Assembly: GCA_951802195.1 (NCBI GenBank)
Contig: OX637623.1
Location: 682,001 to 746,000, forward strand
From: Tausonia pullulans
Taxonomy: Eukaryota > Basidiomycota > Tremellomycetes > Cystofilobasidiales > Mrakiaceae
Length of the DNA: 64,000 bases
Direction: 5' to 3'
This document shows positions 1 to 64,000 of this stretch, piece by piece. A program made the position numbers and the translations under genes. Each line of letters starts with the position of its first letter. Positions within the stretch are counted from its first letter, which is position 1. Below the pieces are notes generated by a model. It did not search any database. It was not told the DNA's origin and saw only the letters and a list, made by a program, of their open reading frames with translations.

Positions 1-944
1 GAGTCTCAAAAAGAATGGGCATCAAGTCAAGCGGGTCGCCGGACGCCTGTCATCTAATCGAAGTGCCGAGGATCTTCGTCTATTTCGCTTTCAAGTTCAC
101 GTTTTAATTATGTCTTTTATGGCCCTATCAAATGCCCCTTGTCTTTGGGGCTCACACACTTGCCAGTTTGGAGGTTGCGATCGGCAAGTACAGGCGGGAC
201 GGGAGTGTCGCAAATCGGCGCTCATCAAGGCCCTAATTGCCAGGTACACAGAGCACGGCACACGTAGCGCCGTTAAGCAGCTCTGGGATCGTCCATGAGC
301 TTTCATCTCGGAGCTAATGCAGAAACGCTTGTCGACTACCAGAGAACTTGACTGCATACCTACGTGTTACGCATCAGGGGTATGGACGCTTTCGCCTTTA
401 CGAAGTCGAAGAAGGAAGAGGCGTCCGATGACTCGACCTTGATGTATGGTGGTGGTGGCGCGGGGCTTTTCCTCTCCATCCCTCAGTTCTGTGTAATTCA
501 GCGGCATTATAAGCATTCAACCGGGATCATTCTTTCACACGATCGATGAGATGCATCTGCTCGACTGGGCGCGTCTCATGAAGTCGTGACTTTTGGTGCT
601 GCTCGACTTCTTCAAGCTTTCCTCGCTAGTAAGGTTGCTGACTGCATGCAGTCTCCCTCCTCTTCCCGCACTTTACCGAGTCATCGACGGCAAAAATATG
701 GCGGGCACAGATGGTGGCGCTGCCGGAGGCGGAAAATGACGAGGAAGGTTGGCTGGGCCTCAGGAGACGGAGCCGCGCGCTTGTCTCTTTCAACCACCAT
801 CAATTGGGTCGCCATCTCTCCACCTCCTTGGTCGGACAGACTCACATTCCATTCTCTGTCTTCTCGCTCTCCCTGTCTCAATTTGAACAACTGAAGGGCT
901 CCCCCAAAAACTCTCGCCCGGCCTCCCTTGCTGCTCTCCCCAGC
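1..944. other. Left-edge intergenic region and leader of the first gene
   Basis: No convincing gene is seen. Short open frames on both strands overlap each other and resemble no family I know. The last 110 bases (about 835-940) are pyrimidine-rich on the + strand, as in leaders of fungal genes, and run into the start codon at 945. Confidence 0.5.
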
Positions 945-3684
945 ATGGCCCCGGTCGTTTCGCCTTCCTTCTTTGGAGGCATGCCACGAAGTTATACCTC
1001 GTTCTCGCTCTTAACAGAGGATCACCGGGACAATCCAACGCCTCAGCTGGGACCGGTCGTGTCGCAGTCGAGCAGCTTACAATCGGCAGACTCTCTGGCA
1101 ATTCCCGAGGCTACTAGCGGAGGCGACCGACAAAGTTCGGGATTCTCGTCTGTCAAGTGGCCTCTCCCCCACCCACCGTCGCCGTTAGACACCCCAATCA
1201 GCTCTCTGGACGGTGTTTCTGACGTCTTGGACCGTGAGTCTACCTCTTACTTCACAGACGTGTTCCCCTCGCTGGTCAAGGAAGCTGACTGGATATTTCC
1301 GCTTCCGCGCGCTTGTTTCGTCTCACTTCGTTCCTCGGTCGCCAGGTCGCAAGCACTCGTGGACATCCGCTACTCGGCTTGCAAATCGTTCTGTGAGCAT
1401 ACCAGAAATTGCTTCGGAGCTTGACTCGTCCACCCAGAATATCAGTCCATCCTCACCAACGTCACCGCCGTTCCTCGACCATCCCCCGAGAGCGAGCACG
1501 TCTCATGCCCCCGTCGTGCTTCCGGCAACATGGACGACCTCCCGCGAACCCCAACCGCCACTGTCATCGTTCTCGAGCCCTCGGATTTCATCCCCGAATG
1601 ATGGGCAGCTCGTTCGGCAAACCCACAGCAGGAGTGATGCGTCGTCGTCGATGAACGCGCGCATGTCGGTCGCGTCGTACGCGTCTGCGTCCGAAACTTC
1701 CTCCCTAGCTGCCCTGCGCGACCTTGAGGACACCGAGATTGTCCATGCTCGCAGGTACTCGCGGAATTTGTCGAAGCCGGTGATCATCATCGAGCGAAAG
1801 CTCCACTCGGCCGACGAGGATGGAATGACTGCTACGGCGCAGGCACCATCAACGCAGCATCAGGAGACGGCCACTTCTACTGTTGAGAGCTCACGCTCTC
1901 ATCCAAGCGGCGACGTCGGGCCTTCTCTGGTCCAAGAGGAGCAGCAGATGCCAGTCCTTGGGCCGCGTACCAGCTCGTTTAAAGGAGTGACGGTGTCCCA
2001 GCGGAAGAGCTCGCTCTTTGCAGATGGGACCAGCGTGTCAGCCCTGCCGATATCGCCGACCCTGGTACGCGCTCCAATGCCCGCGTCTCCCAAAGCGTTA
2101 TGGATCTCCACCACCGTCGCTGCCGAACGCCCGGCTCCGGTCTCATCTCAACAGCCACTCACGTCCCCGTCGCCAGCACATGACGGCTCTTCCCCCACCC
2201 CCGTCGACACCATCCCTCTCGCTAGCCCTCCCATCTCTTCTTCCCCGCCATTGGCCTCGTCTAGTTTTCAAAAGAGCAGGAAACATAGGTCCTCGCGCTC
2301 CATAAGCAGCATACTCTCTCGCGTCTTTGCGCCTTCCTCCTCGCCGCCAGCCTCCTCGACGTCGTCGGAGCCCACCTCGCCCCTTTCCCCGACCTTCGCA
2401 ACCAGCCCAGGAAGACATTGGTCTCCCTCATTCGCCTTTCTGCCGATTAAGAAGCCAAACCCTACGGCCAAGGAGATATCGCGGACAGTGCGCTCCCCGT
2501 CGCTTACCTTCCGGCCGGAGGGGTTCAATCCAACTTCTTGGGAGTACCAGGTCGCGGCGTCCGTAATTTCCGCTGGTCAAGAACGACTCCTCCACGATCC
2601 GCCGTCAAGGAGCGGAGACGAGCAACCGCCTCTTACTTCGAGTCTCCTTACTCCGTCTTTCTCCGAGGAGGGTCATGAAGCACCTGCGAACGGGTCCACA
2701 AGCCCATACTCGCTCGATCTCAAGCTCGAAGGGCCCGGTCTCGGGATCGCCCATCTCTTTGATGAGGATGAGGGAGAACGCGCAAGACGGCAGGCGATCT
2801 TGGAGAGCTACTCGTTCGGGACCGCGTCTCGCTCCATTGGGTCGGTAGCGTTCAAGGGGAAGCAGGAGGGAGAGGAGGTCGCCGAGAGGGAAGAGAAGCA
2901 CGACCGACTGCCCTTTCATCCCATGGGCTCAACGGCGATGCACTCGCCGCTGTCCTTCCCGCATGAACACATGGCGGAGGAAACTCGCCGAGGCTCGAGG
3001 ACTGCCCCCTCGGAGGGGAGCGACGGCTCCTTGATGCTTGACACACCCTCTCCGACGCTCTTGACCTTTCCCTCGTCAGTCGACCGGCACAAGAACACCT
3101 CCTCCCTCCTCTTTTCGGAGGGAGGGTTCGACTCCTTCACCGCCCATCCCTTCGCTCATGTCTCGCCCACCCTCCGCTCGGCATCGCGGCCCTTGGCCCA
3201 AATCTTCCTCAGCCCTTCCGACGAGGTCAATCCTGCGTCCTCTCACCCGTCGGCCTTCAGCCAGCTGGCAGCAGCGCAGGCGCCGGTCGTCGTCTCCGCG
3301 TACGACGACGGCTGCTCCGAAGGAAAGGAGAAGGAGCCTTCGAGGCCCGTCAGCCCGAGCCCCACCTTCGGAGGAGCGCCTTCCTTTCCACGAGCCGGGG
3401 CCGTAGTTACGACCGCCGACGACGAGACCAAGGCGCCTTCTCTGCCTCTGCCGACTACTGGGCTCGCATTTGTCAACCTTTCGCCGCCTTCGGCGCGCCG
3501 ACGTCCGCTCCGTCCCCCTGGCGCTGCACCATCCAGGCCGATGTCCCTCGATGAAGAGCTGGGTGCTTCAGATCAGGAGATTCAGGGACCAGGGGCAGCT
3601 GGTGGTCTCGGTCGCTCCGACTCGCGGGGTACTTTTGGCGCGGCTCGGAGTAGAGCGTCGCGCCTTTGGAAGGGGGCCAGCTGA
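945..3684 (+). CDS. Hypothetical Ser/Pro-rich, probably disordered protein (875 aa)
   Basis: I do not recognise this protein. The model is two exons, 945-1233 and 1346-3684. The intron starts GTGAGT and ends CCAG, and the phases close exactly (2628 nt, 875 aa). The ATG at 945 opens MAPVVSPSFFGG in the frame of exon 1. The product is dominated by Ser, Pro, Thr and Ala, with a basic Ser-rich patch (KHRSSRSISSILSRVF) near the middle, scattered acidic stretches and an Arg/Ser C-terminus. No membrane span, signal peptide or enzyme motif is visible. Long unbroken coding frame and normal codon use argue for a real gene; the composition suggests a regulatory or scaffold protein with many phosphorylation sites, which is inference. 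Confidence 0.7.
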
Positions 3685-4288
3685 GGGACAATCAGAAAGA
3701 AGTCGATTTCTCCTCGCAGAAGGGCTCCCTCCTTGTACTCTCAAGGTGCGCGTTATATCTGTTACTAAATCCTCAGCTCGATCATCATACTGAAATTTGC
3801 TGCTTCTGTCTCACCTCAGCTTCATCGCAACGCTATTCGATTCCGCCGGATCCCACTTCTCCTTCCGTCTCATCACGCTCATCGCGGCGTCCTCCCTCAA
3901 CCGCCATAGACACGTTGTCCTCATCTTCTTCACCCACTTCTCCCGAGCGGGACCCAGCGCGTCTCTCCATCTAGATCATCACTCCTGTCGCAGCCGTTGA
4001 AGATGGAGAGGCTTTGCGCAGCATTATGTTCGCTTGTCCACTCTTTGATGGGAGTCTCCATCTTCTGCGTTTCTTCTGTACTTTATCAGTATCAATTACG
4101 CTCGATTTTTATTGGTCCCGAGTCTCGTCCCATGTGTTTTCTTTTTCATCAGCATTGCTTTGATCGCTCTGTGTTATCTTTCCTTCTATCGATCGGGTTT
4201 CTTCTCGTTTCACCCCAAGTCCGATTGAACAAAAGCAACGAATATCCATACACACGCACACTCACACCCTCAATCCAGCCCAAACGCA
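3685..4288. other. Convergent intergenic region
   Basis: About 600 bases between two genes pointing at each other (3' end of the Ser/Pro-rich gene and 3' end of the RRM gene). It is T/C-rich with a CA-rich patch near 4250. No gene or RNA is recognised. Confidence 0.5.
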
Positions 4289-5783
4289 TCACTTCATCTT
4301 CCTCTGCTTCCCCTTCCCTCTACCACCCTTCCCCATCGCAGCCTGCTTTGACGCCGCGTCAATGGCCGCAAGCGTCGACCCCGCTGTTCCACCGTTCTTC
4401 TTCTTCCCCCCTCCCCTTCCTCCTCCGGTGATCCCCTCACCTAAGACCGGGCCAAGCCTCTCCCCGAGCGGGACGACCGACGGGCCGAGCCGTCCAACGA
4501 GTGCCTTGGACTTCTTCACGTCGGCGGCCGCGGCAGTCGTCTTGTTGCTGGAGCGAGGGCCGGTCGGAACGACGCGGCGCTGCAGCGGCTTTTGGGAGGT
4601 TGCGTTGGTGGGCATGTGGGCGGAGGACGAGACAGCATGGGGAGGGAAGTAGAGGGAGGAGTGGGAGGAGGCGATGTTGGATGGAGCAGCGGGGATGACG
4701 GCTGTGGGCGGGGAGGGGTAAAGGAGGGAGATCTTGAGGGGAATACCTAGGAAGAGCGGACAATGGTGGAAAATCAATCAGGTCGATTATTCATAAAGGC
4801 GGCGGTGGGAGGGGCGAAGTGAGTAGTAGAGGCGGGCAGGCGGGTGAAACAGTAACGCGAGCCGAGCCTCAACGACGCGTCGGTCTGTGGTCCCCTTGCA
4901 AGATGCGCTCGCGGCGTTTACGCGTCTTCGTGAGGACCAGGGTGGAGCAAAGCAGCTGTGGCCCCATCCTCGATGGATCAACAAGGCCGTCCTCTAAAGA
5001 GAGAGAAGGAGATGGTTGTCGAGTCGTTTGCGCCTGTTGATCATCTGATGGCCCGTTCGACCCCCTCGCCAAACAGACTTCTGTCGTGTTGTCGCCGCTT
5101 GCTACTTACGCTGGTCAATCATTTTGCCGTTGTACTTCAGCCAAGCGACCTCCGCCTAATAAAGAGTTCCTTCTCTTCAGCTTTGAAGATTCACTTGGGG
5201 TAGACAGGAGAACAACTCACATGAGCGTCATCGACAAACCCGACGATCGCCGTCCCGGCAAACTCGCCCTGGGAGGTGTGGACGAGCACACACGACGAAA
5301 GGGCGCCGACGGTCACGCGAAACAACTCCTGTGGTTGATGCAGCATGCATCAGTGAGGTGCATGGCGAGCTGGAGAAAGCAAGGGAAAAGGGTAAAAGAG
5401 TCGCGCACCTCGACATCCCGCTGCGACACGTCTGTAGGGAGGTTCGAGCAGACGATCGAGCTGCCTTCTCCCCACCCATTCGCCCCACCCCCCGTTCGTG
5501 GATCGCTCGAAGGAGCAGCGACCTCGACGGGTTGCTGATGGCGAACGTAGGCTTCGACCGATTGATCGGACTGGTTGTCCCGCTGAACGCGAGCCCGCCG
5601 GACAGCCGCTGCGGCAGAGGGGTTGCGGCGGGGCGCTGGAGCACGGCCGAGGTACTCGGCCTTGGTGGATTGGCGGGGGGGCATGGGATGGGTTGTGTTG
5701 GACGGGAGGAGGAGAGCGGGGAGGGGATGGCGGTTGGACGCGAGAAACGCGAGGGAACGCGTTCGGTGGTTACGTGCGGCCAT
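4289..5783 (-). CDS. ALYREF/Yra1-like RRM mRNA-export factor
   Basis: Four exons fit: 5783-5409, 5328-5221, 5155-5110 and 4746-4289 (987 nt, 328 aa). They rebuild one RRM: RNP2-like SIVCSNLPTDVSQRDVEELF, then RNP1-like GEFAGTAIVGFVDDAHAEV, then YNGKMIDQRIPLKISLLY, which follows the ALY pattern of YNG...ID...K-I-LL. The flanks are Arg/Gly- and Lys-rich, with APAPRRNPSAAAAVRRAR before the RRM and GGGRGGGKKK plus GKGGRGKGKQRK at the C-terminus. ALY-type proteins bridge spliced mRNA to the Mex67 export receptor in the nucleus. The start may be the ATG at 5783 or an in-frame ATG at 5684. The last intron is 363 nt, far longer than the other two (80 and 65 nt). Another nuclear RRM protein of the same fold is possible. 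Confidence 0.72.
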
Positions 5784-6379
5784 CGAGTGGTCCAGACGAC
5801 AGAATGCTTAGATAGATACTAGGAGATGCTCATAATCAATGAGGGAAGCAGATACAGGTGGAGTTCTATATTGACGCAAGAAATGGTCGTTGGCGGTTGA
5901 CTAGGTTTATGTGAGAGACGCCGTTAGGGTGGCGACGAGATAGCGGGATTACAACATTATTAAAAAGTTGTGCTGCGGCACGCGCTCCGTCCTCTTCTTC
6001 CCTTTAATTGGAATACCCTACCAACTGTAAATCGAGTAGTTCTTGATCCCCTTCGATCAAGCGAAGGGGTGAGGATTTGAGGCAGGAGGACTAAGTGAGT
6101 GCCACCCCCTGTACATCAGGCTTCTCAAAAGCACCAACTCTTCCGTCACGAAAGCATTACTATATACAACCCTGGAGCCGTTTCATATCGTACATAAGGC
6201 AGATGCGAAAGAAAGAGCACGCGAGCGAACGGCTCTGGGGTCTCCTTCGCTCACCGTCCCACTCGACACCTGTCTCTCCGCTCGCTCCAAGGCGCCATGT
6301 GGCGCCCTTCGTCTCGCCCGAGGCCGTGGCTTTCGATGATTGGCGTGCGAGCCGTCACGTCCCAAGGCATCAGCGTCGT
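5784..6379. other. Intergenic region upstream of the RRM gene
   Basis: Nearly 600 bases between two minus-strand genes. It holds the promoter side of the RRM gene and the 3' side of the small membrane-protein gene. The only structure noticed is the overlapping hairpin pair at 6042-6069. Confidence 0.5.
6042..6069. repeat. Two overlapping, mutually exclusive inverted repeats
   Basis: CTTGATC at 6042-6048 pairs with GATCAAG at 6055-6061 (7 bp, 6-nt loop). CCCCTTCG at 6048-6055 pairs with CGAAGGGG at 6062-6069 (8 bp, 6-nt loop). The arms share bases, so only one stem can form at a time. It lies upstream of the RRM gene and downstream of the small membrane-protein gene, so it could sit in a 3' end or a promoter. 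Confidence 0.6.
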
Positions 6380-6791
6380 CTAGAGATTGGGGTCGTTGAT
6401 CGCTGGGGTATGCATCATCGGCCGCTTGCGAGGCACCGCCCCGGGTTGCTGCAAAGCCAAGGGGCCTGTCAGATGGGAGAAGAGGGAGGGGGAGGAGGCA
6501 CAGCAGCCAGCGCACCCGGGTCGCCGACGACTTGCCCTCGGCGCGCTCCTTGCGGAGGGCGGCAAGCGAGGTCTCTGCTTGGTCTGGCATCTGCATGATC
6601 TGTTGGGGGCGGTTGCGTGGGAGTGAGAGAGTGAGGCACAGGAGGGAATGTCGCATACGGACCTTGAAGACAGCGTAGAAGAGAAGGCCGAGGACAGCAG
6701 CGGTGATGTATAGGTGCGTGTTGGTCGCGTCCGCGCCGGACTGGTCGTCTCGGAGGCGGGACATGCGGACGGGGTCGAAAGTGGAGGCCAT
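6380..6791 (-). CDS. Small single-span membrane protein (93 aa)
   Basis: Three exons fit: 6791-6663, 6599-6516 and 6448-6380 (282 nt, 93 aa). The first intron starts GTCCGT and is exactly 63 nt with no stop, so it could be retained; the second starts GTGCGC and ends TTTGCAG. A hydrophilic N-terminus (MASTFDPVRMSRLRDD) is followed by one hydrophobic segment, THLYITAAVLGLLFYAVFK, a short charged helix (AETSLAALRKERAEGK) and a basic Pro-rich tail ending INDPNL. I do not recognise the family. It starts 329 bases from, and divergently to, the dipeptidyl peptidase III gene. A small tail- or signal-anchored membrane protein is the most that can be said. Confidence 0.55.
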
Positions 6792-7120
6792 GTCTGTCTA
6801 GCGGCTGTCTGAGTGTCGAGGTCGGGTGATGATGGTTGGCGGGGTGATCCGCAGGGTGTGGACGAGGTGTTGCGCGTGCGCTCTTCCCTCTCCTGGCCGG
6901 TAACACATCGGCCTCGTCCGGCTGTCTCCACGCGAGCGCAAGGGAGACCGAGTCGGCCTGTTTGAAACGAACGAAGCAGAAAGAGAGCCATTTGGTCGCC
7001 AGCACATGTTCCTTCGTCCCACTCGACACCAGGTTCTTGGCTTCCAACCATCACTACCTCCCCTTCTCCTCCCGGCTCACGGACTCCACGCAGAAGCCGC
7101 CTCTTCTTCTCCTCATCACC

Positions 7121-10100
7121 ATGGCCGTCTCCTCCACCAACCTTGCCGACGTCTCGCCGCCCGTCTGCGGCCTCGACATCGCCAACTCGTTCTCCAAGCT
7201 CACCCCGACTGAGCAGCTCTACGCCCACTGGCAGGCCCAAGCCGGCTGGGCGGGAGCTCGCATCATTATGGCCCAGAACTCGCACGACGGTCAGCGCATC
7301 ATCGAGCTCCTCCTCGCGCTCGTCGCCGAGGAGGGCAAGGGGGACGGCCAGAAGAAGCTTGTCGACCTCGCTCAACTCTTTGAGAAGGCTGGCCTCGACA
7401 AGGGCGAGCAGACGGGGTTCCTTGAGTATGTCGCTCAGGTAAGTAAAGGTCAGATGGCTGCGTGGATGTATGCTTGCGTCCCCTGTCTCTTTTTCTTGGC
7501 CTGACACACGTGTATCTTACTTTAGACCTTTGGGAATCTCGCCAATTACCGTTCCTTCGGCCACTCCAAATTCATTCCCCGCATCGAAGAGGCGAAGGTG
7601 CGGGCGGGCGAGCGATGATGGTAGCCGTGCGGACCATTGACAGCTGACAACTCGCTTGTCCCCCCTCGCTTGCTCGCAGTTCGAGGCCATCGTTAAGGCT
7701 TCCGCCAACACCGGCAAGGCGTCCGCTCTCTGGGACGAGGTAGGCAACTTCATCTCACATGTAAGAATAAGAGAAAGGACTTTGTCTAACATGAACGACT
7801 GCAGGCCCGCAAGGCGATCTACTCCGTCACCCCCTCCTCAGAGACGGCCATCGGCAAACCCTCACTCGGCGCCATCTCGGGCTACTACCCTCCTCTGACC
7901 TCGGACTTCAAAGCCGCCTTTGGAGATGAGGACGCTGACCAGGTTCAGGCCGCGCTCGAGGAGCTTAAGGTCGACCCGCTCAACACGCGCGTGGTTGGTG
8001 GTTCGCGCGAGACGGGCTGGGAGGTCCGCGTTGCGTCGGTCGAGAAGGGCGAGATGGAGCTCAAGGGCAAGAAGGCGGGTGAAGTGGGAGTCAAGATCAC
8101 CAAGGGTGACTTCTCGGAAGAGCTCAAGCGGGTCTGCGAGGCGCTTGTCGAGGTAAGCATGCTCGCGCACTCACATTTATTTATTCTGTCATTCCCGAGC
8201 TGACTCTTCAGCATCGGCATGGGTTGACAGGCCAAGAAGTACGCGGCCAACGAGCACCAGCGCGGCATGATTGACGACTACATCCGCTCCTTCACCACCG
8301 GTTCTATCGCCGACCATGTCGAGGGGAGCACCAAATGGGTCAAGGACATCGGACCCGTTGTTGGTGAGGGTTTTTTTTTCCTTCCCTTATCCATAGTGCT
8401 GTCCTCAAGCTAACTCGACCTTGGGTTATTCAGAGACTTATCTCGGTTTCATTGAGTCCTGTCAGTATTCGACGGTCTTGCTCTTCTTATTCTCCATCTG
8501 ACTGATTCTCGACAAACTCAGACGTCGACCCCTGGGGTGCCCGCGCCGAGTGGGAGGGATTCACCGCAATTGTCAACAAGGAGCTCTCGGCCAAGTACGA
8601 GAAGCTCGTCGACCGCGCTCCCGAGCTCATCAAGGACCTTCCTTGGGGGGCTGACTTCGAGGTCGATGAGTTCAAGCGCCCGGATTTCACGGCACTCGAA
8701 ATCGTCTCGTTCGCCACCGGCGGCATCCCTGCGTGAGTTTTCATCGTCATCTGCTGCAGTCACCGCTTCTGTGATTCTGAAACTGCGATTGAACCGATGA
8801 ACAGCGGGATCAACATCCCTAGTGAGAACTACGCCCAGAACAAGGACGGCCAGAGGACCCTATTGACTCTTGCTCTCGTTCCAAAGACTACTTCTCTGTC
8901 CGTGACAGCCACGGTTTCAAGAACGTTTCTCTTGCCAACATTGTCTGTATCCAGACCGGACATCTGCCTCCTGAGCGATCTGAACTGACTTTCTGTCGTT
9001 TCAAAACAGCTTGCTGCCAAGGACCCCAATGAGAAGATGACCTTCCTCCACCCAGACGATGTTCCCCTCTACAAACGCCTCGATGGCAAAGCCTTTGAGC
9101 TCCAGGTCGCCAACCATGGTGCGTCACCCGCTTGCTATCCTCTAAGCCCCCCTGGTAGCGTCCCCTGACGACCATCGAATTTTTTCGCAGAGCTCCTCGG
9201 CCACGGATCCGGCAAGCTCTTCCAGCAGGCCGAGGACGGTTCAGTTAACTTTGACAAATCGATCAAAAACCCTCTCAACGGAAAGGATATCGTGCGTGCC
9301 CGTCCACGGTTCCCAGAAGATCGATAAAGTCCTGATGTTTGGCTCCTCTCCCGACAGACGACGTTCTACAAGCCCGGTCAAACGTACGGCTCGGTCCTTG
9401 GCACGTGCTCATCCTCCTATGAGGTCTGTGTTTACCTCTCATTCCTCCCAAGCCCTCTTGCTAATAACAATCCGCTGTTCGTCGTCCACAGGAGTGTCGC
9501 GCCGAGGCCGTCGCCCTCTACCTTGCCTCCAACGACGAGATTCTTCGCCTCTTCAAGGTGCGTCTACTCAACTGCCACATTCAACTAAAAAATTTGCCAA
9601 GCTTACATTATTTGATGCAGTACGAGACCAAGGAGGACCAGGAGGACATTATCACCATCACATTCCTCCTTATGGCCCGTGCCGGAGTCCGTGCCCTTGA
9701 GTTCTACGACCCGGCAACGAAGAAGCACGGCCAGGCACACATGCGTTAGTCTCTCCTGCTCATACCATGGCGCTTTCAAGCTGATAAGTTCTCCACAGAG
9801 GCCCGCATGGGCATCACCAACGCCCTCGTCCGCGACGGCATCGCCATCCTCACCGAGAAGCGGGACGAGTCCGGCAAGCTCGTCGATGCCTACATCCGCG
9901 TCGACAGGGAGAAAGTCCTCTCCCAGGGTCGCGAATGCATGAGTAAGCTCCTCAAGGAGCTCCAGGTCAGGAAGTGCATCGCAGATGGAGAGGGCGCGAG
10001 GAAGTTTTACAGTGCGTCTGGGTTCTGCTGCCTCTCTCCCCACCCCTCCTCCCTTTCTCCCTTTGCATGTGGAACAGGTGGCTAACGGATCGCTTTCCAC

Positions 10101-10381
10101 TCTCGCAGCCGACCTCACTAACCCCCTCCCCGGATGGGACACTGAGCTTCGCGACCTTGTCATCGCGAAGAAGGCTGTTCGTCTCCCTCCCTCCTCGTCT
10201 TCCAGTCGTCTTGCTTTCTCCTCTCTCCCCAAGTTGACCAACCTCTGCCCATTAATAACAGCCTCGGAAGCTCTTCGTCCAGCCCAACACTTTCGTCAAG
10301 GCCGACGGTTCGGTCGAGCTCCGCGATTACCCGCTCACGCTCGAGGGTGTACTCCAGAGCTTCGTTGAACGGGTCATCTAA
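7121..10381 (+). CDS. DPP3: Dipeptidyl peptidase III (metallopeptidase M49)
   Basis: A zinc exopeptidase of the cytosol that removes dipeptides from the N-terminus of short peptides. About 17 exons splice into a full-length family member. The zinc motif HELLGH is rebuilt across an intron that splits its first Glu codon (intron 9120-9190), the third ligand lies in EECRAE near 9490, and [32 protein letters not shown] and [11 protein letters not shown] match family landmarks. The end reads [11 protein letters not shown]...LQSFVERVI. The ATG at 7121 has a good context (CACCATGG). Several donors are non-standard: GTCTGT (twice) and GTTCGT before the last exon. Downstream lies a gene-poor stretch. 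Confidence 0.96.
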
Positions 10382-12091
10382 GGGAGATGAGTTGGACGCG
10401 GGGCTTACAAACAGGGGTAATTTATGTATAACAACGATAAAACCGCAGGGATGGGTGATAGGATAGGAGAGTGATCAAAAGAGCTTGAAGGAGGTTGAAG
10501 AGGGTAAGCGGTGACCATCCCGATCTCGACGTATTTGGTTGGGCAGGGGAGGGAGGAGGTCCATCCCCGCTTCCACTTCAATGGCTCTTTGAAGGACCCA
10601 CAGGTATTCTTGAGGCATCTCTTTCTCGAGTGTAGCAAGAAGACCTTTGATCATCAGATCAGGCGCCGCTCTAAGCCGGCCATGCATTGAAAACAAGGGA
10701 ATTCACTGACCGACGGCAGGTGCACCACTTCCTCGTTCAGCGCCGGCTCCTCACCACGCGTAGTTCTGCTGGATGAACCTTTTCGGAGGGTGTGAGAAAA
10801 AAAAACCCCGCTCCATTCATTGACGTAATGTTCTCTCGTCTAGCTAGCTAAGGTCATTGCCTATGCAAATACAAGCGATGAGAAGACGCTACGGTCGGCG
10901 AGATTGGGCCGTTCGTGTATGAGACCGCCAATGGCAGGAATTTGATAGGCGACTTGAACAACAACGCATGGCCGACGTTGAATGAAGGCGTGCGTGAGTA
11001 TGTCTGACCGTGTAACGATGGACTGCGGACGAAAGACTTGATGGCTGCCGGAGAGTTGGCGACGCTGGTGTCATACTGCCGAGCCGGATGTGGTCAGGCT
11101 GCCGTTGGCCTTGTTATTCTGCGAGGAACCAGACTTGCTGGCTCAGTTCGCCGGCATATTTGGAGATATCGGACTCTTTGACAGTTAGAGAGCGGGGCCT
11201 GCAGATCAGCACAAATACTGTCACGTTCCAGATTTCCTTCTGGATACTCACGGGATCGCTTCTCCAAACCAGAAGTTCTACGACTCCTCTTGCGTCCTCA
11301 GTAACAAGTCCCCATGTTGGAAGCTCCTCCGGCGTCACTCCCTGAGAGGAGCGCGATGTTAGACTTGGATGAGCCGCGGTTTCCAGAAGACGACGTCCCT
11401 GCCGAAGTCTGGATATCTTCAGCCCAGACGCGGGGCTAGCACTGTCCAAGACAGTGGCTCCAGCACTGGCGGATATTGAGCAGTAGCAATGACGCCCGAG
11501 ATCAGTGCTGGTACCGACAAAGATCAACCGAGATCAGAGACTCACGGGAGAGGGGTACAGACCTTGGAGAAGTGCGCGGCATTAAGAGGTTGGCTATCGT
11601 TGAAATGTCTGGTGATCCTCCGCCGATGTATTCCCCAACCCGACAGTGACTGTGTACACCATTCTGAGAAGACCTGTACTCATGTCAGAGTTGCAAGAAT
11701 TCTGGTCGGGACTCTGAGCGCACCCAGGAGATGACGAGTGACTGACTTGGACTGCTGCCGCCAGTCTTGAAGTCGATACCTGTGGGATGTGGCGTTTGAG
11801 GTTAAATCAATGGTAGACCCTATAGAATGGAAGCTTATCACGCACTGAGGAGGGGAAACTTTAACATGGGAAGATTTCCGGCTCATCACGTAGGGCGAGT
11901 CGGAACCGACGAGGGAGCGAGCAGGTACTGGGCACTCGAGAATGGGGCCAACAGGTCTTAGCATTTGGTCAAACCTTCGAGCAAGCCTTTTGAGATGTGT
12001 GAGACACTTGATGTGCGTCGGGGGAGGCGATCAGATGCATTCATTCTTCGTTCATACCATTCATCTACTCAAGGCTAAGTCAGCCCCACCA
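10382..12091. other. Gene-poor stretch with scattered minus-strand coding-like fragments
   Basis: No intact gene could be built. On the minus strand there are open stretches at 11964-11850 (ATG, then a candidate GTGCGT donor), 11527-11240, 11070-10850 and 10635-10475, several bounded by plausible GT...AG introns. Joining them by phase does not give a recognisable protein and the frames fail repeatedly. It may be a decayed gene or a fast-evolving lineage-specific gene with mis-guessed introns. A run of A's at 10797-10805 is also present. Confidence 0.3.
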
Positions 12092-14411
12092 TCACACCGA
12101 CTCCCGCTTCCCCATCTGTCTGCCCCTCCCCGGTTCCACATTGTACGTCTCCCCTATCTTGCGCTCCTCCCTACCCCGCCCACTACCGGTTGTCGCCGCC
12201 GACCTAGAGGAAGGTGCCGCTCGATCGTTACGCATCGCTCGATTGGCAAGATCGGCGAAGCTGGCGCTTGATGTGCCGGCCATAAGCTCCTTTTCACGAG
12301 CGAGGAGGGACTCCCAGGTCTCGTCGCACTGCGAGGAGGAGGGTGGAAGCACGAGTCAGCGGTGGTGAGATGAGAAGACCAAAAAGCTGTGGACAGACCT
12401 GGCACCAAGCCCAGAGCTCGCCACGATCATTCTTGCCAATCGCCTCCTCAACGGTACTAGGACCATGGGAGATCTTGTCTTGGTATGTCGGTAAGAGAAA
12501 ATGCCTTTGCATGCAGCCGCAGCTGTTTTCGTACCATCCGCGCAGCCGTCAGTTGACCCTCGCTGTAACAAGTGAGGCGGGCAGACGACTCACGAGGCTA
12601 TGTCGAGCTCCTTGTTGAGCACCGACGCAATTTGCACGATTCCTGGGTGAATGCCCCCCGAAAAGATGATCTCGACGTACAGGCTCGGCAGGAATCGCAA
12701 CGGCGACTTTGTCCCGGGCGCCGTCGTTGGCCGCAGGTCGTTGTCCTCGGGCAATCGCGAAAATCGCGTGAACTCCCATCCTTCGGGCGTGGACGTCTCT
12801 GATGATGAACCCTCGGTGGTCGATGATGCCTCGTACAGCATCGAGCCACGAGCCCGAGCGAGCTCAGCGAAGCCTGGTTTTCCGTACCCGCTCTTCTCTC
12901 CCTCCTGAATCATCCACAACTTCGGGCCAAGTATGGTTGTCGTCTTACCGCCCGGCCTCGGGGAGGTGATAGTGACTTGTTGGCGGATATACACGTTCAC
13001 CGCATAGACGACGAGATCCGGTGGAGGGGACGGACAGCGGAGCGAGAGGTAGAGCGCAGCATTGACGAGGAGCTCGTTTGAGCTGATGTCGAGCGAGAAA
13101 GGCCCGAAGTGCGGAGAGAGTTCCTCTGCGTGGTAAGACATTTGGACTGAAGGAGGCGAGCTAGCGCGAGATCAGCTCCGCGCCCCTTGGGAGAGAGACG
13201 AAAGGGGAGGACTCACGCATAGTGTTGTCATCGCCAGGCGGCCATGGAATGACCCAGAGACTGCGGGTCTCGGAGAGGTCGTGTTTCCAGAGGCTACCGG
13301 ATCCTTCAATGACCCCTCGCACGCTCCAGACGACGTCTCCGTGTTCACAGCGGTCGGAGGCTAGCCGAGAAGATCGTCAAGTCAGATTCACAAGCAAACA
13401 GACAGGGGCCACCATGTCTACATACTTGGGGCATCAGCAGGGACATAAAAGCCAAACTCGAATCTGCAATTCACCGATTGTTAGCAGAGACAGTTGGAGC
13501 TGAACCAGCACAACGTACGCACACATTGATCCCCTTGTCAAGATCATAGCCGCCCGCCTCGTCTGTCAGAGTGACCTCGCGATGAAAAATGACTGTTTCC
13601 TCCCAATCGTTCCTGGCGACTCCTTGTTCCTCCGGGAAACGAAGTTTTGTGCGCGCCGACAGGACGACCTTGATGGCCTTTACACGCTTCACTGAGGGCA
13701 TGGACGCGACAAAGAACCCGGCGACGCGTTTCTGGGACACGATGATTATGGCCATCAGCGAGCAATCGATGAGAGCAGCAAAAGGCTGAAACCCACCCCT
13801 CGACCCAACTGCTCGTCGTCCTCCCCCCGATCTCCAAAGCTCGGCGGAGGCACGATGCCGCATCCACGCTCCGCTACCACCAGGCGGACCGCGGCCTTGG
13901 CCGGGTTGAGACCTGTCGTCGCCGCAAGGAGGTGCGCCGGGAATCCTGCCGAGTAGACAATCTCCGGTTGGATATGGACTAGACCATCGTCTCGATATTT
14001 TCCCTTGGCTTCGCTGGCAGCGAGCACGCCAGTTGAGACAGGTGTGCGTGTCCGAGAGCGCGAGGGAGCCCTTCGGCCGGTGCTTGTGGCTCCGACGACA
14101 CGGCTTCGAGAGCGCGAAGAGGCCACTGAGCGGGAAGATGCGAGATAGTCTGGAGGTGGGGCAAGGGGTATGGGCAGGTCGACCGCTGAGGAAGCGGAGG
14201 AGGACGTGGATGATGATGCTGTCTGGTAGAAAGGGGGCCGTGGCGAAGTAGGAACGTCGCCAGGCAAGGAAGCGGAGGGCGAGGTGAAAGTCGACGATGT
14301 CGCCTGGTAGAAGGGCGGCCTCAAGGGAGGGGAAGGAAGGGCCAGAGGAGGAGGAGGAAGAGGAGGAGGAGAAGGAGAAGGAGGAGGAGACATAGATGAT
14401 GGGCGTTGCAT
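12092..14411 (-). CDS. Arrestin-like trafficking adaptor with N-terminal PPxY motifs
   Basis: The multi-exon model starts at an ATG at 14411. Residues 1-90 are Pro/Ser-rich and hold three PPxY motifs: PPFY at 32-35, PPFY at 59-62 and PPDY at 86-89. An arrestin-like beta-sandwich region follows, with VHIQPEIVYSAGFPAHLLAA, VKAIKVVLSARTKLRF, KGINVFEFGFYVPADAP, GDVVWSVRGVIEG, FSLDISSNELLVNAALYLSL and VYAVNVYIRQQVTI. The tail (WCQCDETWESLLAREKE...) is charged and ends at 12092. Fungal arrestin-related adaptors bring the Rsp5/NEDD4 ubiquitin ligase, through its WW domains, to plasma-membrane transporters. PPxY motifs in those proteins are more often near the C-terminus, so the N-terminal cluster is unusual. 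One donor is GTCTGT. Arrestin assignment is by remembered pattern; the exact subgroup (Ldb19/Art1-like or another) is open. Confidence 0.75.
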
Positions 14412-14801
14412 TTCAGAAGCCGAGACAATTCAAGGGTTGCCTCGTGGACGAGGACTATTCGCGGTCTCCTCCGTCGGGCCTCGCTTGCCGGGTCGGTCGA
14501 CGTGACTCGAGCTGAGCTCGATCAGGCTGGACCGAGATTAACGCGCCGCATGCTCCTACTTCAAAAATTGATTGCAGCAGATGTTATCTTGTGAAAAAAA
14601 AAGCCCCGTTGTGCAATGACCCTGACCGGAGAGAGGGGAAGACATCGATGAGCAAGCCAGTCCAGCTCTGAGCGCATGCTTCCTCTCAGAAGTTTGGGCG
14701 ACAATTGTCTTCCTGCACTACCTCGCTTAGCACGAAAAGGCAACGTAACATTAACTCCATCACAGAAAACAGGCCCAAGAGAACCTCTCGCAATCCCCTA
14801 T
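14412..14801. other. Intergenic region between SEC23 and the arrestin gene
   Basis: A 390-base gap between two minus-strand genes: the 3' side of SEC23 and the promoter side of the arrestin gene. It contains an A-run at 14594-14602 (a T-run on the transcribed strand). Nothing else is seen. Confidence 0.5.
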
Positions 14802-17953
<3,152 letters not shown>

Positions 17954-18463
17954 CCTGCCGACGACGCTGGGGCGGTGTGATAAAGTAGGGTGGTGGGTGG
18001 GTCGGGTCGGAGAGTGAGCCTGTTGGGAGGAGGCGAGATGGCGGTCGGCGGTCGGGCTGGCGCTCGCTGGCGGTGAAGTGGTAATGGGGGGCGTGCGAGG
18101 ATGGTGGAAAGCCCCCTTGACGACCGACCATCAGGCTTGATGCAGCGATGATCTATAGCATATCATTATAAGAGCTCTATATATATCTCTTGTAGGATGC
18201 TGGGAGAATCAACGATGCTCTTGCAGCTTACGAGCGTTCACCATGGCGAGCGACGGGGTGAACTCTACCATGGAAAGCTGACCACAATTGAGCATCCTCT
18301 TTTGCCCGCTCAGGTAAGAAGCAATAGTGACAAGGCATTTTGAACTTACTGAGGAACAAACTGTCATGTCATTGTCCCGATGCGCTGCGGGTGGCGGCCA
18401 GTGACGACGTTGGGGGTGGGTTCAAGCGGGATCTTGCATCGCGCGGCGCCTTCAGTCTTTGAC

Positions 18464-18509
<46 letters not shown>

Positions 18510-18539
18510 CCACGACAGTTCACAGCTCTGGTGGACGGC
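17954..18539. promoter_or_regulatory. Divergent promoter region of SEC23 and the F-box-like gene
   Basis: SEC23 starts leftward at 17953 and the F-box-like gene starts rightward at 18540. The centre (about 18150-18200) is AT-rich in a GC-rich background and contains TATATATAT at 18178-18186, a possible but unproven TATA element. The (TC)18 tract at 18469-18504 sits next to the right-hand gene. Confidence 0.45.
18469..18504 (+). repeat. (TC)18 dinucleotide repeat
   Basis: Thirty-six bases of uninterrupted TC end 36 bases before the start codon of the F-box-like gene. The tract is open in the frame of that gene and would read as Ser-Leu repeats, but there is no ATG before it in frame. It is better read as leader, or as the pyrimidine tract of a leader intron (possible acceptors CGACAG or TTCACAG follow). 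Confidence 0.9.
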
Positions 18540-19877
18540 ATGGCCTATCGGAAGAGGCTCCCCTCGGCCTCATTGCCCACATCTCGCAGCCCGACGCGAG
18601 CCTCCTTCACTCCACCGTCGGCCGTCGCCGTCGGGACCGTTCCCCTCTTCCCTCCCTCGTCACCCTTTCCTTGCCCTCGACGGTCGCAGGCGGTTTCGCC
18701 TCCACACACTCGCTCAAGGCGGAAGCGAAGCTCGCTTGTGTTTGACGACGACGCGAATGTGCTCGCAGGGCAGGCGTTTGTGGCAGGACCGACGTTGCTC
18801 GACCTTCCATTTGAGCTACTCCTCGAGATTGCGTCACTGCTCTATCTCCCTCCGACGGCCTTTGTCTCGGCGTGAGTGCCTATGTGGACTAATTTTTATA
18901 GCGGTCGTGCAAACTCAATGCTGAATATATGTGTGAGAGCAGCCACGAGCGGAATGTCGACCTCACGAATCTGAGCCTCGCCTTCGGGGGCATTGTTCAT
19001 CAAGCTGTCCGCGCCACGCTCTTCGCAAGTGTACTCCTGCGAGAGCAGCGAGAAGTTCGCTGGCTGCTGAGGAGGAAGAATCTCTCAGCGCTTGTTCGGT
19101 GTGTCAATGCTTTCTCTGAGTGCTAGTCTCGATGCATATATCTGACGATGAAGCGACCGCAGGAACCTCACGATCGCTTCACGCCCCCTCGTTATACATC
19201 TCCCGCTTCTTATGCAGCAGATGCCGGACCTCGTCTCACTCGTCCTGTCATGCAAACTCTCGCTTGCCTCGCTCTCGGCTCATCTCTGTCCAGCGCTCGC
19301 CACTCCTGGTCCAGGAGCTCTTGCGAGTCTCCGTCGACTGGACCTAACACTAGCTCAGGCGTTTACAAAAGACGTCGTCGAGGAGATTACAGATGCTCTG
19401 ATCAAGGGATCAGGAGCGGTGGTGGTCGACAAGGATCAGAGTGTAGAGATCGGGGTCGAGCGAGGACGTTGCGCTCCAGCGCTCGAAACTCTCGTCCTCC
19501 GCGTCCTGCGCATGGACCACGGCTTCATCTCGGACCATGTCCAGTGGCATCAAGATGAGCTTGTAAGTTATCCACCTGCGTCCGACCCCCTCAGAGAGCT
19601 CTGGCTGATGGCTATAGTGCTTATCTGCCTCCAGGACTTCGTTTTGCCGCTTCTGATAGATCGTCTTCCCGCTCTACAAACTCTCACCCTTCCCGTCCTA
19701 GTCCGCTATCCTCAAGCCGTAGTCGAGACGCATAACGACTTCGGAAGTCCGGATTTTGCTACAGAACCCTCAACCTGGACGCGCATACATTCATCTGCTA
19801 CAGTTCCACCGACATCGCGCCTTGGCGCTTGGGCTCTCATCCCTTCCTCGCCTTCGTCTTCCCTCAAATCATCTTAG
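18540..19877 (+). CDS. F-box-like, leucine-rich protein (376 aa)
   Basis: Four exons fit exactly: 18540-18871, 18943-19098, 19163-19562 and 19635-19877 (1131 nt, 376 aa). A basic Ser/Pro-rich N-terminus leads to TLLDLPFELLLEIASLLYLP, which matches the start of an F-box (LxxLPxELLxxI). The rest is Leu-rich with repeat-like spacing (LVSLVLSCKLSLASL, LRRLDLTLAQAF, LETLVLRVLRM, LQTLTLPVLVRYP), as in proteins whose leucine-rich repeats choose substrates for SCF ubiquitin ligases. The short Ser/Thr-rich end may hide a further intron. Its target is unknown. Confidence is good for a gene, moderate for the F-box. Confidence 0.65.
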
Positions 19878-20182
19878 CTCAGCCTTAGCTCAGCCTTGAA
19901 TTGTTCTTTCGCCTCTCCCGACGCTGTTGCCCTCCCAAATGGTATCTGTTTCGCGTCTGCCCCTCTTCTCCGCCTTACTTCCACGACAAACTTCTTCTGC
20001 ATAGTTTACTTGCTTGTTTGCACACCCCTGATAGCATACCTTTTGAGCATCCAGGGAGAGGCAGTACACGTGATGGGCAGGGGCAGGATATGACATAGCG
20101 AAATTGAGGGACGTGAAACAGGAAGAGCACTGAAAATTCGAGAACAACAGAGGAAAAACTAGACAGACATGCGTGTGAACAC
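19878..20182. other. Convergent intergenic region
   Basis: About 300 bases between the 3' ends of the F-box-like gene and the coiled-coil gene. It is T-rich then A-rich, as expected for two facing 3' ends. No further feature is seen. Confidence 0.5.
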
Positions 20183-23100
20183 CTACGCGAGGACGCGACC
20201 CACAACATTCTCCTTCTCTCCCTCATCCACCTCCTCCTCCTTCTGCACCCCCATCTCTTCTTTCGCTCCAAGTGGAGCTCGCGGCGTTGCCCCAGCAGCC
20301 GAGAGACGCTTCACGAGAGCAGCCTTGCGCTCTGTAGCCGCTGTTGTAGCAGACGAGGAAGGAGTTGCGCTTCCCCCAATGGTGGGGAGCATGGACACCC
20401 GCCGACCCCTCGTCGTGGCTGGAGTAGTAGCAGCGGCTGACTTGGACGCTGTGGAGGAGGAGGTGCGTCCTGGCCCTGCTGGGGTCGAAGGGATCGTAGT
20501 GCGGGTGTTGGTGGCGCTGGAGGAGGCTAGGGCCGCAGCGGAGGAGGAGCGGCGCATCGCGGAAGTGGTGGAGGCAGACGTGGTCGAAGTCATGCTGGCA
20601 CCGCCAATGGCGGATGAGCGGAGAGAGCGAGTAACTATTGTCGGCGACTCATCCGTCTCCATCGAGGGCCGGAGGGGCGGCGCCAGGGATGAGGTCGAGT
20701 ACCGTGGTCGCGAATTGAGGGTGGTCCTCATGGAAGGCATCGCGCCGCCTTGTTTCTCATTGGGCGTGGGCGCGGTGGTTGTCGTGCTCAGGCCAAATCC
20801 TTCGGGTAGCGACGCCTGGAGTGACGGAAGAGTAGTCACGCTGAGAAAGGACCTTGGCCGAGACGGAAGGCTGACGCGGTGACTGAGCCCAGGGGTGCCC
20901 ATCGCGAGCGACGAGCGAGGTCGGAGTCGGCTCGCAGCGTTGGGCGTCTCAGGAACGGAAACCGGATTCGATGAGACAGAAGCTGAGGCAGAATCAGGAC
21001 CAGGGGTAAAGACCGGAGTTGCGAGTGACTGGCGACGCGAGATGCTGGAGGGGACTGCGTTCCGAACGCGATTGGTGGACGGGGTCGCTCCTCCCACGCC
21101 CGTGACGCCGTATCGTCTCTTGACCTAGATCGAGAGAAAAAAAGTCAGGTCCTTCTCAAGGGTCTAACAGAGACGCCAACTCACAAGCTCCAGCTCTTGT
21201 TGCTTTGAGTCGAGGGCAATCTCTAGACCCTCCATGATCTCCCGAAGCTCAGACCTTGATTTGAGAAGATGGATGATGCGGACTTCCTTGGCTGCATCGT
21301 CGCTCTTAAGCTGAGCGACAAGTTTACCCAGCCGCTCAAGCTCGCTGAGGTCAGCGCTAAGCCTTGAGCCCGACATCTGCGCAGACATTTCAGCCGACGC
21401 CCTGTCCGAGATGGCGGCCTCGAATTGGGCGCGCTCCTCGGCGCGGGTACGCTCGAGTTCCTCGACCTTGCGCGACTGCTCCTTCATGTTCCGCTGGAGT
21501 TCCCGGATGGACCTTTCGCCCTGATAGCGCGCCTCCTCGAGCTCAAGGGTGACCCGAGACGCCGCCTCGGCTGAACTATCTTCGAGGTCGGCAAAGCGCC
21601 GCTTCAGCAAGGAGAGGGCCGTCTCCGCCGTCTCGAGTGAAGCATTCGCTTCGGCGAGACGGTCCTTGAGCTGCCGAGCCTGGCCAACGTGATAGTCCTT
21701 GGTGTTAGTGAGATCGGCGTTGGCCGCACGGAGCTGGACGAGCTGCTCCATCTCGCGAGCGTGTTGCGCCGACATGGTTTGCATCTGCTCGACAGCGCCT
21801 GCAGACGACTCGGAGATCTGGATCATACGCTATGGAGTGAATACCTAGTATCAGCACCTGGAGCACAAGAGGAGCAGGAGAAGTGACATTTCTCACCTCC
21901 TCGATAGCGGCAATCTCCTCCTCCTTCTCCGTCAACTGCTCGAGCAGACTCTCTTTCTCCTCCCACGCCTCGTCTCGCTGAACGACTAGTTGGTCCCGGT
22001 CTTCGAGGTACGCGTCCCTCTCGTAGACGAGCTCTTCCTGACCAGCCAGGATGGCATCTTTCTCTTGGACGACCACGTCCCTCTCCGCTGCAAGCATCTC
22101 GACCTTCTGCTCGAGCCCATCGCGCTCCTCCTCGGCGGCACGCAGCGAATCGGCGAGCTGGTCCCGATGAAACTTGAGCCGGTCCATCTCGTCGTGTGTC
22201 TGCTCCGCACGTTTCCACTGGTGATTAAGCTCGTCGATGTTCTCCTGCAGCCGGCAAGCCTTCTCGCTGTTCTCGATCGCGAGCGAGGCAAGCTCTCGGC
22301 GAGAGGCGGCGAGGGTGACGACCAGGGTGCGAAGCTCGTTGTCGACGGCAGTAGTAGGCCCGGCGGTGGGGGCAACCGAGGCTAGGGCTTGGAGCTCGGC
22401 AAGCACGTCCCGGTGAGCGGTCGCGAGAGCGTTTCTCTCCTCCTCGTAGCGGGCGTGGTCTTCATTTAGAAGGTGTTGGCTTTCTTCGAGCTTGGCGACC
22501 ACGACGCGGTTCTCCTCCTCAAGCTCAGCCACCTTCAATTCCAGATCGTCGACACGGCCGACGATGAGGGTGTTGTCCTCCTTGGCGATGTGCAGTTTCT
22601 CCTCTCTGCCCTCGAGAGTCTGTTGAGCTTTTTCAAGCCGCTTTTGCAGCGCAGCAAGCGAGTCTTCCTTCTCGGAAAGCGTCTTGTTCGCCTGGGCAAG
22701 GCCCGCCTCGAGTTGGGCGATGCGCTTGCTCTCAAGGGCGATCGGCCAACTACCCTCAGCCTCAGCAGCGGCAGTCGGAGACATTGAGCTCCGTCTAGCT
22801 CCCTCAGCTGCGACCTCCTGATCCCTCCGCTCCGCCTCGAGGCTCTTAATCGCTCTGCGGAGATCAGCGAGCCCCTCCTCCATCTCCTCCTTCAGCTGTC
22901 TCTCGACATCCCGCTCCTTTATAGCCGCCTCGGTATCGTTCCGTTCCATCTCGAGACGGACCTCAAGGTCGCGGACCTCGCCCATGCTAGACCGCTGCCT
23001 CTTGAGCTCACGCAGCTCGCTGTCCTTGCGCTGAACAGATCCCTCCAGCTCGCGCGATATTTCGGCCTGGAGCTCAAGTTGACGAGCGACAAAGGAGAGG

Positions 23101-25440
23101 CGTGCCTCCCAGGCGTCCTGGAGCTCTGCATTGAGTGCGAGGAGCTGATCCGGAGGGAGCGAAGGGACGGCAACAGAACGACCGGCCTGGAACTCGGCGG
23201 ATGCCTCGCCGTCGAGGGGGAGGACGGCGTATACGAGGGAGGGAGAGTCTTGACCATGGGTAGGTGAAAGGGCTTTGTCAAGGAGTTGGCGAGAAAAGAG
23301 GCAGTTCAGGTCGGCGGAGAAGGGCGACCTAGGCGTGCTTAGGTCGACCATACGCTCCTGGAGGGTGGAGCGGGGAGTGAGGTACACAGTAAGGTCTCCG
23401 AGCGAGGTTGAGGTCCTCATCTGACGCAGAGGTGTCTGGGGGACGTTAGAGAGGGCGAGGGAAGTTGAGACGGCGGGCTGGATGTCCACAGGGATCTTGT
23501 TGGCTTCAGTAGCTTCCTCTTCCTCCTCCTGCTCAAATTCGGTGATCCTGGTGTGACGCCCGGTAACATAGCCAGCCTTCTCCTCCTCAGCGTCCTTTTC
23601 TTCCTCGTCGTCGCTCTCCTGAGCAAGAACAGTGTGGTATTCGGTAAAGTCACCCGTCTCGTCGACTTCGTCGTCCAGAAGTCCGAGATCCGTGTTCGCT
23701 GTAATCATCGTCTCGTCCGCACGCGGTTTGGTGATCCTGGCCGTGGTGGGAATGAGCTCTTCGGGTGGCTTCTCTAGCAGCATCGAAACAGTGATGGAGA
23801 GGTTCGCGTGGACGCCGGGTGTGTCACCCATGAGGTTGGACATGTCCGAAGGAGCTTCCTCCATCATGAGAGACCTCAAACTCTCGGGAAGGGGCGTCGG
23901 CCGGAATTCGGTTGCTGTAGCCTCAGAAGTTTCGAGCGAGGTTTGCGGAAAGTCCGAGGAAAAATCGATGGGGTGGGCCACGACGGACAGGGGGCCAGTA
24001 ACGCGCGAGGAGAGCGGCGAGGACTCGTGCTGCCGTATTGAGCGGTAGAAGGCGAGCGAGCTAGACGAAGGCGACTTGGAATGCTCAATGGACTTGTGCT
24101 GCTGATCTGGAGTTGTAGAGAGCATATCGAGCGTGACGTCCGCAGGCTCAGAGAGCGGTGTGGTGGACTGGGCGCGCGCCGACGAGCGGCCCTCCGGCGT
24201 AGCTGGCGACATGTCTCGCAGTCGAGAGAGGAACGAGGACGAGGCCGGTCCGGTGAGCGGGGTCGAGGGTGCGGAGAATGGGGCGGAGAGCGAGGGGCCG
24301 AGAACGGAAGTCCTGTCGATAGCGAGAGATGGGTCGACGAAGGACTCGTCCTCGTGCATCGCGGGCCCGAGAGATCCCATAGTGAGGAGCGACTGCTCGT
24401 GCGACGCTGATGGGACAGCCGCGCGGGATGCAAACATCTCCGAATCGACGGAAACGTTGGGAGAGATGATCCGGATGTTGTCGCGGCTGGCCGGCAGCAC
24501 GTCAGTCCAAGATCACATCTTGACGCAACAAAGACAAAAGTCTTACGAGAAGAAGCGAACTGAGTTGCCTGTGCCTGGGGCGCGTCCTTCGCGAAGGATG
24601 CCGCCGCGGTGCAAGCTGCTGGGAGTTCCTGACGGGAGCGGCTCCGCCACCCGGAACGAGTAAAAGGCCTCCTCCGCTGAGGGAGACTTGACAAGCTGAG
24701 AAAGCTCAGGAGAGGAGCGCATAGCTGTAGAATTGTTGCTGTAGGGCGAGGCAGGGGGGGCTAGGGATGGACGTAAGTCAAAGGACGGTCGAGGCGCACG
24801 TGCATGTTGAGCGACGCGTCACACCAATCAATACACACTTTGCTCGCTCGGCCTGAGAAGTCCGTCAAAGGACTCGTCAACGAGCCTCAGCCTCCTCTTA
24901 GGACGTCCCTCAGTCGATCGGCCGGAGGCCGTCGAAGACTGAGGCGATGAAGCTGCGACGGCATCGTTGTTTGAGGGAGAGGTGGGAGGTTGCGCCTCGA
25001 AGTTCGTCGGGCGTTGAGCGGCCTCGGCGCCGACAGAATGCCTGCGCTTGAAAAACATGCGGGAGGGCGAGCTGGGAGAGGCTCTTCTTTCGAGGAGTGA
25101 CTTGTTACCGGGGTTCTTGGAGCGAAATATTGAGAGCGCCGGATGGACGCTAAGGACGCCAGAAAGGACGGGCTCGGACGCAGAACGTTGAAAGGAGTGC
25201 ATGACTGGCGTGGAGCAGAAGAAAGCGGAAGGAGTAAGTCAGCCTGTTACTTACTCGTGAACCCTCTCTCAAGATTGACTGACCTCGAGGTGGGGTGCTG
25301 GTGTCGTTAGCTTCCATCGTGTCAACACCGTCATCGACGAGCGGTTGCTGTTGATCCCTCTCCGAGCCGGAAAGATGGCTGTCGTCGGCCGAGGGATCGT
25401 AGCCATCTGAATGTCTCTTCTTGAAAAGAGATGCGAGCAT
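20183..25440 (-). CDS. Long coiled-coil protein, cytoskeletal type (1625 aa)
   Basis: Six exons close in phase: 25440-25284, 25204-24839, 24724-24547, 24486-21897, 21829-21185 and 21124-20183 (4878 nt, 1625 aa). The N-terminal ~430 residues are disordered and Ser-rich, with a repeated motif FKKRHSDG / FKRRHSVG and a conserved-looking block SVRFFSRDNIRIISPN. The middle ~800 residues are Glu/Leu/Arg heptads (ELRELKRQRSSMGEVRDLEV, KRLEKAQQTLEGREEKLHIA), interrupted at one intron. A short basic element, ELVKRRYGVTGVGG, follows, then a Ser/Thr/Arg-rich basic tail. The first ATG is at 25440; an upstream open extension has only TTG. The layout recalls fungal spindle-pole or microtubule-associated scaffolds, but I cannot name the family. 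It is divergent from FOL3 and shares its promoter region. Confidence 0.8.
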
Positions 25441-25952
25441 CGTCTCTGGCGTGTCTTGATGAGGGGAGGAGGGCGATGGTGCTTGGCCAAGGTTGGAGGG
25501 CGGAAGAGTTAACAACGGCGGGCACGCGTCGATCTGTCGACGCGTCGAGGCCGGGTATCTCCTTTTGATTTACGTGCTGCGCAAGCTGATGGGATATGAA
25601 TCGCCACTTTTCGATTTTCACTCTTCGGAGAGCGTAGAGTTCGTCATGTGATGAGTTTCTCAACTCCATCGCATCATTCTTCTTCAGCATGAACAGCCAA
25701 CCTCCTCCGCTAACTCGATGACATGCTAACAAGCAACTCACCCAGTCAATTATTCTCGTCCAGATAAGGATCATCCCATATTTCAGCCTCCTCCTCAAGT
25801 CAAAGACCATTATCTTGTAGTGCAAGTGCCCTTGACTACGGCACTCTCGCGTGCTCTCCCAATCTCGCTCTTCGCCGACATGAACCAATTTCGGCCTTCC
25901 TCCGGTTTCTGCTTGCATGCGCTCCGTTCTCCTAACCGTCACTTACCCAGCC
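25441..25952. promoter_or_regulatory. Divergent promoter region of the coiled-coil gene and FOL3
   Basis: The coiled-coil gene starts leftward at 25440 and FOL3 starts rightward near 25953. The region holds the ACGCGT palindrome at 25524-25545. A pyrimidine-rich leader occupies the FOL3 side. Confidence 0.5.
25524..25545. promoter_or_regulatory. Palindrome of two ACGCGT (MCB-type) boxes
   Basis: ACGCGT at 25524-25529 and again at 25540-25545 form the outer parts of a perfect 9-bp inverted repeat (ACGCGTCGA / TCGACGCGT) around a 4-base spacer. ACGCGT is the core bound by MBF-type factors of fungal G1/S genes. It lies 84 bases upstream of the coiled-coil start and about 400 upstream of FOL3. 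Lone ACGCGT hexamers also occur elsewhere in this GC-rich window, so the paired arrangement is the notable part. Confidence 0.55.
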
Positions 25953-27443
25953 ATGTCCATCAACCCCGGCCTGTCGCGGGTTACTTCCCTCCTCTCTCAC
26001 TTCCCCCCGCTCTCAATTCCCGTCGTACATATTGCGGGCACCAACGGAAAGGGCTCCGTCTCGGCGATCCTCGACTCCGTTCTCACCCACGCCGGCTTCC
26101 AGACCGGCCGATTCAACTCGCCACACCTCGTCTCCGTCGAAGACTCCATCCGCCTCCGAGGGGGTGTTCCCGTTTCGCCCGAAGTTTATGCGGCAACACG
26201 CGCAGAGGTTGAGCGCGTTGACGCCAAGCACGCCTGTGGTGCGAGCCTCTTTGAGCTCCTCACCGTCACGGCACTCATAATCTTCGAGGGAGCGGGCGAG
26301 ACTGGTGGGAAGAAGCTGGATGTTTTGCTAATAGAGTGCGGGATGGGCGGCGAGCTGGACGCGACAAATGTCTTCCCGGACGAGCTCATCCTCACCTGCG
26401 TGCTCTCATCGGTTGACGTCGACCACCAGGCCTTTCTCGGGGACACGCCTGGGGCTATCGCCCGCACCAAGGCCGGCATTGTCAAGCGCGGCGGCCTGAT
26501 CGCCGTTGGGAGGCAGAACCATCCGGAGGTTCGAGATGTCGTTGAGGCTCTCGCCCAGGAACGCGCCGCCGAGGTCATCTGGGCCGGTGAAGCTCATGTC
26601 GGATCTTCGACCAAGTGCGAGGAATCCTTTTCCCTTTCCCCATTCCGGGCACCGCCACCGCAATGTGTGCGTGTCTCCCTTCCCCAAGTTCTCTCGGCCT
26701 CCCAGCGCTACCTTGATCTACGCCTCCCTCTCCCTGGTGCGCACCAACGTGATAACCTTTCGCTCGCCATCTCTGTCCTCGATGTGCTCCGGACGCATCG
26801 AATCCCTCGTGGCCTTCTCTCTCCCGGTCGAGCGGACCAGATCACGGACACCTGCCTGCAGGAAGGAGTGGCGCGGGTGAGATGGGAGGGGAGGTGCAGT
26901 TGGGTCGCCCTGCCGCCCTCAATGGCAACACCCACGACGACGCACGTCCTCGTAGACGGTGCGCACAATGCTGCATCGGCTGCACTTCTCCGATCTTATA
27001 TCGACTCGCTCGGCCTCCCTGCATTGTACGTCGTCGCCTTCCCACTTTAGCTTGAGAGAATCTCCCAGACTGACCACGGTTCTACCAGCTCTTCGACAAC
27101 GTTTGTCCTCGCCCTCTCCCACTCGCCCCCCAAGACCCCCATCCAGACACTCGCCCCGCTCCTCCGCGAGGGAGACCGTGTCGCCGGCTGTGCCTTCTCC
27201 ACGCCCATCGCAGGCATGCCTTGGGTCAAGTCTGCTCCGCTAGCGGAGATTCGCTTGGCCGCGGAGGAGCTTGTCGGCGGCAGGGAAGGATCTGTCTGGG
27301 AGGGTGAGGGAGATAGCGGCCTCCAGCCTGCTCTGAACTGGGCAGTGAAGGGCGTGCCTGAAGGCGGGTTAGTAGTGGTGTGCGGAAGCTTGTATCTCGT
27401 CGCAGACATGTTCCGGATGGTTGGAGCGGGCAAGGATGCATGA
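25953..27443 (+). CDS. FOL3: Dihydrofolate synthase
   Basis: Adds glutamate to dihydropteroate to make dihydrofolate, an ATP-dependent step of folate synthesis (Mur-ligase fold). Two exons, 25953-27025 and 27089-27443, give 475 aa. Landmarks in order: MSINPGLSRVTSLLSHF, the P-loop HIAGTNGKGSVSAILDS, FNSPHLVSVEDSIRL, FELLTVTALIIF, ECGMGGELDATNVF, SSVDVDHQAFLGDT, KAGIVKRGG, GAHQRDNLSLAISVLD, VDGAHNAASAALL, AGMPWVK and VVVCGSLYLVADM. The C-terminal GMPW and VVCGSLYL blocks follow yeast Fol3 more closely than folylpolyglutamate synthase. An in-frame ATG at 25917 would add 12 residues; 25953 matches the family N-terminus better. Confidence 0.93.
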
Positions 27444-29037
27444 TTATGTACTCAAATGGCGAGAGCCTCCTGACATTCCTTGCTACATTTCCCTCAGTCC
27501 CTCTCGAATATCTTCCTAGGCGCGCTAGCGCCTTCAGAGCCGCGGGAAGACTACACTTGAGCCATATAGGATTCGCGGTCACTTCTGTCCACGCGCAGAA
27601 AGTGAGTTGCATACTACATGCTTCTGCGATCTCCTCGCCTAAACTCGTGCTCATGAGTGGGAGCCTTATGACCTGGCGCTACAGATGGCGATGCCTGTCA
27701 GGCCTGCTTGTGCACTAGTTAGAGCACCGCGGTTGCCAGCGCGCGCCGACAGTGTGAAGCACTCAATGACCACTCCATCCCTCAACGTGACCGTTGACTG
27801 TCGGCATGCGCTCATACATGGGTCGACCCCTATCTCGGACTGGTCCGTGTCATAGTGACGAATATCAACGCTCCCCAAATAAGGAAACGCACATAGAGCT
27901 GGCTAATAAGTCAAGTGCGGGTAACCAGCCGCTGTTGCCGCTTCTCCTCATCCGGTCAGCCAGCCAGCGATGCCCGCCACTTTCAGACCCGCGTGCACTC
28001 TCCCGCGGCTATCTCTTACCGTGCGCATCCGCCTATAGGGAGCCGCAAACGTCTTCCACAGATGGTTTGTACCAGCGAGGAGGAGTGGAGGTCGAGAAAT
28101 GGATGGACGACACTTCTAGCTCGTTGGTCAGCAAGCGCGTGTAATATATCCTGCGGATGAGCGGGGTAACGACGCTTTCTTGTTTCTGTGGATATTCTTT
28201 TTCCGCCAGAACCGGGCTTCTCGCGTGATTCTACTCAACTATGGCGGAGACGGGGGAGTTCGGGGAGAATTTCGACACGAAGTGGAGGAGGGAGGAGAAG
28301 AAAGCCAAATTAAGTGGAGAGATGTGGCAAAAGGTATTTGCCGACCGCGCGGAGGCAAAAGGCATTTGCTGTCATTTCGCGGGAAATCCAACCACTCAGA
28401 GTCCAGGACAGCTTCCTTCTGCCGGTAGAAGGGTTTTGTCCTGGGACATCTCGCTCATCGGCAGAAGCGGAAAGACCGGCAGACCACAGAAAGATAGGAG
28501 ACAGGAAGGGAAAAGCACATTCGCCAGCGGCCGGAGCCCTCTCTCCTCATCTTGGTGCCTCTATCTACCAGAATGTGTATCTTCGGCTGGCGTCATGCGG
28601 GCACAAAAATCCCGTTAGTGCCCGCGTGAAAGAGCGTCGGCTAGTGAGGTCAGATTGGTGAGCCCGCTTGGGGAAAGAATGGGCGAATGAGCAGCGAAGC
28701 AAGAGGGGACACGGGGCCGAGCGATCTGCTTGTCTGCTCCGAGGTCTAAAAAAAGGCGCCCGCGCTTTATCAGAGAGTTGACCCTCGTGGTCCCTTCCAC
28801 TAAACCGGCTCATTTGACGCTTCTTTGCATCTGATCCCGGGGAACGACTCAGCCGAGTTTTCTCTCGCTGAACTGGCTCTGCTCTCTATCTGTCGTCTCT
28901 CTTCTTTCTCTCTTGGGACAGAACCCTTCAAACGACGACAAACTCTCTCTCCCTCGACGGACCGTCAAGTCTTCCCTCGCCTGCTTCCTCCTTCTCGCTA
29001 GGCTCCCCCCGGTTCCTACATTTACCTAGTCTACATC
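27444..29037. other. Long intergenic region upstream of PTR2
   Basis: About 1.6 kb with no convincing gene. An ATG-led frame at 28241-28618 (125 aa) has no family likeness. The region holds paired palindromic sites at 28326-28369 and, just before PTR2, a C/T-rich leader (28860-29035). The length would fit a nutrient-regulated promoter, which is inference. Confidence 0.5.
28326..28369. promoter_or_regulatory. Two direct copies of a palindromic GGCAAA-N5-TTTGC site
   Basis: GGCAAAAGGTATTTGC at 28326-28341 (followed by C, giving a perfect GGCAAA/TTTGCC inverted repeat with a 5-base spacer) recurs as GGCAAAAGGCATTTGC at 28354-28369. The copies differ at one base and start 28 bases apart. They lie about 670 bases upstream of the PTR2 start. 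Two-fold symmetry and repetition suggest a site for a dimeric regulator. Confidence 0.5.
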
Positions 29038-32000
29038 ATGAGTGCGTTGTTCAGCGAGCGCGAGTGTGCAATCAATTCTCTAGTCAAGACTGACAACATC
29101 CTTCTCTTATTGCTTGCGCGATCTTCCTTGTCGTCAGGTGTCCCCAACACCGTGGCCGACTTCGAAGCTGCCGCTCCACTCCCTACCACGGCTCTTCCTT
29201 CGACTTACGAGCACACCGACAAGGAGAAGAACGATGACTACGGCCACTCAGTCGCCATTGCCACCGAGGCAGACAGCCACCCCATGCAGCACATCGACGG
29301 CCGTGCGCCGACCGAGGAGGAGCTCAGGACCCTCCCTAAAGTCGCTGCCAGCATGCCCTGGCCGGCTGTGGCCATGTGCCTAATTGAGTTTGCCGAGCGT
29401 GCCAGTGCGTGATGGCGTAGTCCTTCTGCAATGTGTACGTCTTTCTCTGACCAAGCGCTCCGTTTCCCCTTTTCGCTTGTTACTCTTCGTTAGGCTACTA
29501 TGGCTGCACGGGTGTTTTCAAGTGAGTTCTTCTCTAATATGGCGTCCGATAACGATCTCAGCCAGTATCTCTCATGTTTGGTCGAGGCCGAAGCCTATAG
29601 TTCGGCGATCGTCGCCTGTGGATGCAAGTGGGCAGTGTGGCCCTACAACCTGGTAGTGTGGCTGACGGCGAATTATCCTCCCTTCCCATTCAAGCAACTT
29701 CGTTCGTGCCCCGCTCCCCCCTGGTGGATCTGGCACTGGAGCCGTCGCTCCAGGAGATGCTGGTCTACAGCAGACCGCTGGTGTAAGCCTTACGCTACTG
29801 CTCCTTTGAGGCCGTGCGCTCACGCCTTCATATCAATTTCTGCTAGGCGCTCGGACGTGGATCGGTCGCCGCTACAGCAATCACTCAAACCTTCACATTC
29901 CTGGCGTACGCAATCCCAATTCTTGGGGCGATCATCGCTGATACAAAGTGGGGACGTTTCAAGGTGAGCGTCAACGAGTATCGAGTAAATTGGTCCCATT
30001 CGGATCGCTTTCTGACTTCCTGCTGCCCTCCAGACGATCTGCGTCGGAACGGCCGTGGGAGCCTTCGCACACATCCTCCTCATTATTCCTTGTTCGTCTA
30101 TTTAGCGATGGAGCATCGTCTCCCCCCATCAACACCTTGCAGCCGCTCGGAGATAAAGCTGACGGTCACTCTTTCTTCGACTTCTCGTCAGCTATCCCGG
30201 CTGTCATTCGGCACCAGGAGGGCTCTCTCGCTTCGTTCATCATCTCTGTCATCATCCTCGCTTTTGCTGCTGGCTTTATCAAGCCCTCGCTTGGTCCGCT
30301 GCTGTGCGACCAGTCGCCCGTCAAACACCAGACCGTCATTACCAACAAAAAGGGCGAACTCGTCATCCTTGACCCCCAGACTACTGTACAGCGCTATCTC
30401 CTCATCTTTTACTGGGTCATCAATATCGGTGCCTTTTTCGCTCTCGCTACCACCTACTCGGAGCGCCTCGTCGGCTTCTGGCTTGCGTACCTGCTCCCCG
30501 GCATCATGTGAATATCTGCGTCGTTTCGCAGTTCAGCGCTCGTGCCATGCTGACTTTTGACGTCTACGCCCGCTCTCTGCAGCTATATGCTCATGCCTAT
30601 CGTCCTCATCTCCGTCTACAAGAAGATTTACAAGGCTCCTCCTCAGGGATCCGTTGTTCTCGAGGCCGCCCGCGTCTTCAAGTACTGCTTCAAGGACGGG
30701 GGTGCCAAGCGCATGCTCAAGGGTGGTGATGCCTTCTGGGAGCGGGCCAAGCCTTCGTACATCGCCGCTCACACCGGACAGCCTCTCGACACCTCGGTTG
30801 TGAGTTTTTAAGCGGTAGACCATGGCTTACATTCAAGCTGACGTGGTGTTCCCGCCCGGATATTCAGGTCCTCTGGGACGATCAGTTCGTCGACGAGATT
30901 AGACAGTCTCTCACTGCATGCAAGGTCTTCCTTCTCATACCCGTGTTCAACATGAGTGCGTCCTTAATGCTACCTAGCGGTCTCAATAGTGGAACTTGGT
31001 GCTGAAAACGCTTAATCCGTAGCTGGATCCGGCTTCGGTAACTCGGAGAACGACATGTCCGCCGCTATGGTCCTAAACGGAGTGTACGCGCCTTTCTTTG
31101 ATCTGCGCTTTCGATCTGAACTGACGGTAGTTGCAACAACAGGCCTAACGACATCATCACGAACTTCAATTCCCTCACCATCGTCGTCTTCGCCCCTATC
31201 TTCAACTTTGGTCTTTACCCCTTCCTTGCGCGTCGCAACATCAACTTCAGCCCTATGTGGCGCATGTTCACGGGATTCTTGCTCGGTGCCGTAGGCATGG
31301 TCATCGGCGCGATACTTCGTGAGTCACCTGTCTCAGCTGGCACTTTGTCAGCATCCTCAACACCATATGCCTAAACTAAGTACATCGTTTTTGACAGAAT
31401 GGCGTGTTTACGAGACAAGCCCATGCGGCTACTACGCTGCGGATCCGGACTGCCTTGACGAGAAGGGCACTTCTCCCATTTCGTTGTGGTGGCAAATCCC
31501 TCTCATTGCTTTCCCTGCCGTGGCTGAGTTGCTTGTGAACGTAACCGTCAGTAGAATCATTTTAATTCGTGTCGGAGATCATTGTGCAGCAGCTGACGAC
31601 GGCCGACGCGTCTTCTAGAGTTACGGTTAGTCTCGGACTTCGCTCCTTAGTCCCCCAGAAGTAGGCACTGATGGTATTGATCTTCACAGAAATTGCCTAC
31701 ACTCGCGCTCCTGCCCGCATGAAGGGCCTGGTCTACGCTCTTGTCCTCTTCTCCTCCTCCATCTCTTCGGCCATCATGCTCGCGTGTTCCGCCGTCGTCA
31801 CCGACCCTTACCTCGTGCGTTTCCTTCTGCCTCTCATCTATGAAGTCGGCGCTGACCATATGTTCTCTGTTCAGATCTGGCCCTATGTCGCCGTCGCCGG
31901 TGCCTCTGTCCTCTGCGCCATTGCCTGCCCTCTCTACTTCAAGGAGCTCGACTCGCCTGTCACTTTCGGAGATGTCGACCGGTTCGTCCTTGCTCTTCTC

Positions 32001-32127
32001 CTTCTCTTCACTTGCTCGTCATTGACTCATCGTTTGTTTCTTCATCCACAGTATGGAGGGCAAATACCAACCCAACCAGCAGCGCAACGACCAAGAGCTT
32101 GAAGTCGCGGAGAAGCTTCACTCTTAA
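29038..32127 (+). CDS. PTR2: Proton-coupled di/tripeptide transporter (POT family)
   Basis: A plasma-membrane symporter of about 12 spans that imports small peptides. The first coding exon is only ATGA (29038-29041); a 96-nt intron follows and exon 2 gives MSVPNTVADFE. Family landmarks: CLIEFAERASYYGCTGVFN, NFVRAPLPPGGSGTGAVAPG, AGALGRGSVAATAITQTFTF, ADTKWGRFKTICVGTAVG, AAGFIKPSLGPLLCDQ, YWVINIGAFFALATTYSER, LLPGIIYMLMPIVL, NGVPNDIITNFNSLTIVVFA, and NVTSYEIAYTRAPARMKG. The last block needs a 7-nt exon at 31619-31625. The end is ELEVAEKLHS at 32127. Donors include GTTCGT twice and GTCAGT. Nothing in the family core is missing. Confidence 0.95.
31619..31625 (+). other. 7-nt micro-exon of PTR2
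   Basis: AGTTACG lies between an acceptor TTCTAG and a donor GTTAGT. It supplies Ser-Tyr and the first base of Glu in NVTSYEIAYTRAP. Skipping it leaves two bases of frame shift, so the exon is needed to join the flanking exons in the family frame. Confidence 0.8.
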
Positions 32128-33030
32128 AGTGTTCACTTCATCATCTACCGTTTTGTCTTATCTTCTCCTTTGTATGGCCTCGCTCGGATGGCCGCGCCCA
32201 CATCTCTTCTCTAGTCACGTTCACCCTTCTACGTTTATCCATGATTTACAGTGTCCATCGCTGTCACGCACCGGGGAGAATGTCGTTCTCTGCATCTTGC
32301 TCGGGTGCTTGCACCGTTAAAGGGCTTGACCTGAAGACTTGTCGTTGTGTAGCCAGCTTCTTTTGCCTTTTGAATGCTATTGCTCGAGATTCTCCCTATC
32401 CTTTGTTTCTGCTTCTCCAGCCCTCTTTCAGCTGTTCCTTTGCCCTCGTTATCGTCGCTAAAATGTGTTCCAAGCTTCTCCTTCTCAAGCTTACTATCGC
32501 GTGGCACGACTCACCCAGCGCAGTATCCATAAACGACCTCTCGTCGCATTGATATTGCACTACAACAAGTGGGCGCCACCCTGCCGTCGCCATCAGGGAA
32601 AGGGCTATATCTACATCAGGAAATCATTGCGCAGCAGCTGACAAAGTTCAAGATGCTTCACCAATCACAAACCTTATACGGCTAGTCTCCGACTTCGGAC
32701 TTCTCCCAGCAGAGGCAGGTAATGACTACGACTGAAGTTCCCTCGCGCACGATTCTGCATGGTGAGTAGAAAACAATGAGACTTATGCCCGTGATCTGAG
32801 TCATCGGGACAGCGGCTTGGCCACAGCCGTGAGAACGCCCAGGCCTCCCCTCCTCGGCCTCCTCCCTCCTCGGCCTCCTCCCACCTCGTCCTTGCCCGGG
32901 ACCGGCGGCCATCCTCTCAAAGTCTCCCCTCCCCTCCACCTAGCCCATTCCTCCCCTCCCTTCTCTACCCTTTATCCCTTGTCCTCATCCCTCTTATCCT
33001 CTCTCTACTCTTCGCTCACTCCCCGTCGAC
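32128..33030. other. Intergenic region between PTR2 and SUR2
   Basis: About 900 bases. It has a T/C-rich PTR2 3' side, a diverged copy of a PTR2 intron segment near 32615-32710, and a strongly C/T-rich SUR2 leader (32840-33030). No gene is recognised. Confidence 0.5.
32615..32710 (+). repeat. Diverged copy of the PTR2 micro-exon region
   Basis: Two blocks match the PTR2 introns around the 7-nt exon. ATCATTGCGCAGCAGCTGAC at 32623-32642 matches 31578-31597 with one change. ACGGCTAGTCTCCGACTTCG at 32678-32697 matches 31623-31642 with two changes. Order and orientation are kept; the spacing is 10 bases longer. The splice-site context of the micro-exon is not preserved. A decayed partial duplication is the simplest reading; a shared regulatory element is an alternative. 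Confidence 0.6.
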
Positions 33031-34748
33031 ATGGCGTTGCTTCGCCCATTCCCGTTTCTGCCGCCGCCGGCGTTCAACTCGTCCCTCCTCCACGACATGT
33101 CGCCCTCGGACCCGCTGGCGTATCCATTCTACCGCTCCGACAAACAGTCTCTTATCCCGGGGTTGAGTGACCGCTACACAGCCCTCGCGGTACCAATCAT
33201 TGTCTATTGGTTCCTCGGCGCCCTCTTCCACTTGCTTGACGTCCTCCAGCTGCCGTACTTCGAGGCCCGCCGTATCCACGAGAGCGCCGAGGTCACTCGT
33301 CGAAACCGGGTGACACTTCCTCAGGTCAGTCGCACATAGTCCTGGGACAATAAGTTGTATCACTTCCTTTGAGTGGCCCGATCTGGCAGCGGTAAGGGAG
33401 AACGATTACGTTCGAGTGAAAGATTCCGGAAGGAGTCGGACGATGCGACAACGACGAAGCATCGGCTCAGGCTTCTCGCCTCTTGCCTGCCTCGAATCAG
33501 GCTCTGGGTCGGATAGAGTTCACAGGACGCTGCTTTTGCATGTCATGCGATGAACGCACAACTCGTCGTGTAACCTAGGAATTGAGGCGCTCAAGGAGCG
33601 GCGCGTCTATTCGATCCGTCGCGCTCCTCCACTCTCACCCACGGTCTGTTAACGTCCCGGTCCGCGATGCTGAAAACCTGCTTCCTTCCTTCAGCTCATC
33701 AAGGCCGTCGTCTTCCAGCATGTGGTTCAGACAGCAGTCGGCCTGCTCTGGATCCAGCCGGACTCGGTCGTCCTTCCGCGCGAGGTGTACACCGACCACG
33801 CGCTCGTTATGTCATCTAAGTACGCGCCCCGACTCGCCCAGGTTGTCCCGCTCCTCATCGGCACCAAAAACGGCGAAGCCATACTCCAGGCGTGTGGAAA
33901 GCAGCTCGTCGAATTCACGTACTGGTGGGGTGTTCCCGCCGCTCAGTTTTTCCTCGCCTTGTGAGTCGATGCTCTGCCTCCCCGCGATGCGACTTGCCTT
34001 GTTGACCTCTTCTTCCGCCCGCAGCTTCGTAATTGACACGTGGCAGTTCTTTCTCCACAAAGCGATGCACGAGGTCCCCTACCTTTACCGCAACTTTCAC
34101 TCTCATCACCACCGCCTCTACGTTCCCTATGCGTTTGGCGCGCTCTACAACCATCCCGTCGAGGGATTCCTTCTCGACTCCGTCGGCGCGGCCCTTGCTG
34201 AGGCGGTCGCCGGTATGACCGTCCGCCAGACGATTCTCCTCTTTGGCTTCTCGAGCGCCAAGACGGTTGATGACCACAGCGGATACAGAATCTGGTGGGA
34301 CCCGATGCAGGTGTGCCCCGTCCCTGGGAACGTGCTCAATCACCTTTGATCTCGACTGACAATTTTCCCATTCTCAGCTACTGTTTGCCAACAACGCCGA
34401 CTACCACGACATTCACCATCAGTCGTTTGGCATCAAGAAGAACTTTTCGTGCGTCGTCGCGACTGGGCACTCCCTACGAATCGCTGCTGATATGTGTCCT
34501 GCCGCACTTTTTCCCAGGCAACCTTTCTTCACCCGGTGGGACGTCATCTTCAACACTGTCATGACCCGGGATGAGGCCAATGCCTACTCGAAGAAGCGGC
34601 CCGTCGGATCTTCGGTAGAAACCGAGATCCTAGAGATTGAGGCAAAGTGTATGTCTTCGCTCTCTTGCTCACAAGCTGCTCTCCAACGCTGACGGGCTCC
34701 TCCTGCCCAGATCATCTCACCGGAGACAGAATGCTCCACGTAGAGTAG
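33031..34748 (+). CDS. SUR2: Sphinganine C4-hydroxylase
   Basis: An ER membrane di-iron hydroxylase that converts dihydrosphingosine to phytosphingosine. Exons include 33031-33324, 33695-33960 and 34025-34310, then three short ones ending at 34748. Landmarks: SLIPGLSDRYTALAVPIIVY, RRIHESAEVTRRN, LIKAVVFQHVVQTAVGLLWI, VIDTWQFFLHKAMHEVPYLY and FHSHHHRLYVPYAFGALYNH. Further on come KTVDDHSGY, NNADYHDIHHQSFGIKKNFS and QPFFTRWD. The His clusters HKAMHE, HSHHH and HDIHH are the expected iron ligands. The first intron is 370 nt, against 60-80 nt for the rest. Same direction as PTR2 and KGD1, with no sign of co-transcription. Confidence 0.95.
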
Positions 34749-35719
34749 TGGACCGACTTCCATGGCCTCGATTCTTGATCCTTCGCTTCACGACCCCCAG
34801 TGTGCACTGCTGCTGCCTTAACCTGTACCTACACGCATGCTCTTAATGCCCCACTGGCACGCCCTTCGATTTTCTTTGCATTCCCCTTAGTCTCTCGTTC
34901 CATTTATAATACAGCCCCTTGGCAGCAGCAGTCAAACGGAGTGTGGTAAGAGATTATCGGCTCTTGCGGTCCGACGGCTCCTGGGCCCGCGCCCGCGGAG
35001 AGACGATGCAGTGTACTTCAGATGCTCAGGCATCAGTAGATATCCTGACTCTGAACGAACAGCTGAACTTAGCGTGTGTGAAATCTCTACGCATCAAGTG
35101 AAAACCTGGCTGACCTCTTTCCGATGGAAGTCATCGAGGGATGGAAAATAACCACATATCTGTGGCTGATGATAGGCACAGCCATGCCACGGAGATCGTT
35201 GGCCTTTTGACTTCTTTGACCTCGTTGACTCTGCATCCACGGAGGACTCAACTTTCCTAGAGCTGCGAGCTCACTTTGGCGAAGACAATGATCAGCTGGC
35301 CTGCATTGAGCTCTGTACGATGCGCGCGCGCCACAAGCAAGATTGGTCGGCCACAACCACTCGCAGTGCGCCGGAAAAGTGAATACGGCCAAGAGCGTAC
35401 CCTCAAAAGTGGAGATCAGTGATCTCGGGGAAAAAAGTCGGCACCAGGAGAGAACGGACGTTGGGCCGTCTAGCTCCGATGTTTCGCGTTACGACGAGCG
35501 GAGGTGGGGGTCTTGTAATGCAAGTTACCCCTAGTAATTAAGGCGCAGGTAAACGAGCTCGGAACACGGCGGAGGAAGTGAGCTGTGAGAGCGGGCAGCA
35601 CGGCGCCCTTTTCCGCCGCCTAACCTGAGTCGTCGTTCCTCGTCCGCCCGTCCACCGCTTGACTTCTCCCTCAACCACCATCTCCCCCCCCCCCCCCTCC
35701 CTACACTCCCCCCCCCTTC
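34749..35719. other. Intergenic region upstream of KGD1
   Basis: About 970 bases without a recognisable gene. The last 40 bases carry the poly-C tracts described separately. The rest shows no clear motif. Confidence 0.5.
35684..35716 (+). repeat. Two poly-C tracts immediately before the KGD1 start codon
   Basis: Fourteen C at 35684-35697 and nine C at 35708-35716, separated by a C/T-rich spacer, end three bases before the ATG at 35720. On the other strand these are G-runs, so the DNA could form G-rich or C-rich four-stranded structures. If transcribed they lie in the leader next to the start codon. Confidence 0.85.
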
Positions 35720-38700
35720 ATGATCCGGCGTCTCAACCGTTCCTCGATACCTCGCGCTGCTCGCGTGAGCTCCTCGAGCCTCGCTGCGATGGGCGCCCGT
35801 CGGGCGTACGCCGCCCCTCAGCCGGCCCCTCATGACAACCTCATGACGTCCAACAACTCGTACTACATGCAAGAGTGCGTTCCGCGACGCTCGGCCATGA
35901 CACGTCGCTGTGCTTGTGCTGTTGACTGACTGCCTTTTCGTGAACTCCAGGATGTACCGGTCGTGGAAGCAGGTGAGCGCTCCGCTCTCATTCATCCCCC
36001 TCTCTCGCTGTTTCCTTTGTCTGCTCGCCTCGCTTGATGCCGTCAGGCATTCTTCGCTCTCTTGAGACCTCATGGGACCGGGAGAAGCAGTGTCTCACAC
36101 TCTTCATGACGGCTCATGAATGGAAGAAGTCAAAAGGAACGCGCTCGTCTGGCTCGAGACGACACGGCCCTCACACGAAGCCCAGACACCCCTCCACTCC
36201 CTTGCGGCCGGCGACCGCCCCTGAAAGCCGGCCAAAGCAAGCGATGGTGGAGAGTCGGCTGTCAAAAAAACGTGTGACTGTCTTCTTGCCTTTTCAGAGC
36301 TAACCGAGACCCGGCGAGGCGTCCTGCGCGATTCAAAAGGATCATCTCTCAATTGGCCGAGCGCTCGTAATGCCGTCGCCTGTCTCGAGCACTTTGTAGC
36401 CGGAACTGCATCGCCTGGAGTGTCTGCTTTGTCCTTTGTGCGAGGAGTGAGCCTTAAGGGCTGAGCTGACCCTCAAGAAATGCCCTGTTCGGTCCCCAGT
36501 AGACCTGGGTGCGGGCGTTTGTGCTCAGGTCTCCGGGCAAGGTCGAGCCTGGTTGCCGGCGGCAGAGGCAAGCAAGGGACCGGGAGAAAACGGGAGGCCA
36601 GGCGAATACGTTCCCGCTGCTCTCTGGCCATGCTGAAGGGTCTATCCTCGTGGCGAGCTGCTAGTCACGAGGAGCCTGCTTAGCTGTTCAGAGCTTTCTT
36701 GTCGAACTGGGAAGGCCAGGAGGGCGAATTGGGCTCGACGTGTTTCCCTCTTCTCTCCGCCTCTTCCCTATCCTCCCTTGCTCGTTGCTCCTGTGACGTC
36801 GTTTGACCGGCCGCGATGCTGACGATGGGCTCTGCTCTCTTGATTCTTCCTCCAGGACCCTGCCTCGGTCCACAAGTCCTGGGCCACCTACTTTGCCGGA
36901 CTCGACAAAGGCCTTCCCTCCGAGCGGGCCTTCTCCTCTCCCCCTTCCTCTGCTGGCTTCGCTGGAGTCCCGGCCGCCGCCGATGGTGCCCCAAGTCTTC
37001 ACCTCGCCGGTGGCTCATCCGAGCTCACCGACCACCTTAAGGTACTTTCCCAGATCTCTTGCCGGTCACTCTCATCTGCGGTTGGAGGGCGGAGGATCGG
37101 GATGAGACCCAGAAGTGATAGCGTGCTAATATCTCTGCCATGCCTGCTCTTCTTCACTCCCTCTAGGTCCAGCTCCTCGTCCGCGCCTATCAGGTCCGCG
37201 GTCACCACACCGCCGACCTTGATCCGCTCGGTATCCTCAACGCCGATCTTTCAGGCAAGAAACCCGCTGAGCTCGAGCTCTCTCACTACGGCTGGTCTGA
37301 GGCTGACCTCGACAAGGAGGTGAGCCCTGACGCATTATCGTTTGCCATTGCGTGAAGTTTGGAAGCTGACTTCGTTGGGTCGATCTGCAGATCAACCTCG
37401 GCCCTGGCATCCTACCCCGTTTCCTCGAATCCGGCATCAAGAAGATGACTCTCCGGGATATCATCAAAGAACTCAACCGCATCTACTGTGCGTCCTTCGC
37501 TCTACTGTTCGCTCCATCCGAGTATGCTCAACCCAGATTGCCTCTCTTTCCTAGGCGGTCACATTGGAATCCAATACGTCCATATCCCCGACCGCGACCA
37601 GTGCGACTGGATCCGCGAGCGCGTCGAGATCCCCAAGCCTTGGGACTACTCCGTGGAGGAGAAGCGCATGATCCTCGACCGGCTCATGTGGTCCGACGGA
37701 TTCGAGAACTTTATCGCCTCCAAGTTCCCTAACGAGAAGCGCTTTGGTCTCGAAGGGTGCGAGTCGCTCATTCCCGGAATGAAGGCCCTCATCGACCGGT
37801 CCGTCGACAGCGGTGTAAAATCGATCGTCCTCGGTATGCCCCACCGTGGACGTCTCAATGTCCTTGCCAACGTCATCCGCAAGCCCATCGAGGCTATCCT
37901 CAACGAGTTGTACGTCTCGCTGTTTCCGCTCTGTGGACGGCGCGTTCTTTTCTGATCTCTCACCCCTCCACAGCAAGGGAGCTGTTGATGCCGACGATTC
38001 GGGAGGAGGAGACGTCAAGTACCACCTCGGTGCCAACTACGTTCGCCCGACGCCATCCGGCAAGAAGGTCTCTCTCTCCCTCGTCGCCAACCCGTCGCAT
38101 CTTGAGTGTGAGGACCCCGTCGTCCTCGGCAAGACGCGAGCCATCCAGCACTTTGAGGGCGACGAAGACAACCACTCGACCGCTATGGGTGTCCTCCTCC
38201 ACGGAGACGCTGCCTTCGCCGGCCAGGGTGTCGTTTACGAATCGATGGGCATGCACTCGCTCCCCAACTACGGCACCGGAGGAACTATCCACATTGTCGT
38301 CAACAACCAGATCGGATTCACCACCGACCCCCGGTTCTCTCGCTCGACTCCCTACTGCTCGGACATTGCCAAGTCAATTGACGCCCCGATCTTCCATGTC
38401 AACGGTGACAGCGTTGAGGCTGTCAACTTCGTCTGCCAGCTTGCTGCCGACTGGCGCGCGACCTTCAAGAAGGACGTCGTCATCGATATTGTCTGCTACC
38501 GCAAGTACGGACACAACGAGACCGACCAACCGTCCTTCACCCAGGTTCGTTCTTAGCCGCCCCATGGCGGAGACTGGGTTCTGTCTCGCACGCTGACATC
38601 GGTCTCACTTTGCTTCTCCAGCCTCGCATGTACCAGGCTATCGCTCAGCAGGACCCCGTCCTCTCCAAGTACGTCTCGCAGCTCGTCAAGGAGGGTTCAT

Positions 38701-40256
38701 TCACCGAGAAGGACATCGAGGAGCACAAGAAGTGGGTTTGGGGCATGCTCGAGCAGGCCCACGAGGGCTCCAAGGAGTATAAGCCTAGCCCCAAAGAGTG
38801 GCTCTCATCGTCCTGGGACGGCTTCCCAACGCCCAAGGAGCTCTCCGAGGTCGTCCTCCCTGCCCGCGCCACCGGAGCCGAGGAGTCTACTCTCAAGAAG
38901 ATCGGCCAGGTCGTTTCGACGTTCCCGGACAAGTTCAACCCGCACAAGAACCTCGCCCGTATCCTCAAGACCCGTGGAAAGACCGTCGAGGAGGGCAATA
39001 ACATCGATTGGTCGACCGCCGAGGCCCTCGCCTTCGGATCTCTTGCCCTTGAGAAGATCCACGTCCGTGTTTCCGGACAGGACGTCGAGCGTGGAACTTT
39101 CTCTCAGCGTCACTCGGTCGTCCACGACCAGAACACCGAGGAGCAGTACACTCCGCTTAACCACCTCGGCGATGACCAGGCCAAGTTCACCGTCTGCAAT
39201 TCTCACCTCTCCGAGTTTGGTGTTCTCGGTTTCGAACTCGGCTATTCGCTTGTCTCGCCCGACTCTCTGACCATCTGGGAGGGTGAGTCGCGTTCGCTTC
39301 CTTGTGCTCTTTCTTCTCGTTGACCCCCTCTTCCCATCCTCTCCCCTCCAGCCCAATTCGGAGACTTCGCCAACGGATGTCAGGTCATCATCGACCAGTT
39401 TATCGCCTCTGGGGAGCGCAAGTGGCTTCAGCGCTCTGGCATCGTCCTTTCGCTCCCCCACGGATACGACGGACAGGGGCCTGAGCACTCGTCGGGACGT
39501 ATTGAGCGTTTCCTCCAGCTCTGCGACGACCACCCGAACATTTACCCCTCGGAAGAGATGATCGCTCGCCAGCACCAGGACTGCAATCTCCAGGTTGCCT
39601 ACCCCTCCACGCCTGCCAACTATTTCCATCTCCTCCGTCGCCAGGTCCACCGTGACTTCCGCAAGCCTCTCGTCCTCTTCTTCTCCAAGAACCTTCTCCG
39701 TCACCCGAATGCCCGGTCGACCCTCGAGGAGATGGTCGGCGAGACCCGCTTTGAGCGGTTTATCCCGGAGACCTCGACCGAGGTAGTCGCTGACGACCAG
39801 GTCAAGCGTGTCATCCTCTGCTCCGGTTCGTCGCGCTGTTTTCCCTTTCCTACGGTCCCACGACTACAACTGACCCTTTCCTTACTTGCTCTTACAGGCC
39901 AGGTCTACCAGACCCTTCTCAAGGAGCGTGAGGACCGCAAGATTAACGATGTCATCCTCTGCCGTGTCGAGCAGATCTCGCCTTTCCCCTACGACATGGT
40001 CACCCCTTATATCGACCAGTTCCCTAACGCCGACATCGTTTGGTGTCAGGAGGAGCCCCTCAACGCGGGAGCTTGGTCCTACATCCAGCCCCGGCTCTAC
40101 ACTGTCTTCAAGCAGACGGAGAACCATAAGCAGCGGACCCCGATCTACGCTGGTCGTAACCCTTCGTCGTCGCCCGCGACGGGTAAGAAGGCGATCCACC
40201 TCGCCGAGATCAAACAGTTCCTCGACCAGGCTTTCGACCTCTCCCACTCGGCCTAG
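35720..40256 (+). CDS. KGD1: 2-oxoglutarate dehydrogenase E1 component
   Basis: The thiamine-diphosphate E1 subunit of the mitochondrial 2-oxoglutarate dehydrogenase complex (TCA cycle). The ATG at 35720 opens a basic presequence, [20 protein letters not shown]. Exon 2 (35951-35972, 22 nt) gives MYRSWKQ, then an 883-nt intron, then [19 protein letters not shown] (36856-37041). Further landmarks are [135 protein letters not shown] and [20 protein letters not shown]. The end is [11 protein letters not shown] at 40256. All catalytic blocks are present and the length is normal. Confidence 0.97.
35973..36855 (+). other. 883-nt intron of KGD1
   Basis: Donor GTGAGC follows the 22-nt exon 2; acceptor CTTCCTCCAG precedes exon 3. 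The protein reads through as in relatives ([13 protein letters not shown]), so no coding exon is missing. It is about ten times longer than a typical intron here. I found no clear snoRNA or nested gene in it by eye. Confidence 0.8.
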
Positions 40257-40742
40257 GCGAGGCGGTAACGGACAGATATTTGCTTGCTGCTTCTCTCATC
40301 ACCTCTGCTTTGTCGTTTCTCCTAGCTCGGTTTTCCCCTCCCTTCTTTCCTCTACTTCTCTCACCCCCTTCCCTCCCCTTCTTCCCTTTCTACCCCTCTT
40401 CGCATCACCTCGCATAAACCTCTCCCCCTTTTCCCTTCTTTCTCCTCCTCACATCTTTGTTTAGTGCACGACGTGCCTTCCGAACCGAAGTGTGTCTTGT
40501 ACCAAATCAATGTGCTATGCCTCGAAGACTGTAACGTCCACATAAAAATAGCAAAAGAGATCCGGCAAGCGGAGATTGGGAGGGGGAAAGGTCCTTGGTA
40601 AAGAAGAAGTGAGGGGAGTGTTCTTCAAGATACAGCGCAACGAAGGGAGGGAGTGGCCTCAAGTCGAAATTAGGACAAGAGGACAAGAATGAAAGAAAAA
40701 AAAAGAAAAAGGAGGACTGAAAAAGGAAAGAATGAACGTCGC
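40257..40742. other. Convergent intergenic region downstream of KGD1
   Basis: A long C/T-rich run (about 40275-40460) forms the KGD1 3' side, followed by A/G-rich sequence (the other gene's 3' side on the minus strand). No gene is seen. Confidence 0.5.
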
Positions 40743-42713
40743 TCAAGCGCTGTTGCTCGGCCGCTCATACGGGCAGATGATGTTGCTGATCTGGGTGCTT
40801 GTCCGACTCTTGGTGAGCAAACCCTGGGCCGAGGTCTCGAGCATGATCCGGACGGCACGCGTCGGCCGCGTCGTGCCCTGGTAGATCGGGGCGCAGGCGT
40901 CGTACCAGTTGAGCCCTAGAAAAATCATTCGTCATCCGTCAGCTCTCAAGAGAAGAAGCAATAGCGGAGACGAAAAGACGGACAAGTGACGTCGCTCGAG
41001 TTAATGCCCGAGTAAGAGAAGGTGACCGGGAGCGAGATGGGGATCTCCTTCTTCGCTGCAAGCGTGCCTGACCAGTGACCCGTGCCGATCTTCTTGTTAG
41101 TTTCGAGATCATAGAGCGTGGTCGAAATGTCGTTGAGGTGAACGGGGATGAAGGTGCTTCCGGTGTCGGCTGGGAAGGAGAGCAGGGGTAGCTGTCAGAT
41201 CGGGGCGGAAGGTTGCCGAGACTGGGAGAGAAGCGACGCACCTTGTAGAGACAGAAGGGCCGGAAAGGTAAAGTTGGCCGGGGTGCGAGAGAAGACGATG
41301 AAGTCTGAGGTATTAGTGGCCCCCTGCGGCAAGGAGAAAGGCTCGGTGCTGTTGACGGCGAATGAGGGCACCTGAAGCAGAGCAGCAGACCATCAGAACG
41401 ACTGACTGCGTCGAGGAAAGATGAAGGAAAACCTACTCGTGGAATGACAAAAAAGAGGACCAGGCCGATACTTCCAAGCGAACGAACAGGTAGTAAGGCG
41501 CTGACTTGCCTCGAGCATGCACGTAGAACTCACGTAATGCACGCAATAAAGAGCCCCCAGACGATAAGCTGCCTCAGACTCCACCCGTAGCATCCCGTCC
41601 TTTGCTCGTCCCGAGAGAATTTGTGCCAGCGGCGCTTCCGCCTGTCCCTGCGCTCCTCCTTCCTGCCACTCCGGCTCAACTGATGAAGCTCCGACTTCTT
41701 CCACTCCGCGCCGAGCACGGGAACCGAGACGAGCTCCGAAGTCTCCATCTGCGCAGCCGACATAGGCTTGCCCCCATAAAGGGAGGACGCGTCGGCGACC
41801 GACTTGGGTGGGCCCATGTAGGAGGTGTGGCCGGGACCGGGTGGCGTCGGGTTGATGAGGGTCCCGCCGCCGTAAACGCCAGGGAGGTGCGACTGGGACG
41901 AAATGGGCCGGTAGGACTTAGAAGAGCTGGTGAGGAGGTCAACAATCAATCAGTGATACAGGGCAAGGCGATGACGTAAAGTCACGCACCGGTCACCACC
42001 AGGGTCGAGGCGGGACGCCCTACGGTCCCCTTCGATGGCAGGGGTCGACACGAGAGGGGCTTTGGAGATCCTGGGGCCCGTGTTGTTGAAATCTGCATAC
42101 ATAGCAGAAAGCAGGGGGCATGGCCAACGAGGAGGAACATGTAAGAATCTGTCAGTGGACGATCGGGCTGAAGGAAGAAGGAAGGGGGGGGGGACGAGGT
42201 GACAACGAGTGCGAGCAGGCTAATAGCAGCCAAACGCGGATAGGTGAGAGCAAGCGCGAAAGAGTCGCGAGTGAAGACTTCCTTGCAGCACGCTCCTTTC
42301 CCCTTCTTTGCCCCTCCCAGGGTGCTAACCTCCTGCTCTTGAATGGTGCAGGAGCACCTGGTAGCTTGATCTGTCGGATTTATATCGCAAAAGAGCATCG
42401 ACTGACCAGCAAACACGTCCCACCCCCCGGGCTCATCCCGACCATAGTCCTCCTCTTCCTCCTCGTCCCTGTATCGGCTGATACCCTTCTGGGACTGCTG
42501 CTGTTGCGAGTAGCGGGAGCTGCCGATGTCTGGCCGCCGGTGCTGGTGCTGATCGTACGAGGGCGACGTCTGGTGGTGCGAGTACCGCGACTGCTGGCTC
42601 GGGCCACGAGCGGGCTGCTGCTGCGAATCCCGGTACTGGGGCGAGTAAGGCGCGTCGTCATCGTGGTAGTCCGATGATTGGCGCAGGGGAACATGGGATT
42701 GCGGACGGGCCAT
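40743..42713 (-). CDS. Type II membrane protein with a LEA2-like lumenal domain
   Basis: The ATG at 42713 opens a Gln/Ser/Tyr/Arg-rich cytosolic region (MARPQSHVPLRQSSDYHDDD...). After a ~310-nt intron comes a Gly/Pro-rich stretch (HLPGVYGGGTLINPTPPGPG), a very basic patch (GRKEERRDRRKRRWHKFSRD), and one membrane span rebuilt across an intron: LRQLIVWGLFIACITIGLVL then FFVIPRVPSFAVN. The outer part is beta-rich (PANFTFPALLSLQADTGSTF, HLNDISTTLYDLETNKKIG, PISLPVTFSYSGINSSDVTW, NWYDACAPIY) and resembles the LEA2/NDR1-like fold. Two predicted N-glycosylation sites lie in it (NSTE, NTSD). One donor is GTCCGT. Function is unknown; the fold assignment is tentative. Confidence 0.68.
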
Positions 42714-43188
42714 GATGAAGAGACGGGTAAGGGCTAAGGAGGTGGTCGTTGTGGGCTGGGCCGAGCTTCGATGACGGCGGCGCGCGGCGCCTCGAGCGCG
42801 GGGCTATTGTTGAGCTGAGGGCATCAGGGCCAGGCTAAACGTTTCCCTTGAGCGAACTCTCTTGCTGTTCCGTTTCCAATCACATCGTCACAGAATGAAA
42901 TACGGACGACATCGGGAGAAACCAAGGGTCAGCGGCGGGCCGAAATGTATGATAAGGAGGGGGATCGAGAGGAGAGATGGGCAAGCGCAGGAATGCAGCA
43001 GGTGGCAAGAGTACGTGAGAAAGAGGTGACCGCAAATGAAGGTGGGAAATCGGGTGATGGGTAGAGAGAAAAGAGGGAAGAGACAACAACGATATGAACG
43101 GAGCGAGACAAAAGCTTGAGGAGAGAGACTGGGCAAGGAAGGGGTCCGAACAGGTAAGGGACGATCGACAGAGAAGGGAGACTACTTG
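42714..43188. other. Intergenic region between two minus-strand genes
   Basis: About 475 bases: the promoter side of the LEA2-like gene and the 3' side of the CaaX gene. A/G-rich on the + strand, i.e. pyrimidine-rich on the coding strand. No gene is seen. Confidence 0.5.
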
Positions 43189-45993
43189 CTACATGACGAT
43201 GCAGCAGCCTCGGCTCTTCTCCTTTGGTGGCTTCATCTGAGTCGCCTTGCCGTTCTCTTGATCAGAAGGTGAAGATTGATAGGCAGCGGAAGAAGCGGGA
43301 GTTGGGCGCAGGGAAGGGTCACTGCAGTAGGAGGAAATCTTACATTAGCGTCGAGTCTATCACGCATGACAGGAGGAAGGCCTACTCGCAAGGTTTCTCG
43401 CGACCTGTCCCACGAATTGCTGAAAGGCGCCGGGCTTCCAGGCGGCTTGATATCGACCGTCCTTGGTCGCTGATCGTCGCTGGCCACTGCTGGAGGGGCA
43501 AGCCTAATGAGTTCAATCGGCTCGTCCTTGGTAACAGTCGGGTAAGTCTAAGGCGCAGAGGTTGTTCTCAGTGAGGTGAGCTTGATAGGAGAGTTAACAG
43601 AAACTAACAGTTGGTGCCTGCGTCTGCCCAGTCACCCCCTCTCGTGCTGGAGCAGTGGCAAGCACGTCGCCTTCATCAAACGCCGCGTACTGCTGCTTCT
43701 GCCTCTCTAGACGGCGAGCCTTGGCGCTGCGCGCAGGCGAGACTGCGTGATCCTCCTCGGTCCAGTCGTCAAGCAAAAAGGTACTCTTTTGGTTCTTGCG
43801 GACCGCTGGAGAAGAAGAAGATGAGAAGACCTGTCAGTCCAGAACGTAGGATATCAAATCAGGGGTAGTCGGCGCACTGGGCAAGACGACCTCGTCCCAG
43901 TTGCGCAACTCGGCGCTCGTTGGCGGCTCCATGCTCTCCGGTGGGATCTCGTTCTCGTTAAGCATGCTCTCCCGAATGCTACCGAACTCCTGGAGGTTCG
44001 GATATAAGGATGGCGGCCCACCGAAGCCAGTGTTGTCGGATCGTGACTTAACCATTGACGCCGAGGGGCCCGGCGAGTTCTTGCGCGAGCGCGCCGACAG
44101 GGTTGAAGTGCTGTGGGCCTTATTTTGAAGGGTTCGCACGCCGCTTGAGGACGTGCGAGAATTCGCAGGGGATGGGGAAGTGCCCGATTGACTGTTGACA
44201 GAGCCTGCGGCGCGTGTGGGCGTACTGGTGTTGGAAGCCACTGTGACCGCTGCTGCTGGAGGAGTAACGACGGCGGCGGCGGTATGAGGCTTCTTCTTCG
44301 ACAGGGATGCTGCCCGAACGCGGAGAGTCGGTGAGGCTGGTAGATCAGTACGCCTTAGCTCGGAGGGAGCCGACATCTGCTGCTCGTGTTGCTGCGACCG
44401 AGCTCCAAGCACGCCGCTGCACTCGCCCGTCTCATTCTCCGTCGGCTCGTGCCCGTGGCGAGCAATTTCAAGCATCTCTCGTCGTCTGATGACAGACGTG
44501 GCCTCGGCAGGCGACTGCTTGAGGAGCTCCTGCTCGGTGAACTGGTCGATCCGCCCTGGCTGCAAGTCTGGCGAAAGAATCTTGAACGGGGCGACCTCGT
44601 CGCGAATCATGCGGTCTGATCGGACGGCCTCTTCCTCATCCGCTGTGAGTGAGCCAGGGTAATAGGGATCCGTCGGTATTGTCTTCGGTGGAGGAAGAGC
44701 AGTGCTGCTGTAGTTTGACATGTGCGAGTGGTCGCTGCTCGAGTGCGAGGACGAAGACAACCCGGCTCGCGAGGCGGCCGTTGTCAAGGGGTAGAGGTAT
44801 CCGCGCGAGGGGCTTCCTCCGGCGGAGCTCGCCGTCGTCCGAGGGGCTGGTATCCTCGAATTCTGAGAGCCGTAGTTACGACCGACGCCCTTAGAAGGGA
44901 AGGTTGCAGTCGACGAGCTGTCTTTCAACTGCTGCTGCTGCGGCTGCTGGTCCGAGGGAAGGGCTGGTGGAGGATGGAAAGCTACCTTATTACTGAAGGG
45001 CTGATGGAACGCGAATGGCGTCGAGTGCACCCGAGCGCGTCCGCTGTTGGTTGTGACGGCCATCGGAGGTGGCATGGGCTCACGCTCATCCGTGAGGAGC
45101 ATGTGGGAGGCAGGAGGGGTGAGGCTGCCCTTGCGCTTGGCGCGATGGGCCGGTAGAGGGATCTTGCTGATGCCGTGACTAGACGAAGGGTAGGCGGAGG
45201 ATGAGCCAGTGGTCGGGAACTCGTTCGAGAGCCGGCTCGTAAGGTACTGAGACTCGGCCTCTAGCCCTGGAACAACGACACAAACAGTCAGTTTCGCTCC
45301 GCTGGTCGATTCCAAATTGAAGCGGAGTCGGCCTTAAAGGACGACGGGACGCCCCCGCGAGGGACGACTCACGTTTTCGGAGGGTAGGGACAACCTCATT
45401 GTCCCAACTGAGTTGATTGGTTGCGGTTGATTCGTGAGGATCTGCGAATTGGGGCGATGTGCGTTGTCAGCGACTTGTAAAGGACAGAGCATGTCTCGAC
45501 GACGCTTGGACCACAGAGTCGACGGCGCTGACAACACGAACGCGTGCCTGGATCAACGAAGACGACAAAAACGCCTTGAGCTGTTCATCAGAGCTGGAGA
45601 GAGCAGTTTTGGACAGTCTAGACAAGCAGGACATCTCTGAGAATCAAGCAGGCACGCATTGATAAGTCGCCGCCGCTCCTCGACCCTCGAAAGCGCTCGG
45701 GCCACTCCGACTCGCTTCGAGAGCGTCCACCTCAGCGAGCCAGGCGCCGAGAAGCAGCAGGAAGGAGATAGGTTAAAGAGGTTCGACTTGAATCGTTAAA
45801 AAGGCAATGAGGCCAAACTGAGCAGCCGAGGAAGGAGGCGGTGCTCCCCGTCATCTACTAACGACGCGTCTCTGCTGGCCTCTGGCCGGGTTCTGCCGAG
45901 CTCACTCTTACCTTCGCGACGGGCATCCCACCCTGCCTGTCCATCGTGATCTCTCCTATCGGTCAACGGCCGATCCATCGCCGCAGCTGACAT
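43189..45993 (-). CDS. Unknown protein with C-terminal CaaX prenylation box
   Basis: The ATG at 45993 (context CACCATG) starts exon 1 (45993-45912); a 275-nt intron leads to exon 2 at 45636. The N-terminus is helical: SSDEQLKAFLSSSLIQARVR, then SWDNEVVPTLRKRLEAESQY after one or two short exons whose joins are uncertain (a 33-nt intron or a different donor). A ~450-residue Ser/Pro/Gln-rich region follows. The conserved-looking end is TVRKNQKSTFLLDDWTEEDH, DEPIELIRLAPPAVASDDQR, LRVGLPPVMRDRLDAN, and KPPKEKSRGCCIVM before the stop at 43189-43191. CIVM is a CaaX box; Met at the last position favours farnesylation. The second Cys could be palmitoylated and the Lys-rich stretch would aid membrane binding. 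I cannot name the family. Confidence 0.72.
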
Positions 45994-46899
45994 GGTGCTG
46001 GAAGTTGGGGGTTGATGAAGGTCTCCTCGTAAGGGAGGGAGCGACTGAAGGGAATGGGGGCGTGCAGGCTGGAAAGAAGAAGTTGGAGGCAGACTTGGTC
46101 TGCCGAGCTGACGAATAAGCGACAGCTGTGTTCAACTGAGGTGGGAGGGAGGTAGCCAGGCGGGCTGTGTCGAGGGATGATGGAGGTCGAGAGTACAAGG
46201 AGAGGGGTGGGGGGGCCCGAGCTTCCGTTGGCTTACTGCTCGCCTCTCGCCTCTCCTCGTCTTGCACGCCTCGCGCCGGTAGTCTGCGTCGGGGATGCCG
46301 GCCTGAAGACAGCTTGCTTACTTCTCCGACTGGAACTGGGCAGAGCGGAGAGATAAGTCCGTGGTTCTCCATCTCGTCAGGCACATCTTCGCTTGGCACC
46401 CATCCAGGACGGTCGCCACACTGCTCGCGATTTGTGCGATGACGACAATAGACAAACAAGGGCAGGCGCGCGTCCAATCGAGGGTGCCTTCGACTTGCGC
46501 GTGATGCAGGCCGCGGCGCAAGAGTACTGCTCTCGTCGACCGGCCGCCTTGTGCAGACGGGCTTTTCCTTGGTAAGAAACATTCATACACAGGCCCAAAC
46601 CCGAGAGTAATGTTTCCCCATTCAATCAAGCAAGGCGAGAGAAACTGCAACTCGGAAGCAGCCGATTTCTCTGGTCTTATCGCTCATCACCTCCGCCCGG
46701 AACGCCCCTTCCGATATACTCGTTGACCTGATCTGGGGAACGTCATCCGTCACGCTTTCCTTCGTCATTCGGGAGGGAGGAACGCAGCCTTCCATTTCAT
46801 GCCACAGCGTTCTCTCTGTTCCCCAACCACCATCCAAGACCTCTCCCTCAATCTCCGTTCAACCTCTCTCCTGCCCTCTCGATCGCTCTCAACATCACG
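45994..46899. promoter_or_regulatory. Divergent promoter region
   Basis: About 900 bases between the CaaX gene (leftward) and the small mitochondrial gene (rightward). A minus-strand ATG frame (46582-45956) overlaps exon 1 of the CaaX gene in another frame and has no family likeness, so it is not called. The last 80 bases are a C/T-rich leader. Confidence 0.45.
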
Positions 46900-47535
46900 A
46901 TGTCCACGTCTCTTCGCCTCGCTCGTGCCACCCGTTCGGTCGCCTCTTCCTGCTCTTCTTCCTCCGTCGCTTCCTCCTCCACGCCCCTTCGGCTTGCCTG
47001 CCGTTCCTACGCCAGCGGAGACCGGGCTACTTCTGAGCCAACGCCTCCTCCTCCTCAGGAGCCGAGCATCAAGGAGCGCGGCCCGATTGGGACCGCTGTG
47101 CGTTGGCTGTCATCTCTCGAACTCGCCTCGGGATCGAGATCACCGAGTTTGTCCTGACGCTCTTCTGCCCGTTTCCCAGGTTGTTCTTGGAGGCATCTTG
47201 GTCATCGGTGTAGGTCTCGCTTATGCTCGTCCAACCCACATCCGGATATATCCCTTAGAGAGAGCGTACACTGACTGGCTTGTCTATCCTGTCTCGCATC
47301 CCGATCCTATCTAGGCCACCGTCTGTGAGTCGATCTGTCCTGTCAGACTAGCACCATCTGGAAGCTGAGACCCTCCCTTCTTCGCACAGATCTCAACAAC
47401 CCTTTCAAGACGCTCAACCCCTCAACATCCTGGACAGCCGACTCACCCCCCAGTGAGCCCCAGCACAAGGGCGTCGACCTCAAGGGGAACGACCAGACGG
47501 ACGCCCAGCGCGCCGCTGCCCCCGCTCGCAAGTAG
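46900..47535 (+). CDS. Small, probably mitochondrial single-span membrane protein (127 aa)
   Basis: Four exons fit: 46900-47097, 47180-47209, 47315-47324 (10 nt) and 47390-47535 (384 nt, 127 aa). The N-terminus, MSTSLRLARATRSVASS with more Ser and Arg and no acids, up to RLACRSYASGD, looks like a mitochondrial presequence. After a Pro-rich linker (EPTPPPPQEPSIKERGPIG) one membrane span is built over three exons: TAVVLGGILVIGATVYL. The tail NNPFKTLNPSTSWTADSPP is hydrophilic and ends AAAPARK. It would sit in the inner membrane with a short exposed tail. I do not recognise the family; a respiratory-chain or assembly subunit is possible. Confidence 0.68.
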
Positions 47536-48240
47536 GCCGGAGACGGAGGAGAAGAGGGCAATACTCTGTTTGCCGTGTTTTATTACTTATTGAATCCCCC
47601 TTGGAGAATGTCAGGGCTGTCTAATTTGAGAGAGAGCAAGGACAGAGAACAGGCGTGACGATCGGTTCGCTCATCACGACATCTTCTCTTCGGGTTTATA
47701 GTTGCTCCTCTCGTGTACACTGCGGGGGAGGTGGATGGGCGCATGAGAGAGTGTGACGGTGAGCTCTCCTTCGCTCGAGCTGAGACGAGGACTTAACTTG
47801 TCCAATTGGTGCGTGTTCAAAATCCTAACCTGGAACGCGCCCACGCGCTCCATCTCGGCGTCATGCAGTCATCGACCCTCTTGAGACAAACAGAGAGAGG
47901 AGATTCCAAGCAGAAGATTGATTGATGGAACGCATGTGATAGTTTTCAAAACCCTTCACAGTTCGTTTGCTCTGAGTTTTTTTTTTGGAGCTCGATGAAA
48001 CTAGACATACAATCTGCGCTCGTCAGCCCGCGCTGAAGGGGAGCTAAGAGACGAAAGGAGAAGTATAGGAGAGGATCGAAGAAAAGGGAAGCTCGCCGTT
48101 CTGCTGTTGAGAGCACGACCGGTCAATAACGGCGTGGCGAAGTTGAAGATGGCGCTGTTCTGAGGGAGCGAGATCGTCAGCCACCAATTTATTTAACAGC
48201 TACCACGGGAGCGACGACTCGCAGAGATGAACTTGTTGCC
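47536..48240. other. Gene-poor region
   Basis: About 700 bases downstream of the small mitochondrial gene. It contains a T-run near 47977-47986. No gene or RNA is recognised. Confidence 0.5.
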
Positions 48241-48848
48241 TTAAGAAAAGACGGAATGGGCGTCTCCGCCCTTCGTTCCCTTGAAGTTCTGGAGGTTGTT
48301 TGCTATAAGCGTTATTCTGGGGTTAGAAGAAGAGCTGCCAGGACCGACCAAGCGACGGGCGTGGCCAAGGACAAGGACGGGTACGAACGTCGTTTCTAGT
48401 AGCGAGGATTTCGGTGGGCAGAAAGACAATAGGGCCGGCGGCTCCACCATTATTGCCTGTGGGGTAACGACGTGGCCGGGGCCTCGGTTCTATGCGGGCG
48501 GAGAGAGTGATGGAGATCAGTCGCGAGGCTCTCGATCAAAAGGTGATACGTTCACACTCACGCAAGGGGTCCCCCATGTTTTTGCCCCACCTGTGGCAGC
48601 TCCATTGTCGTTATCACCAGCTGCTGCACCTCCCTTATTGTTGTGTTTTCCTCCGTCGTTGTTGTTGTGGATATTGTGATTGGCACTATCGTCTTCAACG
48701 GCAGTGATGTAGACTTAGGGGATAGAAATATAAGTCTAAGATCGGCGCCTGTCTGCCTCAGTGAGTCCAAGATCCATCGATAACATCGAGCTTGCCGGCT
48801 GGCCAGCGAGGCGAACGCGGCCTTGCCAAGAAGGACGGGGGTAAGCAT
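48241..48848 (-). CDS. Doubtful small Asn/Gly/His-rich protein gene
   Basis: A possible three-exon gene. The ATG at 48848 gives MLTPVLLGKAAFASLASRQA, then a weak intron (donor GTTATC, acceptor CCTAAG). A low-complexity segment follows: HNIHNNNDGGKHNKGG, then GDNDNGAATGGAKTWGTPC. Next is a GTGAGT intron ending CATAG and an open end to TAA at 48241-48243. An alternative frame of the last exon also reads NNGGAAGPIVF, so the join is unsure. The sequence before the ATG is pyrimidine-rich on this strand, as in promoters here. No family is recognised; it could be non-coding. Confidence 0.28.
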
Positions 48849-50168
48849 CGGTTAGAAGGAGGGGAAATTGGTAAGGGATAATAAAGGTTGATACTGAAGA
48901 CGGGAGCGACTATCAAAGTCTAAAGTGGAGAGGAGAAAGGAAGGAAGGGAGGAGGAAGCTGTATCAGCGGACGGGCTTGTACAAGGAGACGCCGGCCAGC
49001 AGGGAGTAATGATATCTCAACGAACGTGAGAGAAAGAGCCTAGAAAGAATTCGACGGGAGATGAAGCGAAAAACGTCTAAGCATCAGGCTATGGAGTACG
49101 GGCTGCGAGAAAGGCACGATTGAGGGAACGATGAAGCGATGGTTGGAGGGAAGTAAGCCACTCGTGTGGCGGGGGCAGGAAGAGCGTCATCCTCACCGCT
49201 GATCTCACATAACAGAGGAGACAAGAGGAAGACATAATCCGCCACGCGTAGAGACGATTGCCGGCTGCAGGAGGGAGGAAGAGGAGGAAGAGGACTCGTT
49301 GCGTGTTCCACAACTTGCGCTCCGTTGAGAGGGGACACTGCCGCGTCTGAAGCAAGGAAAGTCAGTCGCGGTGGACATAGGAGGGCGTCGGCCTCCTGCG
49401 ACATAGGACCAGGCAGGTCAAGCAGCGGCCCGGCGTTCCTCCGTTCACCCCTTTGGAATGGATGACAATAGGTTCGCCAACTTCGCCCGGTAATCTCTCT
49501 CCAGGGTGGGACGCTAGGGGGCACGGATCACTCTCTGAGAAGGAATCGAAGAGGGTGCCAAAGAGGGAGGAAAGGAGGGAAGACAGGAGCCGACGTTCGT
49601 GTGGGGGTCCCTCAAGCGAAGCGAGAAGGGAGGGAGAGCGAAAGTGACCCCACGACAAACAGCACTGCGTTGCCTAGATAGATATCATATCAAGCCGAGA
49701 TGTCGTGTGAAGGAAGTTCCGGCTGGCCGGCGGAAGCAGCACCACGCGACGGAGGTTGAGGGTGCGCGCGCTTGAGGTAAATGAACGCGCTACGTGAGAC
49801 AGAACCACTGTCCGAGCTGATAGCAACAACCGACGGCCAAAGCCTACAACAAAACATGTCCGTGTATCGACTGTCAGCTGATCGAAGGACTGATGTTTTC
49901 CACTATGGAGCGCATGAAGAGATGAGATCAGATGGTGCAGGGCGTACGGTGCGGACGTCCACGATTCTGCAGCACGACAGCCACCGGATGCCGATTTGGA
50001 TCTCTCATTCGACAGGGCTGGCCAGGCCATTCTTACTTTGGAAGGTCAAACGCTCGCCTTTCTCTTCAGGGAAATAAGGTCCACGTCGGTCAAGAAACTG
50101 ACATGACATTATCTAGCTGTCACCAACCCAACTCAACCCCCCAACCTCAGAGGCCCCCTATCATTCGC
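48849..50168. other. Gene-poor region downstream of SEC24
   Basis: About 1.3 kb. On the minus strand, 49650-49350 is pyrimidine-rich and followed by a branch-site and acceptor-like sequence (CTGAC ... CTTGCTTCAG, near 49365), which would fit the leader and leader intron of a minus-strand transcript. No coherent coding frame could be built from it. Confidence 0.4.
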
Positions 50169-53100
50169 CTAGCCGGAGGTGTTGACCTTGTCCCTAAGGG
50201 TGCTAATCCACTGGCTATAGCTCGGCGTCTTGTCAAACCGGTCCTCGACGAGCGCCGAGAGCGCCCACTGTCGGAGGGCGGGCTCGCCGTCCTCCTTGAC
50301 GATGTAAAGGTGTGCCCGGTAGGGACTTCGACGCCACTCGCGCGTCTTGCCAATGACTGCGTTGACACGTTGGGAGAACGAGTTGTCAAGGAGCGGAAGG
50401 GTGGCCTAAGCGAAACAAGGGAATAATTTGGATCAGTATTCATGGTCCCGCCGGCGGGAGGTAGATGGGATGAGAGAGAAAGAGAGCCTTTACCTTTCCA
50501 CCCGGGAGCTCGGCGTACGACGGCAGGTCAAACACGTCCATGATGAGCTGGGGGACGGCATCCCGGCCGACCCAAAGGAAGATGTTTTGGCCGTCCTCGA
50601 TGAGGAAGAGACCATGCCGCTCGAGCCGCTCGCTCGTGAGGTTCATCGTCTCGGGCATTATGACGCCCTCCGGACCGATGGTGCCGCACTGGTGAGGGGA
50701 TGGGGAAGATCTGGTCAGGACTCAAGCTTTCAAGCAAGGGCAGAGCGAGCGTGCATGACCCACCTCGTCTGGCATCGTGTGAAGCGCGTAAAACCTCGGG
50801 TGTAGGTAAGGCACAAGGAGCTGCGAGGGTAGCGTTGTGAGAAGAGCTTGTGCGTAGGCGCGCATATCGGGCGGGATCTGCGAGCTCTCGCGAATGCCGA
50901 CGTGCTTAAGGAGGCCAAGGAGGAGGAGCGGGAGGTGTCGGAGATTGTCCGGGATCGCGAGCTGGGTGCTCGCGCCCGAGCCTCCGGCCTGGGTGGCCGC
51001 CTTGAAGGCCACAAGGTAGTCGACGAGTTGCTTGGTAATAAACTCGCGGGCATCCTCGAGCTTGGACTGCATCGTCTTCTCGACGGCCTTGTTGGCGAGG
51101 AGCGTGGCGATCGCGACCTGGTCCGCCGACGCGAACAGGTTGGTGATATTGTCTGTCGTCGGGAGAGCGAGAGTAATAACCCGGATGCGGCGCTCGCCGA
51201 AACAGGTCGTGTGGAGGACTCCGGCCTGGAGGACAACCCAGGGAGCAGTGATGTTGTCCTCGAGCTCGACTTCGATCGCGTATGACTGGTCAATGGGGAC
51301 CGCGGGGAGCGAGAGGAGGTCCGTTGACCGGATGAAGAAGTTGCCGTGGAACGCCTTCATTCGGAGACCGCGCGATGCACGGACACGGATGACGGCCTCG
51401 AGTCCGATCTTGGACGCGAGGACCTCGCCGAACTCGTGGGCGAACTTGATGGCGTCCTCGGACCGGGCGGCGTTGAACGAAGGGTAATAGTAGGTCTGAC
51501 CTCCGGTGTATCGGGGGAGACAGGAGAGCGTCGCAATGTCCGTGTACTGGCCCGAGAAGAGGAACATGTCGACCGAAACCTGGGCGCGTGAGCAGTCGAT
51601 CGAGAACGTCTTGTAGAACGGCCCGGCAGCCTGGAGGAGTGTCGACTCCTTGGCGGTTCCTAGAACCTTCGGATCCTCGCGGTTCTTGAGGGCACCCGGT
51701 CCGAGCGTCGGAAGTGTCGATGTAAGGGCGATGATCTTGCCGCCGATGCTTGACTGGGGGAGACAGGCTCGATCAAAAGCGAGTCACAACGGAGAGAGAG
51801 ATTATGACGCACGACGAGCTTATAGGCTGCCTGAAGACCAGCTCCGAGGGCACTGCCCTGGACGAAGGTGTCCTTGAACATGTCGCTGAGCCGGCCGAGG
51901 AGGTTGTCGAGACCGGCGCGGCACTCGTTGATGTTGATGAGCAGGTCCGAGGGCTTGGGGAGGAAGATGTCGTCGATGTCCGAGACAACGAGCATCGTCG
52001 GGTCCGTCGTGCCGGGCTGAAATGTGGGAGAGGGAAAGTACGCGTCTAAGTCTCGACGCAACGGGTAACATGAAACGTGCAAGAGCAGGGACGAACGGGA
52101 ATGCAGAAGAAGTGAAGCGAAATGTCGACGGCAATGATGGCGACTTTTGTCCGGCCGTCCTCGTTCGGGAGGCGGTCGAGCGACTCGAGAATTGTGCGCG
52201 CAGCTGTGGCGACCATGCCTGGAGGAGAGGAGCGCGAATCAGTGACGGCGCGTACATAAACCGCGTGTGAGAGGGCAGGCACGCACCAGTCTTGACCGCG
52301 GCCTCGGAGACGTCAATGACAAAAACGTAGCACGGTGGCTGAGGGGGCCGGACCATGTACTCGGTCGGGGCGACAAACTCGACAACAGAGCAGTTGAGCT
52401 CGTCGCGCTTCCAGCGGTCAGCGGGCTGGTTTGTGACCTGGTTCCAGTCGAACAGTTGGGGGACCTCGTTCGAGAGGTTGCACATCGGGCACTTCCAGCG
52501 GTTGCCGCCCTCGATGAAGGTTACAAAGGGGTGGATGTAGGCACGGCATCGGCGGCAGCGGGCGATGACTGTGTCTTTGACGACAGGAATGGCCTCCTGA
52601 CGAGAGGTAGAGCGCTGTGGTCAGCCATCGTCAAACGTGTTGACCTGGAGGGCACGACAACTCACATCACCCTCCTTGAGCGAGCGGAAGGGGCTAAGCA
52701 CGAGGGCGAGCGGGAGCTTTGATTTATTGAGGAGCGAGTTGGTGCGCGGAACCGCATTGAGCGTCGAGCGCATGTAGCTGTGGTCCGGGATCGTCGCAGG
52801 ATTCTGGGAGAGGGCCGCCTGTGGGTTGATGATACGCAAGTGGGAGGTGGACAGGTCAACCGGAGAGGAATGTAGACCTCACGCGAGCGAGCGTCATGAC
52901 CTGGAGCGCGCCACTCACGTTCGATGGAAGGCGGACGGCAGGAGGGGGCGCCTCGAGCTGCTGGACATCCGGCTGGAGGCCAACGAGGTTCGTGACATGT
53001 ATCGGATACTGGCAGGGCGAGAAGGGGGTGAATGAAAGCAGTCAGCCAGTCGGGCTCGATGCGTGAATGCGTGGATGCGTGGATGCGCGAATGCAAGGGA

Positions 53101-54321
53101 AGAAGGCTCGAGCGGGACATGACACGTCTTGCATGGGCCAGTTGGAGTCAGGCCAGACTCCTCAACTTCATCTGAGCCATTCAAACTTGGACAAGGAGAC
53201 GACAGGGGACACTGGGCCGAATTTGGACCTCCAAGGCGCCAGAAGCGAGGCCAGCGAAGCACAAGATGACTCTCGTCCGATCTTCGACACGCGAGTTGGG
53301 AGCTTGCTCCGGCCGACGGTCTCCCCCGTTGACCGACGGCCCTTAGTCTCTGATGACTCTTCTCCTTCGCGATAAGAGAGCCCAATTTTGCCCCACTATA
53401 ACACTCGAGCCATGCACAGGCAGCACTTGCTTCTCTCGTGCTGGCAAATGCGTGTTCTACCGGCTCCTCGCGAACTCGCTTCGCCCCATCTCGCTCGCGA
53501 CTCACGTTGAGGTTCTCGCCTCCAAGGGCCATGCTGCCCATCTGGTTCGAGAGTGCGCCCATGGCGTTGACCTGACCCTGGACGGGCGCCTGGCCGTACT
53601 CAGCCCCACCGACGTAGCCGCCCTGGGCGGTGCCGTAGGTTCCCGATCCGTACGCGGGTTGCTGCTGGCCGGCCGCGACCTTAGGGTCCTGGCCGTAGCC
53701 TGGGGTGAAGAGCTGCTCTTGGGCGTACCCTCCTGCGGCAACGCTCGGGTCGTATCCTCCTGCGGCTGGGGCCGGGGCCGAGTCGACATAGGCGGCCTGG
53801 GCGGCAGCGTACTGCCTGCGACGGGGGTTGCCGCCCGAAGGGGCGACAGGCGCTTGGGCAGGGGGAGGCGATGTGGCGAGCGAGGCAGGGTCAAAGGCGG
53901 GCGGGTCCCACTGCGACTGGCCTTCGGGGCCTTGGGTTAGGGAGGGAGGAAGACAGAAAGGTGGTAAGGGAGAAGGAGGAGAGAGAGAAAGCAGCAGCGT
54001 CAGAGAGGCGAGGACCGAGGAAGGGAGAGCAAGCCAGCAAAGCACGATCGGAGGGCGATGCCGAGAGAATAGAGCGGTCAGGGTACTCACTGACGTAGAA
54101 GGGCGTGCCTGCCTCATCCCTATAGCGCAGATGTGCGTGAGAGGCGAGGGAGAGAGGCAAGACATCAGTGCTAGTCCGGCAGAGGAGAGGAGGAACGAGA
54201 ACGAGCAAGAAGCGCACGTTCTTGCTCGTCCCTCCCCTCCCGTGATGGTTCATGAGGCATAGCAAAGAGTGTATCTGACGAACCACTGCTCAGACCATCC
54301 TGGCGGGAGTTGGGTGGACAT
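50169..54321 (-). CDS. SEC24: COPII cargo-adaptor subunit Sec24 with an N-terminal WW domain
   Basis: The COPII inner-coat subunit that captures cargo at ER exit sites with Sec23. Exons 54321-54284, 54119-54091 and 53930-53506 splice in phase (492 nt, 164 codons). They encode a WW-like domain at residues 5-33: [29 protein letters not shown] (W9, Y21, W30, P33). It is followed in the same exon by a Pro/Gln/Gly/Tyr-rich Sec24 N-terminus. After a 497-nt intron come the core landmarks: [20 protein letters not shown], the zinc finger (CRRCR...CPMC), [93 protein letters not shown] and [16 protein letters not shown]. The end is LRDKVNTSG. Core length is normal. The WW domain is not part of the Sec24 I know from yeast or animals. 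The first intron uses GTTCGT. Confidence 0.93.
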
Positions 54322-55223
54322 GTGAATCGATGGCGCGAGGGAGGGGGAGGACACGCGAGATGGTGGAGTGCTGGGTCGAGGAGAACGAGCGAGTGGCGAG
54401 CGGCCAGCGCGCGACTTGGCTCGCACGAGAGCTCCCTTGCTCCTGGCGAGCCTCGGCCTGGCGGGGATGCCGTCACGAAGGAAACCACTCTCACTTCTTC
54501 TTTCTTCTCTTATGGATTCAATTGATGGGCCAAGCGAGATCAAAAATACTCTCTCTTACCTCCATAATCCTCCAATGGTACGGGCGCGCGTTGCCGCCGG
54601 CACTGGTCAGACGCATCTAGCTTCAAAAGCGGCATGGGGAACTCTCGCCCAACCCGATGTACCCGAGTCCTGGGATCAATGCGCTCGCCTCTTGTCTTAT
54701 GCGCGAATAGGGTGAGAGCAAGCGGGAGTTGAGTGAGATGTTCGTAGAGAGGGTGCGGGGGTGGTACATGGATGGATCCTATGGGCGGCAGTCTACGGTT
54801 CCTCTCCTTTCCTTCTCCCTCTCTGTACTCTGACGCCGCCTTTTTTTTCATTCACATCAACTTTCCTGTGTGGTACAGGCTGTGAGCCGCCTTGCCCTTA
54901 ATGAGGAAGGATGGAAGGGCGAGAGGAGAGGCAGTAAGCAACGGCGGGATCGGCTTTACTCCGCGCCGCCAAGTCCAGGTTCCTCGCTCCCCTTCCCCCT
55001 TCCTGTTTTCTACACAGCCACAGGCTCGTCTCACCTTCTTCTCTTAGTCCTCTCCTAGCCTATCTGCCCTCCAACGCACATCCCCTTCTACTTCACTCCC
55101 TCGCCTTTTCTTGCCTGTCTTGTCGCTAGCTCTCTGCCCATCTCGCCTTCTCTCTCGCTCTCTTACACAGAACACACCCCGGTCCGGAACCCGAACTAGT
55201 CAGACAACCAACCAACAGCAAAG
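54322..55223. promoter_or_regulatory. Divergent promoter region of SEC24 and NCS1
   Basis: About 900 bases between two divergent starts. The right part (about 55020-55200) is a C/T-rich leader for NCS1, and there is a T-run at 54842-54849. No extra gene is seen. Confidence 0.5.
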
Positions 55224-56861
55224 ATGGTCAGTATCATCTCCTCGGCCTCGGACGACCTTTGGAAGGCTTTCGGGGCTCTGACGCTGGAGGTTTGGTTATC
55301 TACCTCGCAGGGAAACAAGTCAAGCAAGCTCTCCCCGGCTCAGATCTCGGACCTAACGAAGGCGACCAACTGTGCGTCGTCCTCTTCCGCTTGAAACAGA
55401 TCGCACGGGAGAGGAGAAGCAGAGTAAGGAATATATTTCTGGGATCAAACCGAGGATTTTTTTCTTTCCCAGAAATGCGAACGGCATGAACGAAGGGCGA
55501 CGTTGTCGAGCGAGCGCGCGCAAGCCCCATGCATTGCGGCTGCTGTCATGGCTCGTCCTCATTCGACGGCCCATGCCCAATTCCAAGCGGCTAGACCTTG
55601 TTTTGTGCATCTCCACAGAGAGAGGAATCAAAGCGATTGTGGGAGCTGTGAAGCTGTTATTGCTCCTGTCGCTCTTCGATATCTATTTGTGTGTCATCCC
55701 ATTTTGCAAGCGACTGACGAGCTGCCTCTCTTGCGTTCCGTGAATATTTTAGTTGAGAAGAAGGAGCTCAAGCAGTGGTACGTCTCGTGGAGTCTATACA
55801 CCCAGCTTGTGGAAAACGTATCGTTGAACTCAACGTCTCGGCTGTCCGCAGGTACAAGAGCTACGCCAAGGAGGTCCCTGGCGGGCAGCTTGACAAAGAG
55901 GCCTTCAAGAAGCTCTACGCTGGCTTCTTCCCGGACGGCAACTCAGAAGAGTTGTATGTGACACTCTCAACGCACGCACATATGTCTGTTGGCTGACGAC
56001 GATGACGCGATCGAATCCAGCGCCGAACTCATCTTCCGGGTCTTCGACGCCGACAAGTCGGGCAAGATTGACTTTAAGGAGTTCATCACCGCCCTCTCCG
56101 TCACCAGCCGGTGCGTCTCCGGCAGCGTGTCGCGGAGAGAGACATCCTGCCGACGAACTGACTTGATTAAATGCAGAGGAACACTCGAGGAGAAGTTGAA
56201 ATGTATGCATTACGCCCTTCAATCTTACTCTTCGACGAGCTACAATTGACACTTGTTTCAACAGGGGCCTTCGCTCTCTACGACGTCAATGACGACGGCT
56301 TCATCTCCCGGGAAGAGATGCTCCGAATCGTGCGTCCTATGCAGCTCTTCAACTCTACGGAATCCCCCCTCCCCTTCGTCCTCTCTCCCTCGCTGAGACA
56401 ATGATGATCGATATCCAGATTCGGGCCATCTTCCGGATGACTGAGTCGAAGGAGACCCGCAATGGCGCTGCCACCCCGCCGTTCGGAAAGGTCATGCCCG
56501 AGGAGGTTCGTTGCCCTCGCCTTACTTGCTTGCCAGAAACTGATGACATTGTTTCATTCTTGTATGCTCGTCTGTGTAGCGTGTCAACAAGGTCTACCTA
56601 CAGTTCCCTTGTCACCTAACGCCTTGCCCATTTTGCCCACTGACTCCCCCTCCCCCGCTGCTGGTTTCATCCAGATTTTCGCCGACATGGACAAGAATGC
56701 CGACCAGTCGCTCTCGTTCGACGAGTTTGTCGAGGGCTCCAAGAAGGATCCATCCATTATCCAAGCTCTCAGCCTCTACGACGGTCTCGTGCGTCGTCTC
56801 GCTCGCCGGCTCCTCGGAGGATGTTCAGCTGATGACGGTCTACTTGTACTCACAGGTTTGA
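55224..56861 (+). CDS. NCS1: Neuronal calcium sensor, frequenin type
   Basis: An EF-hand calcium sensor; in yeast Frq1 activates the phosphatidylinositol 4-kinase Pik1 at the Golgi. The start codon alone forms the first coding exon (55224-55226); after an 84-nt intron exon 2 (55311-55371) gives [20 protein letters not shown]. With Gly at position 2 and Ser at position 6 this is a good N-myristoylation signal. Then come [22 protein letters not shown]-hands [24 protein letters not shown] and [12 protein letters not shown], and [20 protein letters not shown] 12-nt exon (56580-56591) supplies RVNK, and the last coding exon is 6 nt (56856-56861, Val and stop). Intron 2 is 381 nt. EF1 lacks ligands, as in the family. 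Confidence 0.94.
56580..56591 (+). other. 12-nt micro-exon of NCS1
   Basis: CGTGTCAACAAG between GTGTAG and GTCTAC encodes RVNK and joins PEE to IFADMDKN as in other NCS proteins. The intron length is a multiple of three on neither side alone, but the exon itself is in phase, so skipping it would delete four residues without a shift. Confidence 0.75.
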
Positions 56862-57463
56862 TCCGTCCAGTAGTTTACTCTCTAGATTCCTTCTTCTGTC
56901 CTTCATTTCTCGCTTCTGAGTATCAATATGGCTTTAATGGCACGACCTCCAAGTCAACCAGTGGTGCCGGCTGAGGCAAGAAGAACAGAGACCAGGAGAC
57001 CCAATCCTTTCGATTCATCGCTCCGAGCGAGAGGGCTTCGGTTCACAGGGAGGAAGAGAGAGAGAGGGCGGTGCCGAGGCTGTGTGGATGTTCTCCGTTG
57101 AGGCTGTACGTCGTTGGCCCCTGAACGCAAGCAAGGAGAGTGTGCGCTCGCGCGCCCGAATCGATTTTCTCGGGGGTTCCCTCGAACTCAGTAGAAGCTT
57201 AGCTCGCCGTCTCTTCTTGGCGTCGAGTCAGATACCTGGACTGGTTCTCTCGGTGGGCAGGGCAGTTGGAGGGAAGGGAAAAAAGTGGGGTCATCACATG
57301 AGGACATAAGCAAATATGGAGAAGAAGACTACAAACAGCAAGGACTACACGAGAGGGGGCCATCAACGAGAAAGAGCAAGGTGAATACGACTGAAAGCGA
57401 CAATGAAAGCAAAGAAGTCTGAACCAAAGAGAGAAGACGGACGACGAAGCACACGAGGCACAC
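56862..57463. other. Convergent intergenic region
   Basis: About 600 bases between the 3' ends of NCS1 and the zinc-cluster gene. A GA-rich patch lies near 57045-57070. No gene is recognised. Confidence 0.5.
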
Positions 57464-59446
57464 TCAGAGTTGAATGGCGTATGAGTCCGAGTCCACATAG
57501 GTCGACGAGGTCGCTGGCTCGAACCTAACGAACGAGCTATTCGATCCCCCGTTGCCAGCATCATCTGTAAGAGCGAGCAGCTCTTCAGTGTACCACGAGC
57601 TAGCGGGCGTCTCAGGCCGGAGAGATTCGCCGAGCGAGCCGTATGTGAAGCTGGTGATGTACACCGGAGAGGGCGCTGACGTGGCAGCGCCCGTGCCGGA
57701 CTGCTGCTGGCTAGATGAGAAGCCCTGAGAGGAGGTGGAAAATGAGCCATTGCTGGTCATGCCGACGCTGTTAAAGCCGAGGGCAGAGAGCGATCCGTCG
57801 GCCGTTGAATGTCGCCGGGAGGAGGGGGCCGTCCCTAGGTGATAGAGAGGTAGGTACCCCGCAGGCGACGAAGGGTACGACGAAGTTGTCATTGGGGTCC
57901 CAAGGGCCGGGTCAAGCGAACTGGCGCCGCCCATGGTGTTGCCGGAGGAGGATATGGAGAAGGAGAGTCGGGGATAATCGACGAGCGTCGGATCAGCGAG
58001 GGGCGCGGAGGTCGAGTAGATGGACGACTCGGAGGAGCAGGGTGTGTTGAAGAACGAAGGCGTCGCCGAGTCGAGAGGTGGGTACGATGGGTAGACTGGC
58101 GGGTAGTGCTGGCGGGAGGCAGCGGGCGCTGATGGCAAAGGAGGAGGAGCTGCTAAGATGTACGCGTGAGGTGGCGCCTGTTCAGAGTACTGCTGTTGCT
58201 GCAGCTGGAGCTCGTTGCCCCAAACGCCGCTGCTAGGCGTTGGGGCAGGCGAGGCGGAGGCGAGCGAAACGGACGACGCCGACGAGGCCGGGGAGATTGG
58301 GGCGGCAAAGAAAGGGTCGACGGGAGAAAAGCCATCGAACGAGGGGTGTCGGGCGCTTTGGAATTCGACAAATGTCGGCGAAGTCTGGAGAACTGAGGGA
58401 TAGAAGGGGGCGCCTGCTGTGACCGGATTGTACCGTGGGAGGGTAGGCTGTGAGAGAGGAGAGGAGAGGAGATGGGGACGGCCAAGCCAAAGGAAGAGGC
58501 GGAAGACAAGCGCAGATATTTGAGAACGGAGAAGGAAGATGGGAAGGGACAAGTATCAGTAAGTCGGAACCAGAGAGAAACCAGAAGGGAGATGTGCATG
58601 TGTCCGCTGTCTTGATTCAGAGGAAAGGAATACAGAGAAACAATCACTGACGGAAGTCGTGGGCGCTCGAGTGTGGACGCCTCCAGATGTCCGGCGAGGC
58701 GAGCGAGGATGGTGGCGTCCTACTAACGAAGCAGCGCCGCCAGCTGCAGTCGTAGCCGTGACGGACAAGAAGGAGGTGTGGACAGCCGTAGGGGAGAGCG
58801 ATTTGCGGGCCTTGAGCATGGCCTTGCGCTCTTTGATGGCCTTGTTGACCCCGGGAGCGACGTGCTTGTACTCGCACGGCTTGGCTCGCTGCGTGCAGCT
58901 GGTGCAGGTTGATTGGCCGTCGCACTTGATGCGCCTTAAGCGGAACGAGACCAAGGAAGAGAGACCAAGGGGACGAATGGGATGATTGGGTAGTTTCCGA
59001 CGAACGGTGGCGGGAGGAGGAGTGTGGCGTTAGTCTCATTCGTTATACAAAGAGTTGTCTGTGAGGAAAGAGGAGGCGTTCATCGCCAGGCCGATGAGAA
59101 CGGAGGAAAGCAGCCATGTGCGCGCAATCTCAGCGGACCCGCCTCGGGACCGGAGGCCGCGGGCTCCCAATCTTCTTCGCCCAATGAGATGCGGAACGCA
59201 CAAGCGTGGGGGAGCGGCGAGAGCGAGGAAGGAGAACAAACCAGGCGCAAGGAGGAAGAGAAAATTGTTCACTCACCTGGACCGACAGTAGACGCAGGCA
59301 AGCGTTGTCCGACTCCGGTGAGGCGCCCGGGATGAAGATGACCCCGATGAGTGCGAGGGGGCGGGCGAGGGAGGTGGGCTGTCGCGGCGAGGCGCCTGGC
59401 GAATCACGTGCGGCGGCACTTGGAAAGGGGAGCAAGGCGGGGGCAT
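57464..59446 (-). CDS. Zn2Cys6 (Gal4-type) transcription factor (478 aa)
   Basis: Three exons close in phase: 59446-59277, 58934-58652 and 58447-57464 (1437 nt, 478 aa). The DNA-binding zinc cluster is rebuilt across the first, 342-nt intron: ACVYCRSRRIKCDG then QSTCTSCTQRAKPCEY. This gives C51-x2-C54-x6-C61-x5-C67-x2-C70-x6-C77, the Gal4-type pattern. A basic helical linker follows (NKAIKERKAMLKARKS). The rest is Ser/Pro/Tyr/Gln-rich, probably an activation region, with no fungal-TF middle homology domain seen. The second intron uses GTCAGT. The ATG at 59446 is the nearest one before the cluster; an ATG at 59695 in the same frame would add 83 residues. Target genes cannot be told from sequence. 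Confidence 0.85.
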
Positions 59447-60921
59447 GGCTGGCGGGCGCGAGGAGGAGAAAGCGAGGAATGGGAAATGCGGAGAGCCTCG
59501 CTGGAACGTTGGGGGAGCTCCTGTAGGGAGGAGGGCTTGAGCCAGCTGGGATATTCGCTTTGATGGTCGGTGTTGCAGGGCTAGGAGACGCCGTAAAAGC
59601 TGAGGCCCTCTTGGGATCGTCACTGGTCGAAGCTCTGAGCCCAAGAGGCTGGCCCTTGATGTATAGGGTGTCGGATGAAAGGCTAGACATAGCATTCAGG
59701 AACAGGAAGAGGAATGATCGAGCCCACGTTTCGGTCTTGGACATGCGAGACCATGTTTGTGTTCACCGCGGGCGCGAAACTCTCCGAGAGTGAGTGAGAC
59801 GCCGGAGACGCCGAAGGAGTCTGGGGGCAAAACGCTCGCGCGAGGGGGTCACGGGGTGGGCGGCAGCCTGCTTAATGTACGCCAGATCACGGTCGACTTT
59901 TGACAGACGCTGGGGAGAGGCAGCAGATCAGTGGGACAGCCCCACGTGTTCCTGCAAGCTTGTGAACAAAGGGAGTGTCAGACTTGGAAGTCATTTGGAA
60001 CCGTCGAGATTGACACCAGCACAGAATATCACGAGCGCAGGCGGCAGCGGGTGCAAGATGATGTCAAGGAGGTGCGCCGTACGACGACTGCAAGGTCCGC
60101 TACCCCCGCCCGCTCCTTAAACTTTCTTTGTCGCCGGCGTATGCACAGCAGAAGCCAATGAAAGAATCAAAAGTTTGATGGTTTCAGCGAGGCTGTGCAC
60201 TGACGCAAGAGGAGGGTGAGCGGAGACCTCAAGAAAGTTACCTCACAAGAGACAAGGAGAGACATGCATTGTGCGCGTTCGACTGAGTTAAACATCCCTC
60301 TCCTTGGACAAGCTTCCGACGATCAAAACCACTCCGCTCAAATCTTAAACGGCCCATCGGAGCCCTCTGCCATACCTTTCGCAAGAGGATAGTCGGCCAA
60401 GTCTTCAGTCTCCTATCATAATATCTTTGAGACGTTCCGGCCAGCCTTGATTGGCTGCCGATCCTGTGTCACTTCGTTGTCGCCTTACACACAGCGTCCT
60501 GGAGGGACGATGACGGCGCGGCCGATGCTTCCGGCCGCTTGGCGACGCAGTGGATTTGATGCGAGCGAGCGGATCATTTGACCTTTGTTGTGAAAGAGAG
60601 GAAAAGGCTGATCGACTTCCGGTGTCGAGGAGTACAAACACGCGAGAGCGTCGATCGATGGTCCGTTCCATTTATGCACGCCGACGATGACTGCTTTTAT
60701 TCCTCACAACGCTGCAGAAGGACGGACTCCCTCCAAATTTTGATTTGTCAGCGGGGATGTCGGCTTGCCTCTGCCGATCATGACCAGAGCTTAGCTCGAC
60801 CGATGCCCATGCCCGCCGATCTGGCGCAAGGTTGAGCAATAGGATGTGTGAGAGGGACGGGGAAAGGCGAGGCCCCGCTGCAGGCAATCCGGACAAGCGA
60901 GACTTTTCATTGTCATCGTCA
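59447..60921. other. Long intergenic region upstream of the zinc-cluster gene
   Basis: About 1.5 kb between MED20's 3' end and the transcription-factor gene. Short frames on both strands have no family likeness. I see no tRNA, repeat or clear operator. Its left part would be the promoter of the zinc-cluster gene. Confidence 0.5.
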
Positions 60922-62214
60922 TCAGACCATGCTCTCGGCCCTCAGTATCTCAAGCAAGAGGAAAGCGCTCCTCCGCCCTCGTTCGACAGGGTCCTCCCAC
61001 CCTTGCGAAGCGTCCTTGACGCCTACTCGTCGCCAAGCCTCAGCGCTCCGCTTCGGTGATGTGTGGCGGAGATCATCGATGGGCGGGAGGAGGGAGACGA
61101 GGAACTCCGAGAGGAACGCGTCCGGATCGGCCACTGCTTCGGCAGGCAGTGTCGCGGGAACATACTCCGCCTTGGATGAGAAACAAATCAGGAGACGTGC
61201 GGAGGAAAAAAGGGAGAAATGTGACAAGAGCACAGGCACACCTCGATGAGAATGCCCCGATTCTTGACGTAACCAAACCGGACGACCCATTCGATCTCCC
61301 GCTTGCCACCTGACGTCAAGGGATTTGAGATGCCTTGCCCTCCTGGTCGCACAAGAGGTATCTGTGCAGGAATGGGAAGGCTCTTAGTCCTCCTTCTCGT
61401 GGGCAGACGGCGTGGGCCTCGGTTGTAGGAAGACGGACCTCCATCGTCGTCGCGTCAATCCGCACCGACGTCAGATGCTGCTTCGTCTTGCTCGCAGCCG
61501 ACGTGCCCATGTCGGTCGTCTAAGGCCCGCGACGCCATGGTCAGTCAGAAAAGGCAAGAAGATGCTTCGTCGCTCGTCCGTCGTCAAACGAAAGCGAGCT
61601 GCAACAACGGCAACAACGACACAACTCCGGCGCACTCACTCCGACACCCTTCCCCCCAGACCCAGGCGCGACGAACCCGCTTCTCAAGGCCCGGAGCAGT
61701 TCAAAGAGCCCATTTGGAGGCGTAGCTCCGACGAGAAGGGTCCTCTCCTCCTCTTGTAAGGCGGCTGAGTTCTCTAGCAGGGCATACGCGTAGGGCGAAG
61801 CCGTCGAGAGCACCGTCCAAAGCTGGCGGTCGGATGTGGACGGTGCACTCGCTTCTGCTAAGACAGACCCTGTTGGTGGTGGTGTTGGGAAGGAGGCACG
61901 ATAGGAGGAGACGATGGTGTGGGACTTGAAGGAGGAGGAGGTGCTTGGGGTAGCCTGTCGCGCGAGGGTAGACGATCACGATTCATCAAAGATCGACGAC
62001 AGATATGAGAGGAAGAAGACCGACTCACCGAGAAGGTCTTCGAAAGCACGTCGCCGATAAGAGCATCTCCCCCAGATGGCTGGTGTACACAGGTAGACAA
62101 ATGGAGGAAAGCACATGGGCATGAGAGAGGTAGAGACGGCAGACGGCAGACAGCGAGCACGAGCAAAGCACACACGTTGCAATTCGTCCAGTGAAGCCAG
62201 CCTGTGAGACCCAT
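60922..62214 (-). CDS. MED20: Mediator head-module subunit Med20
   Basis: A subunit of the Mediator head, which pairs with Med18 and contacts RNA polymerase II machinery. Exons include 62214-62176, 62079-62029, 61954-61640 and 61519-61439, then two more to 60922. Every intron falls between codons (phase 0). The N-terminus MGLTGWLHWTN fits the Med20 start. The C-terminal half has TSVRIDATTMEIPLV, the strand block REIEWVVRFGYVKNRGILIE and AEYVPATLPAEAVADPDAFL, which match the W-x-VR-x-G...LLEAEYLP pattern of the family, and ends LEILRAESMV. One donor is GTCCGT. The middle (SSYRASFPTPPPTGS) is divergent, as usual for Med20. The call rests on ends and length, not on a search. Confidence 0.75.
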
Positions 62215-62696
62215 ACTTTTTCGAGTGCTTAAGAGGTAAAGGACGGTTAAGAGTGCGGTGATCAGTAGAAGAGAGGAGGGAGAGAGGAAGGCGACAGGCG
62301 CGTCGCCCTATATGTTGCTTCGACGCGACGCCCCGCGCATGGAGACGGCGCAGTCACTCAAGATGCTCCGGAAACAATTGGCCCTCAAGTCGGGATAGGC
62401 AAGCAGACAGGAGACGTCTCACCATAACATTGTTCTTGATAAGAGAGGAACTTAGAAAAAGTATTCATGGGACAGTGAAAGTAAGAAAGAGAACAGAAAG
62501 GGGGATCGAAGGGCCGAGAGAAGGACCAGAAAGACAGAAAATAAGAGTAGCAAGCAAAAAATTCGGAACGTAAGCACGGGTAAAAAGGGGTAAAACGTTC
62601 GAGACGGAAAGAGAGATAAATGAAGGAAGAGTCCAACAGAGAGATCGATGCGGTCGCCGCCCCTTTTGAGTGGCGACGTCACATCAGGGAAGGTGA
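62215..62696. other. Intergenic region between MED20 and the reductase gene
   Basis: About 480 bases, A/G-rich on the + strand. It is the promoter side of MED20 and the 3' side of the reductase-like gene. No gene is seen. Confidence 0.5.
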
Positions 62697-64000
62697 CTAG
62701 TAGCCGTACTCCTCGGCTGGAGGTAAACCAAAGAGAACGGCGTCAGCATTACGGGAGGGAGAGAAGGGAGAAAAGGAAACCAGACGCACTGTAGATCTGC
62801 GCAATGTGGCCCGCGCGACCCTTGGACCCTGCTCGAGAGAGCGAGATAAGTGAGGCGGCAATCTGAATGCGAGAAAGATCAGCAATAGCTCGGCCATGGA
62901 AAGAGGACGAGAACGGCCTCACATTGCGGACTGTAGCGTTGAGAGAGACAGGTCCACAGGCTGCAGATGAAAAGATAAGGCTACAGTCAGAAGGGTGGCA
63001 TGTGGCGAACCGCAAGGAATGGAAAGGACGCACAGGCGATGGCAATAGTACCCTCAGCAGCATCGACCTCCTCCTGGATGATCTTCTCCAGTTTCGGCCG
63101 GCCCGGCCGGGCCATCTCGGCGACGATATTGAGATCCTCCTCATCGCCCTCATCCATCCATTGCCCCTTATCCTCGCTCTCGACGTCAACACGGACAAAA
63201 CTCTGCCGGTGCTCGTCCCATGCACCACCGACAAGGCCGCGCGTGCTCTCGCCAGTGCCCAAAATCGAGTTCTGGTCGATGGACTCGGCAGGCGTGGCGG
63301 CGCCCGAGTCGCGCAGTGAGTTGAACGAATCGAACCGAGGCCGCTCGAAGGGGACGCCGTTGTGAGGAGCGGTGTCGTGAGAGGAGTATGACTCGGCAAA
63401 ATTGCTATCCGACTGAAGGGAGAACCGGTTATTGCTCCGCGACTGAGGGAAGGAGATCGAGGCCGCAGGATCTGGCGATCGGAGAAGGGTTGCCTTGTCC
63501 TCGGGCAAGAAGAGCGGTGACGAGTGGTATGATGGCGAGGGGGAGACAAAGTTGCGTGCCGACGGCGGAAGAATCTGGCTTGAGTTGAGGCCACCCGTAA
63601 CGAAGGGCAACGGCGGGTAGTGGTGTTCCTGCGCGTGAGTAGGCGGGGCTTCGAAAGCGTCCTTCGCCTCGATAGGGGGCCGCTGCTTGGCGAGCGTCTT
63701 CCTTCGCGATCTGGCGCGGAGGATACGACCCTGCTTCTTGACGCTCTTCGATAGCTCGAGCTCGGCGCGTGGCCTCTCCTCGTCCTCGACGTCCTGGTCC
63801 TCATCGAAGTTGGTAAGCTCGAGAACCGAGTCCCGGCGGTCCTCCTGAGCTTCGGTGTCGCCGCGGTCAGCAAGGTAAGCGAGGTCTGTGTTGCTATCGA
63901 CAGAGAGCGCAGAGTTGAGCGAATCGTTCGAGTTTGACCGCGAGCGTTGGCCGCCGTCGCGGGCGAAGCGCGGCTTGGGTGGGGCGAGCTCATCGCCCTC
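62697..64000 (-). CDS. Ferric-reductase-like protein, C-terminal part (runs off the window)
   Basis: Only the 3' end lies in the window; the frame is open to the edge. The final exons read EMARPGRPKLEKIIQEEV, GTIAIASCGPVSLNATVRN, IAASLISLSRAGSKGRAGHI and YTEEYGY, then the stop at 62697-62699. GRP...CGP...VR and an end in xEEYGY fit the NAD(P)H-binding C-terminus of FRE-type ferric/cupric reductases, which pass electrons across the plasma membrane. Before GRP lies a region of at least 300 residues that is acidic, Ser-rich and Arg-rich (SRSNSNDSLNSALSVDSNTD, KSVKKQGRILRARSRRK) and probably disordered, an unusually long insertion for this place. The heme and FAD parts must lie to the right of the window. 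Confidence 0.7.

What the first reader, a model, noticed from the sequence alone, without database searches (positions are those of the whole stretch)
53506..54321. Sec24 with an N-terminal WW domain
Three in-phase exons place a WW-like domain (W9, Y21, W30, P33; LPPGW...QWDPP) at the very start of an otherwise complete Sec24. Half of the domain is in the same exon as the typical Sec24 N-terminus, so this is a fusion within one reading frame rather than a neighbouring gene. Yeast and animal Sec24 proteins known to me have only a disordered N-terminus. A WW domain on the cargo adaptor of COPII would give a new way to recruit PPxY proteins (cargo, Sec31/Sec16-like scaffolds, or arrestins) to ER exit sites. 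The loop before W30 is one residue short, so binding must be tested.
Basis: partly seen in the sequence, partly recalled or inferred. Interest (0 to 1): 0.78.

Follow-up and report, generated by a model that had tools for sequence, protein, structure and literature searches.

The report
Basidiomycete Sec24 with WW domain
The gene encodes Sec24, the protein that picks cargo for export from the endoplasmic reticulum, with a small proline-reading type of domain (WW) at its very start; the add-on is real and was found in every basidiomycete class sampled, but in none of the other named fungi sampled.

Summary
Observation confirmed. Three short exons (54321-54284, 54119-54091, 53930-53506, minus strand) open an 11-exon, 930-aa SEC24 gene. 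Residues 5-33 match Pfam WW above its cut-off (29.4 bits in the whole protein, 36.0 on the first 61 aa; cut-off 26.9). It is not a private fusion: 114 of the 120 listed homologs carry LPxGW in the first 60 residues. Rusts, Mixia, Microbotryomycetes, smuts, Dacrymycetes, Tremellomycetes and Agaricomycetes have it; none of 90 Sec24s named as Mucoromycota or allies nor two Pezizales does. On a tree of 39 chosen Sec24 cores it needs one change, support 100/97, so it was probably gained on the basidiomycete stem. The PPxY reading is not supported: loop 2 lacks the group I histidine, and Sec31 and Sec16 open frames hold no PPxY but many PPP motifs in basic stretches. Best mechanism, inferred: an acidic, tethered, group II/III-like WW adding a weak contact to those proline-rich regions. 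In most relatives one or both groove aromatics are changed, so binding must be tested.

The parts
54284..54321 (-). SEC24 exon 1: start codon and first strand of the WW domain (residues 1-13; last codon split)
54091..54119 (-). SEC24 exon 2: middle of the WW domain (about residues 13-23)
   Evidence: GT-AG borders
53506..53930 (-). SEC24 exon 3: rest of WW (to P33), linker with SPPP, conserved RRRQYAAAQ block, disordered N-terminus
50169..54321 (-). whole SEC24 gene, 11 exons, 930 aa
50169..53008 (-). exons 4-11: zinc finger, trunk, beta-sandwich, helical and gelsolin domains of Sec24

Best explanation
The window encodes the COPII cargo adaptor Sec24 of a yeast close to Phaffia and Mrakia (Cystofilobasidiales), whose N-terminus carries a WW domain probably gained once on the basidiomycete stem. 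The WW (residues 5-33) sits ahead of a disordered tether of about 120 residues and the Sec24 core. In this species it keeps aromatics at the two groove positions (F20, W30), has an FE65-length second loop, lacks the PPxY-selecting His, and is acidic (net -5). Most likely it is a group II/III-like, low-affinity reader of basic polyproline stretches (PPP, PPPPR) in Sec31 and in the N-terminal disordered part of Sec16, adding one more multivalent contact between inner coat, outer coat and ER-exit-site scaffold. Shown here: gene structure, domain identity, distribution, conservation, candidate ligand motifs in the same genome. Inferred: binding, partners, effect on coat assembly. The confidence given is for the mechanism; for the domain and its clade-wide presence it is about 0.95.
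For: WW over the Pfam cut-off. Same N-terminal motif in 114 of 120 listed homologs. One change on the tree, 100/97. WW columns 0.74 majority identity with no gaps against 0.32 in the linker after it, 55 rows. AlphaFold model of the Mrakia relative: block pLDDT 73, 85, 87 over residues 1-30 with strands 10-13 and 19-22 and a two-residue strand or bridge at 28-29. FE65 WW 2ho2 aligns without a gap. Sec31 open frame: 26 overlapping PPP and 0 PPxY, 10 PP-then-R/K motifs; proline-rich regions net +20 (Sec31, 396 aa) and +14 (Sec16, 297 aa). In yeast the Sec31 disordered region binds Sec23 by PPP motifs and positive charge, and Sec16's upstream disordered region interacts with Sec24 (PMC7594496, passages and section 9; PMC8016994, passages).
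Against: No binding or RNA data. The place of Pin1 Tyr23 is Leu in 115 of 140 relatives of the common length, and the second Trp is Tyr/Phe in Microbotryomycetes and Leu/Pro in five rusts, so a classical proline groove is not kept across the clade. The strong acidity is not general: mean net charge -1.83 over 155 relatives, 34 of them at 0 or above. PPP motifs occur in yeast Sec31 and Sec16 too, where Sec24 has no WW, so they are not specific; [quoted passage not shown] The FE65 ligand preference is recalled, not tested.
Confidence: 0.48

Rival explanations
1. WW fold reused as a structural coat element: it docks through a conserved outer (convex) aromatic patch and does not read proline peptides.
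For: An extra Trp at the Pin1 Met15 place is present in 140 of 140 relatives of the common length class, Phe/Tyr at 24 in 140 of 140 and Tyr at 22 in 93 of 140, while the groove place 23 is Leu in 115 of 140 and the second Trp is changed in Microbotryomycetes and rusts.
Against: Placing these residues on the convex side rests on recalled Pin1 geometry; no coordinates were inspected. In this species both groove positions are aromatic, and its two nearest kin lack the extra Trp. The second Trp is kept in 119 of 140.
Confidence: 0.25
2. Intramolecular switch: the WW binds Sec24's own [ST]PPP motif in the linker, perhaps regulated by phosphorylation, and masks or exposes it, for example for the Sec23 gelsolin domain.
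For: [ST]PPP lies in 66 of 114 linkers of 50 aa or less; shuffled linkers give a mean of 4.7 and at most 14; 60 of the 70 linkers with PPP have it 7-10 residues before the RRQY block. The window has TSPPPAQ. Autoinhibition of a WW protein is the title subject of PMC11079029 (search listing only).
Against: Shuffles ignore kinship, and most rows are Agaricomycetes. 44 of 114 linkers lack PPP, those of Phaffia and Mrakia among them. No structure of the pair.
Confidence: 0.15
3. PPxY-recruiting WW: brings PPxY cargo, arrestins or Sec31/Sec16 to exit sites.
For: The domain is a WW over the cut-off; other PPxY proteins of the genome were not searched.
Against: No loop-2 His (Pro24), unlike five of seven other WW segments recovered from the genome; 0 PPxY in Sec31 and Sec16 open frames.
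Confidence: 0.08
4. Gene-model artefact: two separate genes or a chance frame.
For: The first two exons are tiny (38 and 29 nt) and no RNA was seen.
Against: Same N-terminus in 155 of 262 fetched proteins by motif, the rest being mostly non-basidiomycete; the domain is better conserved than the linker; all ten introns are GT-AG.
Confidence: 0.02

Closest known systems
Sec24 of S. cerevisiae (PDB 1m2v, 4bzi) and human Sec24A-C (PDB 2nut, 3eh1, 3eh2)
   Different: No WW: yeast Sec24 is not in the list of ten WW proteins (PMC1557994, passages); matched yeast chains start at residue 133. Absence from human Sec24 is recalled, not tested
FE65 (APBB1) WW domain, PDB 2ho2
   Same: Same length between the two Trp, gapless alignment, E 0.00039
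   Different: Different host protein; FE65 has Tyr-Trp where this WW has Phe-Tyr
Group I WW domains of NEDD4-type ligases (e.g. NEDD4L, PDB 9gik)
   Same: LPPGW and QW..P framework; best PDB match, E 1.1e-8 summed over its several WW domains
   Different: One more residue in loop 2 and a His there; here Pro24
Smy2p of yeast, a GYF-domain protein that acts with Sec23/Sec24
   Same: Proline-reading module attached to the COPII inner coat (PMC2239301, passages)
   Different: GYF domain on a separate protein; the GYF domain is not what binds Sec23/24 there
Sec23 gelsolin-domain PPP-binding site
   Same: Inner-coat reader of PPP motifs of TANGO1, cTAGE5, Sec31 (PMC7594496, passages)
   Different: Different fold and subunit; the WW would be a second site

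Membership tests
WW domain (PF00397) | Profile score above the curated cut-off | tested here: met
   29.4 bits whole protein, 36.0 on first 61 aa, cut-off 26.9
WW domain (PF00397) | Two Trp about 20-23 residues apart and a closing Pro | tested here: met
   W9, W30 (21 apart), P33
WW domain (PF00397) | Three-stranded antiparallel sheet | tested here: inconclusive
   Only on the Mrakia relative P0002, in a model of mean pLDDT 64.5: strands 10-13 and 19-22 plus a two-residue strand or bridge at 28-29, block pLDDT 73-87; the fold search did not test this part
Group I WW (PPxY reader) | His in loop 2 (recalled as the mark of group I) | tested here: not met
   Pro24 at that place; no His among the commonest residues there in 140 relatives
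Group I WW (PPxY reader) | PPxY in the proposed partners Sec31 and Sec16 | tested here: not met
   0 in the open frames searched, which are not spliced proteins
Group II/III WW (polyproline reader) | Binds polyproline | not testable with these tools
   Needs a binding assay; the gapless match to FE65 WW is only a resemblance
Sec24 | Zinc finger, trunk, beta-sandwich, helical, gelsolin domains in order | tested here: met
Sec24 | Is Sec24 and not Sec23 | tested here: met
   120 listed homologs at 60-72% identity, many named Sec24 or COPII subunit; SEC23 is a separate gene in the window. The tree holds no Sec23
Sec24 | Binds Sec23 and cargo signals | not tested
   no assay

The most novel reading that the evidence does not exclude
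A WW fold fused to the COPII cargo adaptor at the origin of Basidiomycota has lost the classical proline groove in most of the phylum and is conserved instead through a nearly invariant extra Trp and neighbouring aromatics: a proline-reading domain turned into a clade-specific coat-assembly part, with the Cystofilobasidiales (this window) keeping or regaining an aromatic groove.
Probability: 0.25. Interest if true: 0.7.

Novelty: new variant of a known kind. Interest (0 to 1): 0.5.

Why it matters
COPII is studied mainly in yeast and mammals. A domain fixed in the essential cargo adaptor throughout the basidiomycete classes sampled would mean that mushrooms, smuts, rusts and basidiomycete yeasts assemble or regulate ER exit with an extra part. 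It looks like a single early gain and is testable: one deletion and one binding assay decide what it does. The domain is already flagged by automatic annotation; no paper discussing it was recognised in the library searches.

Tried and rejected
PPxY idea: not supported for Sec31/Sec16; other PPxY proteins of the genome were not searched. Artefact: made very unlikely by conservation. Defective short loop: FE65 has the same length. Group IV (phospho-Ser/Pro, Pin1-like) was not pursued: the loop-1 places are acidic here (D14, E15), against Pin1 as recalled. A Pfam SRA1 search meant to find Sec31 rang neither in the genome nor in the controls, so Sec31 was located with a yeast query. The fold search on the full model says nothing about the WW part.

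Literature, what was seen: PMC7594496 passages and section 9; passages of PMC8016994, PMC2239301, PMC1557994, PMC5309816; passages of PMC8350409, PMC6299087 and PMC2648738, checked because they hold the words WW domain and Sec24 together, none about a fusion; PMC11079029 and all others in search listings only. Listings were capped or short: 11 of 11 papers, 25 of 35, 12 of 24, 0 papers; (Sec24, Cryptococcus neoformans, COPII), 11 of 11. Most listed papers were not opened.

Results that weaken the reading: 40 of 120 listed homologs have no precomputed PF00397 (counted by eye), though 34 of those 40 still show LPxGW. In a Pfam scan of nine relatives, P0082 and P0231 (Microbotryomycetes) gave no WW match at E up to 1; Phenoliferia 17.5, Phaffia 23.9 and Puccinia triticina 25.3 bits were under the cut-off of 26.9; Austropuccinia 31.1 and Mixia 33.9 were over it. 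P0113, P0208, P0248 and P0249 look like basidiomycete Sec24s (by name, identity or RRQY block) without the WW; late starts, fragments or true losses were not told apart. Two Pezizales and the yeast literature are the only Ascomycota; animals, plants, chytrids, Wallemia and Malassezia were not sampled (one hit is labelled a fern and lacks the WW).

The mechanism odds went from 0.50 to 0.48 because the general acidity is weaker than first written.

Full report
WHAT IS THERE. The minus strand 54321-50169 carries an 11-exon gene for a 930-aa Sec24. Exons 1-3 are 38, 29 and 425 nt and join in phase; all ten introns are GT-AG, and the less usual donor GTTCGT of intron 1 recurs in intron 7. The protein begins [33 protein letters not shown]. 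Pfam gives WW at residues 5-33 (8.1e-7, 29.4 bits, cut-off 26.9; 36.0 bits on the first 61 residues) and then zinc finger, trunk, beta-sandwich, helical and gelsolin domains. By eye, upstream frames on the plus strand from about 55.2 kb look like a divergent EF-hand gene; I saw no other gene to own the WW exons, but no gene finder was run.

WHOSE GENE. The closest named relatives are Phaffia (70%) and Mrakia (67%), both Cystofilobasidiales. On the tree the window protein pairs with Phaffia at 92/74, inside a 100/100 group of the three.

HOW WIDESPREAD. Of the 120 listed homologs (1073 passed the threshold), 80 carry precomputed PF00397 (counted by eye) and 114 have LPxGW within the first 60 residues (115 of 121 with the window protein). 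The six without are P0064 (a fused model), P0072 and P0104 (models that start inside the domain and still hold its second half), P0085 and P0116 (models that start in the linker) and P0113 (unnamed). A search with a Microbotryomycete Sec24 listed 120 proteins, 34 of them new, among them rusts, Mixia and Calocera: 31 of 34 match the motif pattern, one more (P0232) has LPSGW, P0248 and P0249 lack it. A search with a made-up early-diverging-fungus query listed 120 of 2797, 108 of them new: 10 have the WW, nine with basidiomycete names and one unnamed; 98 do not. Of these, some bear names of Mucoromycota and allies (phylum from my knowledge), two are Pezizales, one is labelled a fern and five are unnamed, of which P0208 has a basidiomycete-like RRQYAAGQTQAYY block and is a 486-aa fragment or short model. 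Six of the 98 matched only a looser LPxGF-type pattern without the rest of a WW; some of the 98 are partial models. Together 155 of 262 fetched proteins match the pattern. On a tree of 39 Sec24 cores that I chose (25 with WW, 12 Mucoromycota and allies, two Pezizales; WW region left out) presence of the WW needs one change, support 100/97, 0 of 500 label shuffles as low; the root is a midpoint. Sampling outside Basidiomycota is Mucoromycota-heavy, so 'gained on the basidiomycete stem' is the best reading, not proof.

IS IT KEPT BY SELECTION. In a 55-row alignment the WW columns average 0.74 majority identity with no gaps, the linker after it 0.32 with 0.29 gaps, the KRRQY block 0.86, the core segments 0.76-0.91. 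The AlphaFold model of the Mrakia protein (mean pLDDT 64.5) has strands at 10-13 and 19-22 and a two-residue strand or bridge at 28-29 with block pLDDT 73, 85, 87, then a stretch under 50 from 36 to 154. So the domain looks like an ordered bead on a flexible tether.

WHAT KIND OF WW. Counting back from the second Trp, the 140 relatives of the common length (Trp to Trp 23) have Leu 115, Val 13, Ala 4, Ile 4, Phe 2, Met 1, Tyr 1 at the place of Pin1 Tyr23; Phe/Tyr 140 of 140 at 24; Trp 140 of 140 at 15; and the second Trp as W 119, Y 19, F 1, A 1. By name 20 of the 21 changed ones are Microbotryomycetes; the A is the unnamed P0252. The other 15 of 155: six of spacing 22 (three W, three Y), three of spacing 21 (Phaffia, Mrakia and an odd Sporobolomyces model), and six that the script could not parse, five rusts with Leu or Pro in place of the Trp and one odd model. 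Window, Phaffia and Mrakia share the shorter domain with aromatic groove positions (Phe/Tyr and Trp). The WW lacks the loop-2 His; of seven other WW segments recovered from this genome five have VDH or IDH there, two (L005, L010) do not, and three matched loci gave no segment. It is acidic here (net -5), less so in the family (mean -1.83 over 155, range -5 to +2). The solved FE65 WW has the same length and aligns without a gap. Pin1 numbering and the meaning of these residues are recalled.

PARTNERS. A Sec31 gene (contig 15, by a yeast query, best piece 49% identity) and a Sec16 gene (contig 19, TPR_Sec16 profile, 7.7e-35) were located in the same genome. Only open frames were scanned, not spliced proteins, so counts are approximate. 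Sec31: 0 PPxY, 26 overlapping PPP; Sec16 frames: 0 PPxY, 14, 5 and 0 PPP. Their proline-rich parts, cut at ends that I chose, are basic: +20 over 396 aa and +14 over 297 aa. Sec24 itself has one PPxY at 332-335, inside the trunk domain, so probably not exposed (inference). In yeast, PPP motifs and positive charge of the Sec31 disordered region bind Sec23, PPP contacts alone are dispensable for assembly but add stability, and Sec16's upstream disordered region interacts with Sec24 (PMC7594496; PMC8016994). An acidic polyproline reader on Sec24 fits that network. This is inference; PPP in Sec31 is not specific to basidiomycetes.

A SECOND FEATURE. The linker after the WW often holds [ST]PPP: 66 of 114 linkers of 50 aa or less (119 proteins had both landmarks, six WW proteins had no RRQY landmark), shuffles 4.7 on average and 14 at most; 60 of the 70 with PPP have it 7-10 residues before the RRQY block. 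Shuffles do not correct for kinship. It could be an intramolecular ligand or a Sec23-binding PPP.

VERDICT. Observation confirmed; private fusion no; clade-wide domain gain likely; PPxY reading unsupported; polyproline coat contact most likely but untested. The architecture is visible in automatic annotation, yet no paper on it was recognised in the searches named.

Noticed in passing
window 17953..about 14800, minus strand: SEC23, the partner of Sec24, lies in the same window and on the same strand, about 32 kb from SEC24. Whether the linkage is conserved was not tested.
   Followed up: partly
window 53506-53930 (linker after the WW): [ST]PPP motif between the WW and the RRQY block in many basidiomycete Sec24s.
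   Followed up: partly
relatives P0253-P0256, P0258 (rusts) and Microbotryomycetes such as P0082, P0105, P0229-P0231: Second WW Trp replaced by Leu/Pro in the five rusts and by Tyr/Phe in Microbotryomycetes while the rest of the domain stays.
   Followed up: partly
G000 contig 10, 131390-131964 (L013, L017, L023): A third Sec23/Sec24-trunk gene, perhaps an Lst1/Sfb3-type paralog; the name is a guess from memory.
   Followed up: no
window from about 55.2 kb, plus strand: Divergent gene with EF-hand-like frames, NCS-1/frequenin-like by eye.
   Followed up: no
P0064 (Ceratobasidium sp. 423), P0073 (Trametes cinnabarina), P0244 (Sporobolomyces): Odd public gene models: a fusion with a PF03151 protein, an insertion inside the WW, and a WW with a changed middle; probably annotation errors.
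   Followed up: no
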